DNA of 38,244 nucleotides from a virus: IMG/VR virus record IMGVR_UViG_3300031251_000062, positions 1 through 38,244 of that record, one strand, 5' to 3'. The position numbers and the translations under genes were made by a program. The notes beneath the pieces are model-generated. The model saw only the letters and a list, made by a program, of their open reading frames with translations. It was not told the DNA's origin and made no database searches. Shown one piece after another: positions 1-38,244 of the stretch (position 1 is its first letter; each line of letters begins with the position of its first letter).

Positions 1-42
1 TATTTTTGAGCAGCCTCTCCAGCTAACCCAGGGTAAGGGGGG

Positions 43-150
43 TAAAACGAAGTGTCCAATATCAATAGAATAAAAAAAGCCCGAAAAATGCCGTAAATAA
101 AAGGGATGAGAGCGAAAAAAGCCAAACTGCAGGAATAAAACGAAGTGTCC
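43..150. repeat. Two 15-bp direct repeats near the left end
   Basis: The 15-mer taaaacgaagtgtcc occurs at 43-57 and again at 136-150, 93 bp apart. Mu has transposase sites L1 and L2 roughly 100 bp apart at its left end, so these could be transposase-binding sites. That is inference: the repeat differs from the right-end repeat, sharing little beyond AAACG and TCC. Confidence 0.5.
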
Positions 151-229
151 TTTAATACCATTTAGATTACATTTAGGGTGCATTACTGATGCCCGAATAG
201 AACCAAACTACCTTATGTAGTTAATTATT

Positions 230-270
230 GGCTGTAAACCTTTAAAAATAGGTATTTGCAGCCATTTTTT
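230..270 (+). terminator. Terminator-like hairpin, left end
   Basis: GGCTGTAAACC (230-240) pairs imperfectly with GGTATTTGCAGCC (251-263), and a run of six T (265-270) follows. It would stop rightward transcripts. No phage gene lies upstream, so it may terminate a host gene or insulate the phage end from host read-through. Confidence 0.45.
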
Positions 271-342
271 ATGCCTAAAAATTAACTAAAAATGAAAGAT
301 TGAGAGTGTATTTGAAAATAACAAAAATTGATTAAAAAGGCT

Positions 343-377
343 TTAGGACGACACTTAGGACGACACTTAGGACGACA
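343..377. repeat. Three tandem 12-bp repeats (ttaggacgacac)
   Basis: Units start at 343, 355 and 367; the third is cut at its last base. All three carry TAGGACG, and the right-end repeats carry TCGGACG in the same strand sense. This suggests a shared binding site for the transposase or a regulator. The 12-bp phasing is about one helical turn. Confidence 0.6.
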
Positions 378-1066
378 AAATATTAAAAAAAAAAGTGTTT
401 GAAATGGTACAAGTTGCACAAAAAAGTATTAAAATAATACTAAAAAACCGTTTTCAATAGGTAGTAATGCCACAGTTTAAATGAATGTAAGTTATTGATT
501 ATTAGTTATTATACTATAATAAATGGAGAATATTAACCTAAAAACGTGCGTGCGGGTATTATTCGAGGCGAATTACACCGACAACAATGCCAAGTGCTCG
601 AATTTCTTTCTTCTTCATATCGAATGGAGGATATTTTTCATTATCACTAACCACTTTTATACAATCTTTACCATCATTATCGCCAGGGAATACTCTTTTA
701 CATAATGCTCCTTGAATAGTATCAAGTATATAAACCTTACCCCATTGAATGAAGGTATCTTTAGGGATTTTTTTTCATGCCACAATATCTCCATTGTAAT
801 ATTTAGGAGCCATACTATTTCCTGAAATTCGGATCAGGTAATCTGCTTTATTTTTAAAATCAGGAACAAAATAATGTTCACATTCAAGTTCAAGTGTTGT
901 AGTATCTCCGTTACTCAATCCTGCCATAGCTTCAATAGGAATTAAAGGAATCCCTTTCTCTTTTTTAAGTTTAATAATAGGCTCTAAAACTATATTTTCA
1001 TGGGTTGTATCAATATTTTTAATCATTGATCCTTTTCCGGTAAGCAACCAGTTTAAATCAATATCT

Positions 1067-1080
1067 ACAAACTTGTTTGC
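1067..1080. promoter_or_regulatory. Intragenic operator-like dyad (copy 1)
   Basis: The sequence acaaacttgtttgc is a near-perfect dyad inside the repressor coding region. It matches the dyad at 1238-1251 in 13 of 14 positions. It could be an auxiliary repressor site used for looping. Confidence 0.4.
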
Positions 1081-1171
1081 AATATCTTTAAGAATATCCG
1101 CGGATGGCATATTATCCGCATCGCGTAATAACCTACTTATCTTCTCAGAAGATGCATAGTTGAGAATTTTT

Positions 1172-1185
1172 GCAAACTCGTTTGC
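1172..1185. promoter_or_regulatory. Intragenic operator-like dyad (copy 2)
   Basis: GCAAAC-TC-GTTTGC is a perfect 6+6 dyad with the same core (CAAAC-NN-GTTTG) as the sites at 1067 and 1238. It also lies inside the repressor gene. Confidence 0.4.
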
Positions 1186-1237
1186 GTTTTTTATTCCCTT
1201 ATTTTCAAATAGTTGCAATAATCTTTGTTTAATCATG

Positions 1238-1251
1238 ACAAACTTGTTTGT
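1238..1251. promoter_or_regulatory. Operator dyad abutting the repressor start
   Basis: ACAAAC-TT-GTTTGT is a perfect dyad one base upstream of the repressor start codon. It overlaps the -33 element (TTTG, 1247-1250) of the early promoter, so a protein bound here would block both directions. This is the best candidate operator for the repressor or the Ner-like protein. Confidence 0.6.
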
Positions 1252-1277
1252 TATATTCAAACTAATTTGAATATTTG
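1247..1277 (+). promoter_or_regulatory. Early promoter with 22-bp dyad
   Basis: TTTG (1247-1250), 19 bp, then AATATTTG (1270-1277) fits the Bacteroidota consensus TTTG-N19-TAnnTTTG at all but one base. A perfect dyad with 9-bp arms, ATATTCAAA and TTTGAATAT around CTAA, spans 1253-1274 and overlaps the -7 box. Transcription would start near 1284 and run into the Ner-like gene and transposase. Confidence 0.6.
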
Positions 1278-1300
1278 TACTCGAAATAACAACAAAGGTT

Positions 1301-1516
1301 ATGCAATTAATTGAAATAAAAAAGAACATGGATTCGGGAGACGCATCATTTTTGGCGAAGACTACCGGATACAGCGTGGAGATGGTAAGAAAAGTTTTGA
1401 ATGGGGAACGCAATAATGATTTGATTGTACAAGCAGCAGAATTATTTGTAAAGAATAAAAAAAGTTTATCGGAACAAATAGCATTGATGTGTGGAGAGGA
1501 GGACGAAGCTTTATGA
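1301..1516 (+). CDS. Ner/Cro-like small DNA-binding regulator
   Basis: This 71-residue protein contains a predicted helix-turn-helix around residues 17-40 (FLAKTTGYSVEMVRKVLNG), the shape of a Cro- or Ner-type regulator. It is the first gene after the early promoter and diverges from the repressor gene, which is where Mu places ner. It ends in TTATGA, overlapping the transposase start codon by 2 bp, so the two are probably translationally coupled. The likely role is to shut down early and repressor transcription by binding the dyads at 1238-1274. Assignment rests on size, fold pattern and position rather than on a strong family match. Confidence 0.65.
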   Translation: MQLIEIKKNMDSGDASFLAKTTGYSVEMVRKVLNGERNNDLIVQAAELFVKNKKSLSEQIALMCGEEDEAL

Positions 1517-3618
1517 TTACTCCATACGAAACGCACAATAATCAAATAGGTGTAAGACTAAGTTTCTTAGTTGCTGATGAATCAATCAAACATCCGAATA
1601 GCCTCAGTGTAATTAGTTATACAAATTACAATAGAACATGCTCATCAGATCGTAAACCCGAACTCCGTTTAAAGGAAGGAAAAGGAAAAGGTAATGAAGC
1701 TTTATTAAGTTGGAAACATTTACCGGAAGAATGGAAGTATGCTTTAAAAACAACTTTCGGTGATCCAGTTGTGGAGCATAATCCAATGGAGGAGTATTTT
1801 GAGATGGATGAGAAGGCTCGTTCATATTATGATGGATATACTTGTGGTGATGGTGGACACTTAACTCCTCAACAAATTAGCGCAGCTACCATTAATGCAA
1901 GTGTACTGCAAGCATTTTTGAAATTGAAACATAACCGTGAGGTGACTCACAAACGACTCGGAAATAGCAGTCGAGGATTATGGCCAGGACTATTGAATGA
2001 TCTGAACGGTTTTAAAAACATTTTAAAAGTAAAATACGAAGGTATTACTCATACACTTCCTGAAAGTGAACGTAGAATACGCGAGGATTTGAAAGGTTGG
2101 AAGAAATTGAGTTATGAATATTATGTTGATGGAAGATCTCGCAACCAAAATGCGAAAAAAGTTGTTACCGAAAAACATTTGGCGATGCTTGAAGCATTAC
2201 TTACCAAGCATAATAATTTTGATAACGAACAAATTTCCAACTTCTACAATATAGCTGCTGTAGCACTTGGTTGGAAAACAATAGATGCAAGCACAGTAGC
2301 AAACTACCGCAACAAACTTGGTTTATTTATTACTTCAGGAAATAGCGGAGAAACAAATTTCAATAATACAAAAGGCATGCAGGTTAGACGTTCGCGCTCA
2401 ACTATTGCAACAGGATTTTGGACATTAGATGGTTGGGATGTAGAGTTATTTTTCCAACGCAAAGAAACTAATAAAAAAGGACACCAAATTATCACTTACT
2501 CTAACCGATTAACTGTAGTTGTAGTGCTTGATACAGTTAACGGAATAAGATATCCAATAGGATATGCCATAGGAACTCATGAAACACCTGAATTGATTGC
2601 ACAAGCATTGCGTAATGCTGCAAATCACACAAAAGAGTTATTTGGAGATAGATATAAACCGCATCAATTACAAAGTGATCATTATGCGATTGCAACTCTC
2701 ACACCAATTTACGAAGCTATGAGCGAACATTTTACACCTGCTCGCGTGAAAAATTCGAAGGCAAAAATTATCGAACCCTATTTTAAACACCTAAATAAAA
2801 TCTGTCAAACTAATTTTAAAAATTGGAGCGGATTTGGTGTAACCATGCGCAAAGAAAATCAGCCGAACGAAGATTATTTGAATAAAATACGTCACTCGTT
2901 CCCCGATGAACAAGGTTGCCGTGAGCAGATAGTAAGATTGATGGAAATGGAACGATCTGCAAAGATTGACAGATACATGGAACGATGGAATGCACTCCCT
3001 GAATCTGACAGATTATTACTTTCAACAGAAGAGTATCTTCAACTGTTCGGAACAGTCCACTCGCATACAAATAAATTGAAAGGTGATGGATTTACACCGA
3101 CACTATTTGGAGAAAGAAGAGTGTATGATTCATACGATCAAAAATTCAGAGAGTTGGGATATATGGATTGGGCCGTGAAATATGATCCTTCAGATTTAAG
3201 CACAGTATTAGTTGTAAATGCTGAAAGTGATGCCAATAGTAAACTTAAAAAAGTTATCGGAACTCATCGTTTCTTATTAATAGAAAAAGACATTCAACCT
3301 GAAGCATTATATGATAGACAAGATGGTGATGCTGCTAAACTTCAAAAAGTATTTGGATTTAATAAACAATTGAAAGCATCGGTGATGGATAGGATGGCGA
3401 ATACTCAAAATATTTTAGAAGAAGTGTTTGCCGATGCACCTCAGTTGAATAATTCACTTACCAAAATGGTTTTATGCGATTCGAACGGACAGCATAAAGA
3501 CCAACGTAATTCACAGAGATCACTCAAAAATAAAACAATAGAGTTACCTGAAGCAGGCGTATCCAATACACCCCAACAGGAAGACATAATTGAAGATGAT
3601 ATCAGAAATAATTACTAA
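1513..3618 (+). CDS. Mu-type DDE transposase (MuA homologue)
   Basis: This 701-residue protein is the DDE transposase that would bind the phage ends and carry out strand transfer. Candidate catalytic residues are D306 (TLDGWD, compare MuA GDGY), D389 (LQSDHY) and E421 (KIIEPYF). The N-terminal third should bind DNA and the C-terminal tail is polar (LPEAGVSNTPQQED). I chose ATG 1513 because it overlaps the preceding TGA and follows a GGAGAGGAGGA ribosome-binding stretch at 1493-1503; an upstream in-frame ATG at 1489 would extend it by eight residues. The length is close to the 663 residues of MuA. The next gene is the MuB-type ATPase, the usual partner. Confidence 0.93.
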   Translation: MITPYETHNNQIGVRLSFLVADESIKHPNSLSVISYTNYNRTCSSDRKPELRLKEGKGKGNEALLSWKHLPEEWKYALKTTFGDPVVEHNPMEEYFEMDEKARSYYDGYTCGDGGHLTPQQISAATINASVLQAFLKLKHNREVTHKRLGNSSRGLWPGLLNDLNGFKNILKVKYEGITHTLPESERRIREDLKGWKKLSYEYYVDGRSRNQNAKKVVTEKHLAMLEALLTKHNNFDNEQISNFYNIAAVALGWKTIDASTVANYRNKLGLFITSGNSGETNFNNTKGMQVRRSRSTIATGFWTLDGWDVELFFQRKETNKKGHQIITYSNRLTVVVVLDTVNGIRYPIGYAIGTHETPELIAQALRNAANHTKELFGDRYKPHQLQSDHYAIATLTPIYEAMSEHFTPARVKNSKAKIIEPYFKHLNKICQTNFKNWSGFGVTMRKENQPNEDYLNKIRHSFPDEQGCREQIVRLMEMERSAKIDRYMERWNALPESDRLLLSTEEYLQLFGTVHSHTNKLKGDGFTPTLFGERRVYDSYDQKFRELGYMDWAVKYDPSDLSTVLVVNAESDANSKLKKVIGTHRFLLIEKDIQPEALYDRQDGDAAKLQKVFGFNKQLKASVMDRMANTQNILEEVFADAPQLNNSLTKMVLCDSNGQHKDQRNSQRSLKNKTIELPEAGVSNTPQQEDIIEDDIRNNY

Positions 3619-3621
3619 TCA

Positions 3622-3638
3622 TTTAAACACCATTTAAA
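3622..3638 (+). repeat. TTTAAACACCATTTAAA leader motif (copy 1)
   Basis: This exact 17-mer lies between the transposase stop (3618) and the MuB start (3640). Identical copies occur at 7428 and 28545, with variants at 24902 and 32013, each just before a start codon. Its function is unknown; it could be a regulator-binding site or a translation-enhancing leader. Confidence 0.7.
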
Positions 3639-3639
3639 C

Positions 3640-4593
3640 ATGAACAGGAACGGACTAATTAAACACATTGAACTTCACAAAAGCAAACTTGGAAGTTTAA
3701 CAAAAGTAGCTGACCGCTGCAAAATTAATGTTGGTGCATTATCAACCATAATGGCAGGAAAATACGGAGCTGATGAATCAGCAATGCTTCAAAAAATTGC
3801 CAAAGCATTAGAATACAGAGAGAGTGACTGGCAGATAATTCGTACAACCGGAAATTATAAAACAGTTGAACGTGTTTTCAGAGATGCGAAAAGCGAAAGT
3901 ATGTGGTTTACCATCAGCAATAAAGCAGGAAGTGGCAAGACAGAAGCGATGCAGGATTTATACAACAGAGATACTACAGGAACTGTAATATTTATTCAAG
4001 CTGAAGAATGGAGCGGACGACAATTTATGTTGAAGTTGATTGAAAAAACACTCGGAACATCTGAAGGAGGAACGGCTTACAATACAACAGGAAAAGGTTA
4101 CAAATCACTTTCGCAATTGATGGATATAGTTGCCAACTACTTTAACGATATGAGTTTGGAACGTCCGATACTGATCATTGATGAAGCTGATAAATTGAAA
4201 GCTCCTGCACTTAGAACTCTCATTCCATTATTCAATAGAACTGAAGATCGTTTAGGTGTGATTTTGTCCGGGACTGAAAATTTGGAGAAGGAAATCAAAA
4301 ATAATGTTCGATTGAATAAAAAAGGCTATGACGAATTGGAAAGCCGATTTGGTAGAACCTACATCCACCTTAAAGGTGCAAGCGAAAAAGATGTGACAGA
4401 AATATGCAAGGTGAATGGAATAACAGTACCTGAAGTGATCACACAAATTTGGATTGAAATGGAAAAAGTTAGCAAACTCACAACCTTTAAATCAGGAACA
4501 GGAACAAAAGATGGAATGGTTGCTTATGTGGAAGATTTTAGAAGACTAAAACGCTTAATCAAACGCGAACTCTTAATGAAGAGGGCTGCGTAA
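3640..4593 (+). CDS. MuB-type AAA+ ATPase, transposition target protein
   Basis: This 317-residue protein has an N-terminal helix-turn-helix (about residues 16-40, SLTKVADRCKINVGALSTIM) and an AAA+ domain. Walker A is A96-GSGKT (97-101) and Walker B is ILIID181E182. The order HTH then AAA is that of MuB, which binds target DNA, stimulates the transposase and confers target immunity. The size matches MuB (312 residues). It follows the transposase and is followed without a gap by a second ATPase gene: TAA 4591-4593, then ATG 4594. Confidence 0.9.
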   Translation: MNRNGLIKHIELHKSKLGSLTKVADRCKINVGALSTIMAGKYGADESAMLQKIAKALEYRESDWQIIRTTGNYKTVERVFRDAKSESMWFTISNKAGSGKTEAMQDLYNRDTTGTVIFIQAEEWSGRQFMLKLIEKTLGTSEGGTAYNTTGKGYKSLSQLMDIVANYFNDMSLERPILIIDEADKLKAPALRTLIPLFNRTEDRLGVILSGTENLEKEIKNNVRLNKKGYDELESRFGRTYIHLKGASEKDVTEICKVNGITVPEVITQIWIEMEKVSKLTTFKSGTGTKDGMVAYVEDFRRLKRLIKRELLMKRAA

Positions 4594-5208
4594 ATGGGAA
4601 GAGCATATTCGCCCACAGAGATCCTCGCTAAGAAGTATAAAATACTTGAGTGGGATGATGAATGGGCACAGGCATTTGATAAACCTGAAACAAGTGGAGT
4701 ATGGTTTGTTTGGGGGCATAGTGGGAATGGGAAAAGCAGTTTTGTAATGCAGTTGGCAAGACAGTTGGCAAAATTTGGCAATGTGTTCTTTAACGATTTG
4801 GAAGAAGGAACGAAGCTTACAATGCAAAATAATTTGAAGCGAAGTGATATAAGTTCTGTGAAACGTAAAGTGAAAATTGGCAATGAAGATATGAACGAAA
4901 TGAGCGAAAGGTTAAGCAAAAGGAAGAGTGCTCAGTTTGTGATCATCAATAGTTTTCAATACACAGGGTTATCGTGGGCCGCTTATATCAGATTGAAAAA
5001 ACAACATGCAGGTAAGCTTCTAATTTTTGTTAGCCATGCCGAAGGTCGCAACCCTGATGGCAGAACTGCAAAGAGAGTAAAGTTTGATGCAGATTTGAAA
5101 ATTTGGATTGAAGGATTTAAGGCAATTAGCAATGGCAGATACAATCCGGGTGGAGAGTTTATTATTTGGAAAGAAGGTGCAGAGAAATATCACGGAAGTA
5201 AAAATTAA
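4594..5208 (+). CDS. P-loop ATPase (RecA/DnaB-like fold)
   Basis: This 204-residue protein contains a Walker A motif GHSGNGKSS (residues 41-49) and a hydrophobic strand ending FVIIN that could be the Walker B region. A polar C-terminal half contains VSHAEGRNPDGRTAKR, reminiscent of sensor loops in RecA/DnaB-type ATPases. It is not a MuB paralogue by sequence. Its start codon directly follows the MuB stop, so the two are co-translated. It may remodel the transpososome or help load replication proteins, but the function is not known from sequence. Confidence 0.7.
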   Translation: MGRAYSPTEILAKKYKILEWDDEWAQAFDKPETSGVWFVWGHSGNGKSSFVMQLARQLAKFGNVFFNDLEEGTKLTMQNNLKRSDISSVKRKVKIGNEDMNEMSERLSKRKSAQFVIINSFQYTGLSWAAYIRLKKQHAGKLLIFVSHAEGRNPDGRTAKRVKFDADLKIWIEGFKAISNGRYNPGGEFIIWKEGAEKYHGSKN

Positions 5209-5219
5209 GAATTAAAATT

Positions 5220-5639
5220 ATGAATAAAATATCTCAGGCTTTAATAATGCGCACTAAGTATCGGTTGAATAAACAACAGATACTTGAAAGCTGCGAAATG
5301 AGCGATGACGAGTATTGCAATTTGCAGTTTGAAAAGGCTGTTGAATGGATAAAATACCGCATACTGGATGATGAAGAAGTGATCAGTGCGATTACATCAA
5401 AAGAAATGTTTTGGACTTGGTGGATTAACCAGTGGAATTTACGCAATGATGAATTTGTAACAGATAATATCTATTACATCATTGCCGGAGAGCATGCACG
5501 ATTTTTAAAAGATGTGTGGTTACATGTGCATCAGGTTGATAGAATTGTTGCATATCCAAGTTATCAAGATTTACTCGAAAAAGTATTAGGTGATGTTGCT
5601 GATGGTTTAGAAACGAAAAAGGAGGTACGTGTATGTTGA
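5220..5639 (+). CDS. Hypothetical early protein, 139 aa
   Basis: I do not recognise the family. The protein is soluble-looking, acidic and Trp-rich in the middle (MFWTWWINQWNLR), with no signal peptide or membrane segment. It lies 11 bp after the P-loop ATPase. Its end overlaps the next gene by 7 bp, and a strong Shine-Dalgarno for that gene lies within its last codons. Position suggests a role in early replication or transposition. Confidence 0.6.
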   Translation: MNKISQALIMRTKYRLNKQQILESCEMSDDEYCNLQFEKAVEWIKYRILDDEEVISAITSKEMFWTWWINQWNLRNDEFVTDNIYYIIAGEHARFLKDVWLHVHQVDRIVAYPSYQDLLEKVLGDVADGLETKKEVRVC

Positions 5640-6067
5640 TGCTAAATATTTCGCAAATGCGCCAAGTAAATAAAATGCTTGAAGCTGCTGAAAAGGAACT
5701 CTCAAAGTTTATAGGAAAGGATATCACATTAACACTTGTGTATGCTGACCGTAGAATAAATATTGATGAGTTTAACTCTATTGCCGAACACACAAAAGAT
5801 TTAGTTGCCAAAGAGTTTTTTGTTACTAAAAGAGCACTTGAATCGTCAAGCCGTCAGGATGAATTGCCACATGCACGAATGATGTATTACCAACTAATGA
5901 AGATGCAATTTCCACGCATTACGCTCAAAAAATTAGGCTCATTACTGAATAGAAAAGACCACTCAACAATTATTAATGCTCTTGAACAATTTGAAGATAT
6001 GAAGCTTTGTGATAAAGGTTTTGCGCTACGCTATTTTGAATTAATGAATCAACTTAATATCAAGTAA
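5633..6067 (+). CDS. DnaA domain IV-like DNA-binding protein
   Basis: This is a 144-residue protein. Residues about 74-122 match the C-terminal DNA-binding domain of DnaA: a helix with ARMMYYQLMK, a PRITLKKLGSLL helix-turn-helix, and the signature RKDHSTIINAL (DnaA: GRDHSTV.HA). No AAA+ domain is present; the N-terminal half is helical and unassigned. Such proteins bind DnaA-box-like DNA, and here it may mark a site for replication or control transcription. The start at 5633 is supported by AAGGAGGT (5619-5626) six bases upstream, unusually strong for this genome. Confidence 0.75.
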   Translation: MLMLNISQMRQVNKMLEAAEKELSKFIGKDITLTLVYADRRINIDEFNSIAEHTKDLVAKEFFVTKRALESSSRQDELPHARMMYYQLMKMQFPRITLKKLGSLLNRKDHSTIINALEQFEDMKLCDKGFALRYFELMNQLNIK

Positions 6068-6068
6068 A

Positions 6069-6302
6069 ATGGAACTAAAAACTATTAACGAACTCAAGCT
6101 TGAAGTTACGATTATCAAACTCAATAGAACAAAAATAGTTGCAAGGTTATGTGAAGAAATTAGTGCAGAAACTGAAACGCAACTTCGCCAAACTCTAAAA
6201 GAATTTGATGCAGAAATAAAATTTATTGAAGCTGCAATAATTGAAAAACAAGAGGCATCACAAGCAATATTCTCACGCTCACTTAATAAATCAAAATTAT
6301 GA
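6069..6302 (+). CDS. Small coiled-coil protein, 77 aa
   Basis: This is an almost entirely helical, charged protein with heptad-like spacing (NELKLEVTIIKLNRTKIVARL, then LKEFDAEIKFIEAAII). It has no Cys pairs, membrane segment or known domain. The stop TGA at 6300-6302 overlaps the ATG of the following gene, which has similar size and composition, so the two may form a heteromeric coil. I cannot assign a function. Confidence 0.55.
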   Translation: MELKTINELKLEVTIIKLNRTKIVARLCEEISAETETQLRQTLKEFDAEIKFIEAAIIEKQEASQAIFSRSLNKSKL

Positions 6303-6517
6303 TGGACTTGAATTTGGATATGACAACCATTACTGAATTGGAAGTGATGCTTGAAAATAAAAGCAAGGCAATTACAGATTGCACATGTTGGATTAACCGA
6401 AATAGACCGGACAATGATAGTTGGGCTGAAATGACAGCAGGTAGGATTGAATTGATATTGGAAGTGCAAGCCATTGAAGCGGAATTAACTCAACGTAGAA
6501 TTAAACTTTTTAACTAA
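6299..6517 (+). CDS. Small helical protein, 72 aa
   Basis: This helical protein has a central CTCWINRNRPDNDSW turn and ends in a basic stretch (ELTQRRIKLFN). It starts on an ATG overlapping the previous stop; a second ATG immediately follows at 6302. Its relationship to the preceding coiled-coil protein is suggested by the tight coupling only. It is followed six bases later by the DUF3164 gene. Confidence 0.55.
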   Translation: MMDLNLDMTTITELEVMLENKSKAITDCTCWINRNRPDNDSWAEMTAGRIELILEVQAIEAELTQRRIKLFN

Positions 6518-6522
6518 AAAAT

Positions 6523-7134
6523 ATGACAACCGAAAAAAAAACAAAAATGTTTGTAGATAAAGATGGCAATGCTATCCCTGCAAAATTTATCAGCAAGAGT
6601 GAAAAGGACAGCGATGTTGCTGCATTAAAGCTTTACAAAAAAGCGCAAGATCTGAATGAAAGATTAAGTAGTTTTAAAACTGAAGCTTTCACATTGTGCG
6701 ATGATTTATTCGCTCAATTAATGCTCGACAATAAAGTTGTGGTGCGTGAAAATGCAAAAGGTGGTTACTCCATTACTTCCTTTGATAAGGCGATAAAAAT
6801 TGAAGTGAGAATTAGTGAAACTATTCACTTTGATGATCGCATTACTTTAGCACAGGAGTTAATAAAAGAATACCTGAAGGAAGTTACAGAAACTGCACAC
6901 CCTGATTTAGCGATATTGATAAATAATGCGTTTAAATCGAACAAAAATGGACTTGATGTAAAAAGTATCATCAGCCTTTTTAAACTCACAATCACTCATC
7001 CAAAATGGGTGCAAGCAATGGAACTGCTAAAACTTAGCATGCAGGTTAATAATACTAAACGTTACATGCGCATTTTCAAAAAAGATAGCAACGGAGAATA
7101 CCAACAAGTGAAGCTTGATTTTTCAAACGTATAA
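6523..7134 (+). CDS. DUF3164 family protein of Mu-like phages
   Basis: The 203-residue sequence fits DUF3164: an N-terminal MFVDKDGNAIPAKFISK strand, a central helix (LYKKAQDLNERLSSFK), the block GGYSITSFDKAIKIEVRISE, and the C-terminal RYMRIFKKDSNGEYQQVKLDF. The family is encoded in the early region of many transposable phages. Its molecular role is not established; involvement in early replication is inferred from location. There is no signal peptide or membrane segment. Confidence 0.85.
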   Translation: MTTEKKTKMFVDKDGNAIPAKFISKSEKDSDVAALKLYKKAQDLNERLSSFKTEAFTLCDDLFAQLMLDNKVVVRENAKGGYSITSFDKAIKIEVRISETIHFDDRITLAQELIKEYLKEVTETAHPDLAILINNAFKSNKNGLDVKSIISLFKLTITHPKWVQAMELLKLSMQVNNTKRYMRIFKKDSNGEYQQVKLDFSNV

Positions 7135-7144
7135 TATCATTCAC

Positions 7145-7432
7145 ATGAACGCATCACAGTTTTCACTTGATTTTAAAGCAGTTGTTCCAACTCACAGTCC
7201 TATAAATATTGATAGGATTAGCGGACAGAATAGAAAGCTGCTTGACTATTTGCTTGCAGGCAATAAAATTCATTGCATGCACCACATGAAAGCGATGTTA
7301 GGTATTGGATACCTCAATAGTAGGATTGCTGATTTGAGAAAGTTTTTACAATTCAGCGAATACAAAATTGAAAGCGAGATGATAAAAGTTGCTGATGTGG
7401 ATGTGAAGGAATATTGGATTACTAAAGTTTAA
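7145..7432 (+). CDS. Winged-helix DNA-binding protein
   Basis: This 95-residue protein has a helix-turn-helix pattern in NRKLLDYLLAGNKIHCMHHM followed by GIGYLNSRIADLRK, like the small winged-helix proteins that phages place in early operons. I chose ATG 7145 over the in-frame 7115 because the latter is deep inside DUF3164. The stop TAA (7430-7432) lies inside the 17-bp leader motif that precedes the first DGR target, so this gene directly abuts the DGR. It could regulate it, but that is only a positional inference. Confidence 0.65.
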   Translation: MNASQFSLDFKAVVPTHSPINIDRISGQNRKLLDYLLAGNKIHCMHHMKAMLGIGYLNSRIADLRKFLQFSEYKIESEMIKVADVDVKEYWITKV

Positions 7433-7444
7433 ACACCATTTAAA
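7428..7444 (+). repeat. TTTAAACACCATTTAAA leader motif (copy 2)
   Basis: This is an exact copy of the 17-mer at 3622, nine bases before the start of the first variable protein. It overlaps the stop codon of the upstream gene. Confidence 0.7.
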
Positions 7445-7452
7445 AAATAAAT

Positions 7453-7935
7453 ATGGAAACACTATCAATCGAAAAGAAAAATGCACAGAATGCATTTAAA
7501 AAAGCAAACAAAGAAGTGAAAGCTTTGCTTGTTGAGTTATTTGGAGAAAAGACTTTCTCTGAGAAAATTACTGACCGGGTAAAAACCTTTGAGGATGCAT
7601 GGGAACTTGTAGAAGTATCAAGTAACCAAGATATACTTCTTAAATACAATGGTCAGGATGGAGATATGATTGCAGCACAGGCATATTTAAAACTTAGCAT
7701 CATTGCAAAAGCATTAAATGAAGGATGGAAACCTGACTGGACTAATTCATCAGAATACAAATACTATCCGTATTTCAATATGTCATCGGGCTTCGGTCTG
7801 TCGTGTGACGGTTACGATGATCCGGACTCGTATTCGGTTATCGGCTCTCGCCTTGTTTTTAAAACAGCAGAATTAGCCAAGTATGCCGGAACTCAATTTG
7901 AAGCTATTTACAAAGACTTATTTATCATCAACTAA
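7453..7935 (+). CDS. DGR variable protein 1
   Basis: This 160-residue protein is a target of the retroelement. The N-terminal 70 residues are helical and charged. Residues 80-110 (LSIIAKALNEGWKPDW, EYKYYPYF) are shared with the next gene. Residues 112-134 are the variable region, flanked by SGFGLS and GSRL. A conserved tail follows (FKTAELAKYAGTQFEAIYKD). The variable residues are C118, D119, G120, D123, P124, D125, Y127, S128 and V129 relative to the template. No signal peptide or membrane segment is seen, so it is probably cytosolic or virion-internal. The variable stretch ends about 26 residues before the C-terminus, unlike typical C-terminal C-type-lectin targets. The ligand is unknown. 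Confidence 0.9.
   Translation: METLSIEKKNAQNAFKKANKEVKALLVELFGEKTFSEKITDRVKTFEDAWELVEVSSNQDILLKYNGQDGDMIAAQAYLKLSIIAKALNEGWKPDWTNSSEYKYYPYFNMSSGFGLSCDGYDDPDSYSVIGSRLVFKTAELAKYAGTQFEAIYKDLFIIN
7786..7854 (+). repeat. DGR variable repeat 1 (VR1)
   Basis: The repeat aligns without gaps to the template at 8361-8429. Of 69 positions, 15 differ, and all 15 fall on template adenines (15 of 22 A); the 47 non-A positions are identical. Replacements include G, T and C. This is the signature of adenine-specific mutagenic retrohoming. Confidence 0.95.
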
Positions 7936-7945
7936 TTAAAAAAAC

Positions 7946-8326
7946 ATGGACAAAATTAAAACATTTGAAGAAGCATGTGCAGCACTTGGTATTAGTACTG
8001 CATTGCCTGAAGTAAGTATGTTACCTGAAGCTGAACAAAAAGCAATTGTAGCACATTACAAACTTACAGTTATCGCAAAAGCATTGAATGAAGGTTGGAA
8101 ACCCGACTGGAGCAATGATGATGAATATAAATATTACCCTTGGTTTGATGTGGAAGAAGATGCTGCAAAACCATCGGGCTTCGGTCTGTCGTATGGCGGT
8201 TACGTTGGTACGGACTTGTATACGTTTATCGGCTCTCGCCTTTGTTTCAAATCGAGAGAGTTGGCAAAATATGCAGGTGAGCAATTTACTGATCTGTACG
8301 AAGAGTATTTCCTAATTAATAAATAA
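7946..8326 (+). CDS. DGR variable protein 2
   Basis: This 126-residue paralogue of the preceding gene lies 10 bp downstream. Both share a KTFE start motif, the block VIAKALNEGWKPDWS, EYKYYPWFD, the variable region (residues 77-101) and the tail FKSRELAKYAGEQFTDLYEEYFLI. It lacks about 35 N-terminal residues present in protein 1. Compared with protein 1, the variable residues here read Y83, G84, G85, V87, G88, T89, D90, L91, Y92, T93 and F94. There is no secretion signal. The two proteins may form hetero-oligomers or alternative versions of one binder. Proteins with this conserved frame recur in Bacteroidota phages, by my recollection rather than by search. Confidence 0.9.
   Translation: MDKIKTFEEACAALGISTALPEVSMLPEAEQKAIVAHYKLTVIAKALNEGWKPDWSNDDEYKYYPWFDVEEDAAKPSGFGLSYGGYVGTDLYTFIGSRLCFKSRELAKYAGEQFTDLYEEYFLINK
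8174..8242 (+). repeat. DGR variable repeat 2 (VR2)
   Basis: Aligned to the template, 15 of 22 adenines are changed. Only one of the 47 non-adenine positions differs (template C8404, here T8217). Similarity continues about 6 bp further (to 8248), again with changes mainly at A. VR1 and VR2 differ from each other at many of the same adenines, so both have been rewritten separately. Confidence 0.95.
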
Positions 8327-8360
8327 GAAAATGGGTTGTGCGTGGAGAGCGTTTGGTTTA

Positions 8361-8434
8361 TCAGGCTTCAGTCTGTCGTATAACGATTACGATAATACGA
8401 ACTCGAATACGAATATCAGCTCTCGACTAAGTTA
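8361..8434 (+). repeat. DGR template repeat (TR)
   Basis: This is the adenine-rich source copy for VR1 and VR2. In the register of the targets it reads S-G-F-S-L-S-Y-N-D-Y-D-N-T-N-S-N-T-N-I-S-S-R-L, with the AAC/AAT codons typical of DGR templates because mutating their A bases can reach many amino acids. It lies between the second target and the reverse transcriptase. The transcript from about 8331 to 8535 would serve as template RNA. It also sits in a 34-codon frame (ATG 8331 to TAA 8433-8435) that is probably not a functional gene. Confidence 0.93.
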
Positions 8435-8435
8435 A

Positions 8436-8535
8436 GATTTTACCCACGTAGACCTTGCCATCAGTTGCAAAAAATTACGAATAAAAAAGCGGGCTTTAGT
8501 ATCGAAAGAGAACGAGACCAATTAAAAACAAAGGA
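8436..8535 (+). ncRNA. Probable 3' part of the DGR template RNA
   Basis: This 100-base non-coding spacer lies between the template repeat and the reverse transcriptase start. In the Bordetella phage DGR the sequence downstream of TR is required to prime cDNA synthesis, so this spacer is the likely equivalent. I see no gene and no strong hairpin in it. No promoter of its own is obvious; it may be carried on the early operon transcript. Confidence 0.5.
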
Positions 8536-9495
8536 ATGAAAAGAATAAATAATCTGTACGCATCAATAATAAGCATTGAGAACTTGCAGCTTGCTGATGA
8601 GATGGCGAGAAAAGGCAAATTGATGCAGTATGGAGTTATCCTTCACGATAAGAACCGGGAACAGAATATATTGAAGCTGCACGAAATGCTGTTGAATAAA
8701 ACATATACAACTTCAACTTATACAACCTTTAAAATATACGAACCAAAGGAAAGGATCATTTACAGATTACCTTACTTTCCTGATAGGATCACTCATCATG
8801 CAGTGATGAATATTTTAGAGCCAATATTCGTTTCAACATTTACCAACGATACTTATTCATGCATTAAAGGCAAAGGTATTCATGCAGCATTGCGAGGTGT
8901 AAAAGCAGCATTGAAAGACACAACAGGTACAACTTATTGCCTGAAATTGGACATTAAGAAATTTTATCCTTCAGTTGATCACGAAGTTTTAAAACAGATC
9001 CTACGCAGAAAATTTAAAGATACTGATTTATTGTGGCTGCTTGATGAAATTATTGACAGTACTGAAGGACTTCCGATTGGTAATTACCTCAGTCAATATT
9101 TTGCAAACTTCTACCTCACATACTTCGACCATTGGTTAAAAGAAACATTGCGTGTGAAGTATTATTTCCGCTATGCTGATGATATTGTTATCCTTTCGGA
9201 TAATAAACCATACCTGCACGAATTACTTGCTAAAATACGTGAGTATTTGGATGTGCAATTGAAGCTAACAGTAAAACATAATTATCAAATCTTCCCGGTG
9301 CAAGCTCGTGGAATTGATTTTGTGGGATACGTATTTTTTCATACACATATCATGCTTCGAAAAAGCATTAAACAAAACTTTTGCAAGATGATTGCCAGGA
9401 ATAAAAATAAGCAATCAATCGCATCATATAATGGATGGGCAAAGCATTGTAATTCTAAACATCTACTCAAAAAAATATTACATGAAAAAATTTAG
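8536..9495 (+). CDS. DGR reverse transcriptase
   Basis: This 319-residue protein would copy the template RNA into cDNA with errors opposite adenine. Motifs seen: LKLDIKKFYPSVDH with catalytic D139; G178-LPIGNYLSQ-187, whose I/LGNxxSQ form is diagnostic of DGR enzymes (group II introns and retrons have QGxxxSP); YADD at 213-216 with the other two catalytic Asp; and GIDFVGY (259-265). There is no maturase or endonuclease domain, and the length is typical for DGR enzymes. It lies about 100 bp after the template repeat. Its end overlaps the next gene by 14 bp. Confidence 0.96.
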   Translation: MKRINNLYASIISIENLQLADEMARKGKLMQYGVILHDKNREQNILKLHEMLLNKTYTTSTYTTFKIYEPKERIIYRLPYFPDRITHHAVMNILEPIFVSTFTNDTYSCIKGKGIHAALRGVKAALKDTTGTTYCLKLDIKKFYPSVDHEVLKQILRRKFKDTDLLWLLDEIIDSTEGLPIGNYLSQYFANFYLTYFDHWLKETLRVKYYFRYADDIVILSDNKPYLHELLAKIREYLDVQLKLTVKHNYQIFPVQARGIDFVGYVFFHTHIMLRKSIKQNFCKMIARNKNKQSIASYNGWAKHCNSKHLLKKILHEKI

Positions 9496-9784
9496 TGACT
9501 TTAATATTAAGCCTGTTGCACAAGGTTTACAAGGAGACAAAATAAAAATTGAACGCATACTGAATTGTGAAATTATAGTTGAGAAATACAAAATAGAGGA
9601 CAGTAAATTTAGTGATAAAGGAAATGGAAAGTGTTTGTATTTACAGATTTTGAAAGGCACAACGCAGCATGTAGTATTTAGCGGAAGCGGTGCATTGATG
9701 GAAATAATTAAGCAAGTACCTGAAGATGCCTTCCCATTTAAAACAACAATAATTAAAAACAATGACAGACTTGAATTTTCATAA
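9482..9784 (+). CDS. Small beta-rich protein coupled to the DGR RT
   Basis: The 100-residue sequence is rich in predicted strands (KIKIERILNCEIIVEKYKIE, KCLYLQILKGTTQHVVFSG, FPFKTTIIKNND), a pattern like OB-fold nucleic-acid-binding proteins of phages. ATG 9482 is 14 bp inside the reverse transcriptase end, so translation is likely coupled. It has none of the helical-bundle character of Avd, the usual DGR accessory protein. It may be an ssDNA-binding early protein or an accessory factor for retrohoming; both are inference. Confidence 0.5.
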   Translation: MKKFSDFNIKPVAQGLQGDKIKIERILNCEIIVEKYKIEDSKFSDKGNGKCLYLQILKGTTQHVVFSGSGALMEIIKQVPEDAFPFKTTIIKNNDRLEFS

Positions 9785-10181
9785 CGGATTAATAGTTGAA
9801 GAGTGGATAGAGCATAATTATGGATTGTGTTTAAAAACAATGCAGAAGGATGAATATGAAAAGGCATTGAATAAAAACCCTGTAGAACTTGGACGCATTA
9901 TTTTAACACCCGGAGAAGAAACAACTATGGATGGCTACTTCAATATTAAACCATGCATTTATGTTGGCTTAGATGTGTTAAGAGGAATATACATGGTATT
10001 TTATTTGGGTGAGGATGCAGGCATGCATTATTATCAAAAAATAGCACGAATTGCTTATGATAGAATTTTTTGCCATTACCTAAAAAATGGAGGACGTGAT
10101 TTCAACTTTAGAGAGGGGTTTTGGGATTGGGATAAACCAACAAAAAACGGTAAACGAAAAGCTAATAAAAAACAGATATGA
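9762..10181 (+). CDS. Hypothetical protein, 139 aa
   Basis: I do not recognise the family. The protein is soluble, with aromatic-rich segments (CIYVGLDVLRGIYMVFYLGEDAGMHYY) and a strongly basic end (KPTKNGKRKANKKQ). It overlaps the preceding gene by 23 bp and the following by 4 bp, and so belongs to the same operon. The basic tail could bind nucleic acid. No signal peptide, metal site or repeat is visible. Confidence 0.55.
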   Translation: MTDLNFHNGLIVEEWIEHNYGLCLKTMQKDEYEKALNKNPVELGRIILTPGEETTMDGYFNIKPCIYVGLDVLRGIYMVFYLGEDAGMHYYQKIARIAYDRIFCHYLKNGGRDFNFREGFWDWDKPTKNGKRKANKKQI

Positions 10182-10369
10182 AAACACTTACAATTGCCAC
10201 AGGAATTATTTTAATACTATTTGTTCCTTCATCAAACTACTTCATCTATCATACAGCGATGAAATGTATAAACTACCAAGATTCGCTTATTAAAGCAAAA
10301 GATGAGCGCATACATTATTTGGATTCAACATTAGATGCTCACCCTGTTACTAAATTGAAAACAAAATGA
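10178..10369 (+). CDS. Small membrane-anchored protein, 63 aa
   Basis: A single hydrophobic segment at residues 5-26 (TIATGIILILFVPSSNYFIY) is followed by a polar tail of about 35 residues. That fits a type II inner-membrane protein or an uncleaved signal anchor. No lipobox is present. The start overlaps the previous stop (ATGA). Its function is unknown; placement among early genes suggests a host-takeover or exclusion peptide rather than lysis. Confidence 0.5.
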   Translation: MKTLTIATGIILILFVPSSNYFIYHTAMKCINYQDSLIKAKDERIHYLDSTLDAHPVTKLKTK

Positions 10370-10584
10370 GCAGAATGGTAGAAATTGAAGTGCAAGAAAC
10401 TGTTAACAATATACAGATTATTGATAGAACAGTGAATATTTTAAGTGATAACGGCAAGGTTATTTTAGAATATTATGAATTAATAATGTCGGGAAATGAT
10501 AGAGTTGTTAGCGATAAAGTATTCAATAAAAGTCGCCATGAAAACAATAAGAAATTACTTATTAAAAATTTGAGAAAAGCATGA
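10366..10584 (+). CDS. Hypothetical protein, 72 aa
   Basis: This short mixed alpha/beta protein (EIEVQETVNNIQIIDRTVNIL, then VILEYYELIMS) has a basic C-terminal end (HENNKKLLIKNLRK). No family is recognised. It overlaps neighbours on both sides by 4 bp, which supports real translation within the operon. Confidence 0.5.
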   Translation: MSRMVEIEVQETVNNIQIIDRTVNILSDNGKVILEYYELIMSGNDRVVSDKVFNKSRHENNKKLLIKNLRKA

Positions 10585-11006
10585 AGCAGTTTATATTGAC
10601 ATCAACAGGATTTGAAGGCTCAATCATTTATCGTTTTGATGAAGAAGATAAGCTGAAGGGATTTGATATTGAAGCAACATTAACCGATAGTGCTCGTGAG
10701 TGGATTATTAATAGTGCTCCGAGAACAGTTGAAAAGTTAATGAGTTTTCCTATGAGAAGTAAAACCATAAAGCTTCAGGAAGTACCTATGGATTTAACCT
10801 TTGACAACTTTTGGACAAAGTATGGATATAAAGTTGGTGATAAAGCTAAAACTGAAAAGCTTTGGAAAGCAATGAATGATGGCGAAAAAACAGAAGCATT
10901 GAATAAGATTAACAAGTATAATGCATATTTAGAGAGTACAGGAGTTGGTAAAGTATATGCAGAAAGGTATTTATCAAAAAAATACTATCAAAATGACTAC
11001 AAATAA
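10581..11006 (+). CDS. Replication-associated protein with primosomal C-terminal motif
   Basis: The last 75 residues of this 141-residue protein (FDNFWTKYGYKVGDKAKTEKLW, then ALNKINKYNAYLE, and KVYAERYLSKKYYQND) follow the pattern FxxFWxxYxxKVGxKxAxxxW found at the C-termini of phage replication initiators and DnaD/lambda O-like proteins. The N-terminal 65 residues are unassigned. It probably contacts host replication machinery. It overlaps the GemA-like gene by 14 bp. Confidence 0.55.
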   Translation: MKQFILTSTGFEGSIIYRFDEEDKLKGFDIEATLTDSAREWIINSAPRTVEKLMSFPMRSKTIKLQEVPMDLTFDNFWTKYGYKVGDKAKTEKLWKAMNDGEKTEALNKINKYNAYLESTGVGKVYAERYLSKKYYQNDYK

Positions 11007-11409
11007 ACCAATTGAGAAATGGCAGCTTACCAAGTTGCATACATTGCTTCAGCTAACAAATAAAATACCATACAAACAGGATTTAATGGATACGTTTTGC
11101 AGTGATGGTCGTTACCCTACTTCTTCAAAGGATTTGTATTTTGATGAAGCAAACAATATCATCAATTATTTAGCAGCCATGCATCAAAAAAATGATCCTG
11201 CTGATTTAATGAGAAAGAAAATAATTAGTTGCTGCCGTGAAATGGGATGGCACAAAAGCGGCAAAGCTGATATGTTACGCATTGAAGCATGGGTAATGAA
11301 GTTTGGATATATGCATAAGAAGTTAAACGATTACACAGTACAGGAATTACCTCAGTTGGTTACACAAGCTGAGAATATGAAGAGGAGTTATTTAGCATCA
11401 TTGAAATAA
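10993..11409 (+). CDS. GemA / Mu gp16-like protein (DUF1018)
   Basis: This 138-residue protein matches the gp16/GemA pattern: an N-terminal helix (WQLTKLHTLLQL), then LMRKKIISCCREMGW in the place of the family's R+KIHxLAKQLGW, and a C-terminal LNDYTVQELPQLVTQAENM. In Mu the gemA product modifies host gene expression and DNA supercoiling; whether that holds here is unknown. I chose ATG 10993 because the in-frame upstream 10945 lies within the preceding gene and encodes an unlikely N-terminus. Confidence 0.65.
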   Translation: MTTNKPIEKWQLTKLHTLLQLTNKIPYKQDLMDTFCSDGRYPTSSKDLYFDEANNIINYLAAMHQKNDPADLMRKKIISCCREMGWHKSGKADMLRIEAWVMKFGYMHKKLNDYTVQELPQLVTQAENMKRSYLASLK

Positions 11410-11427
11410 GCAATAAGCAATAAGCAA

Positions 11428-11760
11428 ATGGCAATAGGCAAAAAAATAAATAAAAGAAGGATAACACATGAAGAACTGAGAGCTGTTGGAAGAGGATTGA
11501 TTGCGTACATCAAACAACTTGGAGATAGAAGAGCAATTCCTGCTAATACCCATCATGCAGATAGATGTATTGCAATGGTGATTTATAAATTGAGGAAGAG
11601 TATTGAAAAGAAAACATGCGAATTTAATGATAGCTATTTGCTGAAGCTAAGTAATATTGAATTTGAAGCTTTACTTTACGTGAGAAATGATTTGCATATT
11701 ATGCATGATGATGGTGAGATTGAAAATGCGTTGATTAAATTATTGAACATGAATAAATAA
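11428..11760 (+). CDS. Hypothetical basic protein, 110 aa
   Basis: The protein is helical with a basic N-terminus (GKKINKRRITHEELRAVGR) and no recognised family. It is preceded by short tandem repeats of aataagc at 11406-11423. Location between the GemA-like gene and a candidate late regulator suggests a middle-operon role. No catalytic motif is visible. Confidence 0.5.
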   Translation: MAIGKKINKRRITHEELRAVGRGLIAYIKQLGDRRAIPANTHHADRCIAMVIYKLRKSIEKKTCEFNDSYLLKLSNIEFEALLYVRNDLHIMHDDGEIENALIKLLNMNK

Positions 11761-11782
11761 TTTTATATAAATTTGTTTCGCC

Positions 11783-11995
11783 ATGCAGCTTACGCTTCTT
11801 CCGTTAACAACTAAACAAGATAAAATAAAAGAACGAAACGAAAGGATTCGAAGAGATTTTGACCTCTATACAAAAACAAAACATTTAGACAGTGGATATG
11901 TGGTAACAAAAATTTTAACAGATAAATATTTGCCACTGGAGGAACTTACACTTTGGAGAATTATTTTAAAACAAGGACATTACAAAAATTTATGA
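11783..11995 (+). CDS. Small helical protein, possible middle/late regulator
   Basis: This 70-residue protein has the layout of a small DNA-binding protein: RNERIRRDFDLYTKTKHLDSG, then a helix pair VVTKILTDKYLPLEELTLWRI that could be a helix-turn-helix. Mu places its Mor and C activators at the end of the early/middle region, the same relative position. There is no convincing sequence match to Mor, so the activator idea is an inference. It overlaps the start of the next gene. Confidence 0.4.
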   Translation: MQLTLLPLTTKQDKIKERNERIRRDFDLYTKTKHLDSGYVVTKILTDKYLPLEELTLWRIILKQGHYKNL

Positions 11996-11997
11996 TT

Positions 11998-12555
11998 ATG
12001 AAAAAACTATTTTATTTATTGCTAATTTTAGTTACGTTTAAATGTGATTTAAAAGCACAAAAATTTGATTCTGAAAAATGGAACTGGCAATTGCAACATG
12101 CCATAGGTTTATACAATGGAGCATGTCATGATAACGAAGAGCAATATGCTCAATCAATATCATTGCTGATAACTTTGTATAAACAGGCAGATACTTCTCT
12201 TATAGCGATGAAATATTTAGCAATGAATTACCATCATCAAACTGATCATTTTAATTATGAAGATGGGAGTTATAATGCTCATAATTCAACCTATGCAGAC
12301 TCTGCAATTTATTGGATTAATAAATATTTTGCATCAGGAGGAACTGATACACACCTTTATTTGATGAAAGCTAATTGTGATGAGTTTAAAGGTTTTTCAT
12401 TATCTGATAAGGAAAAGAAGATTGCACAATTAGAAGTTGCAATAAAAGATTACAAAGAATTTGCTTCAAAAACTAATGATCAAATAAAGATTGATCGCGT
12501 TAATATTTATATCACAGAGCTGCAAAGAAGTATTAATGATTTAAAATATTTATAA
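11998..12555 (+). CDS. Exported protein with helical repeats
   Basis: This 185-residue protein has a clear Sec signal peptide (MKKLFYLLLILVTF, likely cleavage after KA in LKAQKF). The mature part is helical with TPR-like spacing (SLITLYKQADTSLIAMKYLAM, AIYWINKYFASGGTDTHLYLMKAN, AQLEVAIKDYKEFA). It may start at 11992 (two extra residues). An exported protein in the prophage middle region may be a cargo (moron) gene expressed in the lysogen, acting in the periplasm. I cannot name a function. Confidence 0.65.
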   Translation: MKKLFYLLLILVTFKCDLKAQKFDSEKWNWQLQHAIGLYNGACHDNEEQYAQSISLLITLYKQADTSLIAMKYLAMNYHHQTDHFNYEDGSYNAHNSTYADSAIYWINKYFASGGTDTHLYLMKANCDEFKGFSLSDKEKKIAQLEVAIKDYKEFASKTNDQIKIDRVNIYITELQRSINDLKYL

Positions 12556-12564
12556 TTGAATATT

Positions 12565-12885
12565 ATGGAAAGAGAAATCAAATGTCCGAAATGTTCATCA
12601 ACACAATTGACCGCTGATAAAAAAGGGTTCAGTGGAAAGAAAGCTGTAGCAGGTGCATTATTAACCGGAGGCATTGGTTTACTTGCAGGAACAATTGGAA
12701 GCAATAAAGTTATGCTTACTTGTCTTTCATGTGGTCATCAATTTCAAGTTGGTCAGGATTTAGATGCAGCTGCTCAGAAGAAAAAAATTGAAAGAGAACA
12801 ACAAGATAAAATGATGAAGAGCCCAATATTTTGGATAGTATTTATTGGAGGAATGATATTAATTTTAAGAGCTTGTATAGGTTAA
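12565..12885 (+). CDS. Zinc-ribbon membrane protein
   Basis: The 106-residue protein starts with a zinc ribbon made of C7-PKC10 and C53-LSC56. Between the Cys pairs is a Gly/Ala-rich hydrophobic stretch (28-45). A charged helix (KKKIEREQQDK) leads to a C-terminal transmembrane segment (residues about 85-104). It is the last gene before the bidirectional terminator. Like the exported protein before it, it may be lysogenic cargo. I chose ATG 12565; an in-frame TTG at 12556 is less likely. Confidence 0.65.
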   Translation: MEREIKCPKCSSTQLTADKKGFSGKKAVAGALLTGGIGLLAGTIGSNKVMLTCLSCGHQFQVGQDLDAAAQKKKIEREQQDKMMKSPIFWIVFIGGMILILRACIG

Positions 12886-12909
12886 AATAGTAAACTTATA
12901 AGTTTAAAA

Positions 12910-12946
12910 AGCCGTCTGATGCGTAATGCTTCTGACGGCTTTTTTT
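12910..12946. terminator. Bidirectional terminator between convergent modules
   Basis: A 7-bp stem AGCCGTC (12910-12916) pairs with GACGGCT (12934-12940). T7 follows on the plus strand, and the A-run before the stem gives a U-run on the minus strand. It separates the rightward early operon from the leftward head module; the leftward stop codon lies inside the T-run. Confidence 0.85.
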
Positions 12947-13532
12947 ATGACTGATCAATAACAAAATCTCCTGCAATATCTGAAGGAGTTGGTGGTGTTG
13001 GAGTGTTAACTATTGTAGATGGATTACCTGTCATCATGATAACTTTTTTAACGGCTGCAAGCTCGGTTAACTCAGTGGCATAATCAGTATGGGTGATGAT
13101 AAGGAAATCGTGATCTTCATCTTCGGTTTCTTTTATGCGAATGAGTTTTGTAAAACACGTTCCGCTAAATTCCTCCAGTGCTTCAAATACAAGATCGTTA
13201 AACTCAAAATATTTTAATGCCACATCCTGATCCACACTTCCGGTAAAGAAGTCGGCAAAGTTTTCGAACAGAGAGGTTATTCTTACAACGCAAGCTCCCT
13301 TTCTAACTCCTGCACCAAGCATTTCATAATCAACTTCAGGAAAGCTTATTAAAACGGCAGGAAATGGGATTCCTAATTCTTTTGACAAGTATTTTATTTG
13401 TCCTCTATTTTTATCAACCCATGCAAGTTTAGGAATATTAACTCCATCAGGACTTTCGATAGTTCCGGTTCCACCGATGGTATCCATCAGGTGATTGGTG
13501 ATGATTTTGTAGGTATCTTTTTTTGCGCTCAT
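12945..13532 (-). CDS. Putative neck/tail-completion protein (Mu gp37 position)
   Basis: This 195-residue protein is last in the leftward head module. The pattern of an N-terminal helix, KLAWVDKNRGQIKYLSKELGIPFPAVLISFP, and an alternating strand region (ITSLFENFADF) resembles phage tail-completion/connector proteins of the gp37 or tail-terminator type. The C-terminus is Pro/Thr-rich (NTPTPPTPSD). The assignment comes from gene order and general shape; it would act at the head-tail joint. Confidence 0.5.
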   Translation of the reverse strand: MSAKKDTYKIITNHLMDTIGGTGTIESPDGVNIPKLAWVDKNRGQIKYLSKELGIPFPAVLISFPEVDYEMLGAGVRKGACVVRITSLFENFADFFTGSVDQDVALKYFEFNDLVFEALEEFSGTCFTKLIRIKETEDEDHDFLIITHTDYATELTELAAVKKVIMMTGNPSTIVNTPTPPTPSDIAGDFVIDQS

Positions 13533-13541
13533 TGTTTTAAA

Positions 13542-13585
13542 GTCATTCGGTTGTCATTCAATAGTCATTCAATGGTCACTCAGTG
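13542..13585. repeat. Four tandem 11-bp repeats
   Basis: Units of gtcattcaatg and close variants start at 13542, 13553, 13564 and 13575. They fill the gap between two leftward genes and overlap the end of the upstream one. Read leftward they give a series of ATGAC steps before the next start codon. Confidence 0.6.
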
Positions 13586-14218
13586 GTGCATTATTTTATC
13601 AATTCGTTTCATTAAATCTTTTGTTATTTCATCAACTAAATCTGTGCTATCGTATATAAATGGACGAGCAGGAATAGTGATGGATGTTTGTTTTGTTAAT
13701 GCCATATTTCTCCAAAAAAGCGCATCGGCACTTAACACTTTATTTTTTTTACCTGAAGCAAGTTTGTGAACTTTATCTTTACTTCCTTTAACTTTTGTAG
13801 CTTTTACTTTATAAGTCATTCCTCCTGAAGCCTGATAATACATAGCCCAAAAGAATTTACGCATTTGAAGAGTTACCGGAATAGTTCCACCATCATTCAT
13901 GAGTGAAGCATACGGAGAAACCAAAGCATCAACACCAATTACAACCTTACCCGGTGAAGCAGATTTTATCATGATACCATCGCGAAGATGTCCGCGATCA
14001 AGAAGCAGTTTTTTGTTTTCTTTATTTTTAGGATGTCCGGGAGATCTGTCTTTCCATTTTTCAACAGATCCATTTTTCATCATGCCCTGATTTTTAAAAC
14101 TCCTGCGAAAAAAGTTAACAGCAATCCTGCCAACTATCTGCGGAGCAGATGAACGAAGCTTCAGGTATTTGTGATACGCGAGGCGAAACTGTTCGGCATT
14201 ATTGTTTGTATGATCCAT
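13580..14218 (-). CDS. Phage virion morphogenesis protein (Mu G-like)
   Basis: The 212-residue sequence fits the virion morphogenesis (gpG, P2 gpS-like) family: VEKWKDRSPG, then LLLDRGHLRDGI, VVIGVDALVSPYASLMNDGGTIPV, and a C-terminal IPARPFIYDSTD. Members are needed for head completion and tail attachment. In Mu it lies after the F-like minor head gene; here the tape-measure gene and a small DUF6527 gene intervene. The middle contains a Lys-rich insertion (KVKATKVKGSKDKVHKLASG). Confidence 0.85.
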   Translation of the reverse strand: MDHTNNNAEQFRLAYHKYLKLRSSAPQIVGRIAVNFFRRSFKNQGMMKNGSVEKWKDRSPGHPKNKENKKLLLDRGHLRDGIMIKSASPGKVVIGVDALVSPYASLMNDGGTIPVTLQMRKFFWAMYYQASGGMTYKVKATKVKGSKDKVHKLASGKKNKVLSADALFWRNMALTKQTSITIPARPFIYDSTDLVDEITKDLMKRIDKIMHH

Positions 14219-14512
14219 TTAAAATTCCCAATCAGGTAAATCAACTGTCTTATTTTTCAGTTCATGAAAACAATCATCAAGAAATTGTATTCTTCCATCA
14301 GTAACGAAGGAATGACACCTATATTGAGGATTATCTTTGCTAACTAAAATACTTGGAGTAAATGTTGGTTTCTCTAAATTCCCATTAAATGTCCATTGAG
14401 CACCTTGCAGATTTTTTGACTTGGTAGTAGGAGAATGATAATATCCACAACCGGGACAAAAAAACTCCATCATACCCGGAATATCAATATTTTCTCTTAC
14501 TTTAATTCCCAT
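14219..14512 (-). CDS. DUF6527 family protein
   Basis: This 97-residue protein has FCPGCGYYHS near the N-terminus and the C-terminal block CHSFVTDGRIQFLDDCFHELK, plus WTFNGNLEKPTFTPSI in between. Together these are the signature of the small phage family DUF6527. Conserved Cys and His suggest metal binding. Its function is unknown; it is common among structural genes of siphoviruses and myoviruses. Its start overlaps the tape-measure stop by one base. Confidence 0.8.
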   Translation of the reverse strand: MGIKVRENIDIPGMMEFFCPGCGYYHSPTTKSKNLQGAQWTFNGNLEKPTFTPSILVSKDNPQYRCHSFVTDGRIQFLDDCFHELKNKTVDLPDWEF

Positions 14513-16131
14513 TAGTTATTAGCAATTACAACTTCGGCATCATGAACTTGTGCAACGATTAGATCTGTTACAATTTTTGCAAAATCTGTTTTATCAAGAT
14601 TATTCATATTGGCACTGGTCATGTGTTCAATACCTGTAACCTTTCCAATTGTTACCTTAATATTTTTTACTGAGTTGCCACCATGTGCCGATTCTTTTCC
14701 TATACCTTCCCCTTCAGCTCCTTTACCAAAAGAGTTTTTGTTTCCATACTTTTCTTTTAGCTTTTCGTAAGGTGATTTTCCTTCTTCTTTTCCTGCAACT
14801 TTTGCAGCTTGCGAGTTGGCAATACTTTTATTGTAAGCATCATTAAAAGCTTTGGCAGGACTTGCATTTGCAATATTGAAAGCAGCATCTTTTAAATTAT
14901 CAAACGCACCTTTAATATTTCCTGAAGCAAGATTTCCAATTGCTTTAACTAAATCCCAAAGAGGATCTGTTAATTCTTTTACTGAAGCAAATACCCCATC
15001 GAGAATTGCACGGAACTTTTCAAAATGATAATAGGCATAAATAACACCTGCAACTAATGCAGCCACAGCCATAATTACAATACCAATAGGGTTTGCATCC
15101 ATTGCAATATTTAAAGCCCACTGAGCGGCAGCCCATCCTGTTAAACCAAGAGTATTTGCTTCTGCTAATCCAAGTTGCAAAAGTCCCCATGTATAAGCAA
15201 TTGCCTGATATGCTGCATAAGCCCTACTTGCAATATTCATTAATACATAAGCTGCGGCTGCTCCACCCAATGCAACGGCAAGAGTATTAATTGCTGTTGA
15301 GTGATCTTTATAAAATTTTATTGCCCACTCTGCAATTTCAAGTCCCTTCATTTCCAAATCCATCATGTATAATTGAACCGGAGCAAGTTCATCGCCAAGT
15401 GCATTTTTTACCTGAAGGATCTTATTTTTATGCTCTATCATTTTTGATGATAAACTTTCAACTGCTTCCTGAACACCGGGTCCAAATGCTTCCATTAACT
15501 TTTGAGAGAATGCAGGAAGAAATGTGGATGCTTTTATTGTTCCATCTTTAATAGCATCATTCATTTGGTTCATTGACATGTTGAGAGACTGAGCCATTAA
15601 TGTTGGAGCTTCAGGTAATGCACTACGCATTGTTCGCATGATACGTTGATCAACATGTCCGGTTTGTGCAACCTTTGCCAAAGCCATTGCCATTTCATTT
15701 ACTTTCTCCGGGCCCAGTTCCATAACTTTAGCTGCTGTATTTATACCAAGAAACATTTGTCTTGCACCTTCTCCTGCATAAATTGTATCTTTTAATGCAC
15801 CACTAAATTGTCCGAAACTGTCCATTGTTTCGAGCACAGGTATCTTTAAATCTTCAACAGTTTTATTAACGAATTCGGTATTTTCTGCATAAGCCTGTTG
15901 TGATCCTGAAGTGAAGCGTAACACATTTTCGTAAGCCTGAAATTCGGCTCTTACTTCAGTAACTTCATGAAGTAATTCTTTGGCTTTATCTAAAACAAAT
16001 AACCCTGCAAAAGCTGCGCCTGCTTCTTTTATCATTTCATCTAACTTGCCTACTTCGTGCTGTGCTTCATGAATACCTTTTCCAAAAGTACCCTCGTGCA
16101 TATTGATGACGTAATTAAGTGCGCTGTTCAT
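14512..16131 (-). CDS. Tail tape-measure protein
   Basis: The N-terminal 210 residues of this 539-residue protein match the tape-measure N-terminal domain (LRFTSGSQQAYAENTEF, VLETMDSFGQFSGALKDTI, GHVDQRIMRTMRSALPEA, MNQMNDAIKDGTIKASTFL). Hydrophobic helices (TAINTLAVALGGAAAAYVLM, PIGIVIMAVAALVAGVIY) follow, as expected for a protein that sets tail length and passes through the host membrane. The length would correspond to a tail of roughly 80 nm at 1.5 Angstrom per residue. It is placed inside the leftward head module, away from sheath and tube genes on the other strand, which is unusual. Confidence 0.88.
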   Translation of the reverse strand: MNSALNYVINMHEGTFGKGIHEAQHEVGKLDEMIKEAGAAFAGLFVLDKAKELLHEVTEVRAEFQAYENVLRFTSGSQQAYAENTEFVNKTVEDLKIPVLETMDSFGQFSGALKDTIYAGEGARQMFLGINTAAKVMELGPEKVNEMAMALAKVAQTGHVDQRIMRTMRSALPEAPTLMAQSLNMSMNQMNDAIKDGTIKASTFLPAFSQKLMEAFGPGVQEAVESLSSKMIEHKNKILQVKNALGDELAPVQLYMMDLEMKGLEIAEWAIKFYKDHSTAINTLAVALGGAAAAYVLMNIASRAYAAYQAIAYTWGLLQLGLAEANTLGLTGWAAAQWALNIAMDANPIGIVIMAVAALVAGVIYAYYHFEKFRAILDGVFASVKELTDPLWDLVKAIGNLASGNIKGAFDNLKDAAFNIANASPAKAFNDAYNKSIANSQAAKVAGKEEGKSPYEKLKEKYGNKNSFGKGAEGEGIGKESAHGGNSVKNIKVTIGKVTGIEHMTSANMNNLDKTDFAKIVTDLIVAQVHDAEVVIANN

Positions 16132-16150
16132 TGTAATGAGTTATTAGTTA

Positions 16151-16180
16151 TTGGTTATTAGTTATTAATTTTTATCTTTG
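16151..16180 (+). promoter_or_regulatory. Candidate promoter antisense to the muF gene
   Basis: TTG (16151-16153), 19 bp, then TATCTTTG (16173-16180) is a full match to the Bacteroidota -7 box TAnnTTTG with correct spacing. It lies in the 113-bp gap between the muF and tape-measure genes but points rightward, into the antisense of the MuF nuclease domain. The gap also holds repeats of ttattagttattgg. No rightward gene follows. Confidence 0.4.
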
Positions 16181-16244
16181 TACAAGTTATCTGAGGATGA
16201 CTATAAAACTAAGCGATAAGATCAGCAATGATTAAGTCGCTTTT

Positions 16245-17528
16245 TTAATTAAAGTATTTTTCAATTAACTGTGCAGCTCTACCACTTTCAATCTCTTTAC
16301 GGCTTACCGTTAAAGATTTTTTACCTTTAAATTTTATCATCACATTTTTAATTTGTTTCTTTTTATCAAAGGATACTGCATCGTAAATTCCTTTTGATAA
16401 TTGATGTGATTCGATTGGTTTTTCAATAAATAATACAATGTTTTCAGCTTGTGATTTTGCTCTCCGAATGGCTCCCTGAACAGCTTTTGCAGGACTTGTA
16501 AAATTGCTTAATGTTTTAAACTCCCATTCTCCCTTCAGATGAAATTCAGCATCAGCTGATTTACCACCAACATCTTCCAAAAGTTTTATACCAAAACCTT
16601 CTTTGGACAATTCCTGTCCAATAATCATATTCTGTTTTAATTCATCAGGGCCATGTTTGATATGTTCGGCTGTAAAGCCTCCTGAATCTTTATTGAATTC
16701 AACATTTGTAAACTCTTTATCTTTCAATAAAACTTCTGATTCTTTGAAATTTTCCCATCGCCCTGGTGAGAGGATTCCGATTTCTGACATTACTGTTTTT
16801 GCATCGTTACCGGGAATAGAAAAATATGGAGCAGTATCAGGAAATACTTCTCCGTTTTCGCCAACATTATTATCAAACATATCAGGTACTTCAGGAAGTG
16901 ATTTAGCTTCTACCAAATCTCCTGTAGTTGGTTCAACTGTACATAAACATCCATAGTGATTTAAAGGGTAGTAAGTATCCCAAAATGGATCATCAACAGG
17001 ATAAACGCTTCCATCCAGTTCGGAACAGATATCGCAAGTTGTATCTCCTTCAACTGATACATATTCGAGGTTTGGAAAATCTTCCTTTTCAGATTTTATT
17101 TCTTGCCAATATTCAGCCATTTTAGACTGACGAAGAGCAGTATGATATTCGGTTTGTAAATAATTTTTATTGTAGGTATTATCAATGGCTCTTACTGCTT
17201 CTTCAAATTTATGATATGGAATAATGCCTTCTTTACTTTCATTCATTATTAGATGAGAAAACTCTCGAAGTTCCTGATATGATTTTGCACCTGAAAAAGC
17301 GTGTACATTATTTTCTATTCGTGATAGGATTTGATAATCGCCACTCTTTGGATCAAGGTCTTTAAATGTTTTACCATAACCCTGAAAAACACCACGCATT
17401 AATTCCTGTGCCATCAAACGAGTTTGTTCTCTATCAATGCCACCGGGTTTGATATTGCCTTTATAAATTAGTCGGGCAACCTTGTTGGTTTCTGATGATA
17501 TAACGGATGTAGGGATTTTCTTTGCCAT
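16245..17528 (-). CDS. MuF minor head protein fused to CdiA-CT-like nuclease domain
   Basis: This is a 427-residue two-part protein. Residues about 1-200 are a Mu F/SPP1 gp7 head-morphogenesis domain with the typical end VEGDTTCDICSELDG, then PLNHYGCLCTV (C165, C168, C194, C196). After a Pro/Asp linker (about 200-275), residues 280-427 resemble the CdiA C-terminal nuclease domain: GGFTAEHIKHGPDELKQN, then D326 (SADAEF), E336-x-K338 (WEFK) as a PD-(D/E)xK-type set, and QAENIVLFIEKP. MuF proteins carrying polymorphic toxin domains are known in temperate phages. The toxin could be packaged with the head and delivered to a cell. No small immunity-type gene follows; the next gene is the tape-measure protein after 113 bp. 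Confidence 0.82.
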   Translation of the reverse strand: MAKKIPTSVISSETNKVARLIYKGNIKPGGIDREQTRLMAQELMRGVFQGYGKTFKDLDPKSGDYQILSRIENNVHAFSGAKSYQELREFSHLIMNESKEGIIPYHKFEEAVRAIDNTYNKNYLQTEYHTALRQSKMAEYWQEIKSEKEDFPNLEYVSVEGDTTCDICSELDGSVYPVDDPFWDTYYPLNHYGCLCTVEPTTGDLVEAKSLPEVPDMFDNNVGENGEVFPDTAPYFSIPGNDAKTVMSEIGILSPGRWENFKESEVLLKDKEFTNVEFNKDSGGFTAEHIKHGPDELKQNMIIGQELSKEGFGIKLLEDVGGKSADAEFHLKGEWEFKTLSNFTSPAKAVQGAIRRAKSQAENIVLFIEKPIESHQLSKGIYDAVSFDKKKQIKNVMIKFKGKKSLTVSRKEIESGRAAQLIEKYFN

Positions 17529-17555
17529 AGTTATATGGACGTATGCGATACGTCT

Positions 17556-18953
17556 TTACTCGTGATCGTGATGAGTTAGTTCATTTATTTTTTGATGCAT
17601 GTTTAAGATGCTTTTAAAAGTATTGTCAACTTTTTTCTTTTTAGAAGTATCAGCAGGTTTACATTTATCACAACCTACCCCACCGCAATCAGCACAATCA
17701 GTTGTTTTATTTGGAGGCATTCCCGGTGCAACTACAGGTTCTTTTTTACCAAGTATTTTTACTCCAAGTTTTTCGGCAACATCTGCCATATCCAATTCAA
17801 ACCCCATTGCATCAACTTTTACCAATACATCAGCAAGGTCATTAGTATCCATTGAAAGTTCATCGTCCCATTCGAAACGGTCGCCTTCGATAAAAGGAAA
17901 CTTGAAAGTTTTTGCAAGCAGAGGAAGAAGTTTATCATTTACATCATCAACCACATCTCCTTTGTCGTCTTCGGAGATTTGATCCTGAGTATTGCTCATT
18001 ATGGTTTCACTCTTACCACGACTTCCTTTATCCTGTGCAGATTCATTTTGTCCGTTGATAAGGATAGCAGCTTCAGTATTTATCTGCTTAATTTTTTCGA
18101 GGAATACACCGAATGCATCTTTCTGTTTACTCTCAATAACATCAAGTTCGGTGTCTATTGGAAACAATGCATGATTTGCATGTCCCATATCTTCGAGCCA
18201 GTTCACAATTTCCAACTGTGCAGCTTTATCCTGTGATGCTGTTTTTGCAATTCGAATTGGCACACCAAACATTTCTTCAAACTCATCCCAACTTTGCCAC
18301 GAATGTTTTTTAAGAATAAAACCCCATGCAAGTGATTCGTATAATCCTAAATCTTCGCAATCTCCTAAACCTACACAATAGCTTGCAAATGGTTCTTCGG
18401 TATAAAGTGCTCCTTCAGGATCAAATGGAGTTTTTACAATGAGTGATTGTTCAGGAACTACATTCTCGCGATAAACTTTTCTGCATTGGAGTTTTCCGTT
18501 TTCATCCAATAAAAAATAGACAAGAGTATATCCCCAAAATTTTGTTTCGATACGATATTTTAAATACTCCTTAAACCATTTTGTCTGAAGTAATTTTGTT
18601 TTTTCAACATCCTTAGTTCCGTCAGCTTTGATGATTTTGAATTTCTTATTTTTTATGCGATGTACACGCTGATTTACCTGTCCTTTGATAAACATATCCA
18701 ACTCCACATCACGATAAACCTGATAGAGATAATACCTGCGAGGATTGGTTACATTGAGCGCATAGGCACGAGCATTTTGCCAATCTTCAATTTCTTTTTT
18801 GAAAAGGCTGCGTGTATATTTTACAATGCTTGCAATAAATGCAGATACTTCCTGCTTACTTGCACCATTGCGAGGTGTAGCAATTATATCTTTAGTTTGA
18901 CCGGAGAATAAAGTTGTACGTGCCGGTAGATTATTTTTTTTATCAGTATTCAT
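17556..18953 (-). CDS. Portal protein (DUF935, Mu gp29-like)
   Basis: The 465-residue sequence matches DUF935 portals: IEDWQNARAYALN near the N-terminus, GWGFILKKHSWQSWDEFEEMFGVPIRI in the middle (WDEFxExFGxPxR is the family hallmark), and FVVAIL-type core INTEAAILINGQN. The portal forms the dodecameric ring at the head vertex. An added C-terminal tail contains TDCADCGGVGCDKCK, a C-x2-C-x4-C-x2-C cluster that could bind zinc and is followed by a basic segment. Downstream is muF and upstream are DUF1320 and terminase, as expected for a Mu-type head module. Confidence 0.88.
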   Translation of the reverse strand: MNTDKKNNLPARTTLFSGQTKDIIATPRNGASKQEVSAFIASIVKYTRSLFKKEIEDWQNARAYALNVTNPRRYYLYQVYRDVELDMFIKGQVNQRVHRIKNKKFKIIKADGTKDVEKTKLLQTKWFKEYLKYRIETKFWGYTLVYFLLDENGKLQCRKVYRENVVPEQSLIVKTPFDPEGALYTEEPFASYCVGLGDCEDLGLYESLAWGFILKKHSWQSWDEFEEMFGVPIRIAKTASQDKAAQLEIVNWLEDMGHANHALFPIDTELDVIESKQKDAFGVFLEKIKQINTEAAILINGQNESAQDKGSRGKSETIMSNTQDQISEDDKGDVVDDVNDKLLPLLAKTFKFPFIEGDRFEWDDELSMDTNDLADVLVKVDAMGFELDMADVAEKLGVKILGKKEPVVAPGMPPNKTTDCADCGGVGCDKCKPADTSKKKKVDNTFKSILNMHQKINELTHHDHE

Positions 18954-18997
18954 TTTAGTATGTATTTATATCAATGGACATATACGATATGTCCTTA

Positions 18998-19417
18998 CTA
19001 CCATCTGCGTGAAACCTTTTTAGTACCTCCTGTAATTGCACGAGTTGAAACAATATCTGCATCGAGTAAAGGAAGTCCGGGAGGGTTTAATTTATCATTG
19101 GAAACTTTTTCTAACCACTTTAATGCTTGCTCGTGATCGTCTTTTCTAATTTCAGGAATATTGCGAGGATTCAATCCGTTTTTCAATAGATTGTAAATAG
19201 CAAGCGATGCGCAATACTCAAGTACAAGCGGATTTCTATTAGCACCTGTTGCGCTAAAAATTGCATCACAATTATATTTACCTCCGAGATGTGAACGGAT
19301 CAATCCAAGAGCATAAGCTTCGGCAAGCGTGTATTTTGTTGTATCGCCTTTAACGGCTGCTGCTTGCTGCAAAGCATCAATGCGATCGTCAAAATCTTGT
19401 TGTACTAAAAATATCAT
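18998..19417 (-). CDS. DUF1320 protein (Mu gp36-like neck protein)
   Basis: The 139-residue sequence begins MIFLVQQDFDDRID, the usual start of DUF1320 proteins, and continues with AEAYALGLIRSHLGGKYN and LEYCASLAIYNLLKNG, both typical. The family belongs to head-tail connector components in Mu-like phages. It overlaps the upstream coiled-coil gene by 4 bp. It precedes the portal, an order different from Mu, where gp36 follows the major head protein. Confidence 0.82.
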   Translation of the reverse strand: MIFLVQQDFDDRIDALQQAAAVKGDTTKYTLAEAYALGLIRSHLGGKYNCDAIFSATGANRNPLVLEYCASLAIYNLLKNGLNPRNIPEIRKDDHEQALKWLEKVSNDKLNPPGLPLLDADIVSTRAITGGTKKVSRRW

Positions 19418-19725
19418 GATATGTTCTCCTTTTTATTTTTTTCAACTTCGAGCTTCAGGTTATCATATTTAGTTTTCAAACTTGAATATTCGCCCTTTAG
19501 TTGTTTGTGATCATTACTTAATGATTTATATTTTTCGGCCCAATCAATTTCCATCTCATCTTGCTTTTTATTGAGTCGCTCAATTTCTTTTTGTAAGGTT
19601 TCAATCAGTTTAATTGCAAACTCATTCTTATCTTTTCTCGAAATAAAAAAGCGGTCAATAAATGTGGTAAGTGCTCCACCACCAAATGCAGATACTCCCA
19701 GTTCAATTAATTGTTGTGAATCCAT
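19414..19725 (-). CDS. Coiled-coil protein with short hydrophobic N-terminus
   Basis: This 103-residue protein begins with a moderately hydrophobic Gly/Ala segment (LIELGVSAFGGGALTTFI, residues 5-22) and continues as a long charged coiled coil (KLIETLQKEIERLNKKQDEME, then LSNDHKQLKGEYSSLKTKYDNL). Such small proteins next to terminase genes occur in Mu-like phages of Bacteroidota, but I know of no established function. It overlaps genes on both sides. Confidence 0.55.
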   Translation of the reverse strand: MDSQQLIELGVSAFGGGALTTFIDRFFISRKDKNEFAIKLIETLQKEIERLNKKQDEMEIDWAEKYKSLSNDHKQLKGEYSSLKTKYDNLKLEVEKNKKENIS

Positions 19726-21329
19726 TAAAATCCTCCCTTACGTTGTTGTTTATGAATAATTGGTTTAAAATTTCTATCGCTAATATGTTGTGCCAAATAA
19801 TACCATGCACCTTCATCAGCATCGGGGCTATCATCAGCTCCGTTGTATCCATGTTCAATTCCTTTGAGTTGGTTATTGCCTTCAATCATATCGGAATTAT
19901 TGAACTCCTCATCAGCATAATACACTTCGCCTGCTGAGTATCTCGGCTCCATGCCAAGTATGCGCACAAACTTGTTTTCCTTTTTGCGCGAATCGGATAT
20001 CACATTTAAAGGACTCTTTTGATCTGCTTTCCTTTGTCGGTTAACATTTGCCAAAGCATCACGAATAGGTTGAGTGATCCACTGCCTTTCCATATACCAA
20101 AGTATAGTTGCTCCTTTACTTCGAAGTTCGTCCTGGTACTGTGCCATAAAATTAAAAGCATCTTCGAGTTTGCATTTACGCACGAAAGATTTAAGGCAAT
20201 GAAATTCGCGTGGATGCATTAATGCCCAACAGCGAACAGCTTTATAATCGGAAGTTTTTTTATCTTCAAAACTTGGATCTAAATACCCAATGATGATGGT
20301 GTATTTTTTGAGTAAATCTTTTGTTTTCTTCCATTGAAAATTATTGAATATCCTACCTTCAATAATATGCTCATGGTAATACTCGCCTTTGGTTTTTACA
20401 ACACCAATTTTTTTGAATTTGAGAGCGAGTTCATCAATAGTATAACGTTCCCATGCAGGTTCGCCACCTTCGAAAATAAATAGCTTTGAATATTTACGTC
20501 CGGGTATTTGAGTTGCATAAACTTTATTGTGATACAATCCTTCACGTTTTGCTCGTCCGGGTTTTGTATCGCCAACAAAAGTTGCCAATATTCCACTTGG
20601 ATGGATACGGTTTCCTTCAATAATAAAACGGCTCTTTTTAATTTGAAGTGCAGGCATTAATGCACCTTCAATCCAATCGACAGAGTTTTGAACTCTCCGT
20701 TGATTTTGCACTATTTCATAATCATCTAAATCGGAACAGAGAGCCGAATTAGGACGTTTTGCACCTTTACGAATTCCTTGTGGAGCTTGCCCAAGTCCGA
20801 GTGCAAGAAAACGAATTCCATCTTTGGTTGTAAAGTCTCCGGTTTGCCAATCGCCAAAAGTTTGAAAGCTTCCACCTTTTCCAAAATCGTGTTTGAATAA
20901 TGCGTTGTGTTCAAGTATTGCTTTGATATCGGAAAGGGCATCGGTTGCCAAATCTTTATTACGTCCTATCAATACAAATCCATCCAATTGCCCATGAGCC
21001 AATAACCACAACTGTACGAGAATACCCATGTGAACAGTTTTTGCATGCTCACGCGGCCACTCGATGGCAGCCATAATATTTGGATCGGCTAAAATTGCAT
21101 TGGCAGCATCGATGTGAAAATAGGCACAATCAGTTTTGCCACCATCGGCATATACAGGGAAGTAAGTTTTAACAAAAAAGTTGTAATCTTTTAATGCAGT
21201 TTTTTTACGTGCATTTTGTTCCACGCGAGATTCCTGCAACGGCACTTCTGTACTTGCTGCAACTTCTCTGCAAAATTCTTCCCATTGCTGTGCGCTCCTG
21301 CGTGTTTTTAAACTACTTATTTGTTGCAT
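19725..21329 (-). CDS. Terminase large subunit (Mu gp28-like)
   Basis: This 534-residue packaging motor has an N-terminal ATPase: a Walker A-like WPREHAKT (91-98), the Arg/Lys-rich coupling stretch after it, and a Walker B-like ALCSDLDD (196-203). The C-terminal nuclease domain begins with IIGYLDPSFED (catalytic Asp context), followed by DYKAVRCW and later Asp clusters (DDSPDADEGAWYYL). It drives DNA into the head and makes the headful cut in host DNA, as in Mu. Its start overlaps the small subunit gene by 17 bp. Confidence 0.88.
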   Translation of the reverse strand: MQQISSLKTRRSAQQWEEFCREVAASTEVPLQESRVEQNARKKTALKDYNFFVKTYFPVYADGGKTDCAYFHIDAANAILADPNIMAAIEWPREHAKTVHMGILVQLWLLAHGQLDGFVLIGRNKDLATDALSDIKAILEHNALFKHDFGKGGSFQTFGDWQTGDFTTKDGIRFLALGLGQAPQGIRKGAKRPNSALCSDLDDYEIVQNQRRVQNSVDWIEGALMPALQIKKSRFIIEGNRIHPSGILATFVGDTKPGRAKREGLYHNKVYATQIPGRKYSKLFIFEGGEPAWERYTIDELALKFKKIGVVKTKGEYYHEHIIEGRIFNNFQWKKTKDLLKKYTIIIGYLDPSFEDKKTSDYKAVRCWALMHPREFHCLKSFVRKCKLEDAFNFMAQYQDELRSKGATILWYMERQWITQPIRDALANVNRQRKADQKSPLNVISDSRKKENKFVRILGMEPRYSAGEVYYADEEFNNSDMIEGNNQLKGIEHGYNGADDSPDADEGAWYYLAQHISDRNFKPIIHKQQRKGGF

Positions 21330-21768
21330 TGTTCTTTATCAAATCCTGTACGTATTCGTTTTGGTAACGGTTAATTTCCTTTATCAATTCCAATGGGATA
21401 TCAGGTTGCTTACGCATCCATAAAATAATGTCCATGCACATTTCAATCTTATCAGGAATAGTTGTGCGTGAATCTTCCAAATCTTTTATTGCTGAAGTAG
21501 TTTTTTTACGTTCATCAGCACTGATACTTTTATCGCGAGTTTGGTCGAGTAGAATTTGATAGAGGTTATTTATCGACTCTTGTTTTGATGAAGCTTTAAG
21601 TAATTTCTTTTCTTCCCATGAACCTGCTTTTGCCCAATTACTTAGTGTTTTTTCGCTCACACCAACAATACCGGAAATCTCTTTTTGAGTCATTCCGGTT
21701 TTCATGAAGATTTCTTCAGCATGAAGATTCTTTGCTTTCAACTCTGATTTCATTACGCAAAGGTTCAT
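21313..21768 (-). CDS. Terminase small subunit-like (HTH) protein
   Basis: This is a 151-residue protein with a helix-turn-helix at residues about 25-47 (GMTQKEISGIVGVSEKTLSNW), the shape of DNA-recognition small terminases. The C-terminal half is helical (DKIEMCMDIILWMRKQ, ELIKEINRYQNEYVQDL). First gene of the leftward module, it overlaps the large subunit. A second in-frame ATG at 21753 follows AACCTTTG, close to a -7 box, so the true start could be either; I keep 21768. Confidence 0.75.
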   Translation of the reverse strand: MNLCVMKSELKAKNLHAEEIFMKTGMTQKEISGIVGVSEKTLSNWAKAGSWEEKKLLKASSKQESINNLYQILLDQTRDKSISADERKKTTSAIKDLEDSRTTIPDKIEMCMDIILWMRKQPDIPLELIKEINRYQNEYVQDLIKNNATNK

Positions 21769-21804
21769 TAAGAAGAGTAAAGTTTAAGAAATTCAAATCG
21801 TGGC

Positions 21805-21841
21805 TGTCTGAATTACGACAATGGTTGTAGAGATTTAGACA
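21805..21841. promoter_or_regulatory. Imperfect dyad between divergent late modules
   Basis: TGTCTGAAT (21805-21813) and ATTTAGACA (21833-21841) form an inverted repeat with one mismatch. They enclose a second imperfect dyad, TACGAC-aatg-GTTGTA (21814-21829). It is the only such structure in the 130 bp between the divergent head and capsid modules, so it could bind a shared late activator. Confidence 0.4.
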
Positions 21842-21880
21842 ATGACGAACAGCTAAAAAAAAAATGAGTTTTAGGTGTAC

Positions 21881-21888
21881 AATCTTTG
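21881..21888 (+). promoter_or_regulatory. Candidate -7 box of the rightward late module
   Basis: AATCTTTG differs from TAnnTTTG at one base and is 10 bases before the protease start codon. No TTTG lies 19 bp upstream, which would be consistent with an activator-dependent late promoter. The evidence is weak on its own. Confidence 0.3.
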
Positions 21889-21898
21889 CGCTCGTAAT

Positions 21899-23140
21899 AT
21901 GACCAAAGCGATAGTACAGAATACCGATAAAAAGCTAAAAAACATTACCAATGTGTTGGATGAGAATACTATTCAACTTTATGGTTTTATTGGTATGTGG
22001 GAAGATATTGACTGGGCTCCGTTTCAGGAAGTATTCAGAAAAATGGACTGGCAAGGAAATACTATTAAAATATTAGTTAACTGTTTTGGAGGAGATGTGT
22101 ATGCAGGGCTTTCTATTTTTGATTTAATGCAATCAGCAAAAGCAAAAGTTGAAGTAATTAATGAAGGTGTTGCAGCAAGTATGGGAGGAGTACTTTTACA
22201 AGGAGGCACACCCGGTATGCGTAAAGCTACTAAAAATAGCCGTGTAATGGTTCATAGACCAACTGGAAGAAATAATGGTGATGCAGATGATTTTAAAGAA
22301 TATGCAATACAACTTGAAACTGAAGAAAATAAACTTATAGATTTATTTGTTGCTACTACTGGGCAAGATAAAAAAACCGTAAAAAGTTGGATGGTTCGAG
22401 GAGTTGATAAATGGTTTACTGCACAGCAAGCTCTTGAAGCAGGTTTGATTGACGAGATCATTGAACCAACCACACAACAAAATCCAATACCTGCAAATAA
22501 AATTAAAGGAAAATCTGCTGAAGAAATATGGCAGTTATATAATTCACACACACAACCACAAAACCAAAATTCAGATATGAATAAATTTAAAATGGCAATC
22601 CTTGCCGTGTTGGCACAGGCTGCAATTACATCAGTTCCGAGTGAAACTGATTCGGATGAAAAATGGGTAGAAGCATTAAACAATGCTACAAAAGTTCTTT
22701 CAGAGAAAGTAACTGCTGCCGAAAACAAAGTGAAAGCAATGCATACCGATCGTGCAACAGCATTGATTGAAAACGCAATTGCTACCGGAAAGTTGCCAAA
22801 AGATATTGTACCTGATGCAAAGGCAAAAATGATTACAGATGCAGCTTCAAACTATGATTCGATGAGCAATACATTGAATATGGTTTCTGTATCGAAAGTT
22901 GAAGATACAACTGAAACTCCTGCCGGAGAAAAGTTTGATATCAACAATGCGCTTGGAAAAACTGCTCCTGCTGCATTGGGTAAAATCAAATTTCCACAGG
23001 GTCGCGAAACATGGAACTTGGACAAATGGGCTATTGAAGATAGCACAGGTTTAGAAGAATTAGAACGCAGCAATGTTGATCTATTTAATAAGCTTATTAA
23101 TGACAAGAAAGCTGAATTGAAAAAGGCAGGAATCTGCTAA
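21899..23140 (+). CDS. ClpP-like head maturation protease with scaffold domain
   Basis: This is a 413-residue protein. Residues 1-190 are a ClpP/S14-type protease: S94 (VAASMGG), H119 (VMVHRP) and D170 (GVDKWFTAQQA, compare RDRFLSAPEA in ClpP). Oxyanion-type NCFGGDVYAG lies at 61-70. Residues about 225-413 are helical and Ala/Glu-rich with scaffold character. It resembles the Mu I protein, which processes capsid proteins and contains the scaffold (Z) as its C-terminal part. I chose ATG 21899; an in-frame GTG at 21875 would lie on the promoter. The capsid gene follows. Confidence 0.88.
   Translation: MTKAIVQNTDKKLKNITNVLDENTIQLYGFIGMWEDIDWAPFQEVFRKMDWQGNTIKILVNCFGGDVYAGLSIFDLMQSAKAKVEVINEGVAASMGGVLLQGGTPGMRKATKNSRVMVHRPTGRNNGDADDFKEYAIQLETEENKLIDLFVATTGQDKKTVKSWMVRGVDKWFTAQQALEAGLIDEIIEPTTQQNPIPANKIKGKSAEEIWQLYNSHTQPQNQNSDMNKFKMAILAVLAQAAITSVPSETDSDEKWVEALNNATKVLSEKVTAAENKVKAMHTDRATALIENAIATGKLPKDIVPDAKAKMITDAASNYDSMSNTLNMVSVSKVEDTTETPAGEKFDINNALGKTAPAALGKIKFPQGRETWNLDKWAIEDSTGLEELERSNVDLFNKLINDKKAELKKAGIC
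22577..23140 (+). CDS. Possible nested scaffold protein (Mu Z analogue)
   Basis: An in-frame ATG at 22577 (residue 227 of the protease) begins MNKFKMAILAVLAQAAI, exactly where the protease domain ends. It follows a polar linker (HTQPQNQNSD). Nested scaffolds translated from internal starts are known for Mu (I/Z) and lambda (C/Nu3). The product would be 187 residues, helical and acidic. No clear ribosome-binding site precedes it, but that is normal in this genome. Confidence 0.4.
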   Translation: MNKFKMAILAVLAQAAITSVPSETDSDEKWVEALNNATKVLSEKVTAAENKVKAMHTDRATALIENAIATGKLPKDIVPDAKAKMITDAASNYDSMSNTLNMVSVSKVEDTTETPAGEKFDINNALGKTAPAALGKIKFPQGRETWNLDKWAIEDSTGLEELERSNVDLFNKLINDKKAELKKAGIC

Positions 23141-23195
23141 TTCAGTAATCAATAAAAAAGGTAAAAGTAAAAATTTAAAAATAAATAAAAATAAA

Positions 23196-24314
23196 ATGAA
23201 ACCAGTGTATAAGAACAAAGAAAGAAGTGTTGTGAAAAGCGTAATGAACGTACTTTTTGCAGTACTGTTTAATTTAATGGTATCGATTATTGCCATTGCG
23301 GTAATGTCAATTGTATACCATATCGAAGTGCCGTTATTGGCAGTATTTGTACCTGTGATGTTTGTAGCATTCATTCTTGGATATATCAAACATAAACAGC
23401 CGAAAGTTTATTCCAATTCAGGATTAGCTTTTGCCGGGTTAATCAAAGAGGTTTGGATAAGCCGAATTATGGAAAAGTTTTATGCTGAGTTCCCATATTT
23501 GGAATACACAGAGGATATGACCCAGTTTGTAGATAATGATGCTATAAATTTGGCTGACTCAGGGGTTAATCCTGATGTGTTGATAAATAATACCACTTAT
23601 CCAATTCCAACCGTTACACGCGATGATGCGCCTATTTCAATTCCTTTAGACAATTACGATACTAAAAATACTATTGTAAGACGTATCGAATCTATTGGAT
23701 TGGCTTACAATAAAATTGACAGTATCATACGCGGCCATAAAAATACTTTGGCTGAAAAAAGCGGTCAGAAATTCACACATGCTTATGGAGCTTTATCTGA
23801 TGGTGCATATACACCTGTATTGAATTGCAGTGGAGCAGATAGAGGTGATGGAACTAAGAAGATGATGACTATTGACATTATCAACATGCAAAAAATATTT
23901 GATAAATTAAAAGTTCCTCAAAAAGGACGTGTGCTTGTTTTATCTCCTGATCATATTGCAGATTTATTGCAAGAAAACTGGGATAAATACAAATCAATTG
24001 CTGATTTGGAATCAGGTAAAATCATGAACCTTTATGGATTTATGATCTTCAAAGGAATTTTGAATCCTACTTACAACAAAACAACTCTTGTTAAGAATGC
24101 ATTTGGAGCTGCTCCTGCATCAACTGATTGTGTAAGTTCATTAGTATGGCATGCAGCAGAAGTGATGAGAGCTGATGGATCGGTTGAGATGTTCTACACA
24201 CCTCGCAACATCAATACTTCAGAACGTGGTGATGTAATTGGATTTGCAAAACGTGCTATCGGTTTACCTATCAGAGGTAAATATTATGGTGCAATTGTGA
24301 GCGGACAAGCATAA
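23196..24314 (+). CDS. Major capsid protein with N-terminal hydrophobic hairpin
   Basis: From about residue 75 this 372-residue protein reads as a Mu/HK97-type capsid protein: LAFAGLIKEVWISRIMEKFY, QFVDNDAINLADSGVNPDVLINN, YPIPTVTRDDAPISIPLD and a C-terminal FAKRAIGLPIRGKYYGAIVSG. It follows the protease-scaffold gene, as expected. Unusually, residues 18-40 and 46-64 are strongly hydrophobic (two transmembrane-like helices joined by YHIEVP). They may be a delta-like domain removed by the protease or a real membrane anchor during assembly. A shorter start, for example within residues 73-95, would exclude them, but no ATG there is well placed. Confidence 0.82.
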   Translation: MKPVYKNKERSVVKSVMNVLFAVLFNLMVSIIAIAVMSIVYHIEVPLLAVFVPVMFVAFILGYIKHKQPKVYSNSGLAFAGLIKEVWISRIMEKFYAEFPYLEYTEDMTQFVDNDAINLADSGVNPDVLINNTTYPIPTVTRDDAPISIPLDNYDTKNTIVRRIESIGLAYNKIDSIIRGHKNTLAEKSGQKFTHAYGALSDGAYTPVLNCSGADRGDGTKKMMTIDIINMQKIFDKLKVPQKGRVLVLSPDHIADLLQENWDKYKSIADLESGKIMNLYGFMIFKGILNPTYNKTTLVKNAFGAAPASTDCVSSLVWHAAEVMRADGSVEMFYTPRNINTSERGDVIGFAKRAIGLPIRGKYYGAIVSGQA

Positions 24315-24336
24315 TCAATTAGCAATAAATAATTAA

Positions 24337-24364
24337 GTCGTCAGATGAGAAATTGTCTGACGAC
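24337..24364. other. Perfect hairpin after the capsid gene
   Basis: GTCGTCAGA (24337-24345) and TCTGACGAC (24356-24364) make a 9-bp stem with a 10-base loop. No T-run follows on the plus strand, so it is more likely an mRNA-stabilising or processing hairpin protecting the abundant capsid transcript than a terminator. Confidence 0.6.
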
Positions 24365-24379
24365 ATAAAAAACAAAATC

Positions 24380-24865
24380 ATGACTGAAAATCAAAAAAAC
24401 GCTGCCAACGAATGTTTTAAACACGATGCGAATCTATCAAGTGTTTATGTAACGGATGATGCACAATGTTTCACAGAAAAACAGTGGGCACAATTACATG
24501 CTAACGAATCAAAGTTGAACGATAGAACCATTTTATTGGTGAATCGCAATTTTAACGATTTGGAAGTAGTGGACAAATCAGGTATTACAGTAGAAGGTAG
24601 TGAAGAAGCGAGTAAAGAATTAGTAGCTGAAACTTCTCCTGAAGAAAAGGTTGCTGAAGAATCAGTTGCTGAAACCCCTGCTGAAGAAAAAGTTGCTGAA
24701 GAACCAGTTGCTGAAACAGCAGCTCAATTGATTGATAAAAAATTGAATGCAATGAACAAAGTTGAATTGCAGGCAAGAGCAACCGAACTTGGATTTGAGT
24801 TTACTGAAGAAAATACCAAAGCAGATTTGATTGCTTTGATTGAGGGAACAAACGAAAAAAATTAA
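24380..24865 (+). CDS. Head-associated protein with acidic repeats and HeH/SAP-like end
   Basis: This 161-residue protein has an N-terminal domain of about 70 residues (DAQCFTEKQWAQLHANESKL), then an acidic Ala/Glu/Val repeat region (EEKVAEESVAETPAEEKVAEEPVAET described as two 14-residue units). It ends in a C-terminal helix-extended-helix motif (NAMNKVELQARATELGFEF, then KADLIALIEG) as in Mu gp35-type and Rho N-terminal/SAP domains. The last part may bind nucleic acid. ATG 24380 follows the hairpin and an A-rich leader. Position after the capsid gene suggests a head accessory. Confidence 0.65.
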   Translation: MTENQKNAANECFKHDANLSSVYVTDDAQCFTEKQWAQLHANESKLNDRTILLVNRNFNDLEVVDKSGITVEGSEEASKELVAETSPEEKVAEESVAETPAEEKVAEEPVAETAAQLIDKKLNAMNKVELQARATELGFEFTEENTKADLIALIEGTNEKN

Positions 24866-24901
24866 ACTGCTATGTGGAGCAATAATCCATCGTGGCGACA
24901 T

Positions 24902-24918
24902 TTTAAACGACATTTAAA
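24902..24918 (+). repeat. Variant TTTAAA leader motif (copy 3)
   Basis: TTTAAACGACATTTAAA matches the 17-mer at 15 of 17 positions and lies 10 bases before ATG 24929. This placement is why I prefer that start over the in-frame ATG at 24872. Confidence 0.55.
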
Positions 24919-24928
24919 TAAAAACGAA

Positions 24929-25585
24929 ATGACAAAAGCAACAGATTTATACCCATTTGGGAAAGCCGATGTGCAAGCTCAATTGGTTTATGCAGCAGTA
25001 TTGGCTGCAACAATTTTAAACAGCGAAACTGTATTGCCAATTGCGCAATTAACAGGAGCTGCAACATTGAATCTTACCGTTGACGGTAATGTTCCGGTTG
25101 GAAGTAATTTACTTGTACAAGTTAGTGCTGATGGTACTGACAGGGTTTTAACCTTTGGTACAGGATCAAGTGCAGGTGCTCAAACAATTCCTGCAAATAC
25201 ATCAAAGAATTTGTTCTTTAAATATGATGGTGCAAACTTCATTTTGATGGGAACATTTGTGTATGCCTATTCATTGGCAACTGATGTGCAGGCTAAAGCT
25301 TATGCTTCACCTGTTGCTGCAACCATTGCTGCAAAAAACACACAGATCACTATTGCTCAAATGACAGGTGCAGCAACGCTGAACCTTACCATTGGAGGAA
25401 GTGTTCCTGTAGGAGCAAAACTGTTGGTATTTGTAAGTGCTGATGCAACAGGAAGAACCTTAACCCTTGGAACAGGATTAGTAGGCCCTGCAACTGCAAT
25501 TACTGCAAGCAAGAGTGTTGCTATTCCGTTTGAATACAATGGAACAAACTTTGTGCAAACAGGATTAGCACTTCAATTAAACTAA
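24929..25585 (+). CDS. Head decoration/fibre-like protein with internal duplication
   Basis: This 218-residue protein consists of two beta-rich repeats of about 95 residues. Each contains the pattern I-A-Q-x-T-G-A-A-T-L-N-L-T-[VI]-x-G-x-V-P-V-G, followed by L-L-V-x-V-S-A-D-x-T and FxYxGxNF. Similar tandem-repeat proteins decorate capsids or form head fibres in Bacteroidota phages. There is no signal peptide. It follows the capsid and head accessory genes and precedes a structured spacer. Exact role is inferred from context. Confidence 0.6.
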   Translation: MTKATDLYPFGKADVQAQLVYAAVLAATILNSETVLPIAQLTGAATLNLTVDGNVPVGSNLLVQVSADGTDRVLTFGTGSSAGAQTIPANTSKNLFFKYDGANFILMGTFVYAYSLATDVQAKAYASPVAATIAAKNTQITIAQMTGAATLNLTIGGSVPVGAKLLVFVSADATGRTLTLGTGLVGPATAITASKSVAIPFEYNGTNFVQTGLALQLN

Positions 25586-25597
25586 GTAACTACCAGT

Positions 25598-25695
25598 AAA
25601 CGATAATGAACAAGCTGAGACAGTTCATGGTGTTATGGGTGGGGAACACCGAAAGCATTTATGCTTAGGTGTTTTCCCAAACATAATGATCGTTT
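25598..25695 (+). other. Nested inverted-repeat element (structured spacer)
   Basis: Three nested pairings occupy the 125-bp gap between a head gene and the holin gene: an outer AAACGAT/ATCGTTT (25598-25604, 25689-25695); a long middle stem with mismatches and G-U pairs (25633-25650 with 25668-25686, core AACACC/GGTGTT and TTATG/CATAA); and an inner AAGCAT-tt-ATGCTT (25653-25666). There is no T-run. It may be a structured RNA that controls or insulates lysis gene expression. Confidence 0.5.
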
Positions 25696-25710
25696 CTTAA
25701 AAATAAGATA

Positions 25711-25896
25711 ATGGATTTAAAGAATATCAAAACAACACTAACCGGATTATTTATAGCTACGCTGCTTGCAGTGCAGCCATTGGTTAGTGATGATGTTATT
25801 GATTGGACTAAACCCAATATTTATGTAAGGCTTGGTATTGCAGTAGCTATTGCAATTTTCGGATATTTTACAAAAGATAATACCACTAAAAGCTAA
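25711..25896 (+). CDS. Small two-helix membrane protein, probable holin
   Basis: This is a 61-residue protein with two hydrophobic segments (residues about 9-24, TLTGLFIATLLAVQPL, and about 40-54, RLGIAVAIAIFGYF), a short charged loop and a basic tail. Directly downstream, overlapping by one base, come an endolysin-like gene and a spanin-like gene, so a holin or holin-like role in releasing the lysin is the natural reading. Holins cannot be named by sequence alone. Confidence 0.6.
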   Translation: MDLKNIKTTLTGLFIATLLAVQPLVSDDVIDWTKPNIYVRLGIAVAIAIFGYFTKDNTTKS

Positions 25897-26303
25897 TGGA
25901 ATTAGTAGTTAAAAGAAATAAGTTTACTGCACAAAGCACTGAAGGAGAATTGCTAATTGATGGCATCCATGAGTGTTTTACATTGGAAGATGTTGACAGA
26001 AAACTTGAAGCAGGAGGAGTTAAAATATTTGGTCAAACAGCTATTCCGAGAGGAAGATATAAAGTGACTGAAAGTTTTTCAAATCATTTTCAAAAAACGC
26101 TTCCTGAAGTATTAAATGTACCACAATATGCAGGTGTAAGAATTCACAGTGGAAACACCGCAACAGATACAGAAGGATGCATACTTGTAGGAACGCAAGA
26201 AGGAAATGATATTATACTTCATAGCAGAGATGCATTTGAAAAACTGAACGAAAAAATTATTGCAGCTATAAAAATTGGAGATGTATTTATAACCGTTGAA
26301 TGA
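25896..26303 (+). CDS. DUF5675 family protein, probable endolysin
   Basis: The 135-residue sequence matches DUF5675: HECFTLEDVDR, then TAIPRGRYKV, and the hallmark VRIHSGNTATDTEGCILVG with H84 and C95. The His-Ser-Gly...Gly-Cys arrangement resembles L,D-transpeptidase/cysteine-type active sites, so the protein may act on peptidoglycan. There is no signal peptide, so release would need the adjacent holin. It overlaps the holin and spanin genes, completing a lysis cassette. Catalytic activity of the family is inferred. Confidence 0.75.
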   Translation: MELVVKRNKFTAQSTEGELLIDGIHECFTLEDVDRKLEAGGVKIFGQTAIPRGRYKVTESFSNHFQKTLPEVLNVPQYAGVRIHSGNTATDTEGCILVGTQEGNDIILHSRDAFEKLNEKIIAAIKIGDVFITVE

Positions 26304-26836
26304 AGAAAATAGCAACCATATTATTATTAATTATTTCAGCATCGTTAGTATGTCTTTTATTTTCATGCGGAACTACAAAGAATGTTTCCAGTTCCGAAAC
26401 TATTCAGAAAAAGGATTCGACTGCTGTAAAAATTGTTGTGCAAACAGTAAAGGAAAGATATGATTCGATCATATACGTTCCTGCGTCTACAACGGAGTTA
26501 TCACTTGGTAATCCATGCGATTCTCTCATGCATTTAAAGCCTGTCAATATTTCAATTAATAAAGGAAGTAGTCAAACAAAAGTTTGGACAAAAAATGACC
26601 AAATATTTATATCGGATAGTTGCGGAGCAACGGTTATTAAGTTGACAAAGTTATTAGTTGAAAAAGACAGCATGAATATGCAATTGAAGTCGAGATATGT
26701 GACTGATTCGAAAATAACAATTGATAAAGAATTAAAAACTACTACACCATTTTGGTGTTGGAGTGTGATGATTTTGGAAGGACTCATCATTGTATTGATG
26801 AGTTTCATTTTATTAAAAACAATATTTAAAATTTAA
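26300..26836 (+). CDS. Probable unimolecular spanin lipoprotein
   Basis: This 178-residue protein begins with a lipoprotein signal (MKKIATILLLIISASLVCLLFSC, lipobox LFSC with C23) and ends with a transmembrane helix (about residues 152-174) and a short basic tail. The linker is polar with coiled segments (LLVEKDSMNMQLKSR). An outer-membrane lipid at the N-terminus plus an inner-membrane helix at the C-terminus is the u-spanin architecture, which joins both membranes at lysis. It lies immediately after the endolysin-like gene. Confidence 0.7.
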   Translation: MKKIATILLLIISASLVCLLFSCGTTKNVSSSETIQKKDSTAVKIVVQTVKERYDSIIYVPASTTELSLGNPCDSLMHLKPVNISINKGSSQTKVWTKNDQIFISDSCGATVIKLTKLLVEKDSMNMQLKSRYVTDSKITIDKELKTTTPFWCWSVMILEGLIIVLMSFILLKTIFKI

Positions 26837-26840
26837 AACC

Positions 26841-28079
26841 ATGAGTGGATTAAATGATGTTACATATTTAAGAAGAAATGGCAATGTGGGCCGTGGAGCA
26901 TTGAATGCCGATGGCATATCAGGTTATGTAATGAATGGTGGAGCAACAGCTCCTTCAGGACTTGCATTTGGTGCAATTGCAATTGTTTATACACTTGCAG
27001 ATGTTGAAGCACTTGGAATAACAGCAGCTTATGATACCACAAATAATGTGATGTGTCATCATCATTTTCAAAGGCATTTTTTCCGCAACCCACGAGTTGA
27101 AACTCATATTATGTTGGTTGCTCAAAGTATTACACTTACACAAATGGCTGATAAAGCCAATTCGTATGCTAAACTCTTATTACAATCAGGCAATGGCAAA
27201 ATTAAATTGCTTGGATTAATTCGTAATCCTGCATCAGGATATACAGCCACTATTTTAAATGGAATGGATGCAGATAGTTATAATGCAATGGCAAAGGCTC
27301 AACAATTAATTGAAGATGAATTTGCTGCATTGCGTTTATGCCCATGTGCATTTGTTGAAATAAGGAGTTTGTCAGGAACTGCTTCTACAGTTTATGATAT
27401 GACAACTCTTACAGCTCGCAATGTAACTCCGGTAATTTTACAAGACCCGGATGCTGCTGCTGTGAATGCATTATTTGCAGGTTATGCAGCAGTTGGAGAT
27501 GTGGTAGGATTGGCAAGTAAAGCAGCAATTTCGCAAAATATTGGCGAAACAAGTGATGCATTTCAGTTGCAAAGTGCAGCTAATGGATATTATATTAAAT
27601 GCGGAACTTCTTCAGGACAAAATGTAACTATTGCCGATTTGGTCACATTGATGGCAAAAGGTTATTGCTTTGGACAAGCAGTTGTTGATTTTGACGGATT
27701 TTATTTAAATGATTTTCCGACAGCTATTCCGCTTACTGATGATTATTGCTACGGATATTTAAATCGCGTATCATTCAAAGCCCTTCAGGTAGTTCGTCAA
27801 CGCATACTTCCATTGGTTCGTAATGGTAAATTACAAACAACACCTGCCGGATTGCTTACAGATGCCTTCAGAGGATATTTGGAAGAAGTTGCAACTGATG
27901 AATTGCAAAATAAATTAGAAGCAACTGGAGATGCAACTCCTGAAAGTTCGAATACATATATTGATCCTACAATAAATGTTCGCACATCAAATGGAGCATT
28001 TACTATTCAGATTGGATTTACTGAGATAACACTTGGTAAGCAAATAACATTGAGTGTTGGCTTGAATCCAACAGCTTAA
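26841..28079 (+). CDS. Contractile tail sheath protein (DUF2586)
   Basis: The 412-residue sequence fits DUF2586 sheath-like proteins: an N-terminal DGISGYVMNGGA, LADVEALGITAAYD, the middle segment VEIRSLSGTA and TPVILQDPDAA, and the C-terminal DDYCYGYLNRVSFKALQVVRQRILP followed by strands. Its presence shows that the phage is a myovirus with a contractile tail. It starts the tail gene block; the tube gene follows after 39 bp. Confidence 0.85.
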   Translation: MSGLNDVTYLRRNGNVGRGALNADGISGYVMNGGATAPSGLAFGAIAIVYTLADVEALGITAAYDTTNNVMCHHHFQRHFFRNPRVETHIMLVAQSITLTQMADKANSYAKLLLQSGNGKIKLLGLIRNPASGYTATILNGMDADSYNAMAKAQQLIEDEFAALRLCPCAFVEIRSLSGTASTVYDMTTLTARNVTPVILQDPDAAAVNALFAGYAAVGDVVGLASKAAISQNIGETSDAFQLQSAANGYYIKCGTSSGQNVTIADLVTLMAKGYCFGQAVVDFDGFYLNDFPTAIPLTDDYCYGYLNRVSFKALQVVRQRILPLVRNGKLQTTPAGLLTDAFRGYLEEVATDELQNKLEATGDATPESSNTYIDPTINVRTSNGAFTIQIGFTEITLGKQITLSVGLNPTA

Positions 28080-28118
28080 TTGAAAGTTGAGAATTAAAAA
28101 ATAATAAATAAAAAAATT

Positions 28119-28544
28119 ATGAGCGATATAGTAATCAATAACCGTAAGTACAGTTGGGCAGATGTTAATGCCATCATATTCGGAAGACTTTTAGTTGGTA
28201 TTTCAGCCATCTCTTACAAACATAAGGAAGAGATAAAAGGTGTGAAAGGATCGGGCAAAAAGGATATAGGATATGTGCAAGGAAATTATGAAGCTGATGG
28301 AAGTATTACTCTTCACATGGATGAGGTACAATCAATCAGACGAAAACTTCTTCCCGGACAAAATTTGATGAGCATTAAACCATTTAAAGTGGTTGTTGCA
28401 TTTATCAATGAAGATAATCTTCCGGTTAAACATTCATTCAATGCCAAATTTATGAACGATGGTGTTGAAGTTGATAATGGAGGAACAAAAGCCATTGATT
28501 CAAAGATAGATCTATATATACCGGATTTGAATTTGAACGGATAA
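28119..28544 (+). CDS. Tail tube protein
   Basis: This 141-residue beta-rich protein (KYSWADVNAIIFGRLLVGISAI, SGKKDIGYVQGNYEADGSITL, MSIKPFKVVVAFIN) has the size and pattern of phage tube proteins of the myovirus/T6SS Hcp fold. It lies directly between the sheath gene and the tail-assembly chaperone, the conserved order in Mu-type tails. The stop at 28542-28544 abuts the third exact copy of the 17-bp leader motif. Confidence 0.75.
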   Translation: MSDIVINNRKYSWADVNAIIFGRLLVGISAISYKHKEEIKGVKGSGKKDIGYVQGNYEADGSITLHMDEVQSIRRKLLPGQNLMSIKPFKVVVAFINEDNLPVKHSFNAKFMNDGVEVDNGGTKAIDSKIDLYIPDLNLNG

Positions 28545-28561
28545 TTTAAACACCATTTAAA
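28545..28561 (+). repeat. TTTAAACACCATTTAAA leader motif (copy 4)
   Basis: This exact 17-mer lies between the tube stop and the chaperone start (28571). It is the same sequence as at 3622 and 7428, in a module that should be expressed at a different time. Confidence 0.7.
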
Positions 28562-28570
28562 ACCAATACC

Positions 28571-28915
28571 ATGAACGAACAAACAACAGAAAAAACATTG
28601 CTTCCGGGTGAAGCAACTCAGGAACAAATTGATGCTTGGAAAGTGCAACATCCTGAAGGAGTACATCAATCAATTATTGCAACAGATAGCGGTAAGGTTG
28701 CTATTTATTTTAAAGAACCTGACGATAGCGATTATGCTATGATCATGGATTTGCTTGCAAATAAACAATTGGTGAAAGCGGGAATACTTGCTTTTCAAAC
28801 TTTAAAAATTGGAGGTTTTGAGATACCTGCAACAGATAAGAAGTTGTATAGAACGGCTTGTACTGAAGCAACAAAACGCATCAATTATTACGAGACTGAA
28901 ACCGTAAAGCTCTAA
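28571..28915 (+). CDS. Tail assembly chaperone (G-type, short form)
   Basis: The size (114 residues), the position between the tube and baseplate genes, and the helical C-terminal half identify a tail assembly chaperone, in the place of Mu gp41. Phages of this type make a longer fused form by ribosomal frameshift. Here an open frame without start codon follows in the -1 frame (to 29109). The short form ends KRINYYETETVKL. It binds the tape-measure protein before tail assembly. Confidence 0.75.
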   Translation: MNEQTTEKTLLPGEATQEQIDAWKVQHPEGVHQSIIATDSGKVAIYFKEPDDSDYAMIMDLLANKQLVKAGILAFQTLKIGGFEIPATDKKLYRTACTEATKRINYYETETVKL

Positions 28916-29109
28916 GGGCTGCCCGCAAGGTTAGTACTATTGCAGGAGAAGATTACGAAAGGAAAATAAATGCATTGTTAAGCGTTTATTTTCATATTCC
29001 ATTTCCTGAGCAATTAGAACCTAAAGTGAGAGCAGCCAAGTGGCGCGAGCTTCAGTGGTATTTTGAATTTGACAATAAACGACATAAAGGAGAATCGGTT
29101 GATCTATAA
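28898..29109 (+). CDS. Frameshift extension of the tail assembly chaperone (GT-type)
   Basis: In the -1 frame there is an open stretch without ATG from just after a TGA (28897-28899) to TAA 29107-29109. The extension reads R-A-A-R-K-V-S, then IAGEDYERKINALLSVYFHI and RAAKWRELQWYFEF: a typical helical GT domain of about 65 residues. The shift must occur between 28898 and 28915; GTA AAG CTC TAA contains an A-AAG slip site at 28906-28909 just before the stop. The next gene starts on the last base of this stop, so translation is coupled. Confidence 0.7.
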
Positions 29110-29786
29110 TGAACAATACAGGCACAATAAATATTGGACTACCATTTTCACCGGATGATGTAAAAAGTTCGGAACTGGTAAGAACTGCCTTTGGCATTTA
29201 TGGACGATTTCCTGTATTTAATTTTGGTGCAAATGAAACTCCCGGCACTAATAAAGAAACCTATCATTTATCAGTATTAAATACAAAAGTATGGGATCGG
29301 GTGATTTTGCGAAATCATTTTAAAGGAGATCCAATTTCTACAGGTGGAAATATTGATGGATCAAATCTAAACTATACTAATCAAGCAGGAGAACTTATTG
29401 TTATGCCTGCTTATGAATTTCCTGACGAAGTATTGATTGAAGTATCTCGTAAAAGAGATATGATAGAAACTAAGATTGCAGGAGCTGATGGAACAGTGAA
29501 GGAAGAAATAAGTTTAGGAGATTGGGAAGGAATGATACGTGGTTTTATCATTAATTATGATAACGAAGATTATCCTAAAGCAGCAGTTAAAAGGTTATTA
29601 GGCATATTCAATCGCCCTTTAGAATGTGGAATTGACAGCAAATATTTTACTGAAGTATTAAAAATATACAATGTTGTTTTTGGAGAATTGAAATTAAAAG
29701 AGATGGAAGGATTTCCAAATTGCCAGGCATTTGAGATTCCTTTTAAAAGTGATATGCCGATTGAATTTCAATTGATAAAAAAATAA
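29109..29786 (+). CDS. DUF6046 family tail/baseplate protein
   Basis: The 225-residue sequence fits DUF6046, found in tail modules of Bacteroidota phages: PAYEFPDEVLIEVSRKR, VKEEISLGDWEGMIRGF, and the C-terminal LKIYNVVFGELKLKEMEGFPN. It sits between the tail chaperone and the hub-like gene, where Mu has its N protein and other baseplate genes. It is probably a structural hub or baseplate component connecting the tube to the hub. The molecular role is not established. Confidence 0.7.
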   Translation: MNNTGTINIGLPFSPDDVKSSELVRTAFGIYGRFPVFNFGANETPGTNKETYHLSVLNTKVWDRVILRNHFKGDPISTGGNIDGSNLNYTNQAGELIVMPAYEFPDEVLIEVSRKRDMIETKIAGADGTVKEEISLGDWEGMIRGFIINYDNEDYPKAAVKRLLGIFNRPLECGIDSKYFTEVLKIYNVVFGELKLKEMEGFPNCQAFEIPFKSDMPIEFQLIKK

Positions 29787-30904
29787 TGTTAAGACCGCTC
29801 TTTGATATCCGAATTAAGACTGATAAAGGAACGATTTTAATAGATCGTATTCATAGTATTGATATTGAAAGCGACTGGCAAAAGATGACCGATACAGGTA
29901 TATTAAAGTTGCCACGAAAAGCAATTGTAAGTGATACCCAAAGGAAACTTCTTGACCTGATAACTACAGGATGCCGCATAGTTGTAAGATTGGGATATAT
30001 GGGAAGTAATATACAATACAGCGAAAGAATGGTAACTGAATTTATTGGTTATATAGCTGCAAGCCCACAACCGTTTGCTCCTGTTGAGATACAATTGGAA
30101 GACGAAATGTTTGCTTTGAAGAGATGGCCAGTAGCTGGTAAAACTTTTACCAATTATTCAAAGCTTGCAGATATTGTAAATTATGCCATAGCAGGAATGC
30201 CGGGTAATTATGTAATAGATGTTGCAGATGTGCAGTTGAGTAAAAACTTTGTAGTGAAAAAAGGATCTGCATCTCAAGTTCTTCAGCAAATTGAAGAAGC
30301 TTATCACATGAAAAGTTTCTTCAGATTAGTTCCTGATCCATCAACAATAAATGGTGCAAGGCAAGTATTATGTGTGGGTAAATATTACAATACAAAAGAT
30401 TTATTAACTCTTAATCCTTCCGATGATATTCTTTTAGAATATCGAAAAAATATTATCAAGCCTGATGTTAAATATTTTAGCAAAAACGATAAACGCATCC
30501 GAGTAAAGATGCATGTGAAAATGGATGGGAAAGCAAAAGATTATGAAATTGAAACTGGAGATCCTGTAGCTGATAAAGACGGAGTAGTAATACAGATGAA
30601 GCAGAAGAATATTCCATTTGCCACTGCTAAAGCAATGATTGAAATGGAATATTTGAGAGCAAAGGTTGATCGCTTTACAGGAGAACTAACATGTTTTGGA
30701 TTTCCATTTGTAAGACATGGAAGGATTATTCAATATACTGATTGGAGATTTGGAGATACAGCATCGGGAACAAGGTATTTTGTGGATTCGGTAAAAATAA
30801 GTTCAGGTGTAAATGGATATAGAAGAACGATTCATTTAGGATGGTTGGCTACAACTAATAACCAAAATGGAACATTAGTAGCAGGAATGACAAAAATAGT
30901 ATGA
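29786..30904 (+). CDS. Baseplate hub protein (gp27/gpP-like)
   Basis: This 372-residue protein resembles the gp27/Mu gp44 (P) type hub: an N-terminal beta domain (IHSIDIESDWQKMTDTGILKLP), IVVRLGYMGSNIQYSERMVTEFIGYI, QVLQQIEEAYHMKSFFRLVPD in the middle, and a C-terminal RYFVDSVKISSGVNGYRRTIHLG. These hubs form the trimeric platform for the spike, which is the next gene. It overlaps neighbours by one and four bases. Confidence 0.75.
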   Translation: MLRPLFDIRIKTDKGTILIDRIHSIDIESDWQKMTDTGILKLPRKAIVSDTQRKLLDLITTGCRIVVRLGYMGSNIQYSERMVTEFIGYIAASPQPFAPVEIQLEDEMFALKRWPVAGKTFTNYSKLADIVNYAIAGMPGNYVIDVADVQLSKNFVVKKGSASQVLQQIEEAYHMKSFFRLVPDPSTINGARQVLCVGKYYNTKDLLTLNPSDDILLEYRKNIIKPDVKYFSKNDKRIRVKMHVKMDGKAKDYEIETGDPVADKDGVVIQMKQKNIPFATAKAMIEMEYLRAKVDRFTGELTCFGFPFVRHGRIIQYTDWRFGDTASGTRYFVDSVKISSGVNGYRRTIHLGWLATTNNQNGTLVAGMTKIV

Positions 30905-31422
30905 CAAAACTCGCAGATGCAATAAAACACTTAGCTAACAGAGGTAATGTATATGATACAAATGCCAATGTTGTTTCGGTTGATAAAACTGCAAATATCT
31001 GTGTTGTGACTTTGAATAATACTGGAGAAGAAATTGTGGATGTGAAGCTACTATCAATTATTGATAACCCAGACACAAAGTTTGTGATTTACCCGGTAGT
31101 TGGAAGTGATGTATCAATTGTGTTTTTAGATAATGATATGCATGATGCAATTGTTGTTAAAATTAGTGAAGTAGATGAAATATTGTTAAGAGGTGATCAA
31201 TTCGGAGGGTTAATAAAGGTTGCTGAATTGGTAACAAAATTAAATGCAACTGAGAATAAATTGAACGATTTAATTGGTAAATGGAATTCATTTTGTACTG
31301 TATATGTTCCCGGTTCTCCATCAACACTTGGATTACCTGCTACACTTACAACATCAGAAGAAACAACATTAACACCGACAGTAAGAGGAGATATTGAAAA
31401 CGTAAATATTAAACACGGATAA
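30901..31422 (+). CDS. Baseplate spike protein with OB domain (Mu gp45-like)
   Basis: The 173-residue protein has an N-terminal OB-fold pattern (NANVVSVDKTANICVVTLNN, IVYPVVGSDVSIVFLDN) followed by a region of short strands and a C-terminal tip segment ending NVNIKHG. Small OB-plus-tip proteins of this kind form the membrane-piercing spike. Position after the hub and before the gp46-like wedge protein supports this. Confidence 0.65.
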   Translation: MTKLADAIKHLANRGNVYDTNANVVSVDKTANICVVTLNNTGEEIVDVKLLSIIDNPDTKFVIYPVVGSDVSIVFLDNDMHDAIVVKISEVDEILLRGDQFGGLIKVAELVTKLNATENKLNDLIGKWNSFCTVYVPGSPSTLGLPATLTTSEETTLTPTVRGDIENVNIKHG

Positions 31423-31423
31423 A

Positions 31424-31714
31424 ATGAAAGACTGGCAAATAGGAGATGATGGTGATATAGTAATTGGGCCTACAGGTTTATTATTTACTGATACACCTGA
31501 AGAGCAACTTATAAAAAGGTTGATGTTTTTAGCAAAAGGAGCATTGAAAGCGGCTCCATTAGTTGGTGCAGGTGTAAGGAGTTTAAGGAATGCAAGAGCC
31601 GGCCAGGATCAAATAAAAAATATCATCATGCAATTAGAAGCTGATGGATGGGTAAATGAAACGGTAAGTTTTGATGGAAAACAATTATGGGTTTATGCTG
31701 AGAGAAATAAATAA
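31424..31714 (+). CDS. Baseplate wedge protein (gp25/W, Mu gp46-like)
   Basis: The 96-residue protein starts DWQIGDDGDIVIGPTGLLFTDTPEEQ, typical of the small lysozyme-like wedge proteins of the gp25/gp46 family, and includes RLMFLAKGALKAAPLVGAG in its middle. It lies one base after the spike gene and overlaps the LysM gene by one base. In contractile tails this protein joins baseplate and sheath. Confidence 0.65.
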   Translation: MKDWQIGDDGDIVIGPTGLLFTDTPEEQLIKRLMFLAKGALKAAPLVGAGVRSLRNARAGQDQIKNIIMQLEADGWVNETVSFDGKQLWVYAERNK

Positions 31715-32010
31715 TGATAATAAAAGCAACACAAGGACAAACCATTTTTGATTTAGCAATTAAACATTACGGTTGCTATGAAGGAGTATTTGTATTGATG
31801 GCTGATAATAATCTTTCATTAATAAGTGAGTTAACAGCCGGACAAAGTTTAATTATTCAGGATGTAATTCCTCAATTGAATGATACCAATGTTGCCAATG
31901 CATTGTATTATCAGATAAACGGATTAAGCGTGAATTCGCAATATCAGGTATCATCAGGAGAAGGAGGATATGTTTCACCGGGATATGTTTCACCGGGATA
32001 TGTAAGTTAA
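31714..32010 (+). CDS. LysM-domain tail protein with C-terminal GYVSP repeats
   Basis: Residues 1-50 of this 98-residue protein are a LysM motif (ATQGQTIFDLAIKHYG, then VFVLMADNN, ELTAGQSLIIQD), as found in tail proteins (XkdP/gp53 types) that bind peptidoglycan or the tube. The C-terminus is GGYVSPGYVSPGYVS, encoded by 15-bp tandem repeats (from 31967). The number of repeats may vary between relatives. It precedes the first tail fibre gene. Confidence 0.65.
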   Translation: MIIKATQGQTIFDLAIKHYGCYEGVFVLMADNNLSLISELTAGQSLIIQDVIPQLNDTNVANALYYQINGLSVNSQYQVSSGEGGYVSPGYVSPGYVS

Positions 32011-32012
32011 TT

Positions 32013-32029
32013 TTTAAACAGTATTTAAA
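32013..32029 (+). repeat. Variant TTTAAA leader motif (copy 5)
   Basis: TTTAAACAGTATTTAAA matches the 17-mer at 15 of 17 positions. Its last A is the first base of the tail fibre start codon (32029). Confidence 0.5.
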
Positions 32030-33315
32030 TGGCCAAAACGTATAGAAATCATGTTGACGGATCAGATCTTCTCGGAAGAGATCTTACACCAACAGAAGTT
32101 GATGCAAACTTTAGAGATAGTGATGCGCGTGAGCAAGCGGCTATTGATGCTGCTGATAATGCAATACCGCGCGTTTTTACTGCCGCAAGTGATGCAGCAA
32201 TGATTGCTTTATCGGCTCGTAAAGGGGATGTTTGTAAAAGAACTGATGGAGCCGACCCTAAGAAGGTTTATCAATTAAATGATGCTGACCCAACTATTTT
32301 AAGTAATTGGGTGTATGTAGGGCTTTATACATTGCCTTCGAATCTTGAAATTACAGATAATAAATCGGCAGATTTATCTTCTTATGACAATATCCATTAT
32401 CCTTCTACTAAGGCTGTACAAGATGCTATTACATCTGCCATTACAGGAATGTATGACTTACAACAAGGTTATGATGCCAGTGGCAATACATTCCCAATTG
32501 CAGCAAACACTAATCCAGTTGTGGCAACAATTAAAAAAGGTTACTCATGGAATATTACAGTTGCAGGAACTTTAGGAGGTATAAATGTAAAAATAGGAGA
32601 TACTCTTGTTGCATTAGTTGATAATCCGGGTACTACCGCAGCGAATTGGTCAATCGCTGCATTTGAAGTAGGTAGCACAGATGGATTGACAGAAGGAAGT
32701 ACCAATAAGTATTTTACAGCTGCAAGGGTATTAGCAACAGTATTATCAGGCTTATCAACTGCTACTAATGCTGTAGTTACATCAGCAGATAGTGTTTTAT
32801 CTGGTATAGGAAAGCTACAAAAACAACTATCTGATCTTATTTCTGCAAAAGATGCTTCAGGAGGGTATGCAGGATTAACATCGCTAAAGATTAATTTTAA
32901 AAATGTAGCTAATAGCTTCACATCATTTTTAACAAATACAAATACAGCAGCAAGAACTTATACATTTCAGGATAGAAATGGAACTATTGCTGACGATACA
33001 GATTTATCGGCTAAACAAGATGCAGCTGCAACTACCTCATGGCAAAAATTTGCGTTAACGCAATCGAATGGGAAATTATTAAATGCTTCAATTTCAGATT
33101 TTCATGCTGGGAGTGCTATTGTAGTTGGAGAATATGAGATTCCTAATATTTCATTGGTAACAAATAGGCCTACAGGAGAAGATAGTTCAGTGGGGTGTTT
33201 TTTAAAAGTATCAGTAGGGCAAACAGGTAATATATACCAAGAAGTAATTACTGCACAAGGGCATAAATATTTTGGTGGATATACATTAAGCAGTACAACT
33301 TGGTCAACATGGTAG
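32029..33315 (+). CDS. Tail fibre protein
   Basis: This 428-residue protein begins with a conserved fibre N-terminus (NHVDGSDLLGRDLTPTEVDANFRD). It continues with Ala/Asp-rich shaft-like stretches (AIDAADNAIPRVFTAASD), a repeat-like domain (KGYSWNITVAGTL, VKIGDTLVALVDNPGTTAANW) and the segment GLTEGSTNKYFTAARV often seen in fibre shafts. It probably binds the host surface. The variable repeats of the DGR are not found in it. Confidence 0.75.
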   Translation: MAKTYRNHVDGSDLLGRDLTPTEVDANFRDSDAREQAAIDAADNAIPRVFTAASDAAMIALSARKGDVCKRTDGADPKKVYQLNDADPTILSNWVYVGLYTLPSNLEITDNKSADLSSYDNIHYPSTKAVQDAITSAITGMYDLQQGYDASGNTFPIAANTNPVVATIKKGYSWNITVAGTLGGINVKIGDTLVALVDNPGTTAANWSIAAFEVGSTDGLTEGSTNKYFTAARVLATVLSGLSTATNAVVTSADSVLSGIGKLQKQLSDLISAKDASGGYAGLTSLKINFKNVANSFTSFLTNTNTAARTYTFQDRNGTIADDTDLSAKQDAAATTSWQKFALTQSNGKLLNASISDFHAGSAIVVGEYEIPNISLVTNRPTGEDSSVGCFLKVSVGQTGNIYQEVITAQGHKYFGGYTLSSTTWSTW

Positions 33316-33347
33316 AATTTAATATTAAACATTAAAATAACATAAAA

Positions 33348-33803
33348 ATGAAATCATTAGCAGAAAACAAACCAACGATATCAAGCTCTGTACAGGGTGT
33401 ATATACATCTGGGCAATTAATTGGACAATTAATTCCAATTAATGTGAGTGAAAAAATGATGGGGGGCATGAGTGCATTACTAATGCAATTAGATATAGTG
33501 GATACTGATAAGCTTGGTAAAAAAATATCTCTTTATGTTTTTTCGGGATTAGTTAATTTACCTTCGGATAAAACCACATTTGATATTGCATCTCCAACTG
33601 ATGCTTTGCAATTGAGGGCGAAAATTGATATTACATCATGGTTATCATTTACAGGATCCTCAGTCGCATTAAACACAAACTTATCATTAGCTATTCCTTC
33701 AGGAACTGATCGTAGATTTTATGTTGCATTGGTGGCAGGTGAATCATTAACAGTACTTACTGCCGGAAATTATAAAGTAGTACCAAGTTATTACGTTGAC
33801 TAA
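33348..33803 (+). CDS. Tail fibre-associated protein, 151 aa
   Basis: This beta-rich protein (GQLIGQLIPINVSEKMMGG, LGKKISLYVFSGLVNLP, RRFYVALVAGESLTVL) lies between two fibre-like genes and overlaps the following stop/start by one base. It is not recognised as a family. A structural or receptor-binding role is inferred from the neighbours only. Confidence 0.5.
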   Translation: MKSLAENKPTISSSVQGVYTSGQLIGQLIPINVSEKMMGGMSALLMQLDIVDTDKLGKKISLYVFSGLVNLPSDKTTFDIASPTDALQLRAKIDITSWLSFTGSSVALNTNLSLAIPSGTDRRFYVALVAGESLTVLTAGNYKVVPSYYVD

Positions 33804-34888
33804 TGAAAATATTAGCAGGGAAATATTTGCCAATATTTGGAGTTAAAAAGATTAATATAATTAATCCTACAAATACAGTTGCCCCATCTATTCCTACATC
33901 TAATAATGCTATGGGGCAAACTGTTGTTATTAATGCAGGAATTTGGACAGGAAGCCCTACATCTTATACATTTAAGATTTATAGAGGTGCAATTTTAGTT
34001 GAAACAGTAACACAAATAGGTTCAACCTTAAATTACACATACGTTCAAGCAGATGCAGGAAATGCGATAAACCTAAAAGCGACTGTTTATGCATCAAATA
34101 GTGCAGGTAATGGATCATCTGTTGATTCAAATATAATTGTACAAGTATTAGACGTACTGGCGTATAATTTATTAAATGCCGGAAGCATTAGTGATTCAAC
34201 AACTATATCAGCAGTTAATTTTCTTGCTTTAGCAGGGAAAGGATTAGCGGGTACGGGAGTAGAATATTGGTCAAAATTCAAAATTGCAAGACCATTAGTT
34301 GGAGGAACATCTGCTTCTAATAGTTATGATCTATTAAATTTACAACAATGTACTTTTAATGGAGGATTTACATTTAATAGCAATGGTGTTACAGGTAACG
34401 GTGTTAATGGATGGTGTGATGAAAATTTTACTATAAATACTTTAGGCCAAAATACAGCAGGAGTGGTTTTATATTGTCGTTCCAATGCTCAAAGCAATAA
34501 TCCGTTTATGAAAATCACGGTTGCGCCTAACAGGATTTTGGATATTTACATTGCTTATACAAATGGGAATACATACGCCTCTATAATGGGTGGCACAGAT
34601 TTACCATTTACTGCAAATTCCGATTCAAGAGGGTGTTTTGTATTCACAAGAACATCATCAACCATCTACAATATGTTTATACGTGGTGTAAAATCAGCGA
34701 TGTCACAAAATTCTATAATCCCGGGCACTGATGAAGTAACAAGTTGGGGGGAACAATTAGTGAGCCAATATTCATCAAAAAATTTAAGTTTTATTGGTTA
34801 TCTGAACGGTTCATTAACTGATGCACAAGCGTACGCTATAAATGCGGATCAAATCACATTTCAGACAATGTTAGGAAGGAACGTATAA
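33803..34888 (+). CDS. Tail surface protein with Ig-like and LamG-like domains
   Basis: Residues about 25-113 of this 361-residue protein form a phage Ig-like domain (GQTVVINAGIWTGSPTSYTF, TLNYTYVQADAGNAINLKATV, ASNSAGNGSS). The remaining 240 residues (CTFNGGFTFNSNGVTGNGVN, AGVVLYCRSNAQ, YLNGSLTDAQAYAIN) look like a concanavalin/LamG jelly-roll domain. Both domain types bind carbohydrates on cell surfaces, so this may be the receptor-binding or decoration protein of the tail. Confidence 0.6.
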   Translation: MKILAGKYLPIFGVKKINIINPTNTVAPSIPTSNNAMGQTVVINAGIWTGSPTSYTFKIYRGAILVETVTQIGSTLNYTYVQADAGNAINLKATVYASNSAGNGSSVDSNIIVQVLDVLAYNLLNAGSISDSTTISAVNFLALAGKGLAGTGVEYWSKFKIARPLVGGTSASNSYDLLNLQQCTFNGGFTFNSNGVTGNGVNGWCDENFTINTLGQNTAGVVLYCRSNAQSNNPFMKITVAPNRILDIYIAYTNGNTYASIMGGTDLPFTANSDSRGCFVFTRTSSTIYNMFIRGVKSAMSQNSIIPGTDEVTSWGEQLVSQYSSKNLSFIGYLNGSLTDAQAYAINADQITFQTMLGRNV

Positions 34889-35088
34889 TGGTAATACAAT
34901 TAACAGAAGAACAAGCGGCAAGTTTACGTGGGCAAGAAGTTAGCCCAAGTAATTTGTTTCATCCAATTCAAGATTCAAATGGAGTATGGATTATAAGCAT
35001 TGAAGAAATGAATCAGTGCGAAAATGAAAATTTTGCTTGGCTAAAAGACTGTCCACAAATAGATTATTCACCAGTTACAAAAGAATAA
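34888..35088 (+). CDS. Small tail-module protein, 66 aa
   Basis: The start MVIQLTEEQAASLRGQ and the Trp-containing strand NGVWIIS fit a family of very small proteins (LTxEQAxxxRG...DGxW) found next to tail fibre genes in several phages. Function is unknown. It overlaps the preceding gene by one base and is one base from the baseplate gene. Confidence 0.5.
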   Translation: MVIQLTEEQAASLRGQEVSPSNLFHPIQDSNGVWIISIEEMNQCENENFAWLKDCPQIDYSPVTKE

Positions 35089-35089
35089 T

Positions 35090-35908
35090 ATGAGCCAAAC
35101 AATACAGGATATAGAAAACGAAATTGATACAGCAATTGCTGCCGAAACTGATTTGGCAAATATTAGCACAAGCAATACTGCTGAATGGCTTCAGTTTAAA
35201 AATATTTTTGTGCAGGCAAATTACAGCTTGCAACAATTGTGGGATGCATTTAAAACTGATATTGCTTCACTTGCAGCAGGAAGCCGTTATGGAACACTTA
35301 AATGGTTTCAGGAAATATCGTTACTATTTCAATATGGAGATTTGTTAAATGAAAATAATGGATCATTATTTTATTCGCCTATTGATCCAACTCATCAAAT
35401 TATTACCCGGTGTGCAACATCGGAGTTTAACAGAACAGTAATAATAAAAGTTGCAAAAGGCACAACTCCAACAGCTTTACTTACTGCCGAGAAACTTGCT
35501 TTTGATGCATACATAAAAGATGTGAAACCCGCAGGAGTTAAACACCAAGTTGTAACTGCACTTGCGGATAGAGTTAAAGTAAACATGAATGTGTATTACG
35601 ATCCATTATTGATTGTTGGTGACTTAGCAACATTAATTGAAGGAACAGTTATTCCTAAATTTTTAGCATCAATTCCATTTGATGGTTTATTTGATGTTAA
35701 CCGTTTTAGAGATGCAATTGAAGCTGTTGCGGGTGTGGCAAATGTTGGTGATGCGGATATTCAAAACATATCGATTAAACCTGATGGTGGAGCATACACA
35801 ACAGTTACCCGCAGATACTCGCCTTACTCAGGTTACTATATTTGGAATACACAAACAGAAACTCTTCCTGAAGATTGCTCGGTAATCAATTACATTCCGA
35901 TATCATAA
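35090..35908 (+). CDS. Baseplate J-like protein (Mu gp47-like)
   Basis: This 272-residue protein shows the baseplate J pattern in its C-terminal half: VIIKVAKGTTP, EKLAFDAYIKDVKPAGVKHQVVTALADRVKVNMNVYYDP, VIPKFLASIPFDGLFDVNRFRDAIEAVAGVANVGDADI. It forms the wedge of contractile baseplates. It lies after the fibre genes here, whereas in Mu gp47 precedes them, so the fibres have been inserted upstream. Confidence 0.75.
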   Translation: MSQTIQDIENEIDTAIAAETDLANISTSNTAEWLQFKNIFVQANYSLQQLWDAFKTDIASLAAGSRYGTLKWFQEISLLFQYGDLLNENNGSLFYSPIDPTHQIITRCATSEFNRTVIIKVAKGTTPTALLTAEKLAFDAYIKDVKPAGVKHQVVTALADRVKVNMNVYYDPLLIVGDLATLIEGTVIPKFLASIPFDGLFDVNRFRDAIEAVAGVANVGDADIQNISIKPDGGAYTTVTRRYSPYSGYYIWNTQTETLPEDCSVINYIPIS

Positions 35909-36405
35909 TGAATTACAACTGGGACATAGTTAAGTGGATTAAATTGGTATTGGGTTCATTATGGAAGCCAAACAGAGCATTGCTTATTAAATGCCTATTG
36001 CAACCAATTATTCGCATGTATAATGAGTTTATTATATTGATTGACGATATTAATAACCGAACACGGTATAACTCATCACAAAAAGCATTAACGTCTTTGC
36101 TCAATAAACTATTTGACCCAACTTTAAAACGAATTTATATTGATACAGTTGCCGATGAGTATCAGGTATATTATCAACCAATAATTGGTGAAAGTTTAGG
36201 TGATATGGTTCCGCTATATCAACCAATAATTGCAGATACCGATACCCCTGCACCGTTATATCAATTGAATATAGCAGAGTACATACTGATAGTTGATTTT
36301 ATTGTGTACGTGCCAACATCATTGGCAGCACAGGAAGGTAATATTAAAGCATGGGTAAACTACTACCGCTTTGCTTCGCTCACATTTAAAATTATTTATA
36401 TCTAA
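35908..36405 (+). CDS. Tail protein in the Mu gp48 position
   Basis: This 165-residue protein starts at ATG 35908 (one base overlap with the J-like stop). It has helical N-terminal sequence (IVKWIKLVLGSLWKPNRALL), a repeated YYQPIIGESLGDMVPLYQPII motif pair, and strands at the end. gp48-type proteins link baseplate wedge to fibres. The family match is not certain; gene order is the main support. Confidence 0.5.
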   Translation: MNYNWDIVKWIKLVLGSLWKPNRALLIKCLLQPIIRMYNEFIILIDDINNRTRYNSSQKALTSLLNKLFDPTLKRIYIDTVADEYQVYYQPIIGESLGDMVPLYQPIIADTDTPAPLYQLNIAEYILIVDFIVYVPTSLAAQEGNIKAWVNYYRFASLTFKIIYI

Positions 36406-37175
36406 TGAAAAAAGTAAACATAGCAACTGGTCATAGCCAAATTATTGGTGATTACACATTGCAACTTCAGGATGCAATTGCTGATGCATTAAAAGGAATT
36501 ACAAGTGCGTATGGCGATTGTATTATTAGCGGTTGTGTATTAACATTAGCAAGTGGAACAACTTACAACGTGAGTGAAGGATGGCTGATGTGGGGAGGGG
36601 AAGTGTTTCATTTACCTGCACAAACTGTAAACAACCCATCACTATACCCAATTGTTGTTTTTAAATCGCAAACTACGATTACAAATCCATTTGCTTACGA
36701 AGATGGATTAACAAAACCATTGGCAACAATTACTGAAGTAAATTTTAAAGCTGCTGCTGCTGCGTTAAGTGGAGAAGCTTATCTTACAGATTTTGGAATA
36801 GTTGCTCCTGCTTGGATGAATAACTGGATAGGCATAGCATGTCATATTTCATATTTTACTTATTCAGGCATGACTGCTCCTTCTATGGAATATAAGGTAT
36901 TAGAAAGCGGTAATGAGATATGCATAAGAGGAATGGTTAAAAAAGTAGTTGCATTTGGAACAGGTATACCTGAAGTAGAATTTGCTCAATTGCCTGCCAT
37001 GTATTTGCCACGAAATGATATTTGGGTAGCCAGTAGTTTTGGGAATGCTATACATGTACCTAATACATTGGTAGGAGGATATGTTTCATTGCGATATAAT
37101 ATTGGCCCATTAGCTGATGGAACTAATCAGCAACTTGAAATTGGAGATTGCCGATGGAGATTTGGTGATTATTAA
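36405..37175 (+). CDS. Distal tail/fibre protein, 256 aa
   Basis: The protein starts KKVNIATGHSQIIGDYTLQLQDAIADALKGI and continues with beta-rich sequence (ISGCVLTLASGTTYNVSEGWLMWGGEVFHLP). That is common for receptor-proximal fibre proteins of Bacteroidota phages. It is the last structural gene before the structured RNA/terminator. No coiled coil or catalytic motif is visible. Confidence 0.55.
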   Translation: MKKVNIATGHSQIIGDYTLQLQDAIADALKGITSAYGDCIISGCVLTLASGTTYNVSEGWLMWGGEVFHLPAQTVNNPSLYPIVVFKSQTTITNPFAYEDGLTKPLATITEVNFKAAAAALSGEAYLTDFGIVAPAWMNNWIGIACHISYFTYSGMTAPSMEYKVLESGNEICIRGMVKKVVAFGTGIPEVEFAQLPAMYLPRNDIWVASSFGNAIHVPNTLVGGYVSLRYNIGPLADGTNQQLEIGDCRWRFGDY

Positions 37176-37186
37176 TGATTGATTTA

Positions 37187-37302
37187 GCAGAGGTTTAAAA
37201 AGCCTCTGTCTTACATAAGGCTCTCAACCCTTATGATTTAAGGTGCTATAACACACACGACAGAGGCAATGCCTTTGAAATTGGTGTTATAGCACCTTTT
37301 TT
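37187..37302 (+). terminator. Multi-hairpin structured RNA ending in a strong terminator
   Basis: The 163-bp gap between the last tail gene and the methylase holds three hairpins: CAGAGG/CCTCTG (37188-37193, 37203-37208); CATAAGG/CCTTATG (37214-37220, 37229-37235); and a perfect 15-bp stem AAGGTGCTATAACAC/GTGTTATAGCACCTT (37240-37254, 37284-37298) ending in T6. The loop of the third holds a smaller hairpin CAGAGGC/GCCTTTG (37261-37277). The loop segment GACAGAGGC (37259-37267) is also a perfect complement of GCCTCTGTC (37202-37210), so two exclusive folds or a pseudoknot are possible. It ends late transcription and may also regulate the methylase. Confidence 0.75.
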
Positions 37303-37338
37303 ATTTGAGAGAATCCAAAACTAATAATAAATTATAAA

Positions 37339-38145
37339 ATGAAAGAAAGAAAAGTAAAACAACAAATGAAAACACCGATTACCTACTACGGAGGCAAGCA
37401 AACAATGCTTAAACATATTTTGCCTTTAGTACCCAAACACACACTTTATACTGAAGCTTTTGCAGGAGGTGCAGCATTATTCTTCGCAAAGGAACGTGCA
37501 ACAGTTGAAGTAATCAATGATATGAATGGTGAAATCGTTAATTTTTATGAAACGGTAGTGACAAAGTTTGATGAATTGAAAGCTCGTATCGAAAAGTTAT
37601 TGCATAGCAGAATGGCTCATCAACACTCATGGTATATTTATAATCATCCACAATGGTTTACTAAGGTTGAACGTGCATGGGCTTTATTTACACTTAGCAA
37701 AATGGGCTTTGCGGGACAGTTGAGTAATTCGTTTGGATTTGATAAATCTGAATGCCGTCATCCAAAGAAGATATATTACTCGAAGGATGCGTTTAATTTA
37801 TCTTTAAAAGAACGATTAGAATGCGCTACAATTGAACATGATGATGCTATGAAGGTAATTGCTCGTTATGATACTCCTGAAGCGTTTCACTTCATTGACC
37901 CTCCTTATGTGGGTAGTAATATGGGACATTATGCTAATATGTTCAACGATCAGTCGCTTGATGAGTTATTGGTGCTTTGTACTAAACTGAAAGGAAAGTT
38001 TATGCTTACGATGTATCCGAATGCTGCCATTGAAGCTGTGGCTAAGAAGAACAAATGGACTATTCATCGCGTATCTCGCCAAATTAGTGCGTGTAAAGCT
38101 GAATCAAGACGTAAGCAGGAAGAATGGATGGTGACGAATTATTAA
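37339..38145 (+). CDS. D12-class DNA adenine methyltransferase (Dam-like)
   Basis: This 268-residue protein has the SAM-binding motif ITYYGGK (14-20), the segment YTEAFAGGAALFFAKE, and the catalytic DPPY (187-190, context FIDPPYVGSN), diagnostic of D12 class N6-adenine methylases. There is no restriction partner nearby. As the last gene at the right end it takes the position of Mu mom, suggesting it protects phage DNA from host restriction. A second ATG at 37366 (residue 10) would remove a basic N-terminus and is a possible alternative start. Confidence 0.88.
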   Translation: MKERKVKQQMKTPITYYGGKQTMLKHILPLVPKHTLYTEAFAGGAALFFAKERATVEVINDMNGEIVNFYETVVTKFDELKARIEKLLHSRMAHQHSWYIYNHPQWFTKVERAWALFTLSKMGFAGQLSNSFGFDKSECRHPKKIYYSKDAFNLSLKERLECATIEHDDAMKVIARYDTPEAFHFIDPPYVGSNMGHYANMFNDQSLDELLVLCTKLKGKFMLTMYPNAAIEAVAKKNKWTIHRVSRQISACKAESRRKQEEWMVTNY

Positions 38146-38179
38146 AGGCTTTTTAAATATCGTTTAAATTGTAAATTGC

Positions 38180-38231
38180 TCGCAAAACTCGGACGTTTGG
38201 ATTTGGAAACTCGGACGTTTGGTTTTTGCGA
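38180..38231. repeat. Right-end direct repeats, candidate transposase sites
   Basis: The 16-mer aaactcggacgtttgg occurs at 38185-38200 and 38207-38222, exactly 22 bp apart, like adjacent 22-bp R1 and R2 sites in Mu. The pair is flanked by the inverted 8-mers TCGCAAAA (38180-38187) and TTTTGCGA (38224-38231). It lies 20-60 bp from the window's end, where transposase sites should be. Confidence 0.65.
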
Positions 38232-38236
38232 TTATA

Positions 38237-38242
38237 CTTTCA
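38237..38242. other. Candidate right phage terminus (CTTTCA)
   Basis: CTTTCA ends in CA, as expected for a Mu-type end, and is the inverse of TGAAAG at 293-298. If those are the two ends, the phage is about 37.95 kb. No flanking target duplication can be shown because only two bases follow. Confidence 0.3.
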
Positions 38243-38244
38243 AC

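Follow-up and report, generated by a model that had tools for sequence, protein, structure and literature searches.

A diversity-generating retroelement with two small targets and a candidate OB-fold helper gene in a Mu-like phage of Bacteroidota

Organization of the cassette and its phage setting

The window, by which we mean the whole stretch of 38,244 nucleotides that was analysed, a complete IMG/VR-type virus record, carries a cassette in which two small target genes (T1 and T2), each with a variable repeat (VR1 and VR2), are followed by a template repeat (TR), a spacer, the gene for a reverse transcriptase (RT) and a short gene that we call ACC (Table 1). A first-pass annotation had described a diversity-generating retroelement (DGR) with two tandem targets in a Mu-like phage, and the gene content agrees, with MuA- and MuB-type genes, a Mu portal, a Mu F protein and a DGR-type RT all found; tape measure, tail sheath and baseplate genes are also present. 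The extent given there for the cassette, 7453-9495, was too short, as ACC, a conserved gene that belongs to the cassette, was missing from it. Elsewhere in the window, the C-terminal domain of the Mu F-like head protein resembles a CdiA domain and is possibly a toxin-like module, and a DNA methyltransferase is encoded near the right end.

Table 1. Coordinates of the cassette, its neighbours in the window and the RT-ACC fusions of relatives
Feature	Position	Strand	Remarks
Mu-type transposase A	1489..3618	+	PHROG 310, E 8.5e-33; upstream of cassette
Transposition ATPase B	3640..4593	+	PHROG 296, E 7e-39; upstream of cassette
Target 1 (T1), 160 aa	7453..7935	+	PHROG 11581, function unknown, E 4e-32
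VR1	7786..7854	+	hypermutated zone ~7801-7838
Target 2 (T2), 126 aa	7946..8326	+	PHROG 11581, E 3e-34
VR2	8174..8248	+	hypermutated zone ~8189-8226
Template repeat (TR)	8361..8435	+	apparently non-coding; fixed, IMH*-like divergence from both VRs at the 3' end
Structured spacer RNA, TR to RT	8436..8535	+	helices from alignment
Spacer helix 1	8456-8458 with 8467-8469
Spacer helix 2	8490-8496 with 8514-8520
Spacer helix 3	8502-8503 with 8508-8509
DGR reverse transcriptase (RT), 319 aa	8536..9495	+	IGNYLSQ, YADD
Candidate accessory gene (ACC), 100 aa	9482..9784	+	predicted OB fold; overlaps RT stop by 14 nt
Mu F-like head protein	16245..17528	-	C-terminal domain resembling CdiA C-terminal domain (PF18451, E 2e-8)
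DNA methyltransferase	37339..38145	+	PHROG 56, E 8e-61
RT-ACC fusion protein	L010:5758-7212
RT-ACC fusion protein	L137:9773-11242
RT-ACC fusion protein	L178:9971-11284
RT-ACC fusion protein	L188:10001-11263
RT-ACC fusion protein	L214:10882-12252

The RT contains the two motifs first reported for it, IGNxxSQ (here IGNYLSQ) and YADD, and matches RVT_1 (E 3e-19) and PHROG 1423, 'reverse transcriptase' (E 2.5e-126). Its best solved relative is 8ub7 (E 1.6e-45), which we take to be the DGR RT of Bordetella phage BPP-1. The spacer upstream of the RT gene has a structure that is visible in the alignment only. Across 63 sequences, 95.8% of cells were paired compared with 35-46% when the alignment was slid, compensatory changes were present in 10 of the 11 pairs, and cells changed on both sides numbered 160, versus 40 in shuffles and 10-39 in slid alignments. 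The window's own spacer, read from the alignment, keeps 10 of the 11 pairs. Folding of TR plus spacer as a single sequence was no better than shuffles (z 0.78), and an Rfam search of the spacer region returned no match. Translation of TR was considered as well: a 34-aa frame crosses it in the window, but an in-frame ATG occurs in only 28 of 79 loci and stops are scattered, so the frame is not conserved and this candidate was rejected.

The window is from a virus of Bacteroidota bacteria. A scan of viral contigs with the RT yielded 478 relatives, of which 80 were kept, and a scan with the targets yielded 29; the RT scan of a genome collection yielded 198, of which 80 were again kept. By title, the kept genome-collection relatives are nearly all Bacteroidota (Chitinophagaceae, Flavobacteriia, Pedobacter, Sphingobacterium, Dyadobacter and Bacteroidales), and the cassette was found in well over a hundred phage or prophage loci. 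Niastella caeni and Dyadobacter sp. Leaf189 are examples of hosts that carry a related prophage. Loci with nearer RTs mostly have the order T1-T2-TR-RT; about 10 viral loci have three VR-bearing targets, and in a few loci an extra target lies several kilobases off. Bacteroidales loci with more distant RTs have one large target and a longer TR. Judged by context, 33 of 132 loci are Mu-like, and the recurrent neighbours of the others are terminase, head protease, methyltransferase and DnaB. The Mu-like relatives carry the transposase, B and an ATPase gene upstream at similar distances (roughly -6.2 kb for the transposase and -4.6 kb for B, relative to the RT and in the A/B order of the window); their head genes are encoded on the opposite strand, from +4 to +10 kb. 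No second copy of the window's phage was recovered by searching viral contigs for the exact TR, and a search of plasmids gave no match. Target-like genes without an adjoining DGR RT were seen in six loci; in L019 the RT is far away, and the records of L004, L015, L017, L027 and L031, which may be incomplete, contain no DGR RT.

Differences between template and target repeats

Realignment bore out the gapless match of TR positions 8361-8429 to VR1 and to VR2 (8174-8242), together with the difference counts reported for them. Within this length of 69 nt, 15 positions separate VR1 from TR, every one of them at a TR A (p = 3e-10 with 22 A in 69 nt, hypergeometric), and 16 separate VR2 from TR, comprising 15 at a TR A and one C-to-T change. 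Thus 30 of 31 differences over 2 x 69 nt are at A, and 1 of 94 non-A positions is changed in the two VRs together. The homology is extendable to ~8435, and over the resulting 75 nt each VR has 18/19 differences at A. Neither strand of the window contains a third TR-like stretch. The statement that the VRs differ at several of the same adenines held only in part. Seven TR-A sites differ between the VRs within the 69 nt, but both VRs are changed, to different bases, at only one of these seven, and at 11 sites of the 69 nt the two carry the same change. In the hypermutated zone of the window, which has 16 TR A, VR1 and VR2 are identical at 9 and share a base at 6 of the 7 doubly changed sites. 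This VR1/VR2 pair is one of the more alike among 88.

The borders of the hypermutated zone were set from position-by-position counts in 154 targets, anchored at the G of a G-S-R-L motif (position 0). Within the zone, from about -43 to -5, a TR A faces all four bases and non-A sites almost never change; outside it, a TR A faces one fixed base. At -55 (a third codon position) VR carries G in 53 of 55 targets and at -48 in 90 of 92, while at position 0 TR has A in 140 targets and VR has G in 139 of these. At +7 a TR A faces G in 136 of 136, and at +11 (again a third codon position) it faces T in 108 of 113. The corresponding marks in the window are TR 8363, 8370, 8418, 8426 and 8429. All 15 differences per VR had previously been read as the outcome of mutagenesis; the A-specificity stands, but by the 154-target counts the fixed marks were included in that number. 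Of the 15 differences in each VR, about five are such marks, which most relatives share and several of which are at synonymous third positions; the ~10 changes per VR inside the zone can be attributed to mutagenesis. Since selection on the protein does not readily explain marks at third codon positions, we regard the fixed marks as standing differences between template and target. By analogy with the IMH/IMH* pair of BPP-1, the fixed difference at the 3' end would work as an IMH.

In 163 targets of relatives, each compared with a TR that had been derived from a different target, mismatches total 2626, and 2348 of them (89%) fall at a TR A, with A making up 27% of TR. An earlier total, 2885 of 2958, was discarded, since 80% of mismatches at A had been a condition of the scan behind it. 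The VR base at a TR A in the 163 targets was G in 1330 cases, A in 1129, T in 660 and C in 333. By codon position, the TR A of relatives number 1588 (first), 1628 (second) and 236 (third).

Near-identical phages were compared directly, disregarding misalignment at contig ends. Five of them (L038, L040, L041, L042 and L044) have 37 differing sites in three VRs, 35 of these at TR A, and very few differences in the rest of the cassette they share; the member that varies is a different one for each VR. Likewise, L099, L100 and L101 differ nearly only at TR-A sites of VRs, and L100 departs from L099 at nine TR-A sites and a 3-base indel of one VR and at one site elsewhere. As the variation among near-identical relatives is almost confined to TR A inside VRs, and each VR varies independently, we conclude that such cassettes are active. 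The activity was seen in the relatives, and the window's own copy is presumably active as well. The independent variation of VR1, VR2 and VR3 also upholds the earlier proposal that both targets were diversified separately. T1 and T2 agree at 37.8% of TR-A sites within a genome and at 33.3% between genomes (sd 1.4), and because the within-genome value is only slightly higher, T1 and T2 vary almost independently.

Three individual loci deserve mention. The 3-base indel that separates L099 (4184-4248) from L100 lies inside a VR, suggesting that VR length can change by a codon. In L005 (5376-5592), TR apparently has few adenines left in its variable zone, and a VR paired to it by A-specific differences was not detected, although the RT frame is open; this template was possibly overwritten by its own cassette. 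In L018 (4989-5358) a frame change within the VR interrupts the second target; it may reflect an error of homing or of sequencing.

The target pair and the accessory gene

T1 is built from an N-terminal extension of ~40 aa, a helical region, the VR and ~26 aa C-terminal of it. The extension sets T1 apart from T2 and was not found in other proteins of the collected loci. In relatives the VR ends ~20-28 residues before the C-terminus of the target; VRs at the C-terminus are usual in DGR targets, according to PMC8144416. A Pfam search of the targets gave no match, and no signal peptide was found in T1 or T2. The AlphaFold2 model of T2 (pLDDT 82.6 overall, low in the VR) has two N-terminal helices, a low-confidence VR hairpin and two C-terminal helices. 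The fold had no significant match in the PDB, and among viral models it matched uncharacterised phage proteins only. We take the T1 and T2 products to be hypervariable binding proteins.

What they bind is where readings diverge. The targets could be virion proteins for receptor binding or adhesion, as in other phage DGRs, that are merely encoded outside the tail module, and we give this reading a little less than an even chance. In a profile comparison (hhalign probability 94%, 29 columns), the T2 VR core resembles the C-terminal VR of the large fibre-like targets that the same RT family serves, the homologue in phage Versailles is annotated 'tail protein', and viral targets of three DGR clades are mostly tail proteins according to Roux et al. 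2021 (PMC8144416). The resemblance is limited to the VR core, so that otherwise different proteins may have the variable hairpin in common; the large fibre-like targets themselves had no Pfam match. Given this similarity a C-type lectin fold may hold the VR, although T2 had no PDB match and its model is of low confidence there. T1 and T2 are only 126-160 aa, have no recognised fibre domain, and a hydrophobic N-terminus is present in just 7 of 159 targets. Gene order places them in the early region of Mu-like phages, apart from the tail genes, a position that suggests early expression. Homologues in Versailles, LoVEphage and the crAss-like phage cr60_1 sit among replication, methyltransferase and other non-structural or unknown genes, and the same pair occurs in Mu-like and non-Mu phages. 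On account of the early-region position and the presence in unlike phages, receptor binding seems slightly less likely than a non-tail role directed at some host or rival factor that varies.

ACC was detected in 104 of 132 two-target loci by clustering and in 123 of 132 by profile, nine being without a detected copy, and it is present in 21 of 22 single-target loci. Its model (AlphaFold2, pLDDT 90.2) is a small barrel with the strand order beta-beta-beta-alpha-beta-beta, which fits a predicted OB fold, a five-stranded barrel with a helix between strands 3 and 4. The structures aligned to it by VIA-align are largely OB folds (RuvBL2 domain II, PriB, SSB, RPA and POT1) at modest Z scores of 4.3-6.5. 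Foldseek gave no significant match for the model, and the sequence had no match in Pfam or among solved structures.

A general phage single-strand-binding protein that stands beside the RT by chance would also have an OB fold, and phages often encode such proteins. This explanation is unlikely in view of the linkage to the RT. In five records (L010, L137, L178, L188 and phage BT-TP2) ACC is fused to the RT C-terminus, and an RT adjoins ACC in all 18 loci newly fetched with ACC alone. Most loci have a short overlap between ACC and the RT stop (mostly a few to ~22 nt), ACC a few times stands before TR in single-target loci, and it accompanies both target classes. Among 296 Bacteroidota genomes there were three strong ACC matches, all adjoining or fused to a DGR RT of this group. 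In the archaeal-host virus vir525, ACC lies beside the RT and next to a tail-protein gene.

A search for Avd (bAvd, PF22296), which a very diverged Avd could escape, found none in the window and none in 44 viral records, but did give matches in three host genomes. We propose that ACC may bind nucleic acid and replace Avd. DGR accessory genes were reportedly sorted by Wu et al. in 2018 (NAR) into several classes beyond avd and HRDC. ACC is apparently an undescribed candidate helper protein. PMC10053308 names Avd, HRDC and MSL as DGR accessory proteins.

Proposed mechanism and comparison with other systems

The RT motifs, the A-restricted TR/VR differences, the placement of A at codon positions 1 and 2, the fixed 3' difference and the structured RNA 3' of TR were all found, and the locus is almost certainly a DGR whose two diversified targets are small phage proteins paralogous to each other. 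This confidence applies to the DGR and its mode of diversification, and not to the role of the targets. In the mechanism we propose, TR and the structured spacer would be transcribed, and the RT, aided by the OB-fold protein instead of Avd, would bind the spacer and copy TR with errors opposite A. The cDNA would then replace the central part of VR1 or VR2 (~39 nt, 13 codons), stopping before the conserved G-S-R-L. The fixed differences at both ends would keep TR and VR distinct, so that transfer probably runs one way, from TR to VR.

Loss of activity with retention of the pattern, which would make the window's DGR a relic, is very unlikely. Many changes are common to VR1 and VR2, and VR2 has its single C-to-T, as a relic might; yet the RT is open with intact motifs, ACC is open, the spacer pairing is kept and the non-A positions are otherwise unchanged. 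Recent duplication of one target as the source of the two VRs can be dismissed with still greater confidence, since T1 and T2, at ~48-53% identity, are hardly ever nearest neighbours from the same genome in a tree of 46 T1 and 46 T2 built with the VR left out, where the T1 class clusters apart from T2 with 6 label changes versus 30.9 in shuffles. That tree has few columns and its single forks are weak; as a whole it indicates that T1 and T2 are an ancient conserved pair.

More tentatively, and with a greater chance of being wrong than right, we suggest a phage DGR branch in Bacteroidota in which an OB-fold protein, in some cases joined to the RT as a fusion, takes the place of Avd, and which hypermutates a conserved pair of small, early, non-virion proteins, so that directed hypermutation would serve intracellular conflict as well as host attachment. 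Phage DGRs are mostly seen as diversifiers of tail fibres and the model system is Avd-dependent; the present cassette departs on both counts. DGRs as such were already known, and what seems new is the candidate helper linked or fused to the RT and the conserved small target pair outside the tail module. If the suggestion is true, there would be a second, compact route to adenine mutagenesis, and hypermutation of proteins acting inside the cell would become testable.

The BPP-1 DGR (mtd, avd, TR, brt) and the window cassette share the RT family, A-specific transfer from TR to VR, a TR between target and RT, and fixed 3' TR/VR differences comparable to IMH/IMH*. BPP-1 has one tail fibre target, whereas the window cassette has two small targets, a short TR (~70 nt), a ~100-nt spacer, VRs away from the C-terminus, and an OB-fold candidate helper after the RT with Avd undetected (BPP-1 details in part from PMC6642488 and PMC8867640). 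The single-target DGRs of Bacteroidales prophages (for example L159 and L164) have RTs 55-67% identical, ACC nearly always present and a VR ending in GSRL; they differ in their one large target (mostly 430-575 aa), a VR at the extreme C-terminus and a TR of 112-125 nt.

DGRs with several VRs are represented by the DiGReF set (PMC3521204), the tentaclin phages (PMC10743442) and the Bacuni phages (PMC8143477), which, in the accessible parts of these papers, likewise have more than one target per RT and parallel diversification. The tentaclin and Bacuni targets are described there as C-type-lectin or adhesin-like, and the Bacuni phages as carrying Avd. The same parts of the three papers do not describe a conserved tandem target pair in an early region. 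Finally, the Hankyphage is, from the abstracts of PMC6199706 and PMC12135933, also a transposable phage of Bacteroidota (Bacteroides) that carries a DGR.
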